Shown here piece by piece: positions 1 through 64,000 of a DNA stretch of 64,000 nt; position 1 is the stretch's first letter; each line of letters starts with the position of its first letter. The DNA comes from Medicago truncatula (taxonomy: Eukaryota; Streptophyta; Magnoliopsida; Fabales; Fabaceae): NCBI RefSeq assembly GCF_003473485.1, contig NC_053045.1:45984494-46048493 (forward strand), written 5' to 3'. Position numbers and translations under genes: made by a program. The notes beneath the pieces are model-generated. The model saw only the letters and a program-made list of their open reading frames with translations. It was not told where the DNA came from and searched no databases.

Positions 1-1056
1 TTGTTGCGTAAATATGGTTTAGCCGCGGATAATGTAATCGATGCTCACATAATTGATGTGAAAGGTAGGTTACTTGACAGAGAAGCAATGGGTGAAGATT
101 ATTTTTGGGCTATTAGAGGTGGTGGAGGAGCAAGTTTTGGAGTCATAATTTCATGGAAGATAAAACTTGTTGAAGTTCCAGCAACAGTGACGGTGTTTAC
201 AGTTCCAAGAGCATTGGAACAAAATGCAACAAAGCTTGTTCACAAGTGGCAGTATTTGGCAAGTAAAATTGATGAAAACATAGCCATCAATATTGTCTTT
301 CAAAGGATAAATTCAAGTAAAAAAGGCGAGACAACAATTCTAGCTATATTTCAAGCCTTGTTTCTTGGAGGTGTAGATAAACTCATTCCCTTGATGGATC
401 AAAAGTTTCCTGAGTTGGGTGTGGTCAGAGAAAATTGTATTGAAATGAGTTGGATTGAATCGGTTCTTTACCTTTTTCAATTTCCGAAAGGTGCATTACC
501 TGAAGTGTTGCTTAACAGAACACTAGCTGCAAACAGCCCAAGATTTATTTACAAAGCAAAATCTGATTTTGTGAAAACTCCCATTCCTGAAAATGGATTA
601 GAAGGAATATGGTCTTTGTTTCATGAAGAAGGTGCCAAAGGTGCAATGATGATATGGTTTCCTTATGGTGGAATAATGGATACTATTTCAGAGTCTGAAA
701 TTCCATTTCCACATAGAAAAGGAAATTTATATCATATTCATTACCAGGTTGATTGGCAACAGGAAGGTGATGAGGTGGAAAAACTGCACATTAATTGGAT
801 TAGAAAACTTTATAATTACATGGAACCTTTTGTTTCAAAGTCTCCAAGAGCTGGATACATCAATTATAGAGACCTTGATATTGGTGTGAATAACATTGAT
901 GGATACACAAGCTACAAGCAAGCTAGTATCTGGGGTGTTAAATACTTCAAGAACAATTTCAGAAGATTGGCAAATGTGAAGACCAAAGTTGATCCTCTAA
1001 ACTTCTTCAGAAATGAACAAAGTATACCTTCTCTTGTGTCCAAGGGACACAAATAA
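1..1056 (+). CDS. BBE-like FAD-linked oxidase, 3' part (cut by window start)
   Basis: This is the C-terminal 351 residues of a berberine-bridge-enzyme-like oxidase; the signal peptide and FAD-linking His and Cys lie before the window. It begins at [11 protein letters not shown], just after where the GGGYG motif would sit, and runs through [12 protein letters not shown] (FAD domain), [16 protein letters not shown] and the family ending [10 protein letters not shown] to a TAA at 1054-1056. The protein and its 3' UTR closely resemble the gene at 3845-5485, so the two are tandem paralogues. In the K-x-Q active-site motif (KIQ in the other cluster members) this copy has H-I-H at 733-741, so both key residues are changed. 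The family oxidises alkaloids, monolignols or oligosaccharides, usually in the apoplast or vacuole; the substrate here cannot be told. The reading frame is open and undamaged. Confidence 0.93.
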
Positions 1057-2360
1057 ATTAATTGGAGTAGCTAAGGTCACGATAATAAAAAATAAGCTGT
1101 TTTGTTATTTCTCTTTTATATGTGTATCTTTTCTTTATAAATAAAGGTTTAGGGGAGTGGGGTCTAGAGCTAAGGGGTAAAGGCTTCAAGGCTCAAAGAG
1201 CATTTTTAGAGAGATAATTACATATTACATGCCAACAAGGTCTTCTTCAATCGGGAGCAAGAAGATTTCCACATCTTTTTTGGATGAGTATCTGATGCAG
1301 CATTCATCAACCCCTAGATATTCTATGTGTGTATTTATTTTTACATGTTTGTTTACTTTTACTTAAAACAATGATACTTGAATAAATTACTAAAGTTTGG
1401 TGTTAAACTTGACATATATTTGTGTTTATTGAAAGGATATTCCTGCGAAAACTGCTGGTTACACCCCCTATATTTGTAGTTAGCCCTTTGACACCATTTA
1501 ATCAACAAAATGGCCAAAGAATGCCTATAACTAGCCGGTAACAGTTGCTAAAACTTTCGAGATACATGCTCATATATCTTCAACGACAACTTTGAATGAC
1601 ATCACAAGTTAGCTAAACTATCAGTACATTTATTAGTTTCTCGGAAAATATGCTTAATTTTGGCCTCATGATCTTCTTATTGGGAACAACAAGACCTCAC
1701 CCATTAGTCGCGCTTACATACTTGCCCTACAAACAATCAACTACATTAACTTTAGAATCCATAAGAAGCCTCCTACATGTTAAATATCTTTTTCTTGTGA
1801 ATTGAAGACCCTCTTATCATCTACTCCTATGCTGGTCAGAGTTATACCGAAAAAATTGGACAAACCTCAAATTTAAGCACCATTTGCATCCCTTAACACC
1901 CCTCCGAAACATGTTAACCTAGAATTTTGATGAGCACGATCCGTATTGATATGAACGCATCCTGGCAGGGGCAGTTTCCAGTTGATACTCATACACGTCT
2001 TCATCTTTATCGTTGGTTGAAATAAGGCAGCATCATTATGGTAGTCACTCACTTGTTTGAAAACAACAATCCGAAGTTTGTTACGTAAATTCTAGGATAA
2101 GTATGTTTAAGTAAATTCTGTTCAAGTACACTTTTGGTGAGATTTGAGAATTTGATAGAGTTTGGGATAATTTGGCTTATTTTGGCTTTTTAAAACCTGC
2201 CATGATGTTACTTAGAATTATGGGATGAAACTATAAGTTGTATTCCATGCTCTGTTGTAAACATTTTGAGAATTACATAAGTATTTATATTGTTTACTGT
2301 TTTTATGCATTTCGAATTTCAATTTGTTTGGAAAAGATATATTTGCACACAGTTTTTTAG
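1057..2360. other. Intergenic, no gene seen
   Basis: This stretch follows the BBE-like fragment. The first 80 bases are a 3' UTR similar to that of the next paralogue, with AATAAA-like signals around 1085 and 1139. Beyond that I see AT-rich sequence without a convincing reading frame or recognisable repeat. Confidence 0.5.
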
Positions 2361-2421
2361 AACTAGCATGCTCATGTTCTTGTATAAAAAAAAAAAAAAA
2401 AAATCAAAATGCTCATATAAC

Positions 2422-2910
2422 ATGTTGGCTGGACCACCTTCATGTTGTTCAACCATCGCAAGTCCTCGTCTCCAGCTATGAAATGACGACTTGGAAGGCA
2501 ACTATTCCAGACTGGATCAAGGTCCAATCCTAAAGTGTGAAGGCTTAATAAAGATTCTGATCCAAATATGGATCACCTACTCCTACATAAATAAGGCTGC
2601 AAAACAGAGAAAGGGATTACTCGGATCACAATCACACGATTACTCGGATCACATGTCCAGACTGGATCTAGGTACTCTTATCACAATCACACGATTACTC
2701 GGATCACATGTCCGAGAAAGCACAACCGCCTAACATCCTCGTGCTTACGCGGAAACTTCAACCGTCTATAAAAAAGGAGTCACCCACTCTAAAAAATTAG
2801 CACACTCTCATTTAAAAAAAGCCTCTTTATTACAAGTACATCATTTTGCTCCGGTGAAAGACAACCGCATCCCACCTACTCTGGTCGTCGTCCTTACACT
2901 TTCTTTTCCA
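2422..2910. repeat. Possible degenerate LTR fragment with short direct repeats
   Basis: The base composition is less AT-rich than its surroundings. A 34-base unit (ATCACAATCACACG followed by ATTACTCGGATCACATGTCC) occurs twice, near 2624 and 2678. A promoter-like TCTATAAAAAAGGAG lies near 2764, followed by CT-rich sequence. This layout resembles the promoter part of a plant LTR, but I found no matching end or target duplication, so the call is tentative. Confidence 0.25.
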
Positions 2911-3798
2911 CTTGAAATGTATAATTTAAAGACTAAACTAATTAATTAAGTGGATTGGATTGAACCAAGTTATATTCTCTCCAATTGTCAATTGCATACT
3001 ACAAAACTATTATTTTTTTGTGCAAGTTAACTCTTTATTAAAGCTTTGTTTTAAACATATTTCCTTGTCTCTGAATTGGACTACGATGTTTAAACAAGAA
3101 TTAATACTTAAATATGTTTCTGATAGATGAGTTCATTTTTATATATTGAAATAAGAAGCATGCTCCCAATTAGCTCGCTTTCTTTATGCAAAATTTAGAA
3201 TGGTAGTAAGTAGCAACAACCACTTCTTATCAAATAAAAAATTGATTTCAATGAAGTTAGATAAAACAACAAAAGAAAAAACACCATACCCTGCCGGCTT
3301 AACAGGGAGAACTATTGTATAAAATTGAAAAAGTCAAGATTCAAATGTGTAGTTTCACATGCTTGACTTGTCTACCATAGTAGTTTTAGCAGATACTTTA
3401 TTTAGGAGATAAGCGTTTGAGAAATTTTTCATAAGTTGTTTTTCAACTTATTTCTATAAAAATTCCTAGGATAACTTATGATAACGGTTTATAATATATG
3501 AAAACAGACTGTTTTATTCTTTCTTTTTTGTAATATAGTTTATAAAATGAAACGAAAAAAATTATACGTAAGCACTTATTTGATAAGCGGTTATGTAATA
3601 AGTGTTTAATTTGTCTATCCACTGTAGATTTATTCTCTACACCCACTAGAGTCTAAAATCTAGCACAAGTGGTTGGTGCGAAGTTTAAAAAAATGAAACA
3701 AAATAAAGTTTACATAAGCACTTATTTAATAAGCGGATTATAGATTTCAACTCCAAATTATTCTATATACCAATAAAAATTAGAGCATAGAGTGACAC
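2911..3798. other. Upstream region of BBE-like gene 2
   Basis: AT-rich spacer without an open gene. The motif 'TAAGCACTTATTTRATAAGCGG' occurs near 3568 and 3715, and related sequences near 3410-3480 suggest remnants of a small foldback transposon. No target duplication could be defined. Confidence 0.4.
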
Positions 3799-3807
3799 TT
3801 ATAAATT
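3799..3807 (+). promoter_or_regulatory. TATA-like box of BBE-like gene 2
   Basis: TTATAAATT lies about 40 bases before the ATG at 3845. If used, it gives a very short leader. Position and sequence are the only evidence. Confidence 0.35.
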
Positions 3808-3844
3808 TGAAGCATCTTATGCACAACACTACACTAACAAAAAA

Positions 3845-5485
3845 ATGATGCATCTAGGCTCATACTTGTCTATTGTACTAATTGCTATTTTATTTTCATT
3901 TACATCTTCAGCAATTGGTACTACTACTACTACTAATGAAGATAATAGCTTCCTTCAATGTCTCTATAGCTATTCACATAACTCCACTTCAATCTCTAAA
4001 GTTGTGTACACCAAAGCCAATTCATCATACACATCAATACTCCAATTTTCAACTCAAAATCTCAGATTTGCAACCAACAAAACACCAAAACCACTTGTAA
4101 TTGTCACACCTCTAGAAATTTCCCATATTCAAGCAACCGTAATTTGTTCCCAATACCACAGCCTGCAGATTCGAATTCGCAGCGGCGGTCACGACTTTGA
4201 GGGTCTGTCTTATGTCTCTGAAGTTCCATTTGTTGTCATTGATCTCATAAACTTCAGAGAAATTGAAATAAATGTACACAAAAAAACTGCATGGGTTCAA
4301 TCTGGTGCAACACTTGGTGAACTTTACTACGCAATTAGCCAAAAAAGCAAAACTCTTGGTTTCCCTGCAAGTGTTTGTCCTACTGTAGGTGTTGGGGGAC
4401 ACTTCAGTGGTGGTGGATATGGAACCTTGTTGCGTAAATACGGTCTTGCAGCCGATAACATCATTGATGCCTACATAATTGATGTGAAGGGTAGGTTTCT
4501 TGACAGAGAAGCAATGGGTGAGGATTTCTTTTGGGCTATTAGAGGTGGTGGAGGAGCAAGTTTTGGTGTCATAGTTTCATGGAAGATTAAACTTGTTGAA
4601 GTTCCATCAATTGTGACAGTGTTTACTGTTCCAAAAACATTGGAACAAAATGCAACAAAGCTTGTTCACAAGTGGCAATTTTTGGCAAGTAAACTTGATG
4701 AAAATATAGCCATGAATATTGTCTGGCAAAGGGTAAATTTAAATTCAAGTAAAAAAGGTGAGTCAAAGTCACCGGTACTAGTTTTATTTCAAGCTTTGTT
4801 TCTTGGAGGTGTAGATAAACTCATACCCTTGGTTCAAGAGAAGTTTCCTGAGCTTGGTTTGGTTAGAGAATATTGTATTGAAATGAGTTGGATTGAATCT
4901 GTTCTTTACTTTTTTCAGTTTCCAAAAGGTTCTACACCTGAAGTGTTGCTTAACAGAACACAAGCTACACTTGATATATTCAAAGCAAAATCTGATTTTG
5001 TGAGAATTCCAATTCCTGAAACTGGATTAGAAGGCATATGGCCTTTATTTGATGAAGAGGGTTCCAAAGATGCAATGATGATATGGTTTCCATATGGTGG
5101 CAAAATGGATACTATTTCAGAGTCTGAAATTCCATTTCCTCATAGAAGTGGAAACTTATTCATGATTCAATACTCGGTTCATTGGCATCAAGAAGGTGAT
5201 GAGGTGGAAACACTGCACATTAATTGGATTAGAAAACTGTATAGTTATATGGAACCTTTTGTTACAAAGTCTCCGAGAGCTGCATATATTAATTACAGAG
5301 ACCTTGATATTGGTGTGAATAACATTAATGGGTACACAAGCTATAAGGAAGCTAGTATTTGGGGTGTTAAGTACTTCAAAAATAACTTCAAAAGGTTGGC
5401 AAAAGTTAAGACTAAAGTTGATCCTCTAAATTTCTTCAGAAATGAACAAAGTATACCTTCTCATGTGTCCAAGGGACGCAAATAG
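3845..5485 (+). CDS. BBE-like FAD-linked oxidase, secreted (cluster gene 2)
   Basis: A complete intronless gene of 546 aa, the usual length for this family. A hydrophobic signal peptide (about residues 5-25) precedes the mature protein, and several N-x-S/T sites suggest glycosylation. The FAD domain carries RSGGHDFEG (His116) and VCPTVGVGGH (Cys178), the pair that binds FAD bicovalently in berberine bridge enzyme, then [17 protein letters not shown] and the C-terminal NYRDLDIG and [10 protein letters not shown]. The residue two after the His is Phe118, where AtBBE-like 15 has a Tyr. The K-x-Q motif reads M-I-Q (Met440, Gln442), so the lysine thought to activate the catalytic Tyr is missing. 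It is the tandem sister of the fragment at 1-1056. The fold is certain; the substrate is unknown. Confidence 0.97.
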   Translation: MMHLGSYLSIVLIAILFSFTSSAIGTTTTTNEDNSFLQCLYSYSHNSTSISKVVYTKANSSYTSILQFSTQNLRFATNKTPKPLVIVTPLEISHIQATVICSQYHSLQIRIRSGGHDFEGLSYVSEVPFVVIDLINFREIEINVHKKTAWVQSGATLGELYYAISQKSKTLGFPASVCPTVGVGGHFSGGGYGTLLRKYGLAADNIIDAYIIDVKGRFLDREAMGEDFFWAIRGGGGASFGVIVSWKIKLVEVPSIVTVFTVPKTLEQNATKLVHKWQFLASKLDENIAMNIVWQRVNLNSSKKGESKSPVLVLFQALFLGGVDKLIPLVQEKFPELGLVREYCIEMSWIESVLYFFQFPKGSTPEVLLNRTQATLDIFKAKSDFVRIPIPETGLEGIWPLFDEEGSKDAMMIWFPYGGKMDTISESEIPFPHRSGNLFMIQYSVHWHQEGDEVETLHINWIRKLYSYMEPFVTKSPRAAYINYRDLDIGVNNINGYTSYKEASIWGVKYFKNNFKRLAKVKTKVDPLNFFRNEQSIPSHVSKGRK

Positions 5486-7362
5486 AGTTTTCTGGAGTGG
5501 CATAGGTCATAATGATAAAATAGTAGCTGCTTTGTTATTTATCTTTTATATGTGTATCTTTTCTTTGTTATAATAAAAGTAAATTGATTTTTATTTGTGT
5601 GTAAAGCATCAATCCTACGGGGTTTGGTGTGTGTATTTGTATTAATATATAATATATAATATATGAGATATATCACTTATCATATGTGGATAAATATCGC
5701 TCCAAACTTTTATTTAATGTTCTTTATACAGGGGTGCCCTTGAGGATGGGTGGGTGGGAGGGGCGGCAGTCCAGGGCACCAAAATTATTATTTTTACTTA
5801 ATAGTTAGTACAATATAGATATATGATAAGAGTTAAATACATATATTTTAGGCACTTTAATTACTTGTTTTACAAGTTATCTCATGAAAAGCTCCAAAAT
5901 AATAGATAAATGGAATTTTATGCTTTTTATGTCTAATACCAACCAAGTATGTAGGAATTTGCTTGCCAAGGGATTTAAAGATCAAAGAAAGTGAAGAAAA
6001 TAAGATGTTGTTATCGTGGCTAAGCTAGAAAATCAGATGATGTCACCATGGCCACGACGAGCCTGCAGCGAGGCCATGGCCATGAGGCTCGCCACAACGA
6101 GCCTGCAATGGAGTCACAACGAAACAAGTCATAGATCATGGAAATCCTGCAAAATTGTGTGTGGCTAAGCGATCCTGGGCGTCGCCATGGCGAGCAAAGG
6201 CGGTTTTGACAGCTCCAATGTTGATGTGGCAGAAATCCACTGGTGAAGAAAGCTTCGCTCACCACGGTGAGCCTGGGTGTGACTAAGTTACGGTGCAATT
6301 TTTCAGAAAGTATATAAATAGCCCCAAACCTCAGAACAAGTGGAATTATGTCATTTTTAGGGAGAGGAAAACAGAGAAACATAGAGAGACCCTAAAAACA
6401 AAGCGTAGTATAAATGATTTTTTAGATTAAGAGTTTACTCACAAAGATTTTTTATGGAAACTTACTCACAAAGATACTCATTATTATTCGCAAAGAAAAT
6501 GATAAAACAAATGAAAAAAGAAACCTCAACCCATGGCCGAAAAGAATAATTAAACGGGTGTTTGTGCACATAGTTGTCGTTGTCGTTTTAAGTATCTTGA
6601 TATTTTTGGGGTGTTAAAGACCAATTTTTAAAGTTAGAAGAGCAATTTCCAACTACTAAAACCCTTATTTCTCTATTTCGGTGCCTAAACGGTGAAATAA
6701 GTTTGGAGGTTTTGTGTTTATTGCTAGTTACACCCACCTTCGTCTTCTTAGTTACACCTAGTCACCATTTCATCAACAAAATGCACATCCTTTTAAGTCC
6801 TTCAATAATTTTTCTTAAACCTCCCCTAATATTTTCTATCGACAAATTTAGTCCCCAGTCCTTAAAGGTTATACACATGGCAGTGTATAGAGGGTCTAAA
6901 AATAAAAAAGGACGAACTTATAGTGACAAAAAATTTGTTAAAATAAGTTTTTGATTGTTATAAATATATCATTTTTCATTTGTAATCTCTTTATAGTATA
7001 ACTTATTTAAATGGTGAAGATCAAATTTATTGTCGAAAAAATATTTGAAGGATCATCGTTTAGAAAATAAATAAATTAGAGGGACAAAATATGAAAAATG
7101 GTATCATTTAAATTAAAAAATAACATAATACATAAATACAATGAAATACAATAAAAAAATTCGCATATGATCGTCTTTCCGTTGGTAATAATAATATAAT
7201 AATCTATAACTTTATGTTTGGCTTGACTTATTTTGTATTAAAAACTACTTTGAAAGTAAAGATAAAGATATCAGATTTAAAAATAGAATTAAGGTTTACT
7301 TTTCTCACAATTATTGTTATGAGTATCTGTTACCTTAAAATATATTGTTTTTATGGAATGAT

Positions 7363-7403
<41 letters not shown>

Positions 7404-7661
7404 TAAATCAAAGCATCTCTGTGAACAACGTCATATATTAATTCCTTAATGTAAGAAAAAAATTATTTAAGAGATAGATCTCTTACAACAACAACAACAA
7501 AATTTTCATTCTCATATGTTAGGATTGAATTTTGAACCAAATGATTAAAAGACTTAACTATCTATCATTTATGTCACATTATTTGGTGCAATGGTAGAAT
7601 TTAACTTAAATACTTAATATTTCATCTGTCCTAAAATTATTGACCTACTTACTTGGTCATC
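5486..7661. other. Intergenic with transposon relics
   Basis: The first 90 bases are a 3' UTR resembling that of the upstream paralogue. At 5732-5800 a GC-rich relic (GGGGTGCCCTTGAGG and GGGCGGCAGTCC) resembles a transposon end. Between about 6000 and 6420 is a GC-richer block with repeated gCCATGGC / GAGCCTG words and a TATATAAATAGCCCC promoter-like motif near 6311, perhaps an LTR relic. A run of 38 T lies at 7365-7402. No gene is supported. Confidence 0.45.
7482..7605 (-). repeat. Possible SINE-like element, minus strand
   Basis: Read on the minus strand, a GGTTCAAAATTC box-B-like motif is followed about 50 bases on by a GTTGTTGTTGTTG tail at 7482-7496. A tail of TTG repeats is seen in some plant non-LTR elements. 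I could not define a clear box A or target duplication. Confidence 0.3.
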
Positions 7662-7962
7662 CCAAAATTATAAATGAAAGAGAGATAAATATTTTTACTA
7701 AAGTGTCATTATCATGTATTGATCTAATTGTAAGTATCATAAATACAAAGTATAAAAAATATCCAAAATTATAAATGAAAGAGAGATAAATATTTTTACT
7801 AAAGTGCCCTATCATGTATTGATCTAATTGTAAGTATCATAAATACAAAGTATAAAAAATATCCAAAATTATAAATAAAATAGAGATAAATATTTTTACT
7901 AAAGTGCCCTTATCATGTATTGATCTACTTGTAAGTATCATAAATACAAAGTATAAAAAATA
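7662..7962. repeat. Three-copy tandem repeat, about 101-bp unit
   Basis: A unit starting CCAAAATTATAAAT and ending AAGTATAAAAAATAT repeats from 7662, 7763 and 7863. Copy 2 has lost one base (GCCCTATC against GCCCTTATC), and copy 3 has several substitutions. It lies about 370 bases upstream of BBE-like gene 3. Confidence 0.9.
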
Positions 7963-8332
7963 TTGAATTTAGAGAGATGTTAGTAATATTAATTAGAATG
8001 TAATTGAAAAGAAAGTAATTAATCTTCTTAATTTGCTTATCTTTTTTACAGTACATTTTTTAAAACCAGATACATATAAGAAACTTTCGAAAAAGTAGTT
8101 GAAAGAACTTGCCAAATCTAGTAGAAAATCTTTGTAAAATTTATCTATTTTTTACTATCTCAATCCAAAAATATTGTTTGACCTACTTTTTGTACGGTAA
8201 GCTAACAACATTTTCAAAACATTAAAATCGATTATCTTCTTCTTCAAGTAGTTGACAGTTAAACACAGCAAGATTTTCTTGTTTCACAAGGACTCTCTCT
8301 TGTCTCAAATTCTCAATCTTTTTCCTGTTAAG

Positions 8333-9994
8333 ATGCATACAATTGTAGCATCCCTTGTTCCATTCTTCTTAGTATTCCACATTCTAGTACCAGTGTCTTC
8401 TTCAGATTCTTTGATCCAACATAATAATATTAATACCAATAATACCCTTCTTCAGTGTCTTTCTCTCTATTCAGAATCTTCTAATCCAATCTCAGAAGTT
8501 ACCTATTTCCCAAACACACCTTCATATTCACCCACCTTAAACTCCTACATCAGAAACCTTAGATTCAACTCATCCACTACTCCAAAACCAGTTTTCATTC
8601 TAACCCCATCTCACATCTCTCACATCCAAGCATCAATCATATGCTGCAAAAAATTCAACCTTGAAATCAGAATACGAAGTGGTGGTCATGACTATGATGG
8701 TCTTTCTTATGTATCAGAAAAACCCTTCATTGTTCTTGACATGTTCTTGCTTAGATCAGTGGTTATTGACTTAAAAGATGAATCTTTGTGGGTTGAATCA
8801 GGTGCTACAATTGGTGAAGTTTATTATAGGATTTCTGAGATTAGTAGTGTTCATGGTTTTCCAGCTGGGGTTTGTCCTACTGTTGGTGTTGGTGGACATT
8901 TTAGTGGTGGGGGGTATGGTAACATGATGAGAAAATTTGGGTTATCTGTTGATAATATTTTGGATGCTAAGATTGTTGATGTTGATGGAAGAGTGCTTGA
9001 TAGGGAATCAATGGGGGAAGATGTTTTTTGGGCTATTAGAGGTGGTGGTGGAGCTAGTTTTGGTGTTATTGTTTCTTGGAAGATTAAGTTGGTTTCTGTG
9101 CCGGAGATCGTAACTGTTTTTAGAGTTGAAAAAACATTGGAACAAGGTGGTGGTGATATTGTTCATCAATGGCAATATGTTGCTGATAAGATACATGATG
9201 GGTTGTTTATTAGAGTTGTTGTTAGTCCTGCGAAGAGAAAGGGGAAGAAGACAATTAAGGCTAAGTTTAATGCTTTGTTTCTTGGTAATGCATATGAGTT
9301 GCTTGATGTGATGAATGAGAGTTTTCCTGAATTGGGCTTGATTGGTGAACAATGTATTGAAATGAGTTGGATTGATTCAGTGTTGTTTTGGTATAACTAT
9401 CCGGTAGGGACTTTGACTGATATTTTACTTGAAAGACATTCATCAAAAGAGAAATTCTTGAAGAGGAAATCAGATTATGTGCAGAAGCCGATTTCAAAAA
9501 TTGGGTTTGATGGTATATGGAAGAAGATGATTGAACTAGGAAAGGTTTCACTCACATTCAATCCTTATGGTGGGAAAATGGGTGAGATTTCTGAGATGGC
9601 AACACCATTCCCACATAGAGCAGGTAACATATATAAAATTCAGTATTCAGTTAACTGGAAAGAAGAAAGTAATGATGTTGCGAATCAATATTTGGATCGG
9701 ATTCGAAAGCTTTATGATTACATGACACCTTATGTGTCAGATTCACCAAGAAGTTCATATGTGAACTATAGAGATGTTGATATAGGTGTCAATGGAGATG
9801 GGGATGTTAGTTATGAAAAAGCTAGTATTTGGGGTAAAAAGTATTTCAAAGGAAACTTTGATAGGCTTGTAGAGGTTAAAACTGCAATTGATCCAAGTAA
9901 TTTTTTCAAATATGAACAAAGTATTCCATCACTTGCATCTGAGACTAGTATAATGGCAGAATACAGGCAGCCATCAAAGGGTGTATCATTATAG
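8333..9994 (+). CDS. BBE-like FAD-linked oxidase, secreted (cluster gene 3)
   Basis: A complete intronless gene of 553 aa. The frame is open further upstream, but the first ATG is at 8333 and it begins a good signal peptide (MHTIVASLVPFFLVFHILVP), so I chose it. The bicovalent FAD residues are present: SGGHDYDG with His119 and VCPTVGVGGH with Cys181. [17 protein letters not shown], the intact K-I-Q active-site motif (YKIQYSVNW) and YEQSIPS also follow the family pattern. Unlike genes 2, 4 and 5 it keeps Tyr (residue 121) two after the FAD His, so its active site looks canonical. The C-terminus runs about 20 residues beyond EQSIPS with no known motif. The substrate is unknown; carbohydrate or monolignol oxidation are family possibilities. 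Confidence 0.97.
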   Translation: MHTIVASLVPFFLVFHILVPVSSSDSLIQHNNINTNNTLLQCLSLYSESSNPISEVTYFPNTPSYSPTLNSYIRNLRFNSSTTPKPVFILTPSHISHIQASIICCKKFNLEIRIRSGGHDYDGLSYVSEKPFIVLDMFLLRSVVIDLKDESLWVESGATIGEVYYRISEISSVHGFPAGVCPTVGVGGHFSGGGYGNMMRKFGLSVDNILDAKIVDVDGRVLDRESMGEDVFWAIRGGGGASFGVIVSWKIKLVSVPEIVTVFRVEKTLEQGGGDIVHQWQYVADKIHDGLFIRVVVSPAKRKGKKTIKAKFNALFLGNAYELLDVMNESFPELGLIGEQCIEMSWIDSVLFWYNYPVGTLTDILLERHSSKEKFLKRKSDYVQKPISKIGFDGIWKKMIELGKVSLTFNPYGGKMGEISEMATPFPHRAGNIYKIQYSVNWKEESNDVANQYLDRIRKLYDYMTPYVSDSPRSSYVNYRDVDIGVNGDGDVSYEKASIWGKKYFKGNFDRLVEVKTAIDPSNFFKYEQSIPSLASETSIMAEYRQPSKGVSL

Positions 9995-10633
9995 GAGGTA
10001 TCTAGAAGCATGTTAATATCATGGAAAACTAGTTCAGACCCAGATTGAACATTAAAGTATGTCAGAATATTTGATTGGTTAGAAGTTAGTACATTATACA
10101 TTCTCAAATTGTATCTTCCCTGCTTTGAGGGACTTAGTTCATCTGAGTTGTAAGTTGAGATGGCCAATGATGTATAGATTAAGAATTTGGTGTTGTAGGC
10201 TTGTAGCTAATGCCATTAGGCTGTAGATTGATACTTTAAGCAAGATGATATTCTAATATAATTTATTGAAAGTTTTAGAAAACTTGTTTAGTTTGTTTTG
10301 ACTAAAACATGTATGCTCATGTTGTCTCATTTGTTTTAGAAAAATTAAAGAGTAGGGTGATATAAGATTCCCTCATTTCAAGTAACAACATAATTGCCAC
10401 TTGAAATGATTCAAGTTCTATTTAATTAGATCAACTTTTTAGTTCTTTCTTTGGTAAATATCATATTCACTAATCACATCATATATATGTTATCTTCTTT
10501 TGATTATTTGTGCACATCAAATATTTTTTAACAAAACAATCTACTGTATATCAAGTTTTAACAAGTTGCAATGGTCATCTATCATAATGTTTATTGAGAT
10601 ATTTTATACGATGAATGATATATCAAAGTATAG
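9995..10633. other. 3' region of BBE-like gene 3, no further gene
   Basis: AT-rich sequence between the stop codon and the LINE insertion. No long open frame or recognised repeat is seen. Confidence 0.5.
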
Positions 10634-10646
10634 TCATCAATATTTT

Positions 10647-11984
10647 TTTTGAAGAAACTAATTTATTCAAAACACAAAGAATCCTAACGAACACAAAAAA
10701 TGCTAGATTAGGAATCTTAAAGTAACAACATATAAAGGAAGGCCTAATAACAAATAGCCCCTCAACATCAAAACAACATAAACTCCCTAAAAAACCTCCT
10801 TAGTTTCCAGCTTCATAAATAGAAGAGGAAATTTGGAAACAATAAATAACAGGAACTGGAAGCACACAGTACCAAAGCAACCTTCCTAAACAAAAAATCC
10901 CCACACTTGCTGACCACAGCCGAAGCACAACCCTGCTGCCATGACAGCAGCCTCACCAAAAACAAGGCAAAAGGAAGACAACCTGCTACAGACGCACAGG
11001 ACAGCAGCCCCTACGAGTGACAGAATTCAACCATAGCCTAAACAATAACAAAAAAACAGCAGCAAACACGTGCAGTCGACGAACAAACATCGCCTCAATA
11101 AGCATTCCCGAGAGCTCCAACACCATTCATAAAACATACATGCCGAAATATTAAATCTCCCTAATAACCACTTCCATGATATAACCTTAACCTCCTCCAC
11201 TAACTCATCCCACATAGTTTATCTCGTTATTGAAATTACAACCATTTATCGTCCTCCAAATGACCCAAATCACAACCTCCCAAATCAACCGCAACCCCTT
11301 TCGGTTTTTATTTTTTATTTTTTTTATTTATGAATAGGACCTCCACTCCAACACTCCCAATGAAGAAACCCATAAAAAAACATAACTACCACCAAAAACC
11401 ACCACTAGCCACCGCAAAAACCAGCACTACCACCACCACCAAAACTACCAATAACCACCACAAAAAACACCATAAATCCTCACCAAAAACCATCACCATC
11501 TACCACTAGCATCACCACCAAAAACTAACACCAGCCACCACGAGCATCACCGCCAAAAAACCACCACGAGTACCACCACAAAAAACCCAGTATCAACACC
11601 ACCATAGAAACCACCGCGAACCACCACAACCCAACACAACGAAAAATCCATCAAAACCATATCAGATCACCACGTGACCGATCCATCACTGCCCACGTTG
11701 CGAGCAAACAAAACCTACATCCACCGCCAAGAAAGAAAACGGATCTGATATCAACCACCACATACCAAAAAGACAAACACAAGTCATCGGTGTTGAACGG
11801 CCGGAGAACCAGACTCCAACACATTTCACGACTCCACAAGAGGTCGACTGCCGAAACCACCGCCAAAACCACCGTACAGGACCATCGATAGATCTGGAGG
11901 TAGGTGGTGCAGAGGGCTTAAGCCGCTCGTCGCACCACCATAAACGGCTTCTACATGGTAAGAAGATAGATTGGATTATTGGAT
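10647..11984 (-). mobile_element. Internally deleted LINE retrotransposon with target duplication
   Basis: On the minus strand, 11300-11020 translates to IWEVVIWVIWRTING ... DELVEEVKVISWKWLLGRF ... ACMFYEWCWSSRECLLR. This is the typical C-terminal end of plant L1-type ORF2, after the zf-RVT region. The plus-strand T run at 10643-10650 is its poly(A) tail. The sequence TCATCAATATTTT occurs on both sides (10634-10646 and 11985-11997) as a 13-bp target duplication. This shows that the CCA/CCAAAAA-rich block at 11340-11984 belongs to the same insertion as its 5' part, and that most of ORF1 and ORF2 is gone. It cannot be autonomous. Confidence 0.8.
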
Positions 11985-11997
11985 TCATCAATATTTT

Positions 11998-13226
11998 AGT
12001 TTAATTCGCATTTGGATTTAATTAATATACAAAGTCGGTGTAAATATTTTTTATACAATCAATCAAAATTGTCAAATCATTAAAAATATTTGATTTTAAT
12101 CTTAAGTACTTTTAAAATCACATGTATAATTGATTGTAATTTGTTGGAAGTTTTTTTATATTGATAATATATCAAAATAAAACTCTTCTTACTTGCAACA
12201 ATGTATGTTTCTTCTACTCAAACATTTCATCAAACTCTAATACTATTAAATTAAATGAGTTTAATAGAGATATATTGTTGTTGTGTGAGTACAACTCAGT
12301 CGGTTACTGTAAGGAAAATAACATGCAAGAATCAGGGTTTGGATATGAGATTCTTCACTTCTCCACACTTAAAATTCGTGAGTCCAGCCATCACTAAACT
12401 ACTTGATAAAAAAAAATTACATAATTGTTTACGTGTACATCTAATGAGAACTCATATATTATCACACAAATCTATTTTGTAATTGCAATTTAAACAAACA
12501 TAGCTATAACCAATTTGGTGAATTGTTATTGATGTCAATGTAAAACTAGCGTACACTAACGATGTCTATCCCTTTTTCCTTCTTGAAATAATCAATATAT
12601 TCTTTTTAAGAAAACAAACCATACAATTATTTAAAAATAGTATTTTCTTTTTGAGATGTTATGAGATATATTTGTAAACCTATTTTATCATACAAATTAG
12701 ATTTTTAAAATTGTATATTTGGTTCTGTAAAAAAATAAATTATACTAGGCTTAGCTAACTTTTTAGTCCCTTAATACATTTTTGATGTAAAAATTGACTA
12801 CCTATCCTTAATTAATACATTTAAGTTCATGTCTATCAAATTGACTAAAATATCATCGGTTAAACTTTTAATCTCACTAATTTCGTAGGTTTCATGGTCA
12901 TTTTTCCAGTGAAATGTGACTTTGCTTTCTTAACTTATCAAGTTACTACAAGTTCACCTTCTTTCAAAGAAAATTACCACAAATTCACCTAAAAAAAGAT
13001 CACTTTGCTGATGTATGAAAAATGATGTCCCCACATGTTATAGGGCTGAAGAACTATTGTAAAACACCAAAATACCCTCTTGACAGTTAATTGTCGACGC
13101 TGATTTGGTATCTTGAATTTGGCAACGAAGAAGATGATGATGATGATGATTTTAGGTTTTCATTTTACTCGGTAGTTAGCTGTCGAAGTTTTCCTCGGCA
13201 TTAACTACAACTAATTCTTTAATTTC
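11998..13226. other. Intergenic, no gene seen
   Basis: AT-rich sequence upstream of the PPR gene. Three related short palindrome-like words lie near 13086, 13170 and 13227. No coding region is supported. Confidence 0.45.
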
Positions 13227-13246
13227 TCGGCAGTTAACTGCCGAGG
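13227..13246. promoter_or_regulatory. Perfect 20-bp palindrome upstream of PPR gene
   Basis: CTCGGCAGTT is followed at once by its exact reverse complement. It sits just before a foldback MITE and about 420 bases before the PPR start codon. Degenerate relatives lie near 13086 and 13170. It may be a transposon remnant instead of a control site. Confidence 0.35.
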
Positions 13247-13258
13247 GGGTAGTATTGG

Positions 13259-13476
13259 GTTAATGGTGTTCTTTACCCTTGTAATATATGCAATTTTTGG
13301 TTTTCGCCCCTATAAAATTTTTCGGTTTGATTTGCACTCTTGTACAATTTTTATTTTTCGAAAAACACCTTTAATAGGTCATTCAAAAACCAAAATTTCT
13401 TGAAAAAATTCTAAAAATGACCTATTAAAGGTGTTTTCCAAAAAAATTGTTACAAGGTAAAAAAACACTATTAACC
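13259..13476. mobile_element. Foldback MITE, about 218 bp
   Basis: The ends are inverted repeats (GGTTAATGGTGTTCTTTACC on the left; the complement of TTACAAGGTAAAAAAACACT and ATTAACC on the right). Inside, ACACCTTTAATAGGTCAT pairs with ATGACCTATTAAAGGTGT. No clear target duplication was found, so the superfamily is open. Confidence 0.65.
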
Positions 13477-13668
13477 TTTTGGTATTTTACTTGTGTTTTT
13501 TAACCTTATAAAACATGTGTGAACAGCAGTTTTCCTAATGTATTATTCCTTCAAAATGGACAATGTGGGTAAGTCTAGAAATTACTAAAAAAAAAAATTA
13601 CTTGTCACTCATAATTAGATAAAGAAAAACATGAGAAAATCAAAGTTACGAATGTAAGGAACGAACCG

Positions 13669-15567
13669 ATGAAAGGTGTTTCAAAACACTTAACTTTGCT
13701 ACGAACAACATGGTTGCGCAGTTGTTCATACGTTTCATTCCAACCCAACATAGCCCCAGAAACTAGTTCACTTCTCAATCACTGCTACAACAGAGATCTT
13801 CCCAGAGCCATGCAAATCTTGGATACCATGGAAAAACGCGGTGTCTTTGCTGATGCAATAGCGTATTCTGAACTCATCAAGTGTTGTTTAGCTCATAAAG
13901 CTGTAAGAGAAGGAAAACGCGTTCATAACCATATATTCTCAAATGGGTATCGCCCAAAAACGTTTTTGATCAATACCCTTCTCAATATGTATGTGAAACT
14001 TAATCTTTTGGAAGAAGCACAGATGGTGTTTGATAAAATGCCTGAACGGAATGTTGTTTCGTGGACTACTATGATATCGGCTTATTCTTATGCGAAGCTC
14101 AACGATCGAGCTATGAAGCTTTTAGTTTTTATGATTAGGGATGGTGTCATGCCTAATATGTATACCTTTTCGTCTGTTTTGAGAGCGTGTGAGAGGCTAT
14201 GTGATCTCAAACAGGTGCATTCGGGTATATTGAAAGCGGGGTTGGAGTCGGATGTTTTTGTTAGGAGTGCGCTTATTGATGCTTACTCGAAGTTGGGTGA
14301 GTTGTTGGAAGCTGTAGGTGTGTTTCGTGAGATGGTGACTGGAGATTCTGTTGTTTGGAATTCCATTATTGCTGCTTTTGCTCAGCACAGTGATGGGGAT
14401 GAAGCTTTAGCTTTGTACAAGAGCATGAGGAGAGAAGGGTTTCCAGCTGATCAGTCAACACTCACGAGTGTTTTGAGAGCATGTACTGGTTCATCGTTAT
14501 TGGAGTTAGGGAGGCAGGTACATGTACATGTGTTGAAGTTTGATCAAGATCTTATTCTTAACAATGCACTTTTAGATATGTATTGTAAGTGTGGTAGTTT
14601 GGAAGATGCAAAATTCATTTTCAGTCGGATGGCTGTTAAGGACGTAATCTCATGGAGCACCATGATTTCAGGGTTGGCCCAAAATGGTTTCAGTGTGGAG
14701 GCACTCAATTTGTTTGATTCCATGAAAGTCTCGGGTCCAAGACCAAACTATATTACAATTCTTGGGGTTCTGTTTGCATGTAGTCATGCAGGACTAGTAA
14801 ATGAAGGTTGGGGCTATTTTCGATCAATGAAGAACCTTTACGGGATAGATCCTGGAAGAGAACACTATAGTTGCTTGCTTGATCTTCTTGGAAGAGCAGG
14901 GAAGCTTGATGAAATGGTTAAGTTGATTCATGAAATGACCTGCGAGCCGGATGTTGTGACATGGAGGACTCTGCTTGATGCGTGCAGGGCCCAAAGGAAT
15001 GTAGACTTAGCCACATATGCTGCTAAGGAGATTCTAAAGTTGGATCAACAGGACGCAGGAGCCTATGTATTGTTATCTAATATTTATGCAAATTCAAAAA
15101 GGTGGGATGATGTTGCAGAAGTTCGGAGGACTATGAGCGCAAGGGGGATAAGGAAAGAACCTGGATGTAGTTGGATTGAAGTCAATAACCAAATACATGC
15201 TTTTATTGTGGGAGATAAATCTCATCCTCAAATAGATGAGATCAATAGAAAGTTAGACGAATATATTCGTAAACTAACTGATGCTGGCTATGTTCCTGAC
15301 ACGAATTTTATGCTAAAAGATCTTGAAGGGGAACAGAGTGAATACTCCCTTCGACACCACAGTGAAAAACTGGCAATTGTTTTTGGTATTATAAGCTTTC
15401 CTAGGGAGAAAACTATTAGAATATGGAAGAATCTAAAGATCTGTGGCGATTGTCATATATTTGCGAAACTTATAGCAAAGCTAGAGCAGCGGCACATTGT
15501 AATTAGAGACCCTATTCGATATCATCATTTTCAAGATGGGGTCTGCTCATGTGGTGACTATTGGTAG
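13669..15567 (+). CDS. PPR-DYW RNA editing factor, REME1-like
   Basis: An intronless 632-aa pentatricopeptide repeat protein of the PLS class ending in E, E+ and DYW domains (last residues CGDYW). Such proteins bind one RNA site and direct C-to-U editing in organelles. The Arg/Ser-rich N-terminus (MKGVSKHLTLLRTTWLRSC) looks like a mitochondrial presequence. The deaminase-like zinc motif is intact: HSE at 564-566 and CGDC at 592-595. The wording of many repeats (NVVSWTTMISAYS, SDVFVRSALIDAYSK, DVISWSTMISGLAQNG) is very close to what I recall of Arabidopsis At2g03880 (REME1), so it is probably the orthologue; this rests on memory of that protein. It has no functional link to its neighbours. Confidence 0.93.
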   Translation: MKGVSKHLTLLRTTWLRSCSYVSFQPNIAPETSSLLNHCYNRDLPRAMQILDTMEKRGVFADAIAYSELIKCCLAHKAVREGKRVHNHIFSNGYRPKTFLINTLLNMYVKLNLLEEAQMVFDKMPERNVVSWTTMISAYSYAKLNDRAMKLLVFMIRDGVMPNMYTFSSVLRACERLCDLKQVHSGILKAGLESDVFVRSALIDAYSKLGELLEAVGVFREMVTGDSVVWNSIIAAFAQHSDGDEALALYKSMRREGFPADQSTLTSVLRACTGSSLLELGRQVHVHVLKFDQDLILNNALLDMYCKCGSLEDAKFIFSRMAVKDVISWSTMISGLAQNGFSVEALNLFDSMKVSGPRPNYITILGVLFACSHAGLVNEGWGYFRSMKNLYGIDPGREHYSCLLDLLGRAGKLDEMVKLIHEMTCEPDVVTWRTLLDACRAQRNVDLATYAAKEILKLDQQDAGAYVLLSNIYANSKRWDDVAEVRRTMSARGIRKEPGCSWIEVNNQIHAFIVGDKSHPQIDEINRKLDEYIRKLTDAGYVPDTNFMLKDLEGEQSEYSLRHHSEKLAIVFGIISFPREKTIRIWKNLKICGDCHIFAKLIAKLEQRHIVIRDPIRYHHFQDGVCSCGDYW

Positions 15568-17068
15568 CAGATAAGATGTTCAAGACAGAATCTTTGATTG
15601 CCATTACATTCAAAACAGCATAGATGAATCCATTTTGCTTTCAGCAGCAGTGGCGTTTCTAATAGTTAGTATGTGAGTCAGGTTGAATACATTTTTCTTT
15701 CGCAATTTCCTTTATTTGCTTGTGTATTTGCCTTTGTAAAAGAAAATTAATCACTATTCTGAGCCTAGTTTTAGCAAATCAATACAAGGGTCAATATCTT
15801 TGTATACTGAAAAATAACTAGTTATCCAAACTAGATCCAGCCCAGTAACAGTTTGATGAATCTAGTGAAAGTTAAAGTAGTTTCATTATGAACTAGTAAA
15901 TCTTTCTTTGATCCTTCTGTTTCTTATACATGTAAATTATTCTTGCAGCTTATGAATTGAAATGTCCAGAAATTTTCAATATTTAAATCCTTTGGGCAGA
16001 CAAAGGCTCCTTCTAAGGTAAATGCATCTGTTTTGTTGCTAGAATTATTACATATTATTTTCTGCATACTTACACCAGGGTATGTGTATGTCTAATGATA
16101 ATTTTGTTAACATGTTTTATGGAATTTGAGCCAATTTGTCTTGCTGTTTTTCATTTTAAAGTCACTTGGCTTCTTTGGTATTGGCCTTTTTCCAGCAGCA
16201 ACACAATTGGCAAGAATTGTGCTTTAATTCCTAGCTACACATTTTGATTTTAGAGGCTTTGACTGGAATGAGGATGAAATATTTATACACAATTGGCATT
16301 AATTTTATGGAATTCAGGGTTATAATATTTATACACAATTGGCATTAATTTTATCATCCAGGGTTATAATATTTATACACAAATTTTATTGCAAGAGCAA
16401 TTTTATATCATAAGTTTATTTTATCCCATATTTTGGTGTTGTGGCATGAAATATTGTACTACTTGAAAATAGAACAAATATATTGAGTTGTGTGATAATA
16501 TGTGGTGTAGGCCATCTCGAGATTGGCTTTCTCTTTAAAGTGTAAGATACCGATTACCACTGTGGTGTAGGCCATTCTTGACTTAGTTCCAACTAAAAGC
16601 TAACATTTTCAGTCAAATCTGGGAAGACTCATGCTAAGCACTGCAATTGATTTTTTTTATTTTAATTACGTGTTTCAACCAGTTTTTTTCCCCAGTAACT
16701 CTGCAACCTCTTCCATTTCCCTTCCTTCCTAATTTTATATAGTATGTGCTTTACTTGACATCAACTATGAGGCTGACTCTTTTACACATCCTGCCACCAG
16801 TGCTCTTTATTTTACATTTCCATTGCAAAATATGTGAAGATGATCCTGCTTGTGGATGGGAATTTTTTTCTAGGAAATTCACTCCTGCAAGTTGCAGCCG
16901 CTGTCCAGGATTGACTACCTAGCCTGCAACACTGGAAATATATCATGACTTGGCTCTGTATCCATATATCGTTTAGAGGTTAGATTTGGGAACCCTTGGT
17001 ATGATGGATGTTTATTTTGTGATGAGGATGTTGGCTGGGGTAGGTTTAGCAGGCATGTGTCTTGAAAA
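15568..17068. other. 3' flank of PPR gene, no further gene
   Basis: This contains the likely 3' UTR of the PPR gene and AT-rich spacer. A short three-copy repeat lies at 16279-16385. No open gene is supported. Confidence 0.45.
16279..16385. repeat. Short tandem repeat, about 45-bp unit, 2.4 copies
   Basis: ATATTTATACACAATTGGCA starts at 16279 and again at 16325. A third partial copy (ATATTTATACACAA) starts at 16369. CAGGGTTATA links the units. Confidence 0.85.
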
Positions 17069-18850
17069 CACTATTTTCACAGTGTGTTGCGATTAAAACT
17101 AGTAGCTTGAGTTGATCGCATACCGCAGTTCCAAACACACAATTAGACGGCAGTTACAGAACTTGGAGTGCAGGGCTAATGGATGACATTTTAGTGGGGA
17201 ATTATCCTGGGAGTTGTTGAGACTTTTGTAGTATTTGACATGCGAACAGAACAGAACAAATGTTCTGTTTTTCTTGGTTTCATCTTTTCAAAGGAACCAA
17301 AATGTATTTATTTATTTACCTTATATCCTGATTTATTTAATTTTATCATGTACCCTGCTCTAACTTATCTACCAAAAGCCACACCTACATTTGGCTGGCT
17401 TGATGGAGCAAAATCTGGCTGCTGCTGCCTGCTGTTGTGTTGGGTAATTAGATTTAGGAGGGAAAAGTGCTGGTGAGGTTGTCAGGTTGTAGATGATTTT
17501 TTATATTGTCTTTAAAGCTCAAAGACCAGATGAGATCTATACAAGTTTTTACGACTCCTGAACCACCGATGAGTTGGCAATATTTTTTAAAATATTTCTA
17601 TGATAAATGTTATATGGCATTAACTCTTCTCACTTCCAAAATCACCTTAGATGTACACATCTGAAAACAAACACAATTTTTGTGCCGTCCGGATGTGTAC
17701 TACAAAAATACAGTTTTTCTTAGGTCCGAAAATATGCTTCCAGAGGTTTAATTATAAATGTGGAGAGTGGTTGAACTTGTTTTCTTATGATAATATAGTA
17801 CTATAAGACTTTCTTATGATAACCCTGCATGTTATTGTATGGATCATTTACAACCGTTACACAGTGCTGAGACATGCAGAACAGTCAGATTTAAAGAGAG
17901 TCCCTCAATATTTCAGTTTAGTCAATAAATGTAATGTGAAATATGATTGGAATAAACAATTCATTGCCACAAGTTTGAAAGGTATGGCGGGACTCTGCAG
18001 TTTATTCCCCTCTGCACTTGGTTGGGAATATGCTGAACAGAACCAGACTTTGTATAAATATATACGTTAAATTACACCAGAGGTCCTTTAATTAAATAAC
18101 TTAAAGAACTTCTGATGTAATTTTGCCAAATATATATGATATGTTCACAAAATTCAAGACTTTACTCAGTATTATGTTTTTTTGGTATGAAGTCTTATGG
18201 TACTATATTACGAAAGATGAGACATACAATATAGGTCTAGATTTATAAATAGATTGGACTAAGTTGAGCTATTACAAAGTTTAATTTTGATTTATTTGGC
18301 ATGGACTATCCCACTGCTAAGAACCACAGGTAGTTGCACCCTGTTCTGATATTAATGGCAGTCCTTGTTAAGTAGGTTTGCATTTACTCCTGCCTTGACC
18401 GCTGCACACCAAGTTTGAAATGAGAAGCAAGGAAATGAAATATTTACTGCATTTCAGACACTTGCTAAATTTATACTCCACAGTGACAAAACTATGGACA
18501 CATGTCTTAGACACTCACGAAAATGCAAAATATAGAATTAATTTTTTTGGTTATTTTTTAAATAATTAAAAGAAATTTCATCAAAATAATAATTAAAATA
18601 ATAAAATGTATAATTAATATTTTGTGAGTGTACCTATAATTTTATGTTTGATCTTGTGACCATATAAGAATAATCCAATAGATATTCAAAATAGTCGATA
18701 AATGAAAGAATGATAATATTTTTATAAACTTTCTCTTTGACGGAATGAAAGAAATCTTTATCAATTCATAGTTATCACAAGTATGAGCAATGCACCTATA
18801 TTGAAAATGACACTTATGTTGGAGTATATTTTTATCTCTTCCTCCATTTG
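17069..18850. repeat. Segmental duplication, copy A (1.78 kb)
   Basis: This block matches 40811-42592 at a constant offset of 23742 bases in every stretch I compared, so there are no indels, and I found no mismatch. It begins CACTATTTTCACAGTG and ends near CTTCCTCCATTT. There are no terminal repeats or target duplications. Two short open frames (17240-17476 and 17816-18070) are carried along, but the identity continues through clearly non-coding sequence, so they are not evidence of genes. Confidence 0.93.
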
Positions 18851-18852
18851 TT

Positions 18853-20182
18853 CAAATCCCGCTACGACATAGTGCAGATATATAGTCGCTATTTACCAAC
18901 ACTGACATAGTAAACATCAGAATGGTTGGAGAGCTTGTAGAAGCCAGGAAACTCAAATCTGGCGCCAATTATTAGCCCTAAAGAAGAAACAATGTTAAAA
19001 CCAAATTCATTGCAATTGAAACTTGTTAACAGTCAAGAATCCCATCTCATCACCTCTACCATTTATAAGTTGCATTGAAAACTAAGATTTCCGGGATGAA
19101 TAAAGAACCTTGACCCTTACTGTAGATTGAAAGAAACTTAGACATCAATGAAAGACTGACAACATGTTAAGCCAATTTTACGGCACGAAATGAAGAAAAA
19201 TTGATTTTCTTATTCAAATTGATAAGCATATAAGCATCTTCTAACGTGACACCAACAACAATATTTAAACTAGGAGCTTGAGACAGATGGGAGAGTCACC
19301 TGGTGACTGATTACAACGATACTGACACATAGAATCATCTTTCCCAATGATTTTCCGACACGAGTGGGATCAGCTAAGTTTTTCAGGTGTGTAAAGGCAT
19401 GAAACAAGGGGGATGTTTGGGTTACTTAAGCCTTGGTGGGGTCAGACTGGTCTCAAGCTCCAAGAACTTTCATCGAAGATGAGGTGGAGTGGTTGCAGAG
19501 GGGAAGAAAATGAGATGACAGATGTGTGAGATTAATACACATTAGTATATGTTAAATAGGAACAACACTGATAGTGCTTACAGAACTTTACCTAAGTTTT
19601 GCCTCAAACTTCACATTGAATTAAAACTATTAATATGGACTACAACACATTACTGCTCCATCATAGTCATCAACTATTGGTTATGATCAGATCATTATTT
19701 CTTTCTTGTTTGGGTTTCTTGTACCTTGTTGCACCATAACATCATCTATCTTATATCTATTAAAAGGAGAAAGCTTTGTTATGATAACTATTTCTCTCTA
19801 GTGTCTATCCAGCCTTTATTTGAAAGAAGAAATATATAAACTGAAATTGCAAGTTTTCAAAAAAGATGGTTTTTGTCATTTCTCTTCTAACACTGAATGC
19901 ACTTCTTTCTTTCTTTTGACTGGGGATTTATTATGGTGGCTTTTACTTGACTTTGATCATCAAGAATAGTCCCTTATTAGGTAGTATGTCTTCATGTCTG
20001 ATGTTATGGCAGTATTGTATTTGCTCCTTTATGAAAGTGTTGATTGGATTCAAATCTCATTTAATGTGGAGTAGACACGCCTATATAAGAATGCAAATTG
20101 TATATTTTGGGGACTTTGGCAGGTTAATATATGAAACTTATAACTCTTTAATATTTTTCCTTAATTTTTTTATTCAATGCAG
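18853..20182. other. Intergenic, no gene seen
   Basis: Sequence after duplication copy A and before the At1g16860-like fragment. I looked for the missing upstream exons of that gene and did not see them. Confidence 0.4.
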
Positions 20183-20644
20183 AGGCATGTGGTTGATTTT
20201 TACATCTCTGACTTCCAATCTGGACTGAGAGCATTGGTTAAAACAGGCTTTGGTGCAAGGGTGACTCCTTATGTTGATGATTCCGTTGTAATTGATGTTA
20301 ATCCAGAGAATAAAGAAATGTCCCCCGATTTCCTTCGATGGTTGGGGAAGAGAAACCTTTCTAGTGATGATCGTATCATGCAGTTAAAAGAAGGGTATAC
20401 AGTACTTTCTTTATCTTGTTTAAATAAAAAATACACGAAGAAAATGTAGTTCTTATGAAAGTGGCGGCTACGATGTTTTTGTAGGTACATAAAAGAAGGT
20501 AGCACGGTTAGCGTAATGGGAGTTGTTCATAGAAATGACAATGTACTTATGATTGTGCCTCCACCTGAGCCTTTGACGACCGGATGCCAATGAAGGTATT
20601 GTTTTGAGATGCGAAGATACATCAAAGATGTGATTCCAGTGTAG
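20183..20644 (+). pseudogene. Broken C-terminal fragment of At1g16860-like membrane protein gene
   Basis: Two exons of a plant membrane protein of unknown role (the family of Arabidopsis At1g16860 and At1g78880) remain. Exon one, 20183-20394, reads RHVVDFYISDFQSGLRALVKT ... SDDRIMQLKEG. Exon two, from 20485, reads YIKEGSTVSVMGVVHRNDNV ... EPLTTGCQ and then meets an in-frame TGA at 20591-20593. About ten family residues are deleted at that point. The remaining GIVLRCEDTSK is in another frame, with a further one-base loss before the ancestral end near 20644. Splice signals around both exons are still present. No N-terminal exons were found, so this is a dead fragment. Confidence 0.82.
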
Positions 20645-21836
20645 TTATCTTCCTATCCCATGAGTGAGTGAGTCTCTCTAGGTTCTATTCTTCTTTGAGA
20701 AAACAAATTGATGGTGGTGGTGGTGGTGGTGGTGGTGGTGGGTGGGTGGTGGTTGTTTGTATTTTGTAAGCATATATGTGTTGTTGGTAAGTCAGTGTGA
20801 TCTTGCTGCCATTTACATCCGTGAATTTCCTTTTGTTTCATACTCAACTCCTCTTTAGTTTGTTGTATAGCTAATGACAATTCTTATTCGTTTATTTTTC
20901 CTTTGAGAATTTCAAACTTTTTGAATGGATATTATTTCTTATAGTGACAAGTAAGTAATGTATATTCATTTGATCTTGCTGTTTCGATCTGTTGATTAAT
21001 GGAATATATCATGCACCATTTTTTATTTTTTTTTATTTTGTATCATCATCTGAACCAATTCTTTTTTCTGGTTATCTTGTTAATTAATACATTTGTTTAT
21101 TTATTGGTGAATCCGTTTAATATTTGGTTTTACCTTTTATTTTCCTCCGTTCAAAACTGAATGTTATTAAAGAGGAATACCATCAACTTCTAAAGGCGTA
21201 ATTTTCCTTAACATTCTTATCTTAAGATACACTGTTCCATCTAAACCAAACTTTCTTGTCACCATCAACTTCTAAAGGCAAAATGGGTTCATTCATCCAA
21301 ATTTTCTCCTTTCTGTTTTGGTTTGCCATTGTCTCATCTCATGCACTGTTTCAACTCCAAACGCTTTCTTCATCATTATGACTCCATGTTTGGTCCCTTA
21401 AACTGGTTCAATATCATTGTCTTTGCTGGTCCTCACCACCCTTATGGGAGTGATCTGTTAGATTCATGTGAAAAGAAGCACCATATCATGTTACTAGTTA
21501 TTGGAAAAATCTCATCCATTAATTTTTTTTATTGTCATATCTAATGGTTTTGCAACGTAATCATTCTAAATTAAGTACCACTTTTTCTTTTGGTAAGAAA
21601 TTAGGCACCACTCTTAAAGATTTATTTAGAGATAAACTAATCGAATTACACATAGTTTAATTAGAGCTTTTCTTCTCATAACTAGTCCCATGTTTATCAT
21701 ATTGATTGATACTGTGACATGTAATAGGCTTCTATGACATGTGCCTTCCTTTAATAATATGTAAATTTTTTAATCAATAATAAAGAGACGGTTCCAGGCT
21801 GATTCATCATATTATTACTATAATATATAATATATA
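20645..21836. other. Intergenic with GGT microsatellite
   Basis: A (GGT)n run lies at about 20711-20742. The 19-base word ACCATCAACTTCTAAAGGC occurs near 21180 and 21261. Nothing coding is recognised. Confidence 0.45.
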
Positions 21837-22334
21837 GGGTTAAATATGTTTTTGTCCCTATAAATATAACAACTTTTCGTTTTAGCCCCTCTAAAATTTT
21901 CCTTCAAGTTTTAGTTCCTATAAAATTTTCAATCTTTATTTTTGGTCCCCCGTTTAAAGTAAACTCATATGTAGAATTCATATTTTTAAATAAAATTTTG
22001 CAGAAAAATGTATAATATTATAAGTATCTCTCCCAAAAAAAATTAGAATTTTTTACCAAAACATGAATTAAATATGAATTTTTATATGTTTGGAGGTAAA
22101 AAATTCATATTTAATTCCTGATTTGTTAAAAATTCTAATTTTTTTGGGAGTGATTTTTACAATATTCCATACATTTCTGCACAATTTCATTAAAAAATAC
22201 AAAATTTTACTTAAAAATAGGGACGAAAAGTAGTGATTGAAAATTTTATAGGGACTAAAACTTGAAGGAAAATTTTAGGGAAACTAAAACGAAAATTTAG
22301 TATATTTATAGGGACCAAAAACATATTTTAACCG
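21837..22334. mobile_element. Mutator-type foldback MITE with 9-bp target duplication
   Basis: The left end reads GGGTTAAATATGTTTTTGTC, and the right end is its near-complement (CCAAAAACATATTTTAACCG). Long subterminal inverted arms pair towards the centre. TAATATATA stands immediately on both sides (21828-21836 and 22335-22343), a 9-bp duplication typical of Mutator-like elements. The element is 498 bp and non-coding. Related ends occur at 32430-32947. This family is frequent in legume genomes as far as I recall. Confidence 0.85.
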
Positions 22335-22476
22335 TAATATATAATATATTGAAGGTAGATAGAAAGATAAAGACCATGTTGTGTTGTGTGTGTGCACCTA
22401 TAAACATTACACAGTAGAGAAATGGGTGAAGTGAAACGTGTAGAGTGAACAAGGGTGAGTAAGTAATACAAAAAGG

Positions 22477-22504
22477 CCACGTGGTGCAAGTGACTAACGT
22501 GTCC
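22477..22504 (+). promoter_or_regulatory. G-box and ABRE-like motifs before the small secreted-protein gene
   Basis: CCACGTGG at 22477-22484 is a perfect G-box palindrome, and ACGTGTCC follows at about 22497. Such paired ACGT cores about 100 bases before a start codon are typical of abscisic-acid or stress control. Use in vivo is inferred. Confidence 0.5.
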
Positions 22505-22588
22505 ACAAGCCAACAATGGTACCCTACCGTACTTAACAACATTACTAATGACTTTGTTTTGAATGAGAATAATATTATGCTATACTCT

Positions 22589-23197
22589 ATGGATAAAAAG
22601 CTTGGTGCAAGTGGTGTGGTTTTGGTGTTAGTATTCTTCAGCTTCACTATAGCTAATGTGAATGGAGATTCAGTTAATGATGAAGATCAGAGTAAGAAAT
22701 CAGCTTTGTGGGTATGGCAGAGACTAAGAAATGCATATTCTATGTATTCATCAGTTTTCCCAACAAATATTGGACAATATTGGCACATGGTTAAGGCCAT
22801 TGTCAATCACACTTATGCTTATTTCTTCCCTCCAAATCTAGAGTAAGCTACTAACCTTCTCCATCTCAATATATTTATTTATTTATTTATTTAGTATTCT
22901 CATTTCAACCTTGTGCTTTTATTTTCATAGCATATTCTTTGTTACATACCATGCACAAGACACACAAATACTAGCTACTTCATTCATTAATAATTTGTTT
23001 TTATAAGTTTTAGGAGAGGAGAAGAGGGTGAAGCAGTGGTAGATAACAATGGAGCAGGGGATAAGGTGAAAGAAGCTTTAGCCAAAAGCCTAGGAACAAG
23101 CAAAGCAACGTTGGAGGATGCTGCAAAATCAGCAGCAGATAAGGTCAAGAGGAGTTTGTCTGATGATAGGGAAAAGAAACATCCAAAAGAGCTCTAA
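22589..23197 (+). CDS. Small secreted LEA-like protein, two exons
   Basis: Exon 1 (22589-22842) and exon 2 (23014-23197) join in phase across a 171-base GT-AG intron to give 145 aa. An in-frame ATG at 22577 could add four residues. The N-terminus is a signal peptide (MDKKLGASGVVLVLVFFSFT), cleaved around residue 25. The middle is aromatic-rich (WVWQRLRNAYSMY, YWHMVKAIVNHTYAYFFPP). The C-terminal part (KVKEALAKSLGTSKATLEDA, AADKVKRSL) is a charged, Ala/Lys-rich helix resembling late-embryogenesis-abundant repeats. It ends in HPKEL, only loosely like an ER-retention signal. I do not recognise a named family. The ABRE and G-box motifs upstream would fit a stress role. The gene is inferred from splice signals and reading frame. 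Confidence 0.75.
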
Positions 23198-23550
23198 TTC
23201 TATGATGTATAAGAAGAACTAATTAAGATGTTGTATTTGTTTAATGTTATTATATGCATATCTTACTTAAGAAGCAGGATATCTTGTGTAAAGCTTCAAT
23301 CATTTGTAGGCTTGAATGATCAAATGAGGTCTACACACATGAATTGCAGTTTTGGATGTTAAATTAAGTGTATTTTTGCTTTAGAATTTGAGTGAATTGA
23401 TTCTAACGACCCGAAGCTAAAGTTTTATTTTAAAATCGATGATACAATCAAAAACTTTAATTTTTTACTTCTAGAATAAATTTTAGTTCAAAGTGTTATT
23501 ATAAGTCCAATTGAGGGGATCTTGGAACTGTTGGAAAGATTACAAAATTA

Positions 23551-23745
23551 TATCATAACAAATTTAACTATCTCTTTCTAGAGCGAAACTTAATAGTATC
23601 AGAAATAAAGAATTGACGAAATAACAATAACCATTGAAAACTCCACACACATAAACGGACGAGTCAAGGATTTGAACCTCATTCAGGTTGTCAAATCTAA
23701 CAATTTTAGCATGCATTTTTACCACTTGAGTTATGATTTGTATAT
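23551..23745 (-). repeat. tRNA-derived SINE, copy 1 (minus strand)
   Basis: On the minus strand the sequence shows a box A (TAACTCAAGTGGT) and about 55 bases later a box B (GGTTCAAATCC), the internal polymerase III promoter of tRNA-derived SINEs. A second copy with shared flanks lies at 25731-25925. It is not a tRNA gene, because no cloverleaf acceptor pairing is apparent. Confidence 0.65.
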
Positions 23746-24537
23746 GATATCAATAATTTTATTTTATAATATAGTGATAAAATAAAATATAATAAAAGCA
23801 AAACATTGAATTATTGGTACTAAATGTTATAGTAGCAGCGTTAGTTAGTGCAGTTAGAGATTGAGGAAAGTGTATGTGTGTGTGTATATATCAAATGATT
23901 GAGTAAGAATCGTATTTTATTTATTTTATTTATAGTCGACGTTAAGGCGTAGCTAGTAAGAAGAAGAAGATCGAAAATGGTGGAATCGAAGAAGATCGAA
24001 ACGGTACATTCATCACTCGTCACCTATGCTTCTATGATATCTCTTCACACACTTGCTCCTCCTTTCGTCAATCTACTGTAAGTCTACTTACTTAATTAAT
24101 TAATAATTTCAAACAAATTAGTAGATCTAATTAATAATTGAATTGAAGATGGTATACAATGATGAAGGCTATGGATGGATCAATTTTGAAGACATCTGAT
24201 TATTTGAACAATAATGGTTTACAAGGTTTTCTTAATCTATGGCCTAAACCAACACTTCTCTCTTTCTAAATTATCGCTGTTTATGATGCATTTGAAGCTT
24301 TACTTCAGCTTCTTCTTCCTGGAAACTGTTTCTCGAGGATAGATGAGATCAAAGAACATAAATCTTTCATTATTCTTAAGCATTGACCACATGTGGAAGA
24401 AATTGATTTAGTTGTTATGATTAAGTTTCGGTATGTTAACGTGTTTTATTTATGAAATTTCTTTGTATATTGATAATGTGTTTTTTTAAGGATGTTAATG
24501 TGTACTTGACTCTTAAAACATTGATGAAGAATGTACC

Positions 24538-25722
24538 TGTAACACTCCGTTTTTCCAGCATAAAAATTTCATAAATAAATCAGAGTATTTCAACGGAATG
24601 TCACACTTCTTTTCATAAAATCATAAAGTGAATAAATAACTATTTATCCTTCAAAAATCCAACAACATAATATTTAATACTTCGCAGCGGAATTTATTCA
24701 ACTTTTAAAACAATCTTTGGCACGAAGGCCTCAACGTAAAATGTCATAAAATTATTCCAACAACATAATCATGGACTTCATAAAATAATACGTAAGGAAT
24801 AGAAAAGCAATAACAAAGTTCTCATCCCGTTACGTATCAGAGCACCTAAGACACAAGTGAGAGAATCCACTCACGACCGCGACTAATCTTGGTTACCTGC
24901 AAGTTACCCACTAATACATGCAACATTTCCAAGCAGAACGGGTGAGATTTCTCAAACAATAATAATAAGCATATAATTCATCAATTACATTTAACACCAT
25001 AGACATCATCAATTCACCCTAATAATAATTCTTCATAAAACATCTCATTAGCAACTCATAAATAGAAGACAACTTAACAACTTAACATCTCATGTATAAC
25101 CAATTATCAACAACGTAAACATCATTAATTCATAATAATAATTCTTCATCAAACATTCATTAGCAACTCATGAATGAAAGACAATTTATCAACTTAACAT
25201 AAACATCATCAATCATATTTAACAACTCATAGACAACATCATGTAATCATCATAACAACAGTCATAATCAACGTCATGTAACATCATAATCAACATCATA
25301 TAATCATCATCACAACATTATAATCAACATCATAAACAACATCGTAATCAATATCATAAACAACATCATTATCAATGTCATAAACAACATAACATCGTAA
25401 TCAATATCATAAACAACATTCTATCAACATTATAATCAACATCATAAACAACATAACAACATCGTAATCAATATCATAAACAACATCATAACAACATCAT
25501 TATCAACATCATAAACAGCATAAACAACATAACAACGTCGTAATCAATATCATAAACAACATCATAACAACATCATTATCAACATCATAAACAACATAAC
25601 AACCTCGTAATCAATACCAACATATAACATAACAAAATATCACTCATCAAAATAAATCGACTAAATTATAAAAAGACATCTAAATTCAATAAAATAAATA
25701 AATAATAAAATAGGGCGTTACA
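24538..25722. mobile_element. Solo LTR of a retrotransposon with 5-bp target duplication
   Basis: The element starts TGTAACACTCCG and ends GGGCGTTACA, the TG...CA ends of plant LTRs. GTACC flanks it on both sides (24533-24537 and 25723-25727). The interior, about 25200-25640, is an imperfect array of ATCATAAACAACATC-like words. No second LTR, primer site or protein domain is present, so it is a solo LTR of 1185 bp. It lies inside the DWF5 pseudogene. Confidence 0.85.
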
Positions 25723-25730
25723 GTACCAAC

Positions 25731-26215
25731 TCATAACAAATTTGACTATCTCTTTCTATTCTAAAATTTGAGCGAAACTTATAGTATCAGAAATAAAGAA
25801 TTGACGAAATAACAATAACCATTGAAAACTCAACACACATAAACGGAGGAGTCAAGGATTTGAACCCCATTCAGGTTGTCAAATCTAACAATTTTAGCAT
25901 GCATTTTTACCACTTGAGTTATAATATAGTATCATTAACAGTAAAAAAAAAAAACAAAAAAAATCAAAGCAAACAAAGTGATAAAATAAAACATAATAAA
26001 AGCAAAACATTGAATTATTCGTAATAAATATTATAGTAGTTTTGACTAGGAATAAGAAGAAAGAAAGTTGTATATTCCCTTTGTTTGTTTGTTAAAGAAA
26101 GTTAAAAATGATTTTTATTTTACCCAAAAATAAACAAACAAACAAACATTCTATCTATCTATCAAAGCACCGTTAGTTAGTGTAGTTAGAGATTGAGGGA
26201 AGTATATATATATAT
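25731..26215. repeat. Duplicate of the pseudogene's promoter/SINE region
   Basis: This block repeats about 23551-23870, including the minus-strand SINE (25731-25925) and the GTTAGTTAGTGYAGTTAGAG stretch near the start of the DWF5 pseudogene. It is followed at about 26222 by sequence matching intron 3 of the intact copy (35953 onwards). The missing coding part of exon 2 and exon 3 was therefore replaced by upstream DNA. Confidence 0.85.
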
Positions 26216-26629
26216 ATCATATGATTGAAAGGAGAAAATTAACGAAGAAGATAGGACTTCATTCGCTATGAAGCATTGACACTTATATTAACACTTGGAC
26301 ATCTGTAATAATTTGAGAAAATAAACTAATTGAATGTATTGACATCTGTCGGAGACACGTGTGGGACACTGGACACACATTCATTCAATAAGTTTCAGTG
26401 CTAGGATTCATTCATTCATTATTGCTGATTAAATTGATTTTTCATTTCATCTTGGATGTTCTGTGTTGTTTTTGAAAATTCAAGTAGTAATAAATGAATT
26501 GTTTGAACAAAAATCAGTCAATATATTCGTCCCACAAAGAAAAGAAAATTGGCATAGGAGATCTGAAGATATAATATTGTTGTCTTCTAGGAATAAGACT
26601 TTGTATGATCTTAGGTTGTCATATATGGC

Positions 26630-26631
<2 letters not shown>

Positions 26632-26707
<76 letters not shown>
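26632..26707. repeat. Compound (TA)n(TG)n microsatellite
   Basis: An uninterrupted TA run is followed by a TG run in intron 3 of the pseudogene. The matching position of the intact copy (about 36367-36394) has a shorter TA run and no TG run. Confidence 0.95.
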
Positions 26708-26896
26708 TAGAACAAGAAGAAGAAAAAACATTAGTCATTGCTAGTCTTCTCAATTAGTTATCCTTTTGAATTTCAATTTGGATGTTCTTTGTTGTTTATG
26801 AAAATTGGCATAGGAGATCTCACGACATAATATTGAGTTGAGGTTCTCTCAAAATTAAACTTGATATGATGTCCTCCTATGTAGCACTGACACTTC

Positions 26897-27021
26897 AAAT
26901 TGAAGTCGTGTATGACAACGACACTGGTAATTACAAACAGATATGTTCACTTCTATTTGAAATTGAAGTCGTGTATGACAACGACACTGGTAATTACAAA
27001 CAGATATGTTCACTTCTATTT
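26897..27021. repeat. 63-bp tandem duplication in pseudogene intron
   Basis: AAATTGAAGTCGTGTATGAC starts at 26897 and again at 26960, with the whole 63-base unit repeated. The intact DWF5 copy has a single unit near 36588, so this arose after the genes separated. Confidence 0.95.
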
Positions 27022-30000
27022 GATCAAAATTATCCCAGTGTGGCAGTGTCTATGTGTTGGTGTTGGTACCGTATCCGTGTCTGTGTCAATGCTTCATAGA
27101 TAATGTATGATGGATGGATATATTTGGTAAATCAAACAAATATCGGTATTCATTGCTAGTCTCCTCAATTGGTTATCCTTTTGAATTTCAAGGCTTTATG
27201 AAGATAGGTTTATATGCTCTTATAGGCTAAAAGCCTAAAACATACTCTAAGAAACTAAGTTCAAATTATTATGTTTTATCTACAAGAAAGTTGTGTCACA
27301 TAATAGTTTTTCCTTACAAAGCAAGATGGTTTGCTTCTTTTACTTTTGCAGAAACAGATGACATGTAACTTAGGCATGTATGTTTCAGGTTTGGGATATT
27401 CAACCCAACAATCGTTTATGATCATTTGGGGGAGATATATTCCACACTCAGCTTTGGGAGCTTTATCTTTTGTATTTTCTTATACATAAAAGTGAGACTG
27501 TTGTGAAATTGAAGAAATGATAAGGTATTTGTTTCCTGTGCAATTTACATTGAATTTTCTGACTCAAGTGTTATATTTGATAGGGTCATTTGGCACCATC
27601 TTCTACTGATTCTGGTTCAAGTGGGAACATAATCATCGATTTTTACTGGGTAAACTAATCTCTGCTTCTTAATTTGATTAAACTGCTCAACAATTTTTTT
27701 GTCTTATCCATTTATTTGCATTGGAAATTGACATTGATTTAACAAAGAGAATGTGAACGATGGAAAAAATTAAAATAAAACTGAGTGATAGCATGAAAAA
27801 TCTCTCTTGTCTGATTACTGGCGTCATGCCTTTAGAGGATCATTGATGCAACAGACCTTTCTTTAAAATTACCGCCTCTCATTCTAAACCAAGTAGGCTA
27901 CGATAATGCATGGAAAATTCTTTTAGAATTACCCATCCTTTTGTTTAAACTGGTTTGACTGAAATTCCATTCATAATGCCACTATGTGAACTTTGAAATT
28001 CTTATTGTAGAAATGTTTCAACGTTTTATGGTTGTAATTTTCATTTTCACCATATTACAAGAAATTGTTTGATAAACTAAAATTCATCCCTTGAGATGTT
28101 TTTTTATATGAATAACAGGCCTAGACATGTGGAGTTTAATTCCACCTTTTTTTCCATAAATGACAGCCTTCTATCTTTCTGCCATTCTGCAGGGTATGGA
28201 GTTCTATCCACGCATTGGAAAATATTTTGACATAAAAGTTTTCACAAACTGCAGATTTGGAATGATGTCGTGGGCTATTCTGGCACTTACTTACTACATA
28301 AAGCAGGTTGAGTCTACGAGGTTTTATTCTTTGTATAAATACTGAAGTCAAGCATAATGATTGTGCTATCCAGCATTTAGCTGGAAAACGTAGAAAACAC
28401 TGATGAATAATCCTTTAAATACCTATTTGTAGTTAGAAACAGTTTGAACGTGGGGACCTTGGTGATTAGGTGGCCAATCAAGCTCCATAGAAGCTGAGGC
28501 CATCTACTTTTGATTTTTTTTTTGTCTTCTGCTGAGATCTAATTTATGATAGGGATATAAATCATATTTATATGTGGTTGGACTTCCTAAGTTGCTTTGG
28601 ATATAGTGGCCAGTTGGTATTGACTTATTACCTCCATGAACATGATCTTACTAGTATATGAATCAGGAACATAAATTTATTTTGTAATTTTGTTTTGTGA
28701 AATTTCCATCCTTTGGTTAACTCTCTATTGTTCATATTCTTGTCTTAATAGTATGAAGAAAATGGGAAGGTAGCTGACTCAATGCTTGTAAATACTACAT
28801 TAATGCTGGTGTATGTTACCAAGTTTTTCTGGTGGGAAGCTGGATACTGGAACACAATGGATATTGCACACGATCGAGGTCTACACATATGCTTTATCTT
28901 TGTTTTTGTTGACATACTTGCTCTTTCCTATCGTTCTGCTGATATGTTCTTTTGGCGTCATTAGTTTTCATAGTTTATTAAGTTTAAGATCAAGATCATA
29001 TCTTCCATAACAACTGTATTTCATTTATCATGTTTGGATTAGTTTTCATATATTGTTGATAAGTTCATTGTATACATTGTATTTAAACCTCTTTATCGTG
29101 TCCCTAAATCTTGCAGCTGAATTTTAAATTTGTTGGGGCTGTTTGGTTTTGGTTCCATCAGTGTATACATCTCCTGGAATGTACCTTGTCAACCATCCAG
29201 TGAATCTTGGCACCCAGGTACCATCCCTTTCCTGTTTGAGCTGTTGTTTTGTGGTAGTTATTTATACCGCAGAGTTTTCCTTATTTCTAATATACTTTTC
29301 AAATTTCAATGTTTTCCACTTTTTTTTGAAAATTAGCTTCCTTGTCTTTCAGCTAGTACTCTTTATTTTAGTGGCTGGCATTATGTGCATATACATCAAT
29401 TATGATTGTGACAGGCAAAGGCAAGAGTTTCGTAGGACAAATGGAAAAAGCTTGGTCTGGGGAAAAGCTCCATCAAAGATAAAGATGCGTAGAATATACT
29501 GGGTTACTATTTTTCATTTGAAATGTACTTTCTATTTTCTATATAATGCAAGTCAGATTGGGAATCTTATTGTCGTGAGACTTGCATAAGGTATTCATAA
29601 TGAAAATGTACTTGCAGATAGAAGCCTCATATACCACTTCTTCCGGAGAAACAAAAAGAAGCCTTCTTTTAACCTCTGGATGGTATGTATCCCTTAAAAA
29701 CATTCTATTTTTGAAGCATATGTAAACATACTTAAACACTAAGTTGTTGTAATGATTGAGAGAGCTTAAACTCACTATTTTTTGGGGTGGATTCCAGACA
29801 TTTGACTTAAAATGTGTTACAATCTGATATTTATAGTTTGCCTCCATATAGAAATATTATTGCTAACTATAGGTTATACATCCTTTTAAAAAAGAAAACA
29901 ATAGTTTATGCATTTAATCTCATAATATATATTTGATTTTTCTAGTTGGCCCAACATTTTCTTAGAGAACATGTCTTATTTCTCAAAGTAACCAGTTCAC

Positions 30001-30827
30001 TTTTTCCGTGCTACCTGCAGGTGGAGATTAGCTCGTCATTTTCATTATGTACCTGAAATACTAGCTGCATTCTTCTGGACAGTCCCAGCTCTTTTCAATC
30101 ACGTAAGAAGAGTGTTTATTTCTCTGTACAGTTGAAAGTTGTAGAGAATGTTAACCTTAACAACTTTTTTACTATGCAGTTCTTGCCTTACTTATACGTG
30201 ATATTTCTTATTATCCTTCTTTTTGATCGAGCAAAAAGGGATGATGATCGATGCAGATCCAAGTAAGCATTATTTTCTATCTATTAGTGTTGCTTATAGT
30301 TCTTGGACATTTTATTTTCAATGTGCAGAGAGAACCACAGATGCTCTTTTTGTCATATCATTCTATTCTTACAAACAGTTTGCTTTATGAGTCATGGCGG
30401 TGCATGTTTGGATCGGTTGTGAGTTTGTCAAAATCAAGTTAGCACCATGATTTTGTTGAAGCTTTAAAATGTAGTTTTTGCCAAACTCATAATGCCAACA
30501 GCCTAAATTGTAATATATACGCTTTATTTTTCATATCTATAGGAAACCAATGGCCTACTGTTTCAACCAGATTTGGCCTGTCTCTGAAATATACAATTCA
30601 TAATGCCACTGCAATGCAATAAATAATTGAATGGATAGATTACTGAAAATCAAATTTATTTATCATTGCATCAACTGAACTTTTTATTACCAATGGATTA
30701 GGAAATTTGATGGTTCTAGGTCATTACAATGTACATGTAGTTAATTTCCACTGCATGCAGGTATGGAAAGTACTGGAAACTCTATTGCGACAGGGTACCT
30801 TACAGAATCATTCCATGAATATATTGA

Positions 30828-32429
30828 TGATGATGTGTCTGGAATCCTATCCTTCACTTGGTGCCATGTTTACCTATTTTTGTTTACTGCCTCTGCCACT
30901 TAAGATGCAATGATAAACTTTAGCTGTAAGAAATAATTCAGTAATTATTGAACCTTATTTTGTAAGTGAATGTTATGATTTAAAATGGTTCTCGAGCTGT
31001 TTATCAATTATGCTTTAAAGAAATAGTTTTGTTTCGCTGCCCATAGATAGAAATCTCCCTCATTTTTCTTGACATAATTATCCGCCATGGAGTCCTTGTA
31101 TATATGAGCTAGAAATTCAGCTGGTTCTGCATTAATCCAATCGGGAATTAAGAACAATTATTGAGTAAACATTCAAGAATATAACGTTTTTATATTATTT
31201 TTTAAATACAAAAATAAATATGATATGATATTTTGATCTAATCATGAGTGTTGATTCTATTGATTTATAAATAGGGTTATGTTAAACCGGAGCACTGGTT
31301 AAAGATATAAAAAAATGAGGTTATTACTAAAAAAATAAAACTATTTTATTTTTATTTTCAATACAATAACTACTATCAATTTTACTTTTAACAAAAATAT
31401 TTTATAATGTGAAAAATATATTTTAATAACTGTATAGACAATTTTTTTTACCAGTGTCATGACTATTTCATAATTTATTTAGTTTATATTTAATTTAAAT
31501 ATTCTTTTTTGGGTGAAATAATTGTGATATAATTTTAACTTATTTAATATTTTTTACAAACATATATATATATATATTTAAAATTGAGTTTACATTAAAA
31601 CTGTATATCTTTAGGTTTTGAAAATTTATGAACATATTCAAGGGTAACCAAACTAAAATTAAAAGTTTATAGAAAATAGTATCTTTATTATTTTTCTTGA
31701 CAAAATATTATACTTACTACAAATATCAAAAATTTTGGAAGGCTTAAATTTATTTTTGGAGTATACTTTATTATTTTAACTTCTATTCTCTATAAAGAGT
31801 TTTATTGTTTACAATCTTACAAAATCTACGTATTTTTTAGTTCTGGTTTTTCTATTATAAATTTATAATAGCCCTAAAACAATTGTTTGTGATAAAATTG
31901 CTTTATCTAATGCGTTCTTTTTTCTAAAAAATAGACCAAAGCAATGATATTTTGAAACGTAAAATTAAAGCACAAGAAGAACAAACCAAAACAATGGCAC
32001 AACCAAACAAAAAATTCAAAAGCGGATAATCTCTCAAAACATAGATCGTATAATGATTAAAATGATCCGCTTTTCATATTCATTTTAATTATTATACAAT
32101 CTTATTCCAAGATAAACATTTTCGAGAGATTACAATTTTTCATGTACTAAAGCAATATAAGGTAGTATATTTATGGGTATAAATCATTATACAATCTTAT
32201 TTCGAGATAAACATTTTCGAAATATAGATTGTATAATGATTAAAATGATCACATATCTTTCAAAAAATACTACCTTTATTTTATTTTATAAGCTATCATT
32301 AACTAAAATCGTATCTTCATAAACTACCTTTGAAATAAGGTGATCCAAACGGGCCTATATCAACAACTTTTTTATGAAATTTAATAATTATTTCTTTAAA
32401 AAATTTAACTATTAGCTTAATTTTTTTGA
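30828..32429. other. 3' flank of pseudogene and AT-rich spacer
   Basis: Similarity to the flank of the intact copy continues to about 31172 (matching about 40804) and then stops. Near 32040-32250 the words TATAATGATTAAAATGATC and CATTTTAATTATTATACAATC recur in both orientations, pointing to small nested foldback elements. No gene. Confidence 0.55.
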
Positions 32430-32947
32430 AGGAACTTAAATTAAACTATTTTGGTCCCTATAAAATAGGGACCTTTCAAGTTTAATCCTTACTTAATTTT
32501 AATAGGTTTTTTAGTTCATACAAAAAAGAATTACTTCTAATTTTAGTCCCTGTTACAACAAAGTTTGTTTAATTATCCTTAAACTCTTAAATTTTTGAAC
32601 GCTAGGAAATGTTCATTTACTAAAATTTAAAATTTTTTAACATGAAACGAATTAAATATGAATTTTTTAAAACGGCAAAAGTTAAAGATAAAATTAACAA
32701 AATCTGGACATATAAATCAAATTTTGTGACAATTTTTTGCATAGGAACTTTTAGTAATGTTCTTAACACGTCTGTAAAAATTTGTTAAAAAACTCAAGAG
32801 TTTAAACATAAATTAAACAAATTTGAATTGAGGAGGGACTAATACTGAGTGCAGAATTTTTTTTTAGGGACTAAAAGAACCATTAAAATTAAGTAATGAT
32901 TAAACTTGAAAGGTCCTTATTTTATAGGGACCAAAAACATATTTAAC
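32430..32947. mobile_element. Foldback MITE related to the 21837-22334 family
   Basis: Long inverted arms start near TTTTGGTCCCTATAAAATAG on the left and end CTATTTTATAGGGACCAAAA-like and ACATATTTAACC on the right. The terminal words match the Mutator-type MITE at 21837, but the left end is eroded and no target duplication could be read. Confidence 0.65.
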
Positions 32948-35083
32948 CTTTTTTAAAATTATCTCTTTACTGTTTACTCTTCAATCTCGTATTAAATAAA
33001 ATATTATTTTTTATATTTTTTATATTTCACCTCTCAAAAAAGTTTGAATAACTGATAAATTAAATATCTCTATATATATAATATACCGAGGAAAACAAGC
33101 AAAAAAAAAAAGAGAGAGTGTTATATTTGAAGCTTTGCTTGGCACCATCGTTTTTACGCACGAAGATCTATCTTTTCGTCTTTCATCTTTTCAAGGTTTC
33201 GATTCTCTCCGACTCAATCAATCAAATTCAAAAAAGTTCGTTTTTTTCACTTTGAATATTTCTTCTTGCGTTCGTTTCATATATCTAATTCAACTAATCG
33301 TCTCTTTCATTCTCTTAAACCTAATTTTCAGATCCTTGTTTTTTTTATGCTCATTCTCATGTTAGAGTTTATGTTATTATTACTGCCCCCAAACATTCAT
33401 TTCTTTAGGGTTTGTTTGATTTGAGCTTATCTTCTCACCGTTTTGGTGAATTTATTAAAAAATAAAAACATTACATGATTTCATCAACACCTAGCTTTGC
33501 CACCGCCACCCCATCCTATACTGGAAATGACTATAATACCCCTGGTTAATATTAATATTTTCATATAATATCTTTGATTAAAATTAATATTTTCATTTCC
33601 TCTTTCCCTTTCTCTTTCATCTGAGAACACGTTCTGTTTCTTCTCCACCACAAGCAAATCGACCGGACCGAACCACACCACCGCCGGCGAGCTGCGACTG
33701 CGACCACTCTCCCTCCATCCATCATCGGTTCACCATCGCATCCTCCTCCATCTACTGTTTCGATTCAGCTATCTTCATCTCTCTCCACAACAAACCCTAA
33801 TTGTTGTAATTTGTAAGGTAATGTGAAATTGAATGTAATTTCCTTCAATTAATTATGATTCTGATATGATGATTACATGTTCTTTATTGATTGCCATGAG
33901 TTTTCCATCTTTAGTAACTTAGTTGATTGCCACTGGTTTCCAATTCCATCCGTTGTTCTTTAATTGAAATTGAAATTGAATGTAATTGCCTTGAGTTTTC
34001 CATCTGTTGTTAAACCTAGTTATGTCTTGTTTTGCGGTATGGAGATGGTCTGGTATTCTTTGTTTTAGAGTTTAAACTTTGACACTTAATAGACTAAATG
34101 CTTTGTAAAGGAAAATATTTGAATAATTCATTGTAGATTTGTAGTGGGATTGTGTTGTTTCATATTATGCATAAACAGTATGTCAATTTAAATCATTCTT
34201 CATTATATATAGTCAATTTAAATCATATATTTTATTTTATTTTGATGGCGGGATGCCGGCCACCCCAAACTTTTTTGTCGGGCTCCGCCACTGCACACCC
34301 TAGATATTCATCAACACCTTGCAGGCTTTGTTGTCCTAAATTCCAGGTTGCTAACTTCTTTTCTACCTCTCTACATTTAAATGCTTCCTTGATTTTTCTT
34401 GTGCTTTTGAATCAATATTCAGGATTTCTAATCTGGGATATGTAAAAAATGAAATGATAGAACAGCCTTTCTGAATTGAAAGGGGGATTTATGTTCAATT
34501 CAAAGCAACAATCTTTAAGATCATATATAACAAAACACAAATTCTTCAAAACTCATTTCAATAATCATCTTAAATTGCTCAAATTCAATGTTTTTATCAT
34601 CATAGTTGAAAAGGGTAGGAGCAGGTCTTTGAGAAAGATGTCGGTGGCGGCTGGGCTGAGACTGCTGATGTTAGCAGCAGTTTCTGTTTGGTTGTGGCAG
34701 CTATGGTGTGGCCGGTTTAGGTATTGGTTTGGAGCAACTGCTGGTGCGTTTTTTGGATGGTTGTTGTTGTTGGAATTGATGATGGCCAGAGAAAGAGATG
34801 GAAAAAGAAGAAGAATAAGGGTCAATTGGTGTACATGGACCTCTCATATGGGTCAATTGTTGTTCTTGTTCTTGAGATTGAGAGGAAGAAGAAATAAAAG
34901 ATTAAGATTTGAGTTTTATTTTTTATTTTTTCTCTTTTTATTTTTATTTTTTAATTTCATTTTCATTTATTTAATTTAAAAAATGATAATCTACTTTTTT
35001 TTTTTAAATTAATTCAATAATTATCACAATTTTCATATGTATCACAATTTAAGTCGTAGCTAGTAGGAAGCAGAAGATCGAAA
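32948..35083. other. Upstream region of intact DWF5
   Basis: This holds a TATATATATAATATAC motif near 33072 followed by UTR-like CT-rich sequence, which might be a distant promoter or leader for DWF5. A hAT-like tail (GGGCTCCGCCACTGC) lies near 34283. An open frame at 34476-34979 matches no protein I know. The duplicated DWF5 unit starts only at about 35052. Confidence 0.4.
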
Positions 35084-38000
35084 ATGGTGGAATCGAAGAA
35101 GACCGAAACGGTACATTCACCACTCGTCACCTATGCTTCTATGATATCTCTTCTCACACTTGCTCCTCCTTTCGTCAATCTACTGTAAGTCTACTTAGTT
35201 AATTAATTAATAATTTCAAACAAATTAGTAGATCTAATTAATAATTGAATTGAAGATGGTATACAATGACGACGGCTATGGATGGATCAATTTTGAAGAC
35301 ATTTGATTATTTGAACAATAATGGTTTACAAGGTTTTCTTAATCTATGGCCTAAACCAACACTTCTCTCTTTCCAAATTATTGTTGTTTATGCTGCATTT
35401 GAAGCTTTACTTCAGCTTCTTCTTCCTGGGGAAACTGTTTACGGTCCTATTTCTCCCACCGGTAACCGCCCTTTCTATAAGGTATGTATGTCTCTTTCTC
35501 TTTCTCTTTTTATTACGGCGTTTACATCTTACTTATAAGACTGGGTTTTACTGTTTGGGACAAACTATGGGGCAAGTGTGAGAAGATAAGAACAAGACAA
35601 GACAAATACCAAAATAACTTTTGTCTATCAAACATCGTATAAGACGAAAACGTTGTTTAATACAATACTAGTTTGTCTTGTGTTGTTCTGTTTTTATTAT
35701 TTACCTTTTAATAGATATAACACAACCTATGTGTTACGATTTAATTATTGGAGGCATGTGTAAAATAATTTTACATCGTCGATGCGTACAAATTAAATAC
35801 ATACATACATTTTTTCTTATTAATTTATTGTAGTAACAAGTTGCGTCGTTGTTTGTATTTCTTCAGGCAAATGGTGTTGCTGCATATTTAGTTACTTTGG
35901 TTACTTACGTTGCACTTTGGCGGTGAGTTCTTATGGTTCTGCGCTTATTAATTGAAAGGAGAAAAGTAACAAAGAAGATAGGACTTCATTCGCTACGAAG
36001 CATTGACACTTATACTAACATTTGGACATCTGTAATAATTTGAGAAAATAAACTAATTGAATGTATTGACATCTGTCGGAGACACGTGTGGGACACTGGA
36101 CACAAATTCATTCAATAAGTTTCAGTGCTAGGATTCATTCATTCATTATTGCCGATTAAATTGATTTTTCATTTCATCTTGGATGTTCTGTGATGTTTTG
36201 TTTTTGAAAATTCAAGTAGTAATAAATGAATTGTTTGACCAAAAATCAGCCAATATATTCGTCCCACAAAGAAAAGAAAATTGGCATAGGAGATCTGAAG
36301 ATATAATATTGTTGTCTTCTAGGAATAAGACTTTGTATGATCTTAGTTGTCAAATATGGCTGATGTATGTATATATATATATATATATATATACATATGA
36401 TAGAACAAGAAGAAAAAAACATTAGTCATTGCTAGTCTTCTCAATTAGTTATCCTTTTGAATTTCAATTTGGATGTTCTGTGTTGTTTATGAAAATTGGC
36501 AGAGGAGATCTCACGACATAATATTGAGTTGAGGTTCTCTCAGAATTAAACTTGATATGATGTCCTCCTATGTAGCACTGACACTTCAAATTGAAGTCGT
36601 GTATGACAACGACACTGGTAATTACAAACAGATATGATCACTTCTATTTGATCAAAATTTTCCCAGTGTGGCAGTGTCTATGTGTTGGTGTTGGTACCGT
36701 ATCCGTGTCTGTGTCAATGCTTCATAGATAATGTATGATGGATGGATATATTTGGTAAATCAAACAAATATCATTATTCATTGCTAGTCTCCTCAATTGG
36801 TTATCCTTTTGAATTTCAAGGCTTTATGAAGATAGGTTTATATGCTTTTATAGGCTAAAAGCCTAAAACATACTCTAAGAAACTATGTTCAAATTATTAT
36901 GTGTTTTATCTACAAGAAAGTTGTGTCACATAATAGGTTTTCCTTACAAAGCAAGATGGTTTGCTTCTTTTACTTTTTCAAAAACAGTTGACATGTAATT
37001 TTTGCATGTATGTTTCAGGTTTGGGATATTCAACCCAACAATCGTTTATGATCATTTGGGGGAGATATATTCCACACTCAGCTTTGGGAGCTTTATCTTT
37101 TGTATTTTCTTATACATAAAAGTGAGACTGTTGTGAAATTGAAGAAATGATAAGGTATTTGTTTCCTGTGCAATTTACATTGGATTTTCTGACTCAAGTG
37201 TTATATTTGATAGGGTCATTTGGCACCATCTTCTACTGATTCTGGTTCAAGTGGGAACATAATCATCGATTTTTACTGGGTAAACTAATCTCTGCTTCTT
37301 AATTTGATTAAACTGCTCAACAATTTTTTTGTCTTATCCATTTATTTGCATTGAAAATTGACATTGATTTAAGAAAGAGAATGTGAACGATGGAAAAAAT
37401 TAAAATAAAACTGAGTGATAGCATGAAAAATCTCTCTTGTCTGATTACTGGCGTCATGCCTTTAGAGGATCATTGATGCAACAAACCTTTCTTTAAAATT
37501 ACCGCCTCTCATTCTAAACCAAGTAGGCACCGATAATGCATGGAAAATTCTTTTAGAATTACCCATCCTTTTGTTTAAACTGGTTTGACTGAAATTCCGT
37601 TCATAATGCCACTATGTGAACTTTGAAATTCTTATTGTAGAAATGAATGTTTCAACGTTTTATGGCTGTAATTTTCGTTTTCACCATATTACAAGAAATT
37701 GTTTGATAAACTAAAATTCATCCCTTGAGATGTTTTTTTTTTATATGAATAACAGGCCTAGACATGTGGAGTTTAATTCCACCTTTTTTCCATAAATGAC
37801 GGCCTTCTATCTTTCTGCCATTCTGCAGGGTATGGAGCTCTATCCACGCATTGGAAAATATTTTGACATAAAAGTTTTCACAAACTGCAGATTTGGAATG
37901 ATGTCGTGGGCTGTTCTGGCACTTACTTACTGCATAAAGCAGGTTGAGTCTACGAGGTTTTATTCTTTGTATAAATACTGAAGTCAAGCATAATGATTGT

Positions 38001-40459
38001 GCTATCCAGCATTTAGTTGGAAAACACAGATGAATAATCCTTTAAATACCTATTTGTAGTTAGAAACAGTTTGAACGTGGGGACCTTGGTGATTAGGTGG
38101 CCAATCAAGCTCCATAGAAGCTGAGGCCATCTACTTTTGAGTTTTTTTTGTCTTCTGAGAAGATCTAATTTATGATAGGGATATAAATCATATTTATATG
38201 TGGTTGGACTTCCTTAGTTGTTTTGGATATAGTGGCCAGTTGGTATTGACTTATTACCTCCATGAACATGATCTTACTAGTATATGAATCAGGAACATAA
38301 ATTTATTTTGTAATTTTGTTTTGTGAAATTTCCATCCTTTGGTTAACTCTCTATTGTTCGTATTCTTGTCTTAATAGTATGAAGAAAATGGGAAGGTAGC
38401 TGACTCAATGCTTGTAAATACTACATTAATGCTGGTGTATGTTACCAAGTTTTTCTGGTGGGAAGCTGGATACTGGAACACAATGGATATTGCACACGAT
38501 CGAGGTCTGCACATATGTTTTATCTTTGTTTTTGTTGACATACTTGCTCTTTCCTATCGTTATGCTGATATGTTCTTTTGGCGTCATTAGTTTTCATAGT
38601 TTATTAAGTTTAAGATCAAGATCATATCTTCCATAACAACTGTATTTCATTTATCATGTTTGGATTAGTTTTCATATATTATTGATAAGTTCATTGTATA
38701 CATTGTATTTAAACCTCTTTATCGTGTCCCTAAATCTTGCAGCTGGATTTTATATTTGTTGGGGCTGTTTGGTTTGGGTTCCATCAGTGTATACATCTCC
38801 TGGAATGTACCTTGTCAACCATCCAGTGAATCTTGGCACCCAGGTACCATCCCTTTCCTGTTTGAGCTGTTGTTTTGTGGTAGTTATTTATACCGCAGAG
38901 TTTTCCTTATTTCTAATATACTTTTCAAATTTCAATGTTTTCCACTTTTTTTTTGAAATTAGCTTCCTTGTCTTTCAGCTAGCACTCTTTATTTTTGTGG
39001 CTGGCATTCTGTGCATATACATCAATTATGATTGTGACAGGCAAAGGCAAGAGTTTCGTAGGACAAATGGAAAAAGCTTGGTCTGGGGAAAAGCTCCATC
39101 AAAGGTAAATATGCATATAGAATATACTGGGTTACTATTTTTCATTTGGAATGTACTTTCTATTTTCTATATAATGCAAGTCAGATTGAGAATCTTATTG
39201 TCGTAAGACTTGCATAAGGTATTCATAATGAAAATGTACTTGCAGATAGAAGCCTCATATACCACTGCTTCCGGGGAAACAAAAAGAAGCCTTCTTTTAA
39301 CCTCTGGATGGTATGTATCCCTTAAAAACATTCTATTTTTGAAGCATATGTAAACATACTTAAACACTAAGTTGTTGTAATGATTGAGAGAGCTTAAACT
39401 CGCTATTTTTTGGGGCGGATTCCGGACATTTGACTTAAAATGTGTTACAATCTGATATTTATAGTTTGCCTCCATATAGAAATATTATTGCTAACTATAG
39501 GTTATACATCCTTTTAAGAAAGAAAACAATAGTTTATGCATTTAATATCATAATGTATATTTGATTTTTCTAGTTGGCCCAACATTTTCTTAGAGAACAT
39601 GTCTTATTTCTCAAAGTAACCAGTTTACTTTTTCTGTGCTACCTGCCAGGTGGGGATTAGCTCGTCATTTTCATTATGTACCTGAAATATTAGCTGCATT
39701 CTTCTGGACAGTCCCAGCTCTTTTCAATCACGTAAGAAGAGTGTTTATTTCTCTGTACAGTTGAAAGTTGTAGAGAATGTTAACCTTAACAACTTTTTTA
39801 CTGTGCAGTTCTTGCCTTATTTCTACGTGATATTTCTTATTATCCTTCTTTTTGATCGAGCAAAAAGGGATGATGATCGATGCAGATCCAAGTAAGCATT
39901 ATTTTCTATCTATTAGTGTTGCTTATAGTTCTTGGACATTTTATTTTCAATGTGCAGAGAGAACCACAGATGCTCTTTTTGTCATATCATTCTATTCTTA
40001 CAAACAGTTTGCTTTATGAGTCATGGCGGTGCATGTTTGGATCGGTTGTGAGTTTGTCAAAATCAAGTTAGCACCATGATTTTGTTGAAGCTTTAAAATG
40101 TAGTTTTTGCTAAACTCATAATGCCAACAGCCTAAATTGTAATATATACGCTTTATTTTTCATATCTATAGGAAACCAATGGCCTACCGTTTCAACCAGA
40201 TTTGGCCTGTCTCTGAAATATACAATTCATAATGCCACTGCAATGCAATAAATAATTGAATGGATAGATTATTGAAAACCAAATTTATTTATCATTGCAT
40301 CAACTGAACTTTTTATTACCAATGGATTAGGAAATTTGATGGTTCTAGGTCATTACAATGTACATGTAGTTAAAAATTTCCATTGCATGCAGGTATGGAA
40401 AGTACTGGAAACTCTATTGCGACAGGGTAGCTTACAGAATTATTCCAGGAATATATTGA
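35084..40459 (+). CDS. DWF5: Sterol delta-7 reductase (7-dehydrocholesterol reductase), intact copy
   Basis: Thirteen exons join in phase to 438 aa (Arabidopsis DWF5 has about 432): 35084-35184, 35256-35481, 35867-35922, 37019-37121, 37214-37279, 37829-37942, 38378-38504, 38743-38843, 38979-39104, 39246-39310, 39650-39731, 39809-39891 and 40393-40459. All introns are GT-AG. The enzyme reduces the delta-7 double bond of 5-dehydroepisterol to 24-methylenecholesterol in the ER membrane, feeding phytosterols and brassinosteroids. Diagnostic stretches are WPKPTLLSFQII, GPISPTGNRPFYK, DHLGEIYS, DFYWGMELYPRIG, FFWWEAGYWNTMDIAHDRAG, the ERG4/ERG24 signature SGWWGLARHFHYVPE, and the end RCRSKYGKYWKLYCDRVAYR. 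It is many-times membrane spanning. I see no defects. A decayed tandem copy lies upstream, so this one is probably the only functional copy in the window. Confidence 0.96.
36367..36394. repeat. (TA)n microsatellite in DWF5 intron 3
   Basis: Simple TA run, shorter than the compound run at the same place in the pseudogene. Confidence 0.9.
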
Positions 40460-40810
40460 TGATGACGTGTCTGGAATCCTATCCTTCACTTGGTGCCATG
40501 TTTACCTATTTTTGTTTACTGCCTCTGCCACTTAAGATGCAATGGTAAACTTTAGCTGTAAGAAATAATTCAGTAATTATTGAACCTTATTTTGTAAGTG
40601 AATGTTATGATTTAAAATGGTTCTCGAGCTGTTTATCAATTATGCTTTAAAGAAATAGTTTTGTTTCGCTGCCCATAAATAGAAATCTCCCTCATTTTTC
40701 TTGACATAATTATCCGCCATGGAGTCCTTGTATATATGAGCTAGAAATTCAGCTGGTTCTGCATTAATCCAATCGGGAATTAAGAACAATTATTGAGTAA
40801 ACATTATTTT

Positions 40811-42592
40811 CACTATTTTCACAGTGTGTTGCGATTAAAACTAGTAGCTTGAGTTGATCGCATACCGCAGTTCCAAACACACAATTAGACGGCAGTTACA
40901 GAACTTGGAGTGCAGGGCTAATGGATGACATTTTAGTGGGGAATTATCCTGGGAGTTGTTGAGACTTTTGTAGTATTTGACATGCGAACAGAACAGAACA
41001 AATGTTCTGTTTTTCTTGGTTTCATCTTTTCAAAGGAACCAAAATGTATTTATTTATTTACCTTATATCCTGATTTATTTAATTTTATCATGTACCCTGC
41101 TCTAACTTATCTACCAAAAGCCACACCTACATTTGGCTGGCTTGATGGAGCAAAATCTGGCTGCTGCTGCCTGCTGTTGTGTTGGGTAATTAGATTTAGG
41201 AGGGAAAAGTGCTGGTGAGGTTGTCAGGTTGTAGATGATTTTTTATATTGTCTTTAAAGCTCAAAGACCAGATGAGATCTATACAAGTTTTTACGACTCC
41301 TGAACCACCGATGAGTTGGCAATATTTTTTAAAATATTTCTATGATAAATGTTATATGGCATTAACTCTTCTCACTTCCAAAATCACCTTAGATGTACAC
41401 ATCTGAAAACAAACACAATTTTTGTGCCGTCCGGATGTGTACTACAAAAATACAGTTTTTCTTAGGTCCGAAAATATGCTTCCAGAGGTTTAATTATAAA
41501 TGTGGAGAGTGGTTGAACTTGTTTTCTTATGATAATATAGTACTATAAGACTTTCTTATGATAACCCTGCATGTTATTGTATGGATCATTTACAACCGTT
41601 ACACAGTGCTGAGACATGCAGAACAGTCAGATTTAAAGAGAGTCCCTCAATATTTCAGTTTAGTCAATAAATGTAATGTGAAATATGATTGGAATAAACA
41701 ATTCATTGCCACAAGTTTGAAAGGTATGGCGGGACTCTGCAGTTTATTCCCCTCTGCACTTGGTTGGGAATATGCTGAACAGAACCAGACTTTGTATAAA
41801 TATATACGTTAAATTACACCAGAGGTCCTTTAATTAAATAACTTAAAGAACTTCTGATGTAATTTTGCCAAATATATATGATATGTTCACAAAATTCAAG
41901 ACTTTACTCAGTATTATGTTTTTTTGGTATGAAGTCTTATGGTACTATATTACGAAAGATGAGACATACAATATAGGTCTAGATTTATAAATAGATTGGA
42001 CTAAGTTGAGCTATTACAAAGTTTAATTTTGATTTATTTGGCATGGACTATCCCACTGCTAAGAACCACAGGTAGTTGCACCCTGTTCTGATATTAATGG
42101 CAGTCCTTGTTAAGTAGGTTTGCATTTACTCCTGCCTTGACCGCTGCACACCAAGTTTGAAATGAGAAGCAAGGAAATGAAATATTTACTGCATTTCAGA
42201 CACTTGCTAAATTTATACTCCACAGTGACAAAACTATGGACACATGTCTTAGACACTCACGAAAATGCAAAATATAGAATTAATTTTTTTGGTTATTTTT
42301 TAAATAATTAAAAGAAATTTCATCAAAATAATAATTAAAATAATAAAATGTATAATTAATATTTTGTGAGTGTACCTATAATTTTATGTTTGATCTTGTG
42401 ACCATATAAGAATAATCCAATAGATATTCAAAATAGTCGATAAATGAAAGAATGATAATATTTTTATAAACTTTCTCTTTGACGGAATGAAAGAAATCTT
42501 TATCAATTCATAGTTATCACAAGTATGAGCAATGCACCTATATTGAAAATGACACTTATGTTGGAGTATATTTTTATCTCTTCCTCCATTTT
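40811..42592. repeat. Segmental duplication, copy B (1.78 kb)
   Basis: This is the partner of 17069-18850. It begins a few bases after the end of the DWF5 tandem unit (about 40805) and stops where CTTCCTCCATTT changes to unique sequence. No transposon ends are seen. Confidence 0.93.
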
Positions 42593-43218
42593 GTTCCTTG
42601 TCAAATGTATCATTCAGATAGCACATGACATCAACTCATTAACCTTTTAGTGCATGTTTGATATCACGGTTAATTTGTCAAAATCTTGGTATCAAACATG
42701 CGCTCACTAGTCCGCTAGCTATGAGGTGCTCCCTAGCTGCCATATTCCTCCAATACAAATTCAACATAACATTCTGTGTGTATATACAGTTTTCGACTTT
42801 TATAGTTTCTTTTTTCTCTTATCGGTCACACACATTCAAATTGTTTTTTATGCAATGTCAGATTCTATGTCTAATTTTTGTGTGTCTAGACAACACAACT
42901 CTTCAACATTTTAAAGAAATAATTGAAAAAACTTTGTAAGATATTGTCATACATGTCGAGTTCAAAGTGTAAATTCGAGTCCTTTGTTACATGACACAAC
43001 AATGTTGCCAAGTTTTTATCGACTTCGAACTTGATATTCAAATATTTTATTCCAGCATCTTCTATGTTCCTTTGCATGCTGTCTTGTAAAAATCGAGTGA
43101 TAATATCATAGCTTCATAATTTTTTATTTTATTCCTATGCCGACATATAAACCTGTTTTTGACAATTATTATGTTGTTGTAACATGTGCAAAGAAACAAA
43201 ACCAACCGAGTCTTTTCC
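42593..43218. other. Upstream region of BBE-like gene 4, with small inverted repeat
   Basis: GTGCATGTTTGATATCA near 42651 pairs with TGGTATCAAACATGCGC near 42688, a short foldback remnant. The rest is AT-rich without a gene. CCATAAAAAG near 43218 could serve as the TATA element of the next gene. Confidence 0.45.
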
Positions 43219-43268
43219 ATAAAAAGTAATAAACCGTGGTTATACTGACACAGTTACACTTTTACACT

Positions 43269-44900
43269 ATGGGAAAATCTAGTACTTTGGTTCATTCTTC
43301 TAGATTTTTTCTTCTTCTTCTTCTTCTTCTTCTCAATGTCACTGTTTCTGAAGCATCCCCAACAGAAGAATCAGTGTACACCTCATTTCTTGAGTGTTTA
43401 ACAAACCACACAAACCCTTCAGACCAAGTCTCCAACATACTCTTTTCTCAAACCAATGTTTCTTTTTCTTCTATTCTCCAAGCATATATTCGTAATGCTC
43501 GATTAAACAAAACTTCAACACCAAAACCCTTACTAATCATTACTCCTCTGCAACAATCCCATGTTCAAGCTACCATACTTTGTGCCAAAGCCATTAAAAT
43601 TCAACTCAAAGTAAGGAGTGGTGGCCATGACTTTGAAGGTATCTCATATGTCTCTAACCAACCCTTCATTATTCTTGACATGTTTCAGTTCAGGAACATC
43701 ACTGTTGACATACAAAATGAGGTTGCTGTGGTTCAGTCTGGTGCTATACTTGGTGAGGTTTATTATAGGATATGGGAGAAGAGTAAAGTTCATGGCTTTC
43801 CTGCTGGGGTTTGTATTACTGTTGGTGTTGGTGGTCACTTGAGTGGTGGAGGGTATGGTAACATGATGAGAAAATTTGGGTTGTCTATTGATAATGTTGT
43901 TGATGCTGAAATTGTTGATGTTAATGGTAGGATTCTTGATAGGAAATCAATGGGTGAAGAACTTTTTTGGGCTATTAGAGGAGGTGGAGGAGCAAGTTTT
44001 GGAGTTATTTTATCATACAGTATTAAATTGGTTCAAGTACCTGAAGTTGTTACTGTTTTTCGTGTTGAGGAGAGTTTGGATAGTTTGGATCAGAATATCA
44101 CTGAGTTTGTGTTGCAGTGGCAGAATGTTGCGCCGCGTACCGATGATAGGCTTTTCATGAGGCTGCATATTCAGCCTGCGAGTTCTAAGGTTGTAAAAGG
44201 GGAGATAACTGTTAGAGTGTCAGTTATGGCTTTGTTTCTTGGAGGTGCTGATGAACTTGTTACACTTCTAGGGAAGGAGTTTCCCTCTCTTGGTTTGAAG
44301 AAAGAAAATTGTTCTGAAATGAGTTGGATTGGTTCTGCGCTTTGGTGGGGTATTAGTAGCAACTCAAAACCAGATGAGCTTCTAGACAGGAATATTGATT
44401 CGGCAAAATTTCTCAAGAGGAAATCTGATTATGTGGAGAATCCAATTTCAAAAGATGGGTTGGAAGGGATATATAAGAAGCTGATTGAATTGGGAAAAGT
44501 AGGATTGACTTTCAACCCTTACGGTGGAAAAATGAACTCGATAGCATCTAATGCTACCGCGTTTCCTCACCGTGCAGGGAATCTGTTCAAGATTCAGTAT
44601 TCGGTGAATTGGGATAAGCCTGGAATTGATATAGAAAATAATTTTACAAATCAGGCTAGAATGCTGTATGATTACATGACACCTTTTGTTTCCAATAATC
44701 CAAGAAGAGCCTTTTTAAATTATAGGGACCTTGATATTGGTACTAATGATTTTGGAAATAATAGTTATGAACAAGGAGTTGTTTATGGAATGAAGTATTT
44801 CAGTAGCAATTTTGAGAGGTTGGTTAAGATCAAGACTGCAGTAGATCCAGAAAACTTCTTCAGGAATGAACAAAGTATTCCAACTCACCCTGGTAAGTAA
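43269..44900 (+). CDS. BBE-like FAD-linked oxidase (cluster gene 4), unspliced form
   Basis: Without splicing the gene gives 543 aa. The first ATG is at 43269 and starts MGKSSTLVHSSRF followed by a run of eight leucines (encoded by CTT repeats), a signal peptide. FAD residues are present: SGGHDFEG with His120 and Cys182. The cysteine motif reads C-I-T instead of the usual C-P-T, so Pro is replaced by Ile183. [17 protein letters not shown], the K-I-Q motif (FKIQYSVNW), NYRDLDIG and [10 protein letters not shown] follow. Phe122 replaces Tyr near the flavin. The stop TAA at 44898-44900 lies inside a consensus splice donor (G|GTAAGTAAT, cut after 44892); joining to 45113 gives a longer protein of 580 aa. 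It is closest to the gene at 47231. Confidence 0.95.
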   Translation: MGKSSTLVHSSRFFLLLLLLLLNVTVSEASPTEESVYTSFLECLTNHTNPSDQVSNILFSQTNVSFSSILQAYIRNARLNKTSTPKPLLIITPLQQSHVQATILCAKAIKIQLKVRSGGHDFEGISYVSNQPFIILDMFQFRNITVDIQNEVAVVQSGAILGEVYYRIWEKSKVHGFPAGVCITVGVGGHLSGGGYGNMMRKFGLSIDNVVDAEIVDVNGRILDRKSMGEELFWAIRGGGGASFGVILSYSIKLVQVPEVVTVFRVEESLDSLDQNITEFVLQWQNVAPRTDDRLFMRLHIQPASSKVVKGEITVRVSVMALFLGGADELVTLLGKEFPSLGLKKENCSEMSWIGSALWWGISSNSKPDELLDRNIDSAKFLKRKSDYVENPISKDGLEGIYKKLIELGKVGLTFNPYGGKMNSIASNATAFPHRAGNLFKIQYSVNWDKPGIDIENNFTNQARMLYDYMTPFVSNNPRRAFLNYRDLDIGTNDFGNNSYEQGVVYGMKYFSSNFERLVKIKTAVDPENFFRNEQSIPTHPGK

Positions 44901-45112
44901 TAGAGGATGGAGTTATGAAATTGTTTGATGCATTTGTTTGTTCATGTGTTATTGGTGGGCCTATTAGTTCCTACTTCCTACTGATTTGCCGAATAATTTG
45001 ATTATAATAACAAACCTTAAGAGAACTTCTTAATATCGTGATAAATTGATCTCTTCTATGAAATATATGTTGTATGATTCAATTTTGAATGTCTTTCCTT
45101 CAATGATTGCAG

Positions 45113-45231
45113 GTTCCGACTCCGGTGCCAGTACCTCTAGTGCCGACAAAGTGTTACTTTCCAGCATGCGTGGAAAACTTATGGTAAAGGTGGTAATTGT
45201 ATGGTTTCTCATGCTTGAATTGTTCATCTGA
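45113..45231 (+). CDS. Alternative 3' exon of BBE-like gene 4 (GPI-signal-like tail)
   Basis: A GT-AG intron of 220 bases (44893-45112, donor GTAAGT, acceptor CTTTCCTTCAATGATTGCAG) would join the last Gly codon of the gene in phase to this exon. The new C-terminus reads GSDSGASTSSADKVLLSS, then MRGKLMVKVV, and ends IVWFLMLELFI before TGA. A stretch of small residues followed by a hydrophobic end is the layout of a GPI-anchor signal. Retaining the intron gives a soluble form; removing it would give a membrane-anchored form. The exon is inferred from splice consensus and phase only. Confidence 0.6.
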
Positions 45232-47167
45232 TTACTGTAATTATACACGGATTTAGATTAACTATCCTATAAAGAATATTCACTCTACTGTTTATTTGCT
45301 TAAAACTTTAGTGTCCATGTAAAGGAAATTGTAATTGAAAATTGGTAAGCTACTGTCAGTAGATCAGTAAGTAGTAACAATCACATTGGCAAGTGGTTTC
45401 AGATGAGGAAGGAAAGAAATACAACGAATTTCATACAAAAGTAATTCCTCTATATATAATAGTACTGGCTTACATATTTCTGCAGAGGAGACTGAATCAA
45501 ATCTTTGAATTTGATTTGAGTCTAACTTAACATACAAAACTGACTTTTAAGGTGAGACTGTCTATCACCTATAAGCAACCACTTATTTGATCATATCACT
45601 AATTGATGTGAGATCTCAAACATCAAATATGTCTTAGTTTGACGTGCGATACTAATCTTTTAAGTTATCAGAATCAAATTAAGTTTCATTTATTAATTAC
45701 ATAGTTAAAAATGTAGCTCTCTTTAGCACTAGGAGTTTCCAGGTTGAATTTTTAAGGTTTCTGGGAACAATTCAGCGGAGAGGGTTAAGTCACATGCAAG
45801 AAAGTGTGAACATTGGGAAGAAAAAGAACCATTGGTGATGAGGCTATAAAAATTAAGCTTCTCTGCAAATAATGCTGCTGAAACTGGGCATCATAACTTG
45901 ATCCTATGAATCCAATAAAGATAAGTAAATAATGAAAAACACACTTACTCAACATTTTGAGTCAATGGCAATTAGTCCAAAATTCCAAAGTGTTCTAAAT
46001 TCAACAGCTCCATTTATCTGCCTATTGATCTAAGAGTATGTGTTCTGTCCAAACAAGCTTCAGAGAAGTTAATATTCAATTGACTTTGATACACCAATTA
46101 AAACGCCACTTTTACAATATTAATATTTAATACACTGCATTTTTACCATGACAATTTTACCTTTACAGACTTGTTTTTACTTTTTTTCTCTGTTGAAAGT
46201 AATTTTAGAAGCAATTGAGTCAGCAACTGCTCACTATTAGGAGGTTATACATTCTGCAACATTGTTACACAAAGCTTTCTCCCTCTTTGATGTATTGAGC
46301 TTTTGCTATTTGGCATGCTGCAGAATTCAGAATGAAATAAATTATCATTTATTAGTCTATTTCATCTCTATTTCTATATATCCTTTATTACCATTTTACA
46401 ATGAAATTCGATCAAATACCAACTTCCCCTGTAAGGGATTTTCAGTTTCTCGGTTATCTCCCCCAATCCAAAGTATCTGTCCCAACCATTGTCTATAATA
46501 ATGATCATCAGTCAACTAAAAATAAACTGATCAAAAGTCTACAACCACTGCATATGTTTTTTATTAAGGAACGAATCAGCTCCCACAAATAAAATAAATC
46601 GATCAGTTGGAAGTTGGAACGTTCAAATACATGGCTATGACTTATGAGAATGAATTTGATATATATTATGGCACGTATCATCTCCCTCAAATAAAATAAA
46701 TGACTACATGCTTTAAAAAAGAATCTTGAGATACCCTCAACATTTAAAAATCATGTTCAGTTTATCTTCTCTTATGTACCTAACCAGATTGAGTTGTGTT
46801 GATGAGAGTCACATCTCCAGATACAGAATCAAAGTGTAAACCTTAAAAAAATACAATTATTGCTGATATTGCTGCAGACATGTATTGCACCAGAATTATT
46901 AAGTATTGTGAAATGTTTGTTTTGTTCTGTGCTGTTTTTTTTTTCTTTTCCCAATGATATGCAAATATGCATGTTTCTCATGAGTCCAAAATGGCCAATG
47001 AGAATAAAGTACATCAATAATCTAGAAAATGATTACTGTAGAAAAAACAATGACATGTATACTTGTAGCATTTTTGGCATGCTTGCCAGATAGACTTGAA
47101 TGAGCTGGATACACTAAAATTAATACACACCAAAGACACAAACTTTTGTGGTCCAATATGTCTTCTG
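45232..47167. other. Intergenic between BBE-like genes 4 and 5
   Basis: AT-rich, with no gene or clear transposon recognised. It separates two closely related paralogues. Confidence 0.45.
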
Positions 47168-47174
47168 TATAAAG
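47168..47174 (+). promoter_or_regulatory. TATA box of BBE-like gene 5
   Basis: TATAAAG lies 57 bases before the ATG at 47231, a usual plant spacing allowing a leader of about 25 bases. Confidence 0.5.
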
Positions 47175-47230
47175 TCCTAACTTCAACCACCCTTATCCTA
47201 TGTCTCTTTACTACCATTTCCAGAATTGCA

Positions 47231-48850
47231 ATGGATAAATCAAATTCTGTTCCATTTCTTTCTGTTTTTATTATACTTCTTCTTGTACATGTTTCTAATT
47301 CTCATGCAGCCCCATCAAGTGAGTCCATTTATGTCACTTTTCTTCAGTGTCTTAAAAACCATACTACCCAACCAAATCAAGTTTCCAACATAGTCTATTC
47401 CCAAACCAATGCATCATACACCTCTATTTTTCAAGCCTTTATTAGAAATGCTAGGTTCAACACCCCCTCCACCACAAAACCATTACTTATCATCACCCCT
47501 TTGCATGAAGACCAAGTACAAGCCACTGTTCTTTGCTCAAAAACCATTGGTCTTCATCTCAAAATTAGAAGTGGAGGTCATGATTTTGAAGGTATTTCGT
47601 ATATCTCTGATACTCCCTTTATTATCCTTGATATGTTCAATTTTCAAAACATCACCGTCGATATACAAAATGAGATTGCTATCATTCAAACCGGTGCAAG
47701 TCTCGGACAAGTATATTATAGGATATGGGAGAAAAGTAAAGTTCATGGCTTTCCTGCCGGCGTTTGTCCAACTGTTGGTGTTGGTGGCCATTTGAGTGGA
47801 GGAGGGTATGGTAACATGATGAGAAAATTCGGGTTATCTATTGATAATATTGTTGATGCTAAAATTATTGATGTCAATGGTAGAATTCTTGACAAGAAAA
47901 CTATGGGGGAAGATCTTTTTTGGGCTATTAGAGGAGGTGGAGGAGCAAGTTTTGGAGTTATCTTATCGTACACGGTTAAACTTGTTTCGGTACCAGAAAA
48001 GGTTACAGTTTTTCAAGTAGACAAGAGTTTGGAGCAGAATGCTACCGACATTGTTTTCCAGTGGCAACAAGTTGCGCCGCATACAGACGATAGGCTTTTC
48101 ATGAGACTAGTATTGCAGCCTGTGAATTCAAAGATCGTAAAGGGTAAGAAAACTGTAAGTGCTTCAATTCAAGCTATGTTTCTTGGAGGTGCTGATGAAC
48201 TTGTAACATTATTCGGGAAAGAGTTTCCTTTGTTGGGACTAAAGAAGGAAATATGCAAGGAAATGAGTTGGATTGAGTCTGTATTTTATTGGGCTAATTA
48301 CAATGATGGATCATCCTTAATTACACTTCTTGACAGAAGCCATTACAAAGTGCATTTCAGCAAAAGAAAATCTGATTATGTAAAGTCACCAATTCCTAAA
48401 GACGGATTGAAATGGATTATGAATAAATTGATTGAACTTGGAAAAGTTGAGCTTGTTTTCAATCCTTATGGAGGAAAAATGAGTGAGATATCCTCCGCAG
48501 CTACTGCATTTGCTCACCGTGCAGGGAATCTGTACAAAATTCAATATACTGCGAGTTGGGAAAATTCAGCAGCTGGTATGGAAAAGAGTTTTATAAGTCA
48601 GATTAGAATGATGTATAGTTACATGACACCATTTGTGTCCAAAAATCCAAGGAGTGCTTATTTGAACTATAGGGACCTTGATATTGGTATTAATGGTCAT
48701 GATAAGAATGCATACAATGATGGAGTGGTTTATGGAATGAAGTACTTTGGTGAAAATTTTGAAAGGTTGGTGAAGGTTAAAACTGCAGTTGATCCTGAAA
48801 ACTTTTTCTGGAATGAACAGAGTATCCCAACACTTCCAAGCAAGGTATAG
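47231..48850 (+). CDS. BBE-like FAD-linked oxidase, secreted (cluster gene 5)
   Basis: A complete intronless gene of 539 aa. The frame is open upstream but has no ATG before 47231, which begins the signal peptide MDKSNSVPFLSVFIILLLVH. FAD-binding residues are intact: SGGHDFEG with His117 and VCPTVGVGGH with Cys179. [17 protein letters not shown], the K-I-Q motif (YKIQYTASW) and NYRDLDIG are present. Phe119 replaces Tyr near the flavin, as in genes 2 and 4. The closing motif reads NFFWNEQSIP, with Trp where the other members have Arg (Lys in gene 3). It is the nearest relative of gene 4, but no equivalent of that gene's 3' exon was found downstream. The substrate is unknown. Confidence 0.96.
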   Translation: MDKSNSVPFLSVFIILLLVHVSNSHAAPSSESIYVTFLQCLKNHTTQPNQVSNIVYSQTNASYTSIFQAFIRNARFNTPSTTKPLLIITPLHEDQVQATVLCSKTIGLHLKIRSGGHDFEGISYISDTPFIILDMFNFQNITVDIQNEIAIIQTGASLGQVYYRIWEKSKVHGFPAGVCPTVGVGGHLSGGGYGNMMRKFGLSIDNIVDAKIIDVNGRILDKKTMGEDLFWAIRGGGGASFGVILSYTVKLVSVPEKVTVFQVDKSLEQNATDIVFQWQQVAPHTDDRLFMRLVLQPVNSKIVKGKKTVSASIQAMFLGGADELVTLFGKEFPLLGLKKEICKEMSWIESVFYWANYNDGSSLITLLDRSHYKVHFSKRKSDYVKSPIPKDGLKWIMNKLIELGKVELVFNPYGGKMSEISSAATAFAHRAGNLYKIQYTASWENSAAGMEKSFISQIRMMYSYMTPFVSKNPRSAYLNYRDLDIGINGHDKNAYNDGVVYGMKYFGENFERLVKVKTAVDPENFFWNEQSIPTLPSKV

Positions 48851-49652
48851 GGAACCTAACTGACAGAAGAAGAATTGAATAGTTTAATTTTATTTTTATC
48901 ATGAATGATAGGAGCCAAAGGCTCATTGGATAGTTGATTTCATATTAAATATTGTGTTTGAAATTTTTAATTGTATCATACTATTTGTTATTGACATACC
49001 AAGTTTGAGCTTAAAAATAAGTCTATGACAGTAATAGGTCGAGTCTAACCAAACTCACCGAAAAATAAGTTTATGATAGGTAACCCGCCTAACCGGTCAA
49101 GTTTGGACCTTAATATTTTGAACATATCAAACTTAGGATTTGCAAAGCTCAACTCTATTCCCACCTCAAGGAAGAAGGAACATAAGGGTTAAAGTGCTAA
49201 AAAAAGAAAGGGTTATAATCTCCTACTAACAAAATAACAACTAAAAAACTAACATCTATGGATTTTAGAAGAATTGTATACAGAAACAGTATTAAATTTA
49301 ACTTGTAGGAAAGTGAAGAAACAGTGTGATGATAGGAATAAGGATCAGAAAATTTAGTTGTCATACTTTTGTCGGTGTTTCTCTGTCATTTTCCATGTTC
49401 CCCAACTGAGTTTTAACAACCTTTGCATCATCATACCATTCCAAGACAATTGCTCTTTAGACGTTAGCTTAACGGTAGTTAACTTTTATTTGGATGAATT
49501 TTTTAAATATAGTAAACTGATTTAAAAAGTGACTCAACCGACCTAAAAATTAACGAACCACGGTTAACTTCCATTCGATGAGTGTCCAAGAGTAATCAGG
49601 GTGCCTAAAGAGCAATCTTCCATTATCAAATGCAATGCAATCACTTCTATAT
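48851..49652. other. 3' flank of BBE-like gene 5, no further gene
   Basis: AT-rich spacer up to the Mutator-like insertion. No coding region or repeat recognised. Confidence 0.45.
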
Positions 49653-50685
49653 GAATGTTGCTCTTCACCCAGCACATTTTGCTCGCGCCCTGCAGCCATG
49701 CCAAAAATGCCCTTGCGCAAGTTAAGTCACGCTGCATGACTTAACTTGCGCACCTTCTAACCTCTGTGTGACTTAAGTCACGCACCACGGGCCTATGCAC
49801 GAGTTAACTCACGCACGTTAGCCGGTGGTCACAACTGAAGAACAAACGTTTTTTGGACGGTGGTCAGGTTTTCGACCTTCAACCCACACGTTTTCTACAA
49901 ACTTTACACGTTTTTTTGACCACATTTATGGTGGTTATAACCTACACTATCATTTCCACCTATAAATACTCCTCCATACTTACCTATTTTCTCACACCAT
50001 CTCACTTTCTCCTCCTCACTCTCTCCCTCTATTTATCTTCTTTCTTTCTTTTTTTCAATATTCTCTTTGGGGGCAAAAGTGATCAAACTTCTTCGGGGTA
50101 AAATAGTGAGTAGCCGACTTGGGGAAGTGATCAACTCTTAGGATAAGTTTAAATCTGTTTTTTTTTACTCCATAAACTTTTTACTGTGGGTAAAAATATT
50201 CTTGTTGGGGTATAAAAAAATAAAATAAAAAAAAAGATTTAAATTTAGCCCAAGGATTGGTGATGTATTTTCCCCAAGAAGGCTCACTATTTTACCCTAA
50301 GATGATTGATTACTTTTTACCCCAAAAGGGAGAAAATAAGTAGAATAAATTAGTGAATTGGAATCAATTATTGTATCAATTATTGTATTGTATAAATTCT
50401 ATTAATAAAATGAGATATTGTTATATGCCTCAATTTTGTTCATTCCTTTTTATATTTGCTTTTATTTTATAATTCTATATTTAATGAATAAATATTAATT
50501 TAGTTCATTTACTTTTATTTATATTTGTATTTATTTAATGAATAATATCGATTCAATATTAATTTAATAAACATTAATGTATGAATAATTAGAATAAAGT
50601 AAATAAAATAAATTAGAATAAAGTAAATAAAATAATTTAGAATAAAGTTAATAAAATAATTTGAATTAAAATTGAAATTAAATAA

Positions 50686-50775
50686 ATTCGAATAAAAATT
50701 ATGATAGCGTGAATTCGAATAAATATTGTGATAGCGTGAATTCGAATAAAAATTGCGACAACGTGAATTCAAATA
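50686..50775. repeat. Tandem repeat, about 30-bp unit
   Basis: Units of the form GAATTCGAATAAAAATTRTG followed by ATAGCGT repeat three times with drift, inside the Mutator-like element. Confidence 0.8.
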
Positions 50776-50867
50776 AAAATTCGAATAAAAAGTCAATAAA
50801 TAACTTATATAGCTGATTCTCAGTAATACATGTTCTTATCATTACATTACATTACATTCCAGAATGT

Positions 50868-51131
50868 ACCTTCCAACTGCAATAATTATCTTACCATTGA
50901 ATAGGCAAATTCAAACTTGTTAAGCAGCAGGACTCCAGCATACGATTAACATCTTGAATGATGGTATTCAAGTGTCAAAAGAATGATGTGCATTCCTTGA
51001 CACTTGAATACCGGCATTCAAGATGCTTATAGAATGTTGGAGTAATGTCGATTAACAAGTTTGAATTGCCCCATCCATAGCAAGACAACTGTTGTAGTTG
51101 GAATGTGCATTTCAACTACAACAATTGTCTT
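50868..51131. repeat. Nested long hairpin inside the Mutator-like element
   Basis: GGCAAATTCAAACTTGTTAA near 50903 pairs with TTAACAAGTTTGAATTGCCC near 51053. Between them ATCTTGAATGATGGTATTCA and AAGTGTCAA pair with TTGACACTTGAATACCGGCA and TTCAAGAT. A second compact hairpin follows at about 51080-51131 (AAGACAACTGTTGTAGTTG with CAACTACAACAATTGTCTT). Confidence 0.8.
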
Positions 51132-51402
51132 ACCTTTGAATGGGGCAAATTCAAACTTGCCAAACAACATGACTCAAGCATTTCACCCCGCATTCATGTT
51201 TTCCTTTGAAAAGAATTCATGTTTTCCTTTGAGATTTTAGATGAGAAATGAGGTGCTCTGCCTTGTTTAAGATAGCACGTAGCGTTAGTTAAGTTGCGCA
51301 GTGATTAACACTTGCGGAAGTTAACTAGCGTAAGGGCATTTTTGGCATGACTGCAGAGTGCGAGCAAAATGTACAGGGTGAAGAGCAGAATTCCTCCTAT
51401 AT

Positions 51403-52303
51403 GGATGGATGACCCACATTCTTTTTAGACAATAAGACCACTCACATATTGGTTTGTACTACTCCATATAAAAAGAACCAGGTTAATAAGGGAATTTCTC
51501 TTTCCACTCTCCTGCCTTCTTGTGCACTCTTCGTAGTCCTAAAAATGTCCTTGGAATAGTTGGATGATATAATCTGAAATGAGGTTATAGAAGTTTTTTT
51601 TTTAACCGTATACGATAAGTAAGATTTGGTGGAAATTTTTTTTTTTTATTGGTCCGGATTCTAAAATCCGAAAAATAAAGATTTTGAATTTTATAATCCG
51701 TACACTTATATAATCTATTTTGAAACATCTTTAGGGTCGTTTGGATTATAAAATTCGAAAGTGTTTGTTTTTTTGGTATATATTCACCCTCTTGTGCTAA
51801 AAATCATGGGAAATAAAAGTTCAGATTATATAATTCAAACTGTATTAACTCAAAGACTGAGTTTGATCTTGTGAAAAATGGTTGAGACATTGAATTTTGC
51901 TATTAAAAAATCGGGAATCTCTTTCCTTTCAAATTATTCAAATGCAAGACACTCAGATACGGTGACAAATTCTTTTTGAATAATTGATAATCACCAAATT
52001 GCATAAAATGAGTGCAAACATCAACTGAGAGTGCAAACATCTTTTGTTTCTACAACATATTTTATTTTGATAAAAACTGAACAATCAAAAAAGGATGAGA
52101 TATTTCTTTCCAAAAATATTTTTTAAAAATTATGGCATGTTAGTCTTTATTGAAGAAAATAGGAAGTAAATTTTTTTCTTCTTCTTCTAATGAATTTCAA
52201 ATTCAAAATAAAACAGATTGTCTAAATTTTCAATCATTTGTGGCAGTGCCGACACCTCCTAGCTTTTTTATTATTTTTTTTAGAAGATCTATTTCATTAT
52301 TAT
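51403..52303. other. Intergenic, no gene seen
   Basis: AT-rich sequence without a supported gene or defined repeat. Confidence 0.45.
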
Positions 52304-52488
52304 TAGAGAAATTATATTTGTACAACCACTTTGTGACAATTTTTTGACAACTCTATCTTTCGTACTCACATTATGATTTTATTCTCTCTTTTCCTTTTTC
52401 TGTCTCTATTGTTTTGACCAATAGAAAGAGGGAAAAAAGAAGTTGTCATTATAGTTGTCAAAAATGGTCGTTTAAATATCACTACTCT
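52304..52488. mobile_element. Small foldback MITE, copy 1
   Basis: AGAGAAATTATATTTGTACA and TGACAATTTTTTGACAACT at the left pair with AGTTGTCATTATAGTTGTCA and AAATATCACTACTCT at the right. A relative lies at about 52678-52858. Confidence 0.6.
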
Positions 52489-52677
52489 TATTATTATGTG
52501 TAGTTTCGTCGTTTTCAAATGTTCACAAAAAAAAAGTGTTCATGTCTCTTTGTTATTTCGTACCAAAGTGTTTATGTCATGCCAGGTTGTTAGATTAACA
52601 AGTCAACATAGCTTCGAAAAGGATATGTAGACTCGACTAGTATTAGTTTATAAAAAATTATAATTGACTTTAGAAAA

Positions 52678-52858
52678 AGAGAAATGATATTTGAACAACC
52701 ATTTTTTACAATTTTTGTGACAACTTTCTTTCTCATACTTACATTATCTTTTTACTTTCTTTCTCTATTGTTTTGGTTTTTGTGTCACTGCCTCATTTCC
52801 TTTGTAAAATTTTGGTTATCACAAAAGTTGTCACATGTATGAATGTTCAAATAAAACC
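52678..52858. mobile_element. Small foldback MITE, copy 2
   Basis: AGAGAAATGATATTTGAACA and TTTTGTGACAACTTTC at the left pair with ATCACAAAAGTTGTCACA and GTTCAAAT at the right. Same family as 52304-52488. Confidence 0.6.
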
Positions 52859-54642
52859 GACCCAATCTTACAATTTGTCCCAACGCTAATGCAATGGGTC
52901 GTGTTTGGCCTGTTCAAAACAATAATCATGAACAAAAATTAGGGACAAGACAGTGATCAGGTTCGGTGGCATTTAGGATGGGGAGGGAGAATATTTTCCC
53001 ATCATGAGAAAGTACTATTTTTAACCATTGATATATTATTATTTTAACTGAATGGTTCAGATTCAATCAAACTTTTTCCTTGCAACCTATTAGCAACTTT
53101 TTGTAACAGATATGTAACAAAAATGATGACCCCACAAGTAATATTTTTTTATTATAATGCAATCTGGGCTTCTAGTTTTCTTGCTAAGAATGGGTCATGA
53201 AAGTAAATTTTTCGTTAATTACAAGGCTACTTAAAATAAAATGATTAAGCTCTTTGAGCGATTTCTTTTACAGCTATAATTTTGTTTTTAATCTGTGTTA
53301 ATTCCTTCATGAAAGAGTTGCGTGTATTTTATTTTACCAATTATTTTTTGGTAAAGTTTTATCAATGTTATTTATTCTGCCATTGATATGACAGTCTGTA
53401 TTATTTGTTTTAAAAAAATCCTTTATTGTATTTGTATTTATTTTTTAAAATGAATTTGAAAATGAACCCAGAAGATAAATATAACAATGAACACAACAAG
53501 GTAGCATTGAACCCATGATGAACTCATGTTATAAATCCAAAATTGAAGAAGAAGAAAAACGACAATTTTGTTTTTGAAAAAGGCCAAACTACATCTTTCC
53601 ATCAAACCAAGAACACCTAAATTGCAAGAAGATTATTTTCAAACTACCAAAAGCTAAACAACCATTAAACTTTTGAGTGCCACCACAAGGATTTTAACGA
53701 CATCATCCTCCTCTTATAATCAAATACAATATAATTGAAGATTGGAGCAAGCACTCTCTTGGTGGTATCTTCAAAATAAAAACACGTGAATTACACATCT
53801 ACCATAAAACGGAATCAACATTTATAAGTAACCCATAGAAGAAGATGTCATTTATGTGTTGGTGAGAGAAGAGAAAGGGAAAAAAGGTTGTAAGAGAGGA
53901 AGGAATTTATGGATCTAACAGAAGAAAAATGGCGAGGAGATAATAGAACTTAGGAAATAAGATTACAACACATTTTGATACTGGTTTATGTTAGATGATA
54001 CCAAGATCTGGAAGATGATTGTGTGAGACATTAATGTGAAAGAAAAGTGGCAGATCTATGTTCCAGAGAAATGGGTATTTCGGAACAAAAAAAAAACAAG
54101 AAGATAAAGGACATAAGGGTCAAATACACGCCCAAATAAACAGGGGTGTAGAACAAAAACATTTGGCAGCTGGGAGGTGTAAAACTAACTCATTAAAATA
54201 AATTAAATAATTTATCATTATTTTTTATTCTAATATGTTAAACAAAGTGAAACAGCCACCTGCCCAGAAAAATGTGAGTTTCCCATGGTGGAAAAGTATT
54301 CCTTTGATCTATCCTAAATGCCACCATCAGGTTCGGTTCACCTCACAAGTTACCCGTCCCAATTTACTTTGCAGACATATGTTTTTAAAAATATTATTTT
54401 ATAACACTAACTTACTTTACTCTATTCTTTCACATATAGACTTATACTTCCTAATTCATTAAGATACGTTTGCACTCTTTAGGCTCATGCTAGGATCACA
54501 TGCAACATTGTGATAACATGTCATTTGTATACCTCCATCATATCTAAGTTAAAAGACTTTACAGACCACCGGCTTTGCAAGGGTTGAGTTAAGCCAAACT
54601 CAAATATTAAGATAAGTGGGAGATGCTTAGGTTTCTTAATTA
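52859..54642. other. Intergenic, no gene seen
   Basis: AT-rich sequence with only short chance open frames. Confidence 0.45.
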
Positions 54643-54921
54643 CTCCCTCCGTCTCCATATCTAAGTCCTCTTTGGTTTTTTCACATTTCTTAAGAAAATT
54701 TGTTAGTGTAATTAATGTGTCTATTTTGTGTGTTAATATTATCAAATTGTCATTTGTTTGTATGTGTAATTAATTTGATTTTTCATATTTCAAGGCAAGT
54801 TAGTAGTATTAATTAGGGGTATGTTCAGGAAAAAAAAATGTATCTAGTAATTTGAAAAGGAGTTTACATTTATGGATAAAAATAAAGTCAAATGGATGCT
54901 TAAATATAGAGACGGAGGGAG
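54643..54921. mobile_element. Stowaway MITE with TA target duplication
   Basis: The left end CTCCCTCCGTCTCCATATCT and right end AGAGACGGAGGGAG are inverted repeats with the classical Stowaway sequence, flanked by TA on each side (54641-54642 and 54922-54923). It is 279 bp and non-coding. Confidence 0.92.
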
Positions 54922-54978
54922 TATTTGATCAAAGATTCGATCACCAACAAAATATATTAGAAGAGGATAACCCCTTAA

Positions 54979-55368
54979 GGCTTTGTTTGGGAGTTTGGAG
55001 GGGAAGGGAAGGAAAGGCTTTGAGGGGTGCAAAATATGAGGGAAAATAGAGAAATCTTTCAAAAAATTTAAAAGAGTAGTTTTTTAGAGAATGATAAATT
55101 AATGCATATGATTACTTTATTTTTAATTTTAAAAATATTATAACAACATAAATTAAATTTGAAGAATTCTTATTAACCCTCCAAAACCCCTCAAAACCCT
55201 CCTCCAATACAATTTTTTAGTTCCTCCAAATGAGAAGGGTTTTGTATTATGAAAAAAAGTTAACCCCCCAAAGCCCTCCTCTTCCATTTTCCTCTATTTC
55301 TTCCACTTACTTATTCCTTTTTTCTCAAGCCTTCCCCTCCCTTCCCCTCCAAACTCGCAAACAAAGCA
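54979..55368. mobile_element. Harbinger/Tourist-type MITE with TAA target duplication
   Basis: GGCTTTGTTTGGGAGTTTGG at the left pairs with CCAAACTCGCAAACAAAGCA at the right. Inner arms (GGGGAAGGGAAGG and CCTTCCCCTCCCTTCCCC) also pair. TAA lies at both borders (54976-54978 and 55369-55371). It is 390 bp and non-coding. Confidence 0.85.
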
Positions 55369-55371
55369 TAA

Positions 55372-58300
55372 ATGAATCTCAATTTCCTAGATGATTAATC
55401 TACATAGTTCCACATAGGGATATATTGGTTATAAAGAAAAAGTAAGTAAGTCTTCATATAATTCTGCTTGAGTTTGTAGCAAAAAAGATTCACGAGATTG
55501 ACTAATTAGTGGATTTTAAAGTGGTGGACGAAGCCCTTGGGGAAAAGTTGGTGGAGACATGAATTACAGAAACTAGTGTATTAGATAGATGGGTCAACAA
55601 TGCTTGTGTAACAAGTTAGGTGCGTGATTTGAGCTGAAAATTTAGACACTATAAAGCTATATGGTGTTCTATATTACTGTATAATTGATTTCATTGGAGT
55701 AACCAAAATAAATTAAGATATGAAATATTGTTTTTTGAACAAATATTAAGATATGAAACTGAATTTTAACTTAAAATAAGAATGTGGAACTTTCGACTCT
55801 AAAATCTATATGAGTGTATTTAAATATAAATTACACTACATTTAAATCATTTTAAATAATTTTACGGCAAAAACAAACATAAGGAGAAAAACACTTTTGA
55901 CCTTTTATTTTATTTTCCCTCTTTTCATGAGTTTGAAAATATAACTTAACCCACGCAAGTTGAATTCTAAGTATGAAAGCAGAAAATGGTTGGTTCATTC
56001 AGTCTTTGCTTCATGCGCATTAATAAGCGGCAGTAAACTTAGGTGCTTAATGAGGAAAACAAACAACCATTGTCGATTCTTAGTCGCATGCTGAAGGTTC
56101 AACTTGCACATGTTAAGATCTTCATAATTCAATTTCAGTTGAAAACAATTGGATCAACCCATGTGGGGAACCAAAAAACTTATGGTGGTAATAAATTCAA
56201 TGAGAATAACATCACACACATTTTTTTTTTTGAAATAAAGGATGAATTATATTAAATCAATAATTCTTGGAAATAAAATTATTCATAGACTACTAAAGAT
56301 TGCATAGATTAATGTAAATAATGCAAGTAGCATTAATATTTGGAGAGGAAAACTTAAGAAATATTTTTTTTTTTTATGGGTACTCAAACCCAATACAATA
56401 GAAATCTTCGCATGCAAGCGTTTAAATATGTTAAAGGAGAAACGTATCATTGAAAAGGTTTGTATTCCCTTTTTTTTTTTTTTTTACCTTCTCTACAAAT
56501 GAACCAATTGCATGAAAGACCTTAATGTAACTCACCACTCCATTAACACTACAAGCACCCCTTTGAATATTACAACATTTCTAGATAATCACAACACACA
56601 GTAGAAACCAAATTAAATATCTCATCCTATGCAATTTTTTTCTTCTTCTTTTATATAGACTCGAAAGCTCAAAATATGTGAAACAATGATATAATAAGGC
56701 ACTTTCAACTCACCCAACAGTGAATTGAAAAATAAACTCCTATTTATGTGATAGGTTATAAAAAAATATAAATAAAAAACTTCATTTTAGTAGAGCAATG
56801 TTTATAATTAATTGTTAGATTAACATGTTTCTTTCTTCACCGAGACCTTCGACTTTTTTAACCTTTAACTCAACTGATCGAGCTATCCTACCCCACACCC
56901 AAGGCCGTTCTTTGTGGAGCGCAAAGAGTTCAACCGATCTAGGCCTCTCAATGTGATGGGTCTCAAGAAAAAATTATTGCTCAATATCCCCACCCCCACT
57001 CAAAAAAGAAAAATAAACATGTTTCATGATTCAATTTCTAAGTAAAAAATCATATTTCATGTTTCTTTTTCTAAGTTAAGAAACATGTCTTTAGTAAAAA
57101 TAATTGTTGATTTTGATTTTGGGGTTAATAATCATTATACGAGTGTTATTTTCAATTTAAATAAAATATTAATCTTTTAAAAAAATTGTGCGTTTTTTTT
57201 ATTTTTTTATTAAAGGACTATTATTATTATTATGAGAATCAAGCCTTCAGTTTCATATGGACGGCCCTGCCCACACCTTAGATATACTAGGGGGTAACAA
57301 TGTGGATATTAAAATTGGTAAGTTACAACTCAGTATGTGACCTTATCCATGAAAAGAATTCAATGATTTAGAAGAGCGTTACGAAAGGTTGACGTACTGC
57401 TTACCTCAAAAATTAATTAATTTTCGAATTTTCCACTTTTTTTTTTCCGTCTTGCATATGGAATAAGAATCGAAAATTGAAGGTCATACACAAAAGAAAA
57501 CTTTATTCTTGTGTACAAAAAGCAAAACGTGAATGAAAGAAAGAACAGAATTTTGATCAAGAAGACGTTAACATTTTGAGATTAATTTAATCAAACCATA
57601 TCAAATTGGATTTTGGACTAGACAAGAGGGGTACCACCCTTAGAAAGAACTAAGTGAAAGATGTAACTAATAACAAAAGCCACATTTGCTTTATTAATTA
57701 ATTAACTGTTTCTTTTGCTGGCTAACTTTTTCACTTTATTTCTTTTTCAATGATCTTTATTTGTTGTCGTTTTGTGGCTTTCAGCTGAAAACTCTTGCTT
57801 GTATCTTTGTCAATTTTCAATGACAAAGACAACATTTGGTTTGCACATGCTAGCCTAGCTAGTGCATGCATTATATAAATAATGAAGAAGACTATAGTAC
57901 ATAATATAAACGCCCCAACGTGTCTTTGAAGAGTAAAAAGAAAAGGACCCATTTAGTTTAAAATGCATGATTAATTCTCAGTTAATCATACAGTTAAAAG
58001 AAAAGACTCCGCCTAACAAGTCTAGTCTCCTTAATTTTATGTAAAAATATTTGCTTTATTTTTTGACCAAAAAGATATTTGCTTTATTATGTAAAAAAGT
58101 CTTTGAGAATAAAACAATGTTGATCTTTTTTTAGTGAAAGTGGTTTGATTAAGTACTCCATTTAACATCATTAAATATTACTTAATTTTTTTTTTTTGAC
58201 AAACTTTAAATATTACTTATTGTAACACCCCTTTAAGATGAGTTCATCATATTTTATTAAAAATAAATGATATTTGATACAATACATTAATAAAACATAA

Positions 58301-59649
58301 ATTTAAAGTCGTTAAAAAAAATGATAAATTTGTGATCAAACTTACCACATCCATTTAATAATATAAAATAGCTCACAACATTTAGGGTTATAGTATAAAA
58401 TAACATTTACGGTTCTGAGAGTGTCATATAATTAGTTGCAGTCTTTATGACCAATATCCAATTTTACTCTAAATAGACATTGTAATTTTTTGAGTGAATT
58501 ATCATTAGATTGTGTACTTGCATAGTCTTAGCCACGTACTTGCTCTGTAAAAGTTATTATGACACAGAAAGCTGCATGGTAAAACTGAAACAAGGACTTG
58601 TGCGGATTATGTACTACTAATACATAGAAAGCCAAGGGGAGAAAACAGAGTTCCACTGGCTTATGCATGCTAACCGGTTCATGAAGTTTTGGATAATTTT
58701 GTCTTTCCAAATAATTTATTAAAGGTTTAAATGCAATGTTTGTTCTCCTTTTTATTTTTTTATTTTTTTTTATTTACTGATTTGGTCTTCTGTTTAAAAA
58801 TTTGATCAAAATTATCAAATTTACGTTTATGATCCTTTAAGTTTGACAGATTTAAAATTCTTTTTTTAACTTGTGGTCCTTTAAATTTGACAATTTTTTT
58901 GTCAAACCTTTGTCATTTTTTTTCTTTTTAAATTGATCATATATGTTACATTTTTTTTTTTGCATCATTAGTCTTTAAATTATATTCCATTCATCGTAAA
59001 TTATAAGTAAAAAAAATCATTTCACACTTATTAAGAAAACTAAAGCATGATAATTTTGAGTATAGTTTCTTGTGTTCTACTTTAAATTAGTTTCATCAGA
59101 AGGTGTAAAATAAATTTTCATTGATTATTTGTTATGGCAAAAATGTGAGGGAGAACAAACTAAATGCAATTTTCATTTAATTTCATTTTGGAAAAGATGA
59201 TTTTTTTGAAATAACATAATTAAGGATGACAAAAAAAATAAAGTTTTTTTGCTTATAATTTGCGATAAAGAAAATAAACTTTTTTTGCTTAAAATTTAGA
59301 ATGGAAAAAATATTTCTCTCGCACTATTATCTTTTAGCTTACATTTTATGATTTTCTTTATAACAACTCTTATTCTACAACTAGAGATGATTGACATTTA
59401 AGTGTCCATTCATCACATCTCTCACTAGAGATGGACAATTCATTCTATTGCTTTAAATGAAGACATTACCAAAAAAAATTAGATACTATCATTAGAAAGT
59501 TTTTGAACTTGTGATTTTAGATTTAAATAAAAGAAAGTGAATGGGGAAAGGAAGTGACAAACTTGATAAGTCTACAAGAGTTATTTAATATTGATGTGTT
59601 ATGAATACTTTTTTTAACAAACTTGTTAAAAATATAGAGTGTAAACATA
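55372..59649. other. Gene-poor AT-rich region
   Basis: About 4.3 kb with poly-T runs and short chance frames. TGTAACACCCC near 58219 could be the start of an eroded LTR, but no end was found. I see no gene. Confidence 0.45.
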
Positions 59650-59657
59650 CCAATTCA

Positions 59658-60041
59658 TAATGGCGGAGCCAGAAAAAAATGTCAGGGTAGGCCACTAAAA
59701 TTAACTATTGAAAAATTATTTAAAGTATCGCAAATTAGACCTATAATTGAATTATTTAAATTTTTCGGATGGGCCACTACACCAATTTGCGGGAATTTGG
59801 ATCAACCGAAACCTAAAACCGACATAAAATTGTATAAAATCTCACAAAATAGACCTATAATTGAATTATTTAAATTTTCGGGTGGGCCACTACACCACTT
59901 TGCAGGAATTTGGATCAACAAAAACATAAAATTGATACAAAATTGCATAAAATCTCGCAAAATAGACCTATAATCGTTGATTTTTTTAATTTTTCCGGGT
60001 GGGCCGTGGCCCACCCCAGCCCATGAAGGGCTCCGCCAGTG
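59658..60041. mobile_element. hAT-type MITE with exact 8-bp target duplication
   Basis: The ends TAATGGCGGAGCC and (complement) CACTGGCGGAGCC are inverted repeats in the hAT style. CCAATTCA flanks both sides (59650-59657 and 60042-60049). Inside, a unit containing AATAGACCTATAAT, TTATTTAAATTTTYCGG and GGGCCACTACACCA is repeated, so the element carries an internal duplication. It is 384 bp and non-coding. Confidence 0.9.
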
Positions 60042-60049
60042 CCAATTCA

Positions 60050-61833
60050 AATGATCAATCAAATGAGATCGTCATTTCCATCCGTGTTGATTTCGACGAA
60101 GTCTGGACAAATCTTTGCTATGGTTGTAAATGGGATTCTGCAAGTATACGATGAGATTAAATGTTTTAAATTAGTCAGTCAATTTAAAAAAATGGTCAAA
60201 CTTAAATTTAGCCCATATAGGCTTGCAAGTCTTGTTTTGTCCCTGTTCTAGATGATCTAATCCCTTCTCACAACAAAAATTGTTCTTGATGCATGGTGTC
60301 AACGGTGATTTAACATGGAATTGTGACCCACACCTTGAGGAGTTTCTTCCTTCTATATACTTTTTGGATTGTCATCATTCGTGATTAGTGATTATGGTGA
60401 CAAGAATTATAATGAAATGAAGTTTGAACACATTAAGGTTTGTAATTGGCTTCCAAGATTCCTAAAAGATGGTAAGTAATAAGCACTCTTTTGCAAGTCA
60501 TAGCGACAAATTAGTTGATTCACTTGTCATGGTGGGTTCCGATGATCGTTCACGGCAGGAAAGACATATATCAGGGCTACAATCAAGGAGGAAAATTAAT
60601 TGATGGTTCAAATCTTGAAATCTGTAATATAATATAAATAACCAAACATAGGAGGTAAAACGATCTATTCATGCTAGAACATTTGAATGAAATGATAAGA
60701 CATCTCTTCTAGTTTAAGTGAAAGATGTTATGAGTTTCAATAGTCTTAAAAATAAAACAATATTAAATCTCTTATAGAAAAATTTTACCATTTATTATTA
60801 TCATATCCGCTTCGAGAGAGTAATCTTTGCTGTATAGGAAGATATCCATTCACACTAAAAATAAAAGGCAAAGGAACCTCGATCGATGCATAGACCTTTT
60901 GACCCTCACTCGGCAAAGCATCTAACTTTAAGGTGGTTGTTGAACTACCTCTGTCCTGTTCTACTTTGCTTCATTTTATGCAAACTCAAGACAAAAATAA
61001 TCTTTGCTGTATAGGAAGATATTCCAAATTATACTTCTCCAATAACTAAAATAATTTTGTTTATAATCAATCATATTACTGTGAAGAAATTCTGCACAAG
61101 AAAAAAATCCGCGTGTAAAGAAAATTAATTGAATTCTGTGTAACTTTTATCTATATTTATTTATATAAACCAGTGTATTAAAAATATTTTACGTATATAC
61201 CTTTGCAAAGGACTATTTCAAAATAAAAAGCAAAAGATAGAAAAAAATATAGATAAAAGTCAAAATAGCATGACCAAGCAAGCATATAACCTTTTTATGA
61301 AGAAAAAAATAGATTAGGGGAAATTAATCCCTATGTAAAGTCAAAATAACCGCCAACTTCATTAATATTTACAACGAAATTTACATATAACAACCACAAT
61401 TGGCACCCAAGAAAATAATTTGGCGGATACTTTAATATTAGAATTAGAATCACATAAGAATGATAAGATTAAACTCAAATAAATTTTAAGAATTAACAAT
61501 TTGAAATTTACACTTCAATAAAGTAGCAAATATGATTTTACATAGAATTAAATGCATTTTCAGTTTTCATATTCATGAGTAATTATCTCACGATTACATA
61601 GCGAAACTAGTTTAGCCACTAAAAGTTGTTTCTGGCCGGAATAAACGTTGGATGGGGTAAATGGGTTCCCAATCAAAACACTTGAAAGTCGAAATACTCG
61701 GGATGATTTCGTGTGAATTTTTTTCGCTCAATAAATCATTTTTCCCATATTTATTACATCATTTACCATTTTGATTCGTGTGTCAATTTACCATGTACTA
61801 ACTATTTAAAGGAGATGCTAACGTCTAAAAAAG
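60050..61833. other. Intergenic, no gene seen
   Basis: AT-rich. TAATCTTTGCTGTATAGGAA with AGATAT occurs twice, near 60821 and 60999. No coding region is supported. Confidence 0.45.
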
Positions 61834-62087
61834 GAGAGTTCTTTTCCACCATAGGAAAGTTGATCATGTCCATTAGATTAAATGAGGAACATATTCCTAT
61901 CATACTCTCTCAACCACTAGATTATTTTTTTATATTATCTTTCACATGGGTGTGTGAGGACATGAAAGAGAGAGTGTGAAAGATAGTATAAAAAAATAAT
62001 CTAGTGGTTGAGAGAGTATGATAGGAATATGTTCCTCATTTAATCTAATGGACATGACCAACTTTCCCATGGTGGGAAAGAACTCTC
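61834..62087. mobile_element. Near-perfect inverted repeat, 113-base arms
   Basis: Left arm 61834-61946 starts GAGAGTTCTTTTCCACCATA and ends ATTATCTTTCACA. Right arm 61975-62087 is its complement with a handful of changes, leaving a 28-base loop. The structure fits a young foldback MITE; a transcript would fold into one long hairpin. No clear target duplication was read. Confidence 0.85.
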
Positions 62088-63020
62088 ATTTCCCAAATTA
62101 AATGGTACCAAGATGTAGAATTAACACGGTTACACAGTGTTAATCAAAGGTATGCCACATCAGTATTATGTGATCATGTCAGCTTCACGTCTTCTTATCA
62201 CGTTAACATTTTTGTTGTATATATATATTTTGAATGTCAAATTGTTAGATCAAACTTTTGTAATTTAAAGAACTAGATGATTAAAATTACAGGAAGAAAA
62301 AAAAAACAAAAAGGGATCAAGTTTTTGAATGGTGAAAAATAGGGGACCAAGAGTATGACATGTAGATCATGCTTAATTATGCCATGGAATTTTAAAATAG
62401 ACAAGATTTATTCATTCATACAAAAGTCTCCAACCTATTTCAAGCTCTTCTGCACACGGTTTTCCTTTTTCTTTCATATGCATACGCTAGTTTTTTCTAC
62501 TGCCCTATCTTTCAAAAAATTCATAAAGTAACACCGCAACTTACATTGTTTTGTATACGTTAAAAAAACTACATTGCATCTTAAACAATGACTACTACGG
62601 TTCTACCTGACTTAAGCCATAGTAGCGATTGGGAATTTCCTCCTACATTCCAAACAAGTATTACAAAACTTGAACATGGGTCATTAAACTTTAAGTAACA
62701 CCATAATGTGAAGCAATCAAATATACTAATTGATTAATTTAACATGTGGACAGTGGACCATACAGTTATAACCACCAGAAAACCAAAGAATAGATTTTAC
62801 ATTAAAATAAATTTATGGATAAGTTAGATAACATATGATTTAATCATACAGAATATACTTTATTTGTTGTATGATCATATAATGCTTCAAGTATACAGAC
62901 ATGCTTATTTATAATGGGGGCCATTCAAGAGAATAATGCTTTGCCTTGCACATGACTAATGGACAACAACACCAATACCATTCTTACAAAGCAAACAAGT
63001 CTTGTCATATTATTTAGAAT
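62088..63020. other. Intergenic, no gene seen
   Basis: AT-rich sequence upstream of the last oxidase gene, without a supported gene. Confidence 0.45.
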
Positions 63021-63196
63021 TATTTTTGTGTTAACACTCCGATTTTTATGAAAAAGACATTCATAGTTTAGAGATTCGACCAAAAGATAAATAAGATCGG
63101 ATCAAATATTATTCAGACAAGATTCAAACATGAGGTATATGCACTTCCGAATGATTTGTCGTTAGCTGAAATTCATTAACCACTCGAGTTCCTTGT
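63021..63196 (-). repeat. Possible tRNA-derived SINE, minus strand
   Basis: On the minus strand, GAACTCGAGTGGTTAATG resembles box A, and about 45 bases later GTTTGAATC resembles box B. The 3' limit is uncertain and no target duplication was found. Confidence 0.4.
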
Positions 63197-63348
63197 TTAA
63201 AGTGTTACATGTTATTGGAAACAAGTTAAAATGAAAAAAGTTTATATTCAACACTATCATAATTAAATTTAGAACATTGACCTTAAAACAATACCAACAC
63301 TCTTCATGTGTATGCACTGTTTCAATTTTTTCCCATAGTTGCTCACAT

Positions 63349-63357
63349 TATATATAG
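63349..63357 (+). promoter_or_regulatory. TATA box of BBE-like gene 6
   Basis: TATATATAG lies about 60 bases before the ATG at 63410, a normal plant arrangement. Confidence 0.55.
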
Positions 63358-63409
63358 AGCATTGGTGATACCTTCCTTCACCACAAAAACGAGAACACAA
63401 ACAAAAATC

Positions 63410-64000
63410 ATGGATTCACCAATCTTACCCTTGCCAATTTTAGTCCTTCTATTATCATCACTTTCATTAAAAGTTTCCTCTTTATTACTTCAAGACAGTT
63501 TTGTCCAATGTCTCAACATGAATTCAGACAGAACATATCCATTTCATACAACAATTTACACTCCAAATGAACCTTCATTCGCAACCATCCTTGATTCCTT
63601 AGCAATGAACCTAAGGTGTTTGGCACCATCTACACCGAAACCCGAATTCATATTCACACCCTCCCAAGATTCCCATGTCCAAGCAGCCGTAATTTGCTCC
63701 AAGAAACTTGGAATCCATCTAAGAGTAAGAAGTGGTGGCCATGACTATGAAGGACTTTCATATGTTTCCAAAATCGAAACACCTTTCATAGTTGTCGATT
63801 TAATCAAACTTCGCGGCATAAGCATCGACACTAAAACCAACACTGCTTGGGTTCAATCCGGTGCCACTATCGGTGAAGTCTATTACAGAATATACGAGAA
63901 AAGTTCTGTTCTTGGTTACCCTGCAGGCCTGTGCACAAGCTTAGGTGTTGGTGGACACATAACAGGAGGTGCATATGGAACATTGATGAGAAAATATGGT
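63410..64000 (+). CDS. BBE-like FAD-linked oxidase, 5' part (cut by window end)
   Basis: The first 197 codons of a sixth cluster member; the frame is open to the last base. MDSPILPLPILVLLLSSLSL is a signal peptide. VRSGGHDYEG gives the FAD His (residue 111) with Tyr113 after it, and GLCTSLGVGGHITGGAYG gives the FAD Cys (residue 175). The wording C-T-S-L and HITGGAYG differs from the CPTV and HFSGGGYG / HLSGGGYG of the other members, and the spacing from His to Cys is 64 residues instead of 62. It therefore belongs to a different subgroup of the family. The substrate-binding half lies beyond the window. Confidence 0.94.
   Translation, partial: MDSPILPLPILVLLLSSLSLKVSSLLLQDSFVQCLNMNSDRTYPFHTTIYTPNEPSFATILDSLAMNLRCLAPSTPKPEFIFTPSQDSHVQAAVICSKKLGIHLRVRSGGHDYEGLSYVSKIETPFIVVDLIKLRGISIDTKTNTAWVQSGATIGEVYYRIYEKSSVLGYPAGLCTSLGVGGHITGGAYGTLMRKYG

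Follow-up and report, generated by a model that had tools for sequence, protein, structure and literature searches.

The window analysed here, a stretch of 64,000 nucleotides of the Medicago truncatula genome (C4:45984494-46048493), lies within a tandem array of genes for BBE-like proteins. A profile search of the genome (429.9 Mb in 42 contigs) found the BBE domain (PF08031) at at least 39 places, and 12 of these 39 fall into a stretch of C4 from 45.857 to 46.064 Mb that includes the window. This study concerns one member of the array, gene 4, which starts at position 43269 and is followed by its relative gene 5 (47231-48850). The window also holds a MIR2670 microRNA precursor downstream of gene 5 (50093-50300; Rfam RF04156, 153 bits), two near-identical open frames about 9.5 kb apart that look duplicated or repeat-derived (29128-29589 and 38637-39206; ICWGCLVLVPSVYTSPGMYLVNHPVNLG...), and a short open frame for a possible small secreted protein (22463-22846; MDKKLGASGVVLVLVFFSFTIANVNGDS...).

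Gene 4 and its two reading frames

The product of gene 4 scores well above the curated cut-offs of two Pfam families, PF01565 (FAD_binding_4; residues 87-223, 80.9 bits, cut-off 26.4) and PF08031 (BBE; residues 481-538, 71.4 bits, cut-off 20.6). Its best solved relative is 8ate_A, which matches residues 33-541 with an E-value of 2.1e-203, and the AtBBE-like structure 4ud8_A is found with an E-value of 4.4e-154. Judged by its sequence, with both domains present and similarity to solved plant members along its full length, gene 4 is a plant BBE-like flavoprotein. A scan of viral contigs with the 543-residue protein returned one pattern match and no relative. The N-terminus appears hydrophobic by eye (MGKSSTLVHSSRFFLLLLLLLLNVTVSEA) and is a candidate signal peptide. 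At the oxygen gatekeeper position, the alignment places a valine in gene 4 and Leu-182 in AtBBE-like 15. According to an excerpt of PMC4513132, valine at this position permits a fast reaction with oxygen, and gene 4 is therefore expected to be an H2O2-producing oxidase. Around the motif AGVCITVGVGG, the cysteine of the oxygen loop is followed by an isoleucine in gene 4 (VCITVG) and by a proline in gene 5 and 8ate_A (VCPTVG).

The 3' end of the gene can be read in two ways, and the features involved are the following, all on the forward strand:

43269..44892, + strand: exon 1 of the BBE-like oxidase, residues 1-541 and the first base of codon 542 (from the open frame, Pfam and 8ate_A)
43269..44900, + strand: unspliced, intron-retaining frame of 543 residues ending in P-G-K, stop TAA at 44898-44900 (from the sequence; end like that of the paralogues)
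44893..45112, + strand: predicted terminal intron of 220 bases, phase 1, GTAAGT...TTGCAG, 41% T, G+C 30.5% (from splice scoring)
45113..45231, + strand: predicted exon 2, which completes codon 542 and adds 38 further residues and a TGA stop (from G+C, codon score and hydrophobicity)
45486..45508, + strand: second, weaker acceptor (score 4.18), whose exon would start at base 45486 (from its score; frame joined by hand)

Exon 1 ends in ...ACT CAC CCT G|GTAAGTAATAG, with the donor GT at 44893-44894, so that the last codons hold CTG|GTAAGTAA. The acceptor reads ...CTTTCCTTCAATGATTGCAG, with its last base at 45112, and the phase-1 join yields 39 codons (GSDSGASTSSADKVLLSSMRGKLMVKVVIVWFLMLELFI) up to the stop TGA at 45229-45231. 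The predicted spliced product thus comprises 541 + 39 = 580 residues from the ATG at 43269. Since the first glycine is made in both forms, splicing would replace nothing but the last lysine and the stop. The gene consequently contains two complete frames of 543 and 580 residues, whose C-termini are set apart by a single splicing choice. The original prediction had placed the stop codon within a consensus donor, and had described an acceptor at 45112 joining in phase to 39 codons with small residues and a hydrophobic end; all of these coordinates and counts proved correct. Joined by hand to the same donor, the alternative acceptor at 45486 would give a third C-terminus, EETESNL-stop, which is short and polar.

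Splice sites and tail against chance

We scored the splice sites with matrices of plant consensus values and compared them with the 3' flanks of the 39 BBE-domain loci, gene 4 included. Of the 2765 GTs in these flanks, 0.14% score as high as the donor (6.38), and of the 3117 AGs, 0.38% score as high as the acceptor (5.57). Local competition is low: between 44600 and 45300 there is one rival donor scoring at least 2.5 (4.32), and between 44900 and 45500 one rival acceptor scoring at least 2 (4.18). Both sites of gene 4 are thus the highest-scoring ones of their surroundings, and they are in phase. No match to the branch-point pattern YTNAY lies within 65 bases upstream of the acceptor.

For a transplant control, we took the 3' flanks of the 38 remaining loci, set a donor at every fifth base in each phase, and sought a GPI-like tail within the next 1200 bases. 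Such a tail was found in 109 of 55,545 trials behind acceptors scoring at least 2 (66 of them within 400 bases), and in 0 of 55,545 behind acceptors scoring at least 4 or at least 5.5. Likewise, in 2000 sequences from a Markov null of the gene's own 3' region, a tail appeared in 0.55% at an acceptor score of at least 2 and in none at 4 or above. The transplant and Markov figures flatter gene 4, because our criteria for a tail were set when the candidate was already known.

The predicted exon 2 itself carries moderate coding and compositional signals. Its G+C content is 0.445, against 0.305 in the intron and 0.309 downstream, a richness that 4.5% of 5206 flank windows attain. Its codon score is +2.5 in the predicted frame, against -1.0 and -2.2 in the other two; this value is equalled by 6.8% of 4418 open flank windows, and 32% of the gene's own coding windows score as low. 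Taken together, the arrangement of donor, acceptor and tail is unlikely to have come about by chance, and we consider it probable that the terminal intron is genuine.

The tail encoded by exon 2 is laid out as a run of small residues, SDSGASTSS, followed by DKVLLSSMRGKLMVK and then by VVIVWFLMLELFI up to the C-terminal end. It conforms to a simple rule of our own for GPI signals, namely a small-residue site, a spacer and a hydrophobic end, a rule drawn up post hoc and distinct from a validated predictor. For comparison, we used a small set of six tails of fasciclin and plastocyanin-like genes from the same genome, which we take to be GPI-anchored from what is known of their families. The best 13-residue hydropathy mean of the gene 4 tail is 2.78, within the range of these six (2.22-3.08). 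The tail also has a glutamate four residues before its end and four lysine or arginine residues; the basic residues lie in the spacer ahead of the hydrophobic stretch, whereas the glutamate lies inside it. One of the comparison tails (L073) likewise has a glutamate four residues before its end. Accordingly, the GPI-anchor-like C-terminus of the original prediction holds in its hydrophobicity, while the charged residues speak against it, and a role of the tail as a GPI signal is plausible.

Paralogues in the same genome

Among the BBE-domain places of this genome, the tail was found in gene 4 alone; the original prediction had likewise seen no equivalent in the other complete BBE-like genes of the window. 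The same scan of the 39 BBE-domain places found an equivalent tail in gene 4 alone (1/39), and a wider scan that allowed donors anywhere after the conserved EQSI motif gave the same result (1/35; four fragments that do not contain the motif were left out). Conservation was examined on the paralogues of the same genome, of which none carries the tail. At the DNA level, the 401-base region of gene 4 matches only itself in the genome, and within 2 kb downstream of the stops of the 39 loci, no convincing tail homolog was found (best other tblastn E-value 0.37, blastn 0.083).

A tree of 31 of the 39 loci, with the eight below 370 residues excluded, groups gene 4 with gene 5 (L038) at a support of 98/93, and this pair is joined by L041 and L050 with 100/100. 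These three nearest paralogues are 67%, 67% and 68% identical to gene 4 (gene 5, L041 and L050, respectively). They end in LPSKV (L038), LPGKA (L041) and LPRKA (L050), and the unspliced P-G-K of gene 4 ends alike. When aligned by hand, their stops read CCA AGC AAG GTA TAG in L038, CCT GGA AAG GCT TAG in L041 and CCA AGA AAA GCT TAG in L050. The three thus share their end point with the unspliced form of gene 4, but they have no good donor (the best, in L038, scores 3.0), and the tail was not found in them. Because they end in the usual way at the same point, it is simpler, within this genome, to assume that gene 4 gained the tail once than that it was lost repeatedly. This order of gain and loss would reverse if the isoform pair known from Arabidopsis shares the intron of gene 4.

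Just past the right end of the window, two further loci, L032 (C4:46053121) and L069 (C4:46063918), carry a near-identical GGTAAGTAA across their stops, with donor scores of 3.6 and 6.4, but the search downstream of it revealed a hydrophobic tail in phase in neither. L032 belongs to another clade than gene 4, and L069 is a fragment too short to place. As a tail was not found at these loci despite their donor, a donor alone proves little. Elsewhere in the genome, L039 (C2:12002684) has an unspliced C-terminal extension of 30-40 residues that departs from the usual family C-terminus, with a hydrophobic stretch (SLISIIFCLAVNWIW) ahead of a polar end. A concealed donor was considered for this locus and rejected, as none there scores at least 2 and the frame runs straight on to the polar end.

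These relationships invite an evolutionary scenario, which is speculative and in our estimate quite improbable: a lineage-specific gain, in which a single substitution in the codons GGA AAG at the end of the gene, a pair that L041 still has, would have created a GT donor over the stop, so that 3' flanking sequence became an intron plus a new exon. One oxidase of the tandem array would thereby have gained control over whether its H2O2 is produced freely in the apoplast or at the membrane surface, and this choice would be regulated.

Probable splicing, a possible soluble form and known systems

In the reading we prefer, gene 4 would encode a secreted flavin oxidase of the plant BBE-like family and contain one intron, at its 3' end. 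Splicing, which is probably the usual event, would take out the family-standard stop and add 38 residues laid out like a GPI-attachment signal, and the tailed enzyme would probably sit on the outside of the plasma membrane. If the intron is retained, or if the transcript ends inside it, a complete soluble enzyme of 543 residues should result, since the stop falls where the paralogues stop; this soluble form may be made in useful amounts. We give this account as a whole, with a usually spliced terminal intron, a GPI signal in the tail and a soluble enzyme upon retention, a probability of about 0.55.

The original prediction of a splicing switch that sets the enzyme free or binds it to the membrane is not supported by this sequence analysis, as the strong sites fit routine splicing and an early stop is typical of retained introns. 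The stop inside the donor was considered as a sign of a designed switch and rejected, given that any phase-1 GTAAGT with AA after it inevitably encodes G-K-stop. RNA structure across the intron was likewise rejected as a retention device, its fold energy being ordinary (z 0.27).

The account competes with three others. Since both splice sites are strong, splicing may be routine to the point of being essentially constitutive, so that the 580-residue form would be the sole meaningful product and the 543-residue frame a mere genomic reading or a partly processed transcript; the gene would then have a tail, but no switch. We regard this as a serious contender at somewhat less than even odds. It agrees with the high scores of the two sites, equalled by 0.14% and 0.38% of control sites, and with the scarcity of local rivals, and retained introns in general meet a stop soon. 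However, the stop of gene 4 coincides with that of its paralogues, so the retained form would be a complete family member, and retention of a last intron leaves no exon junction downstream, which means that decay need not remove the transcript. At the opposite extreme, gene 4 might be unspliced and end at 44900, with donor, acceptor and tail frame a chance coincidence in the 3' untranslated region. The near-identical sequence at the stops of L032 and L069, where tails were not found, and the moderate coding signal of exon 2 are in keeping with such a coincidence, but the transplant control, in which 0 of 55,545 trials yielded such a tail once the acceptor had to score at least 4, speaks against it, and we hold it to be unlikely.

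The remaining alternative accepts the tail as genuine and disputes its role: it might be a C-terminal sorting peptide, for instance a vacuolar one, or a plain hydrophobic membrane tail. The basic residues of the spacer, as well as the glutamate near the end, would suit this possibility, and C-terminal sorting peptides in plants can be hydrophobic. On the other hand, the order of small residues, spacer and a 13-residue hydrophobic end that lacks a polar finish is that of a GPI signal, and the glutamate has its counterpart in the comparison tail L073, so that a non-GPI tail appears doubtful to us.

If the preferred reading of a usually spliced, GPI-tailed enzyme with a soluble counterpart applies, the position of the enzyme would matter. 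An enzyme loose in the wall would act on other targets than one held at the membrane, next to receptors and NADPH oxidases. BBE-like oxidases such as OGOX1, as described in PMC10139151, oxidize and silence immunity-triggering fragments of the cell wall and also produce H2O2. If one gene does make both forms, the effect of location could be tested by mutating one splice site.

Related arrangements are known from Arabidopsis. There, At4g20830 has two isoforms of about 570 and 540 residues, which differ at their C-termini. This gene (OGOX1; AtBBE-like 20; UniProt Q9SVG4) is likewise a BBE-like oxidase, comes with a second isoform and appears in GPI listings; gene 4 might be its ortholog and might share its 3' intron. 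It stands in the GPI tables of PMC6726743 and is absent from the main text of PMC5014161. Its GPI status is disputed: PMC2571997 recounts that a GPI screen had recovered it and that a consensus method, unlike PredGPI, predicts it as GPI-anchored, and calls it a known contaminant, reported earlier as a major one. Proteome tables for root and apoplast contain its 'isoform 2' (Q9SVG4-2; PMC6299182 and PMC4371699), and AT4G20830.2 is assigned to both the extracellular space and the plasma membrane (excerpt of PMC4513132). A report of a splicing switch in a BBE-like gene was not among the papers listed in the literature searches. In other protein families, however, such pairs have been described: for SKS3 and CRK10, alternative splicing yields GPI-anchored as well as ordinary forms (excerpt of PMC6726743). 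As is predicted for gene 4, splicing there sets apart two forms of one protein; whereas the case for gene 4 is built on sequence, theirs is based on transcripts. As splice pairs of soluble and GPI-anchored forms are thus already known, gene 4 would be a further case.
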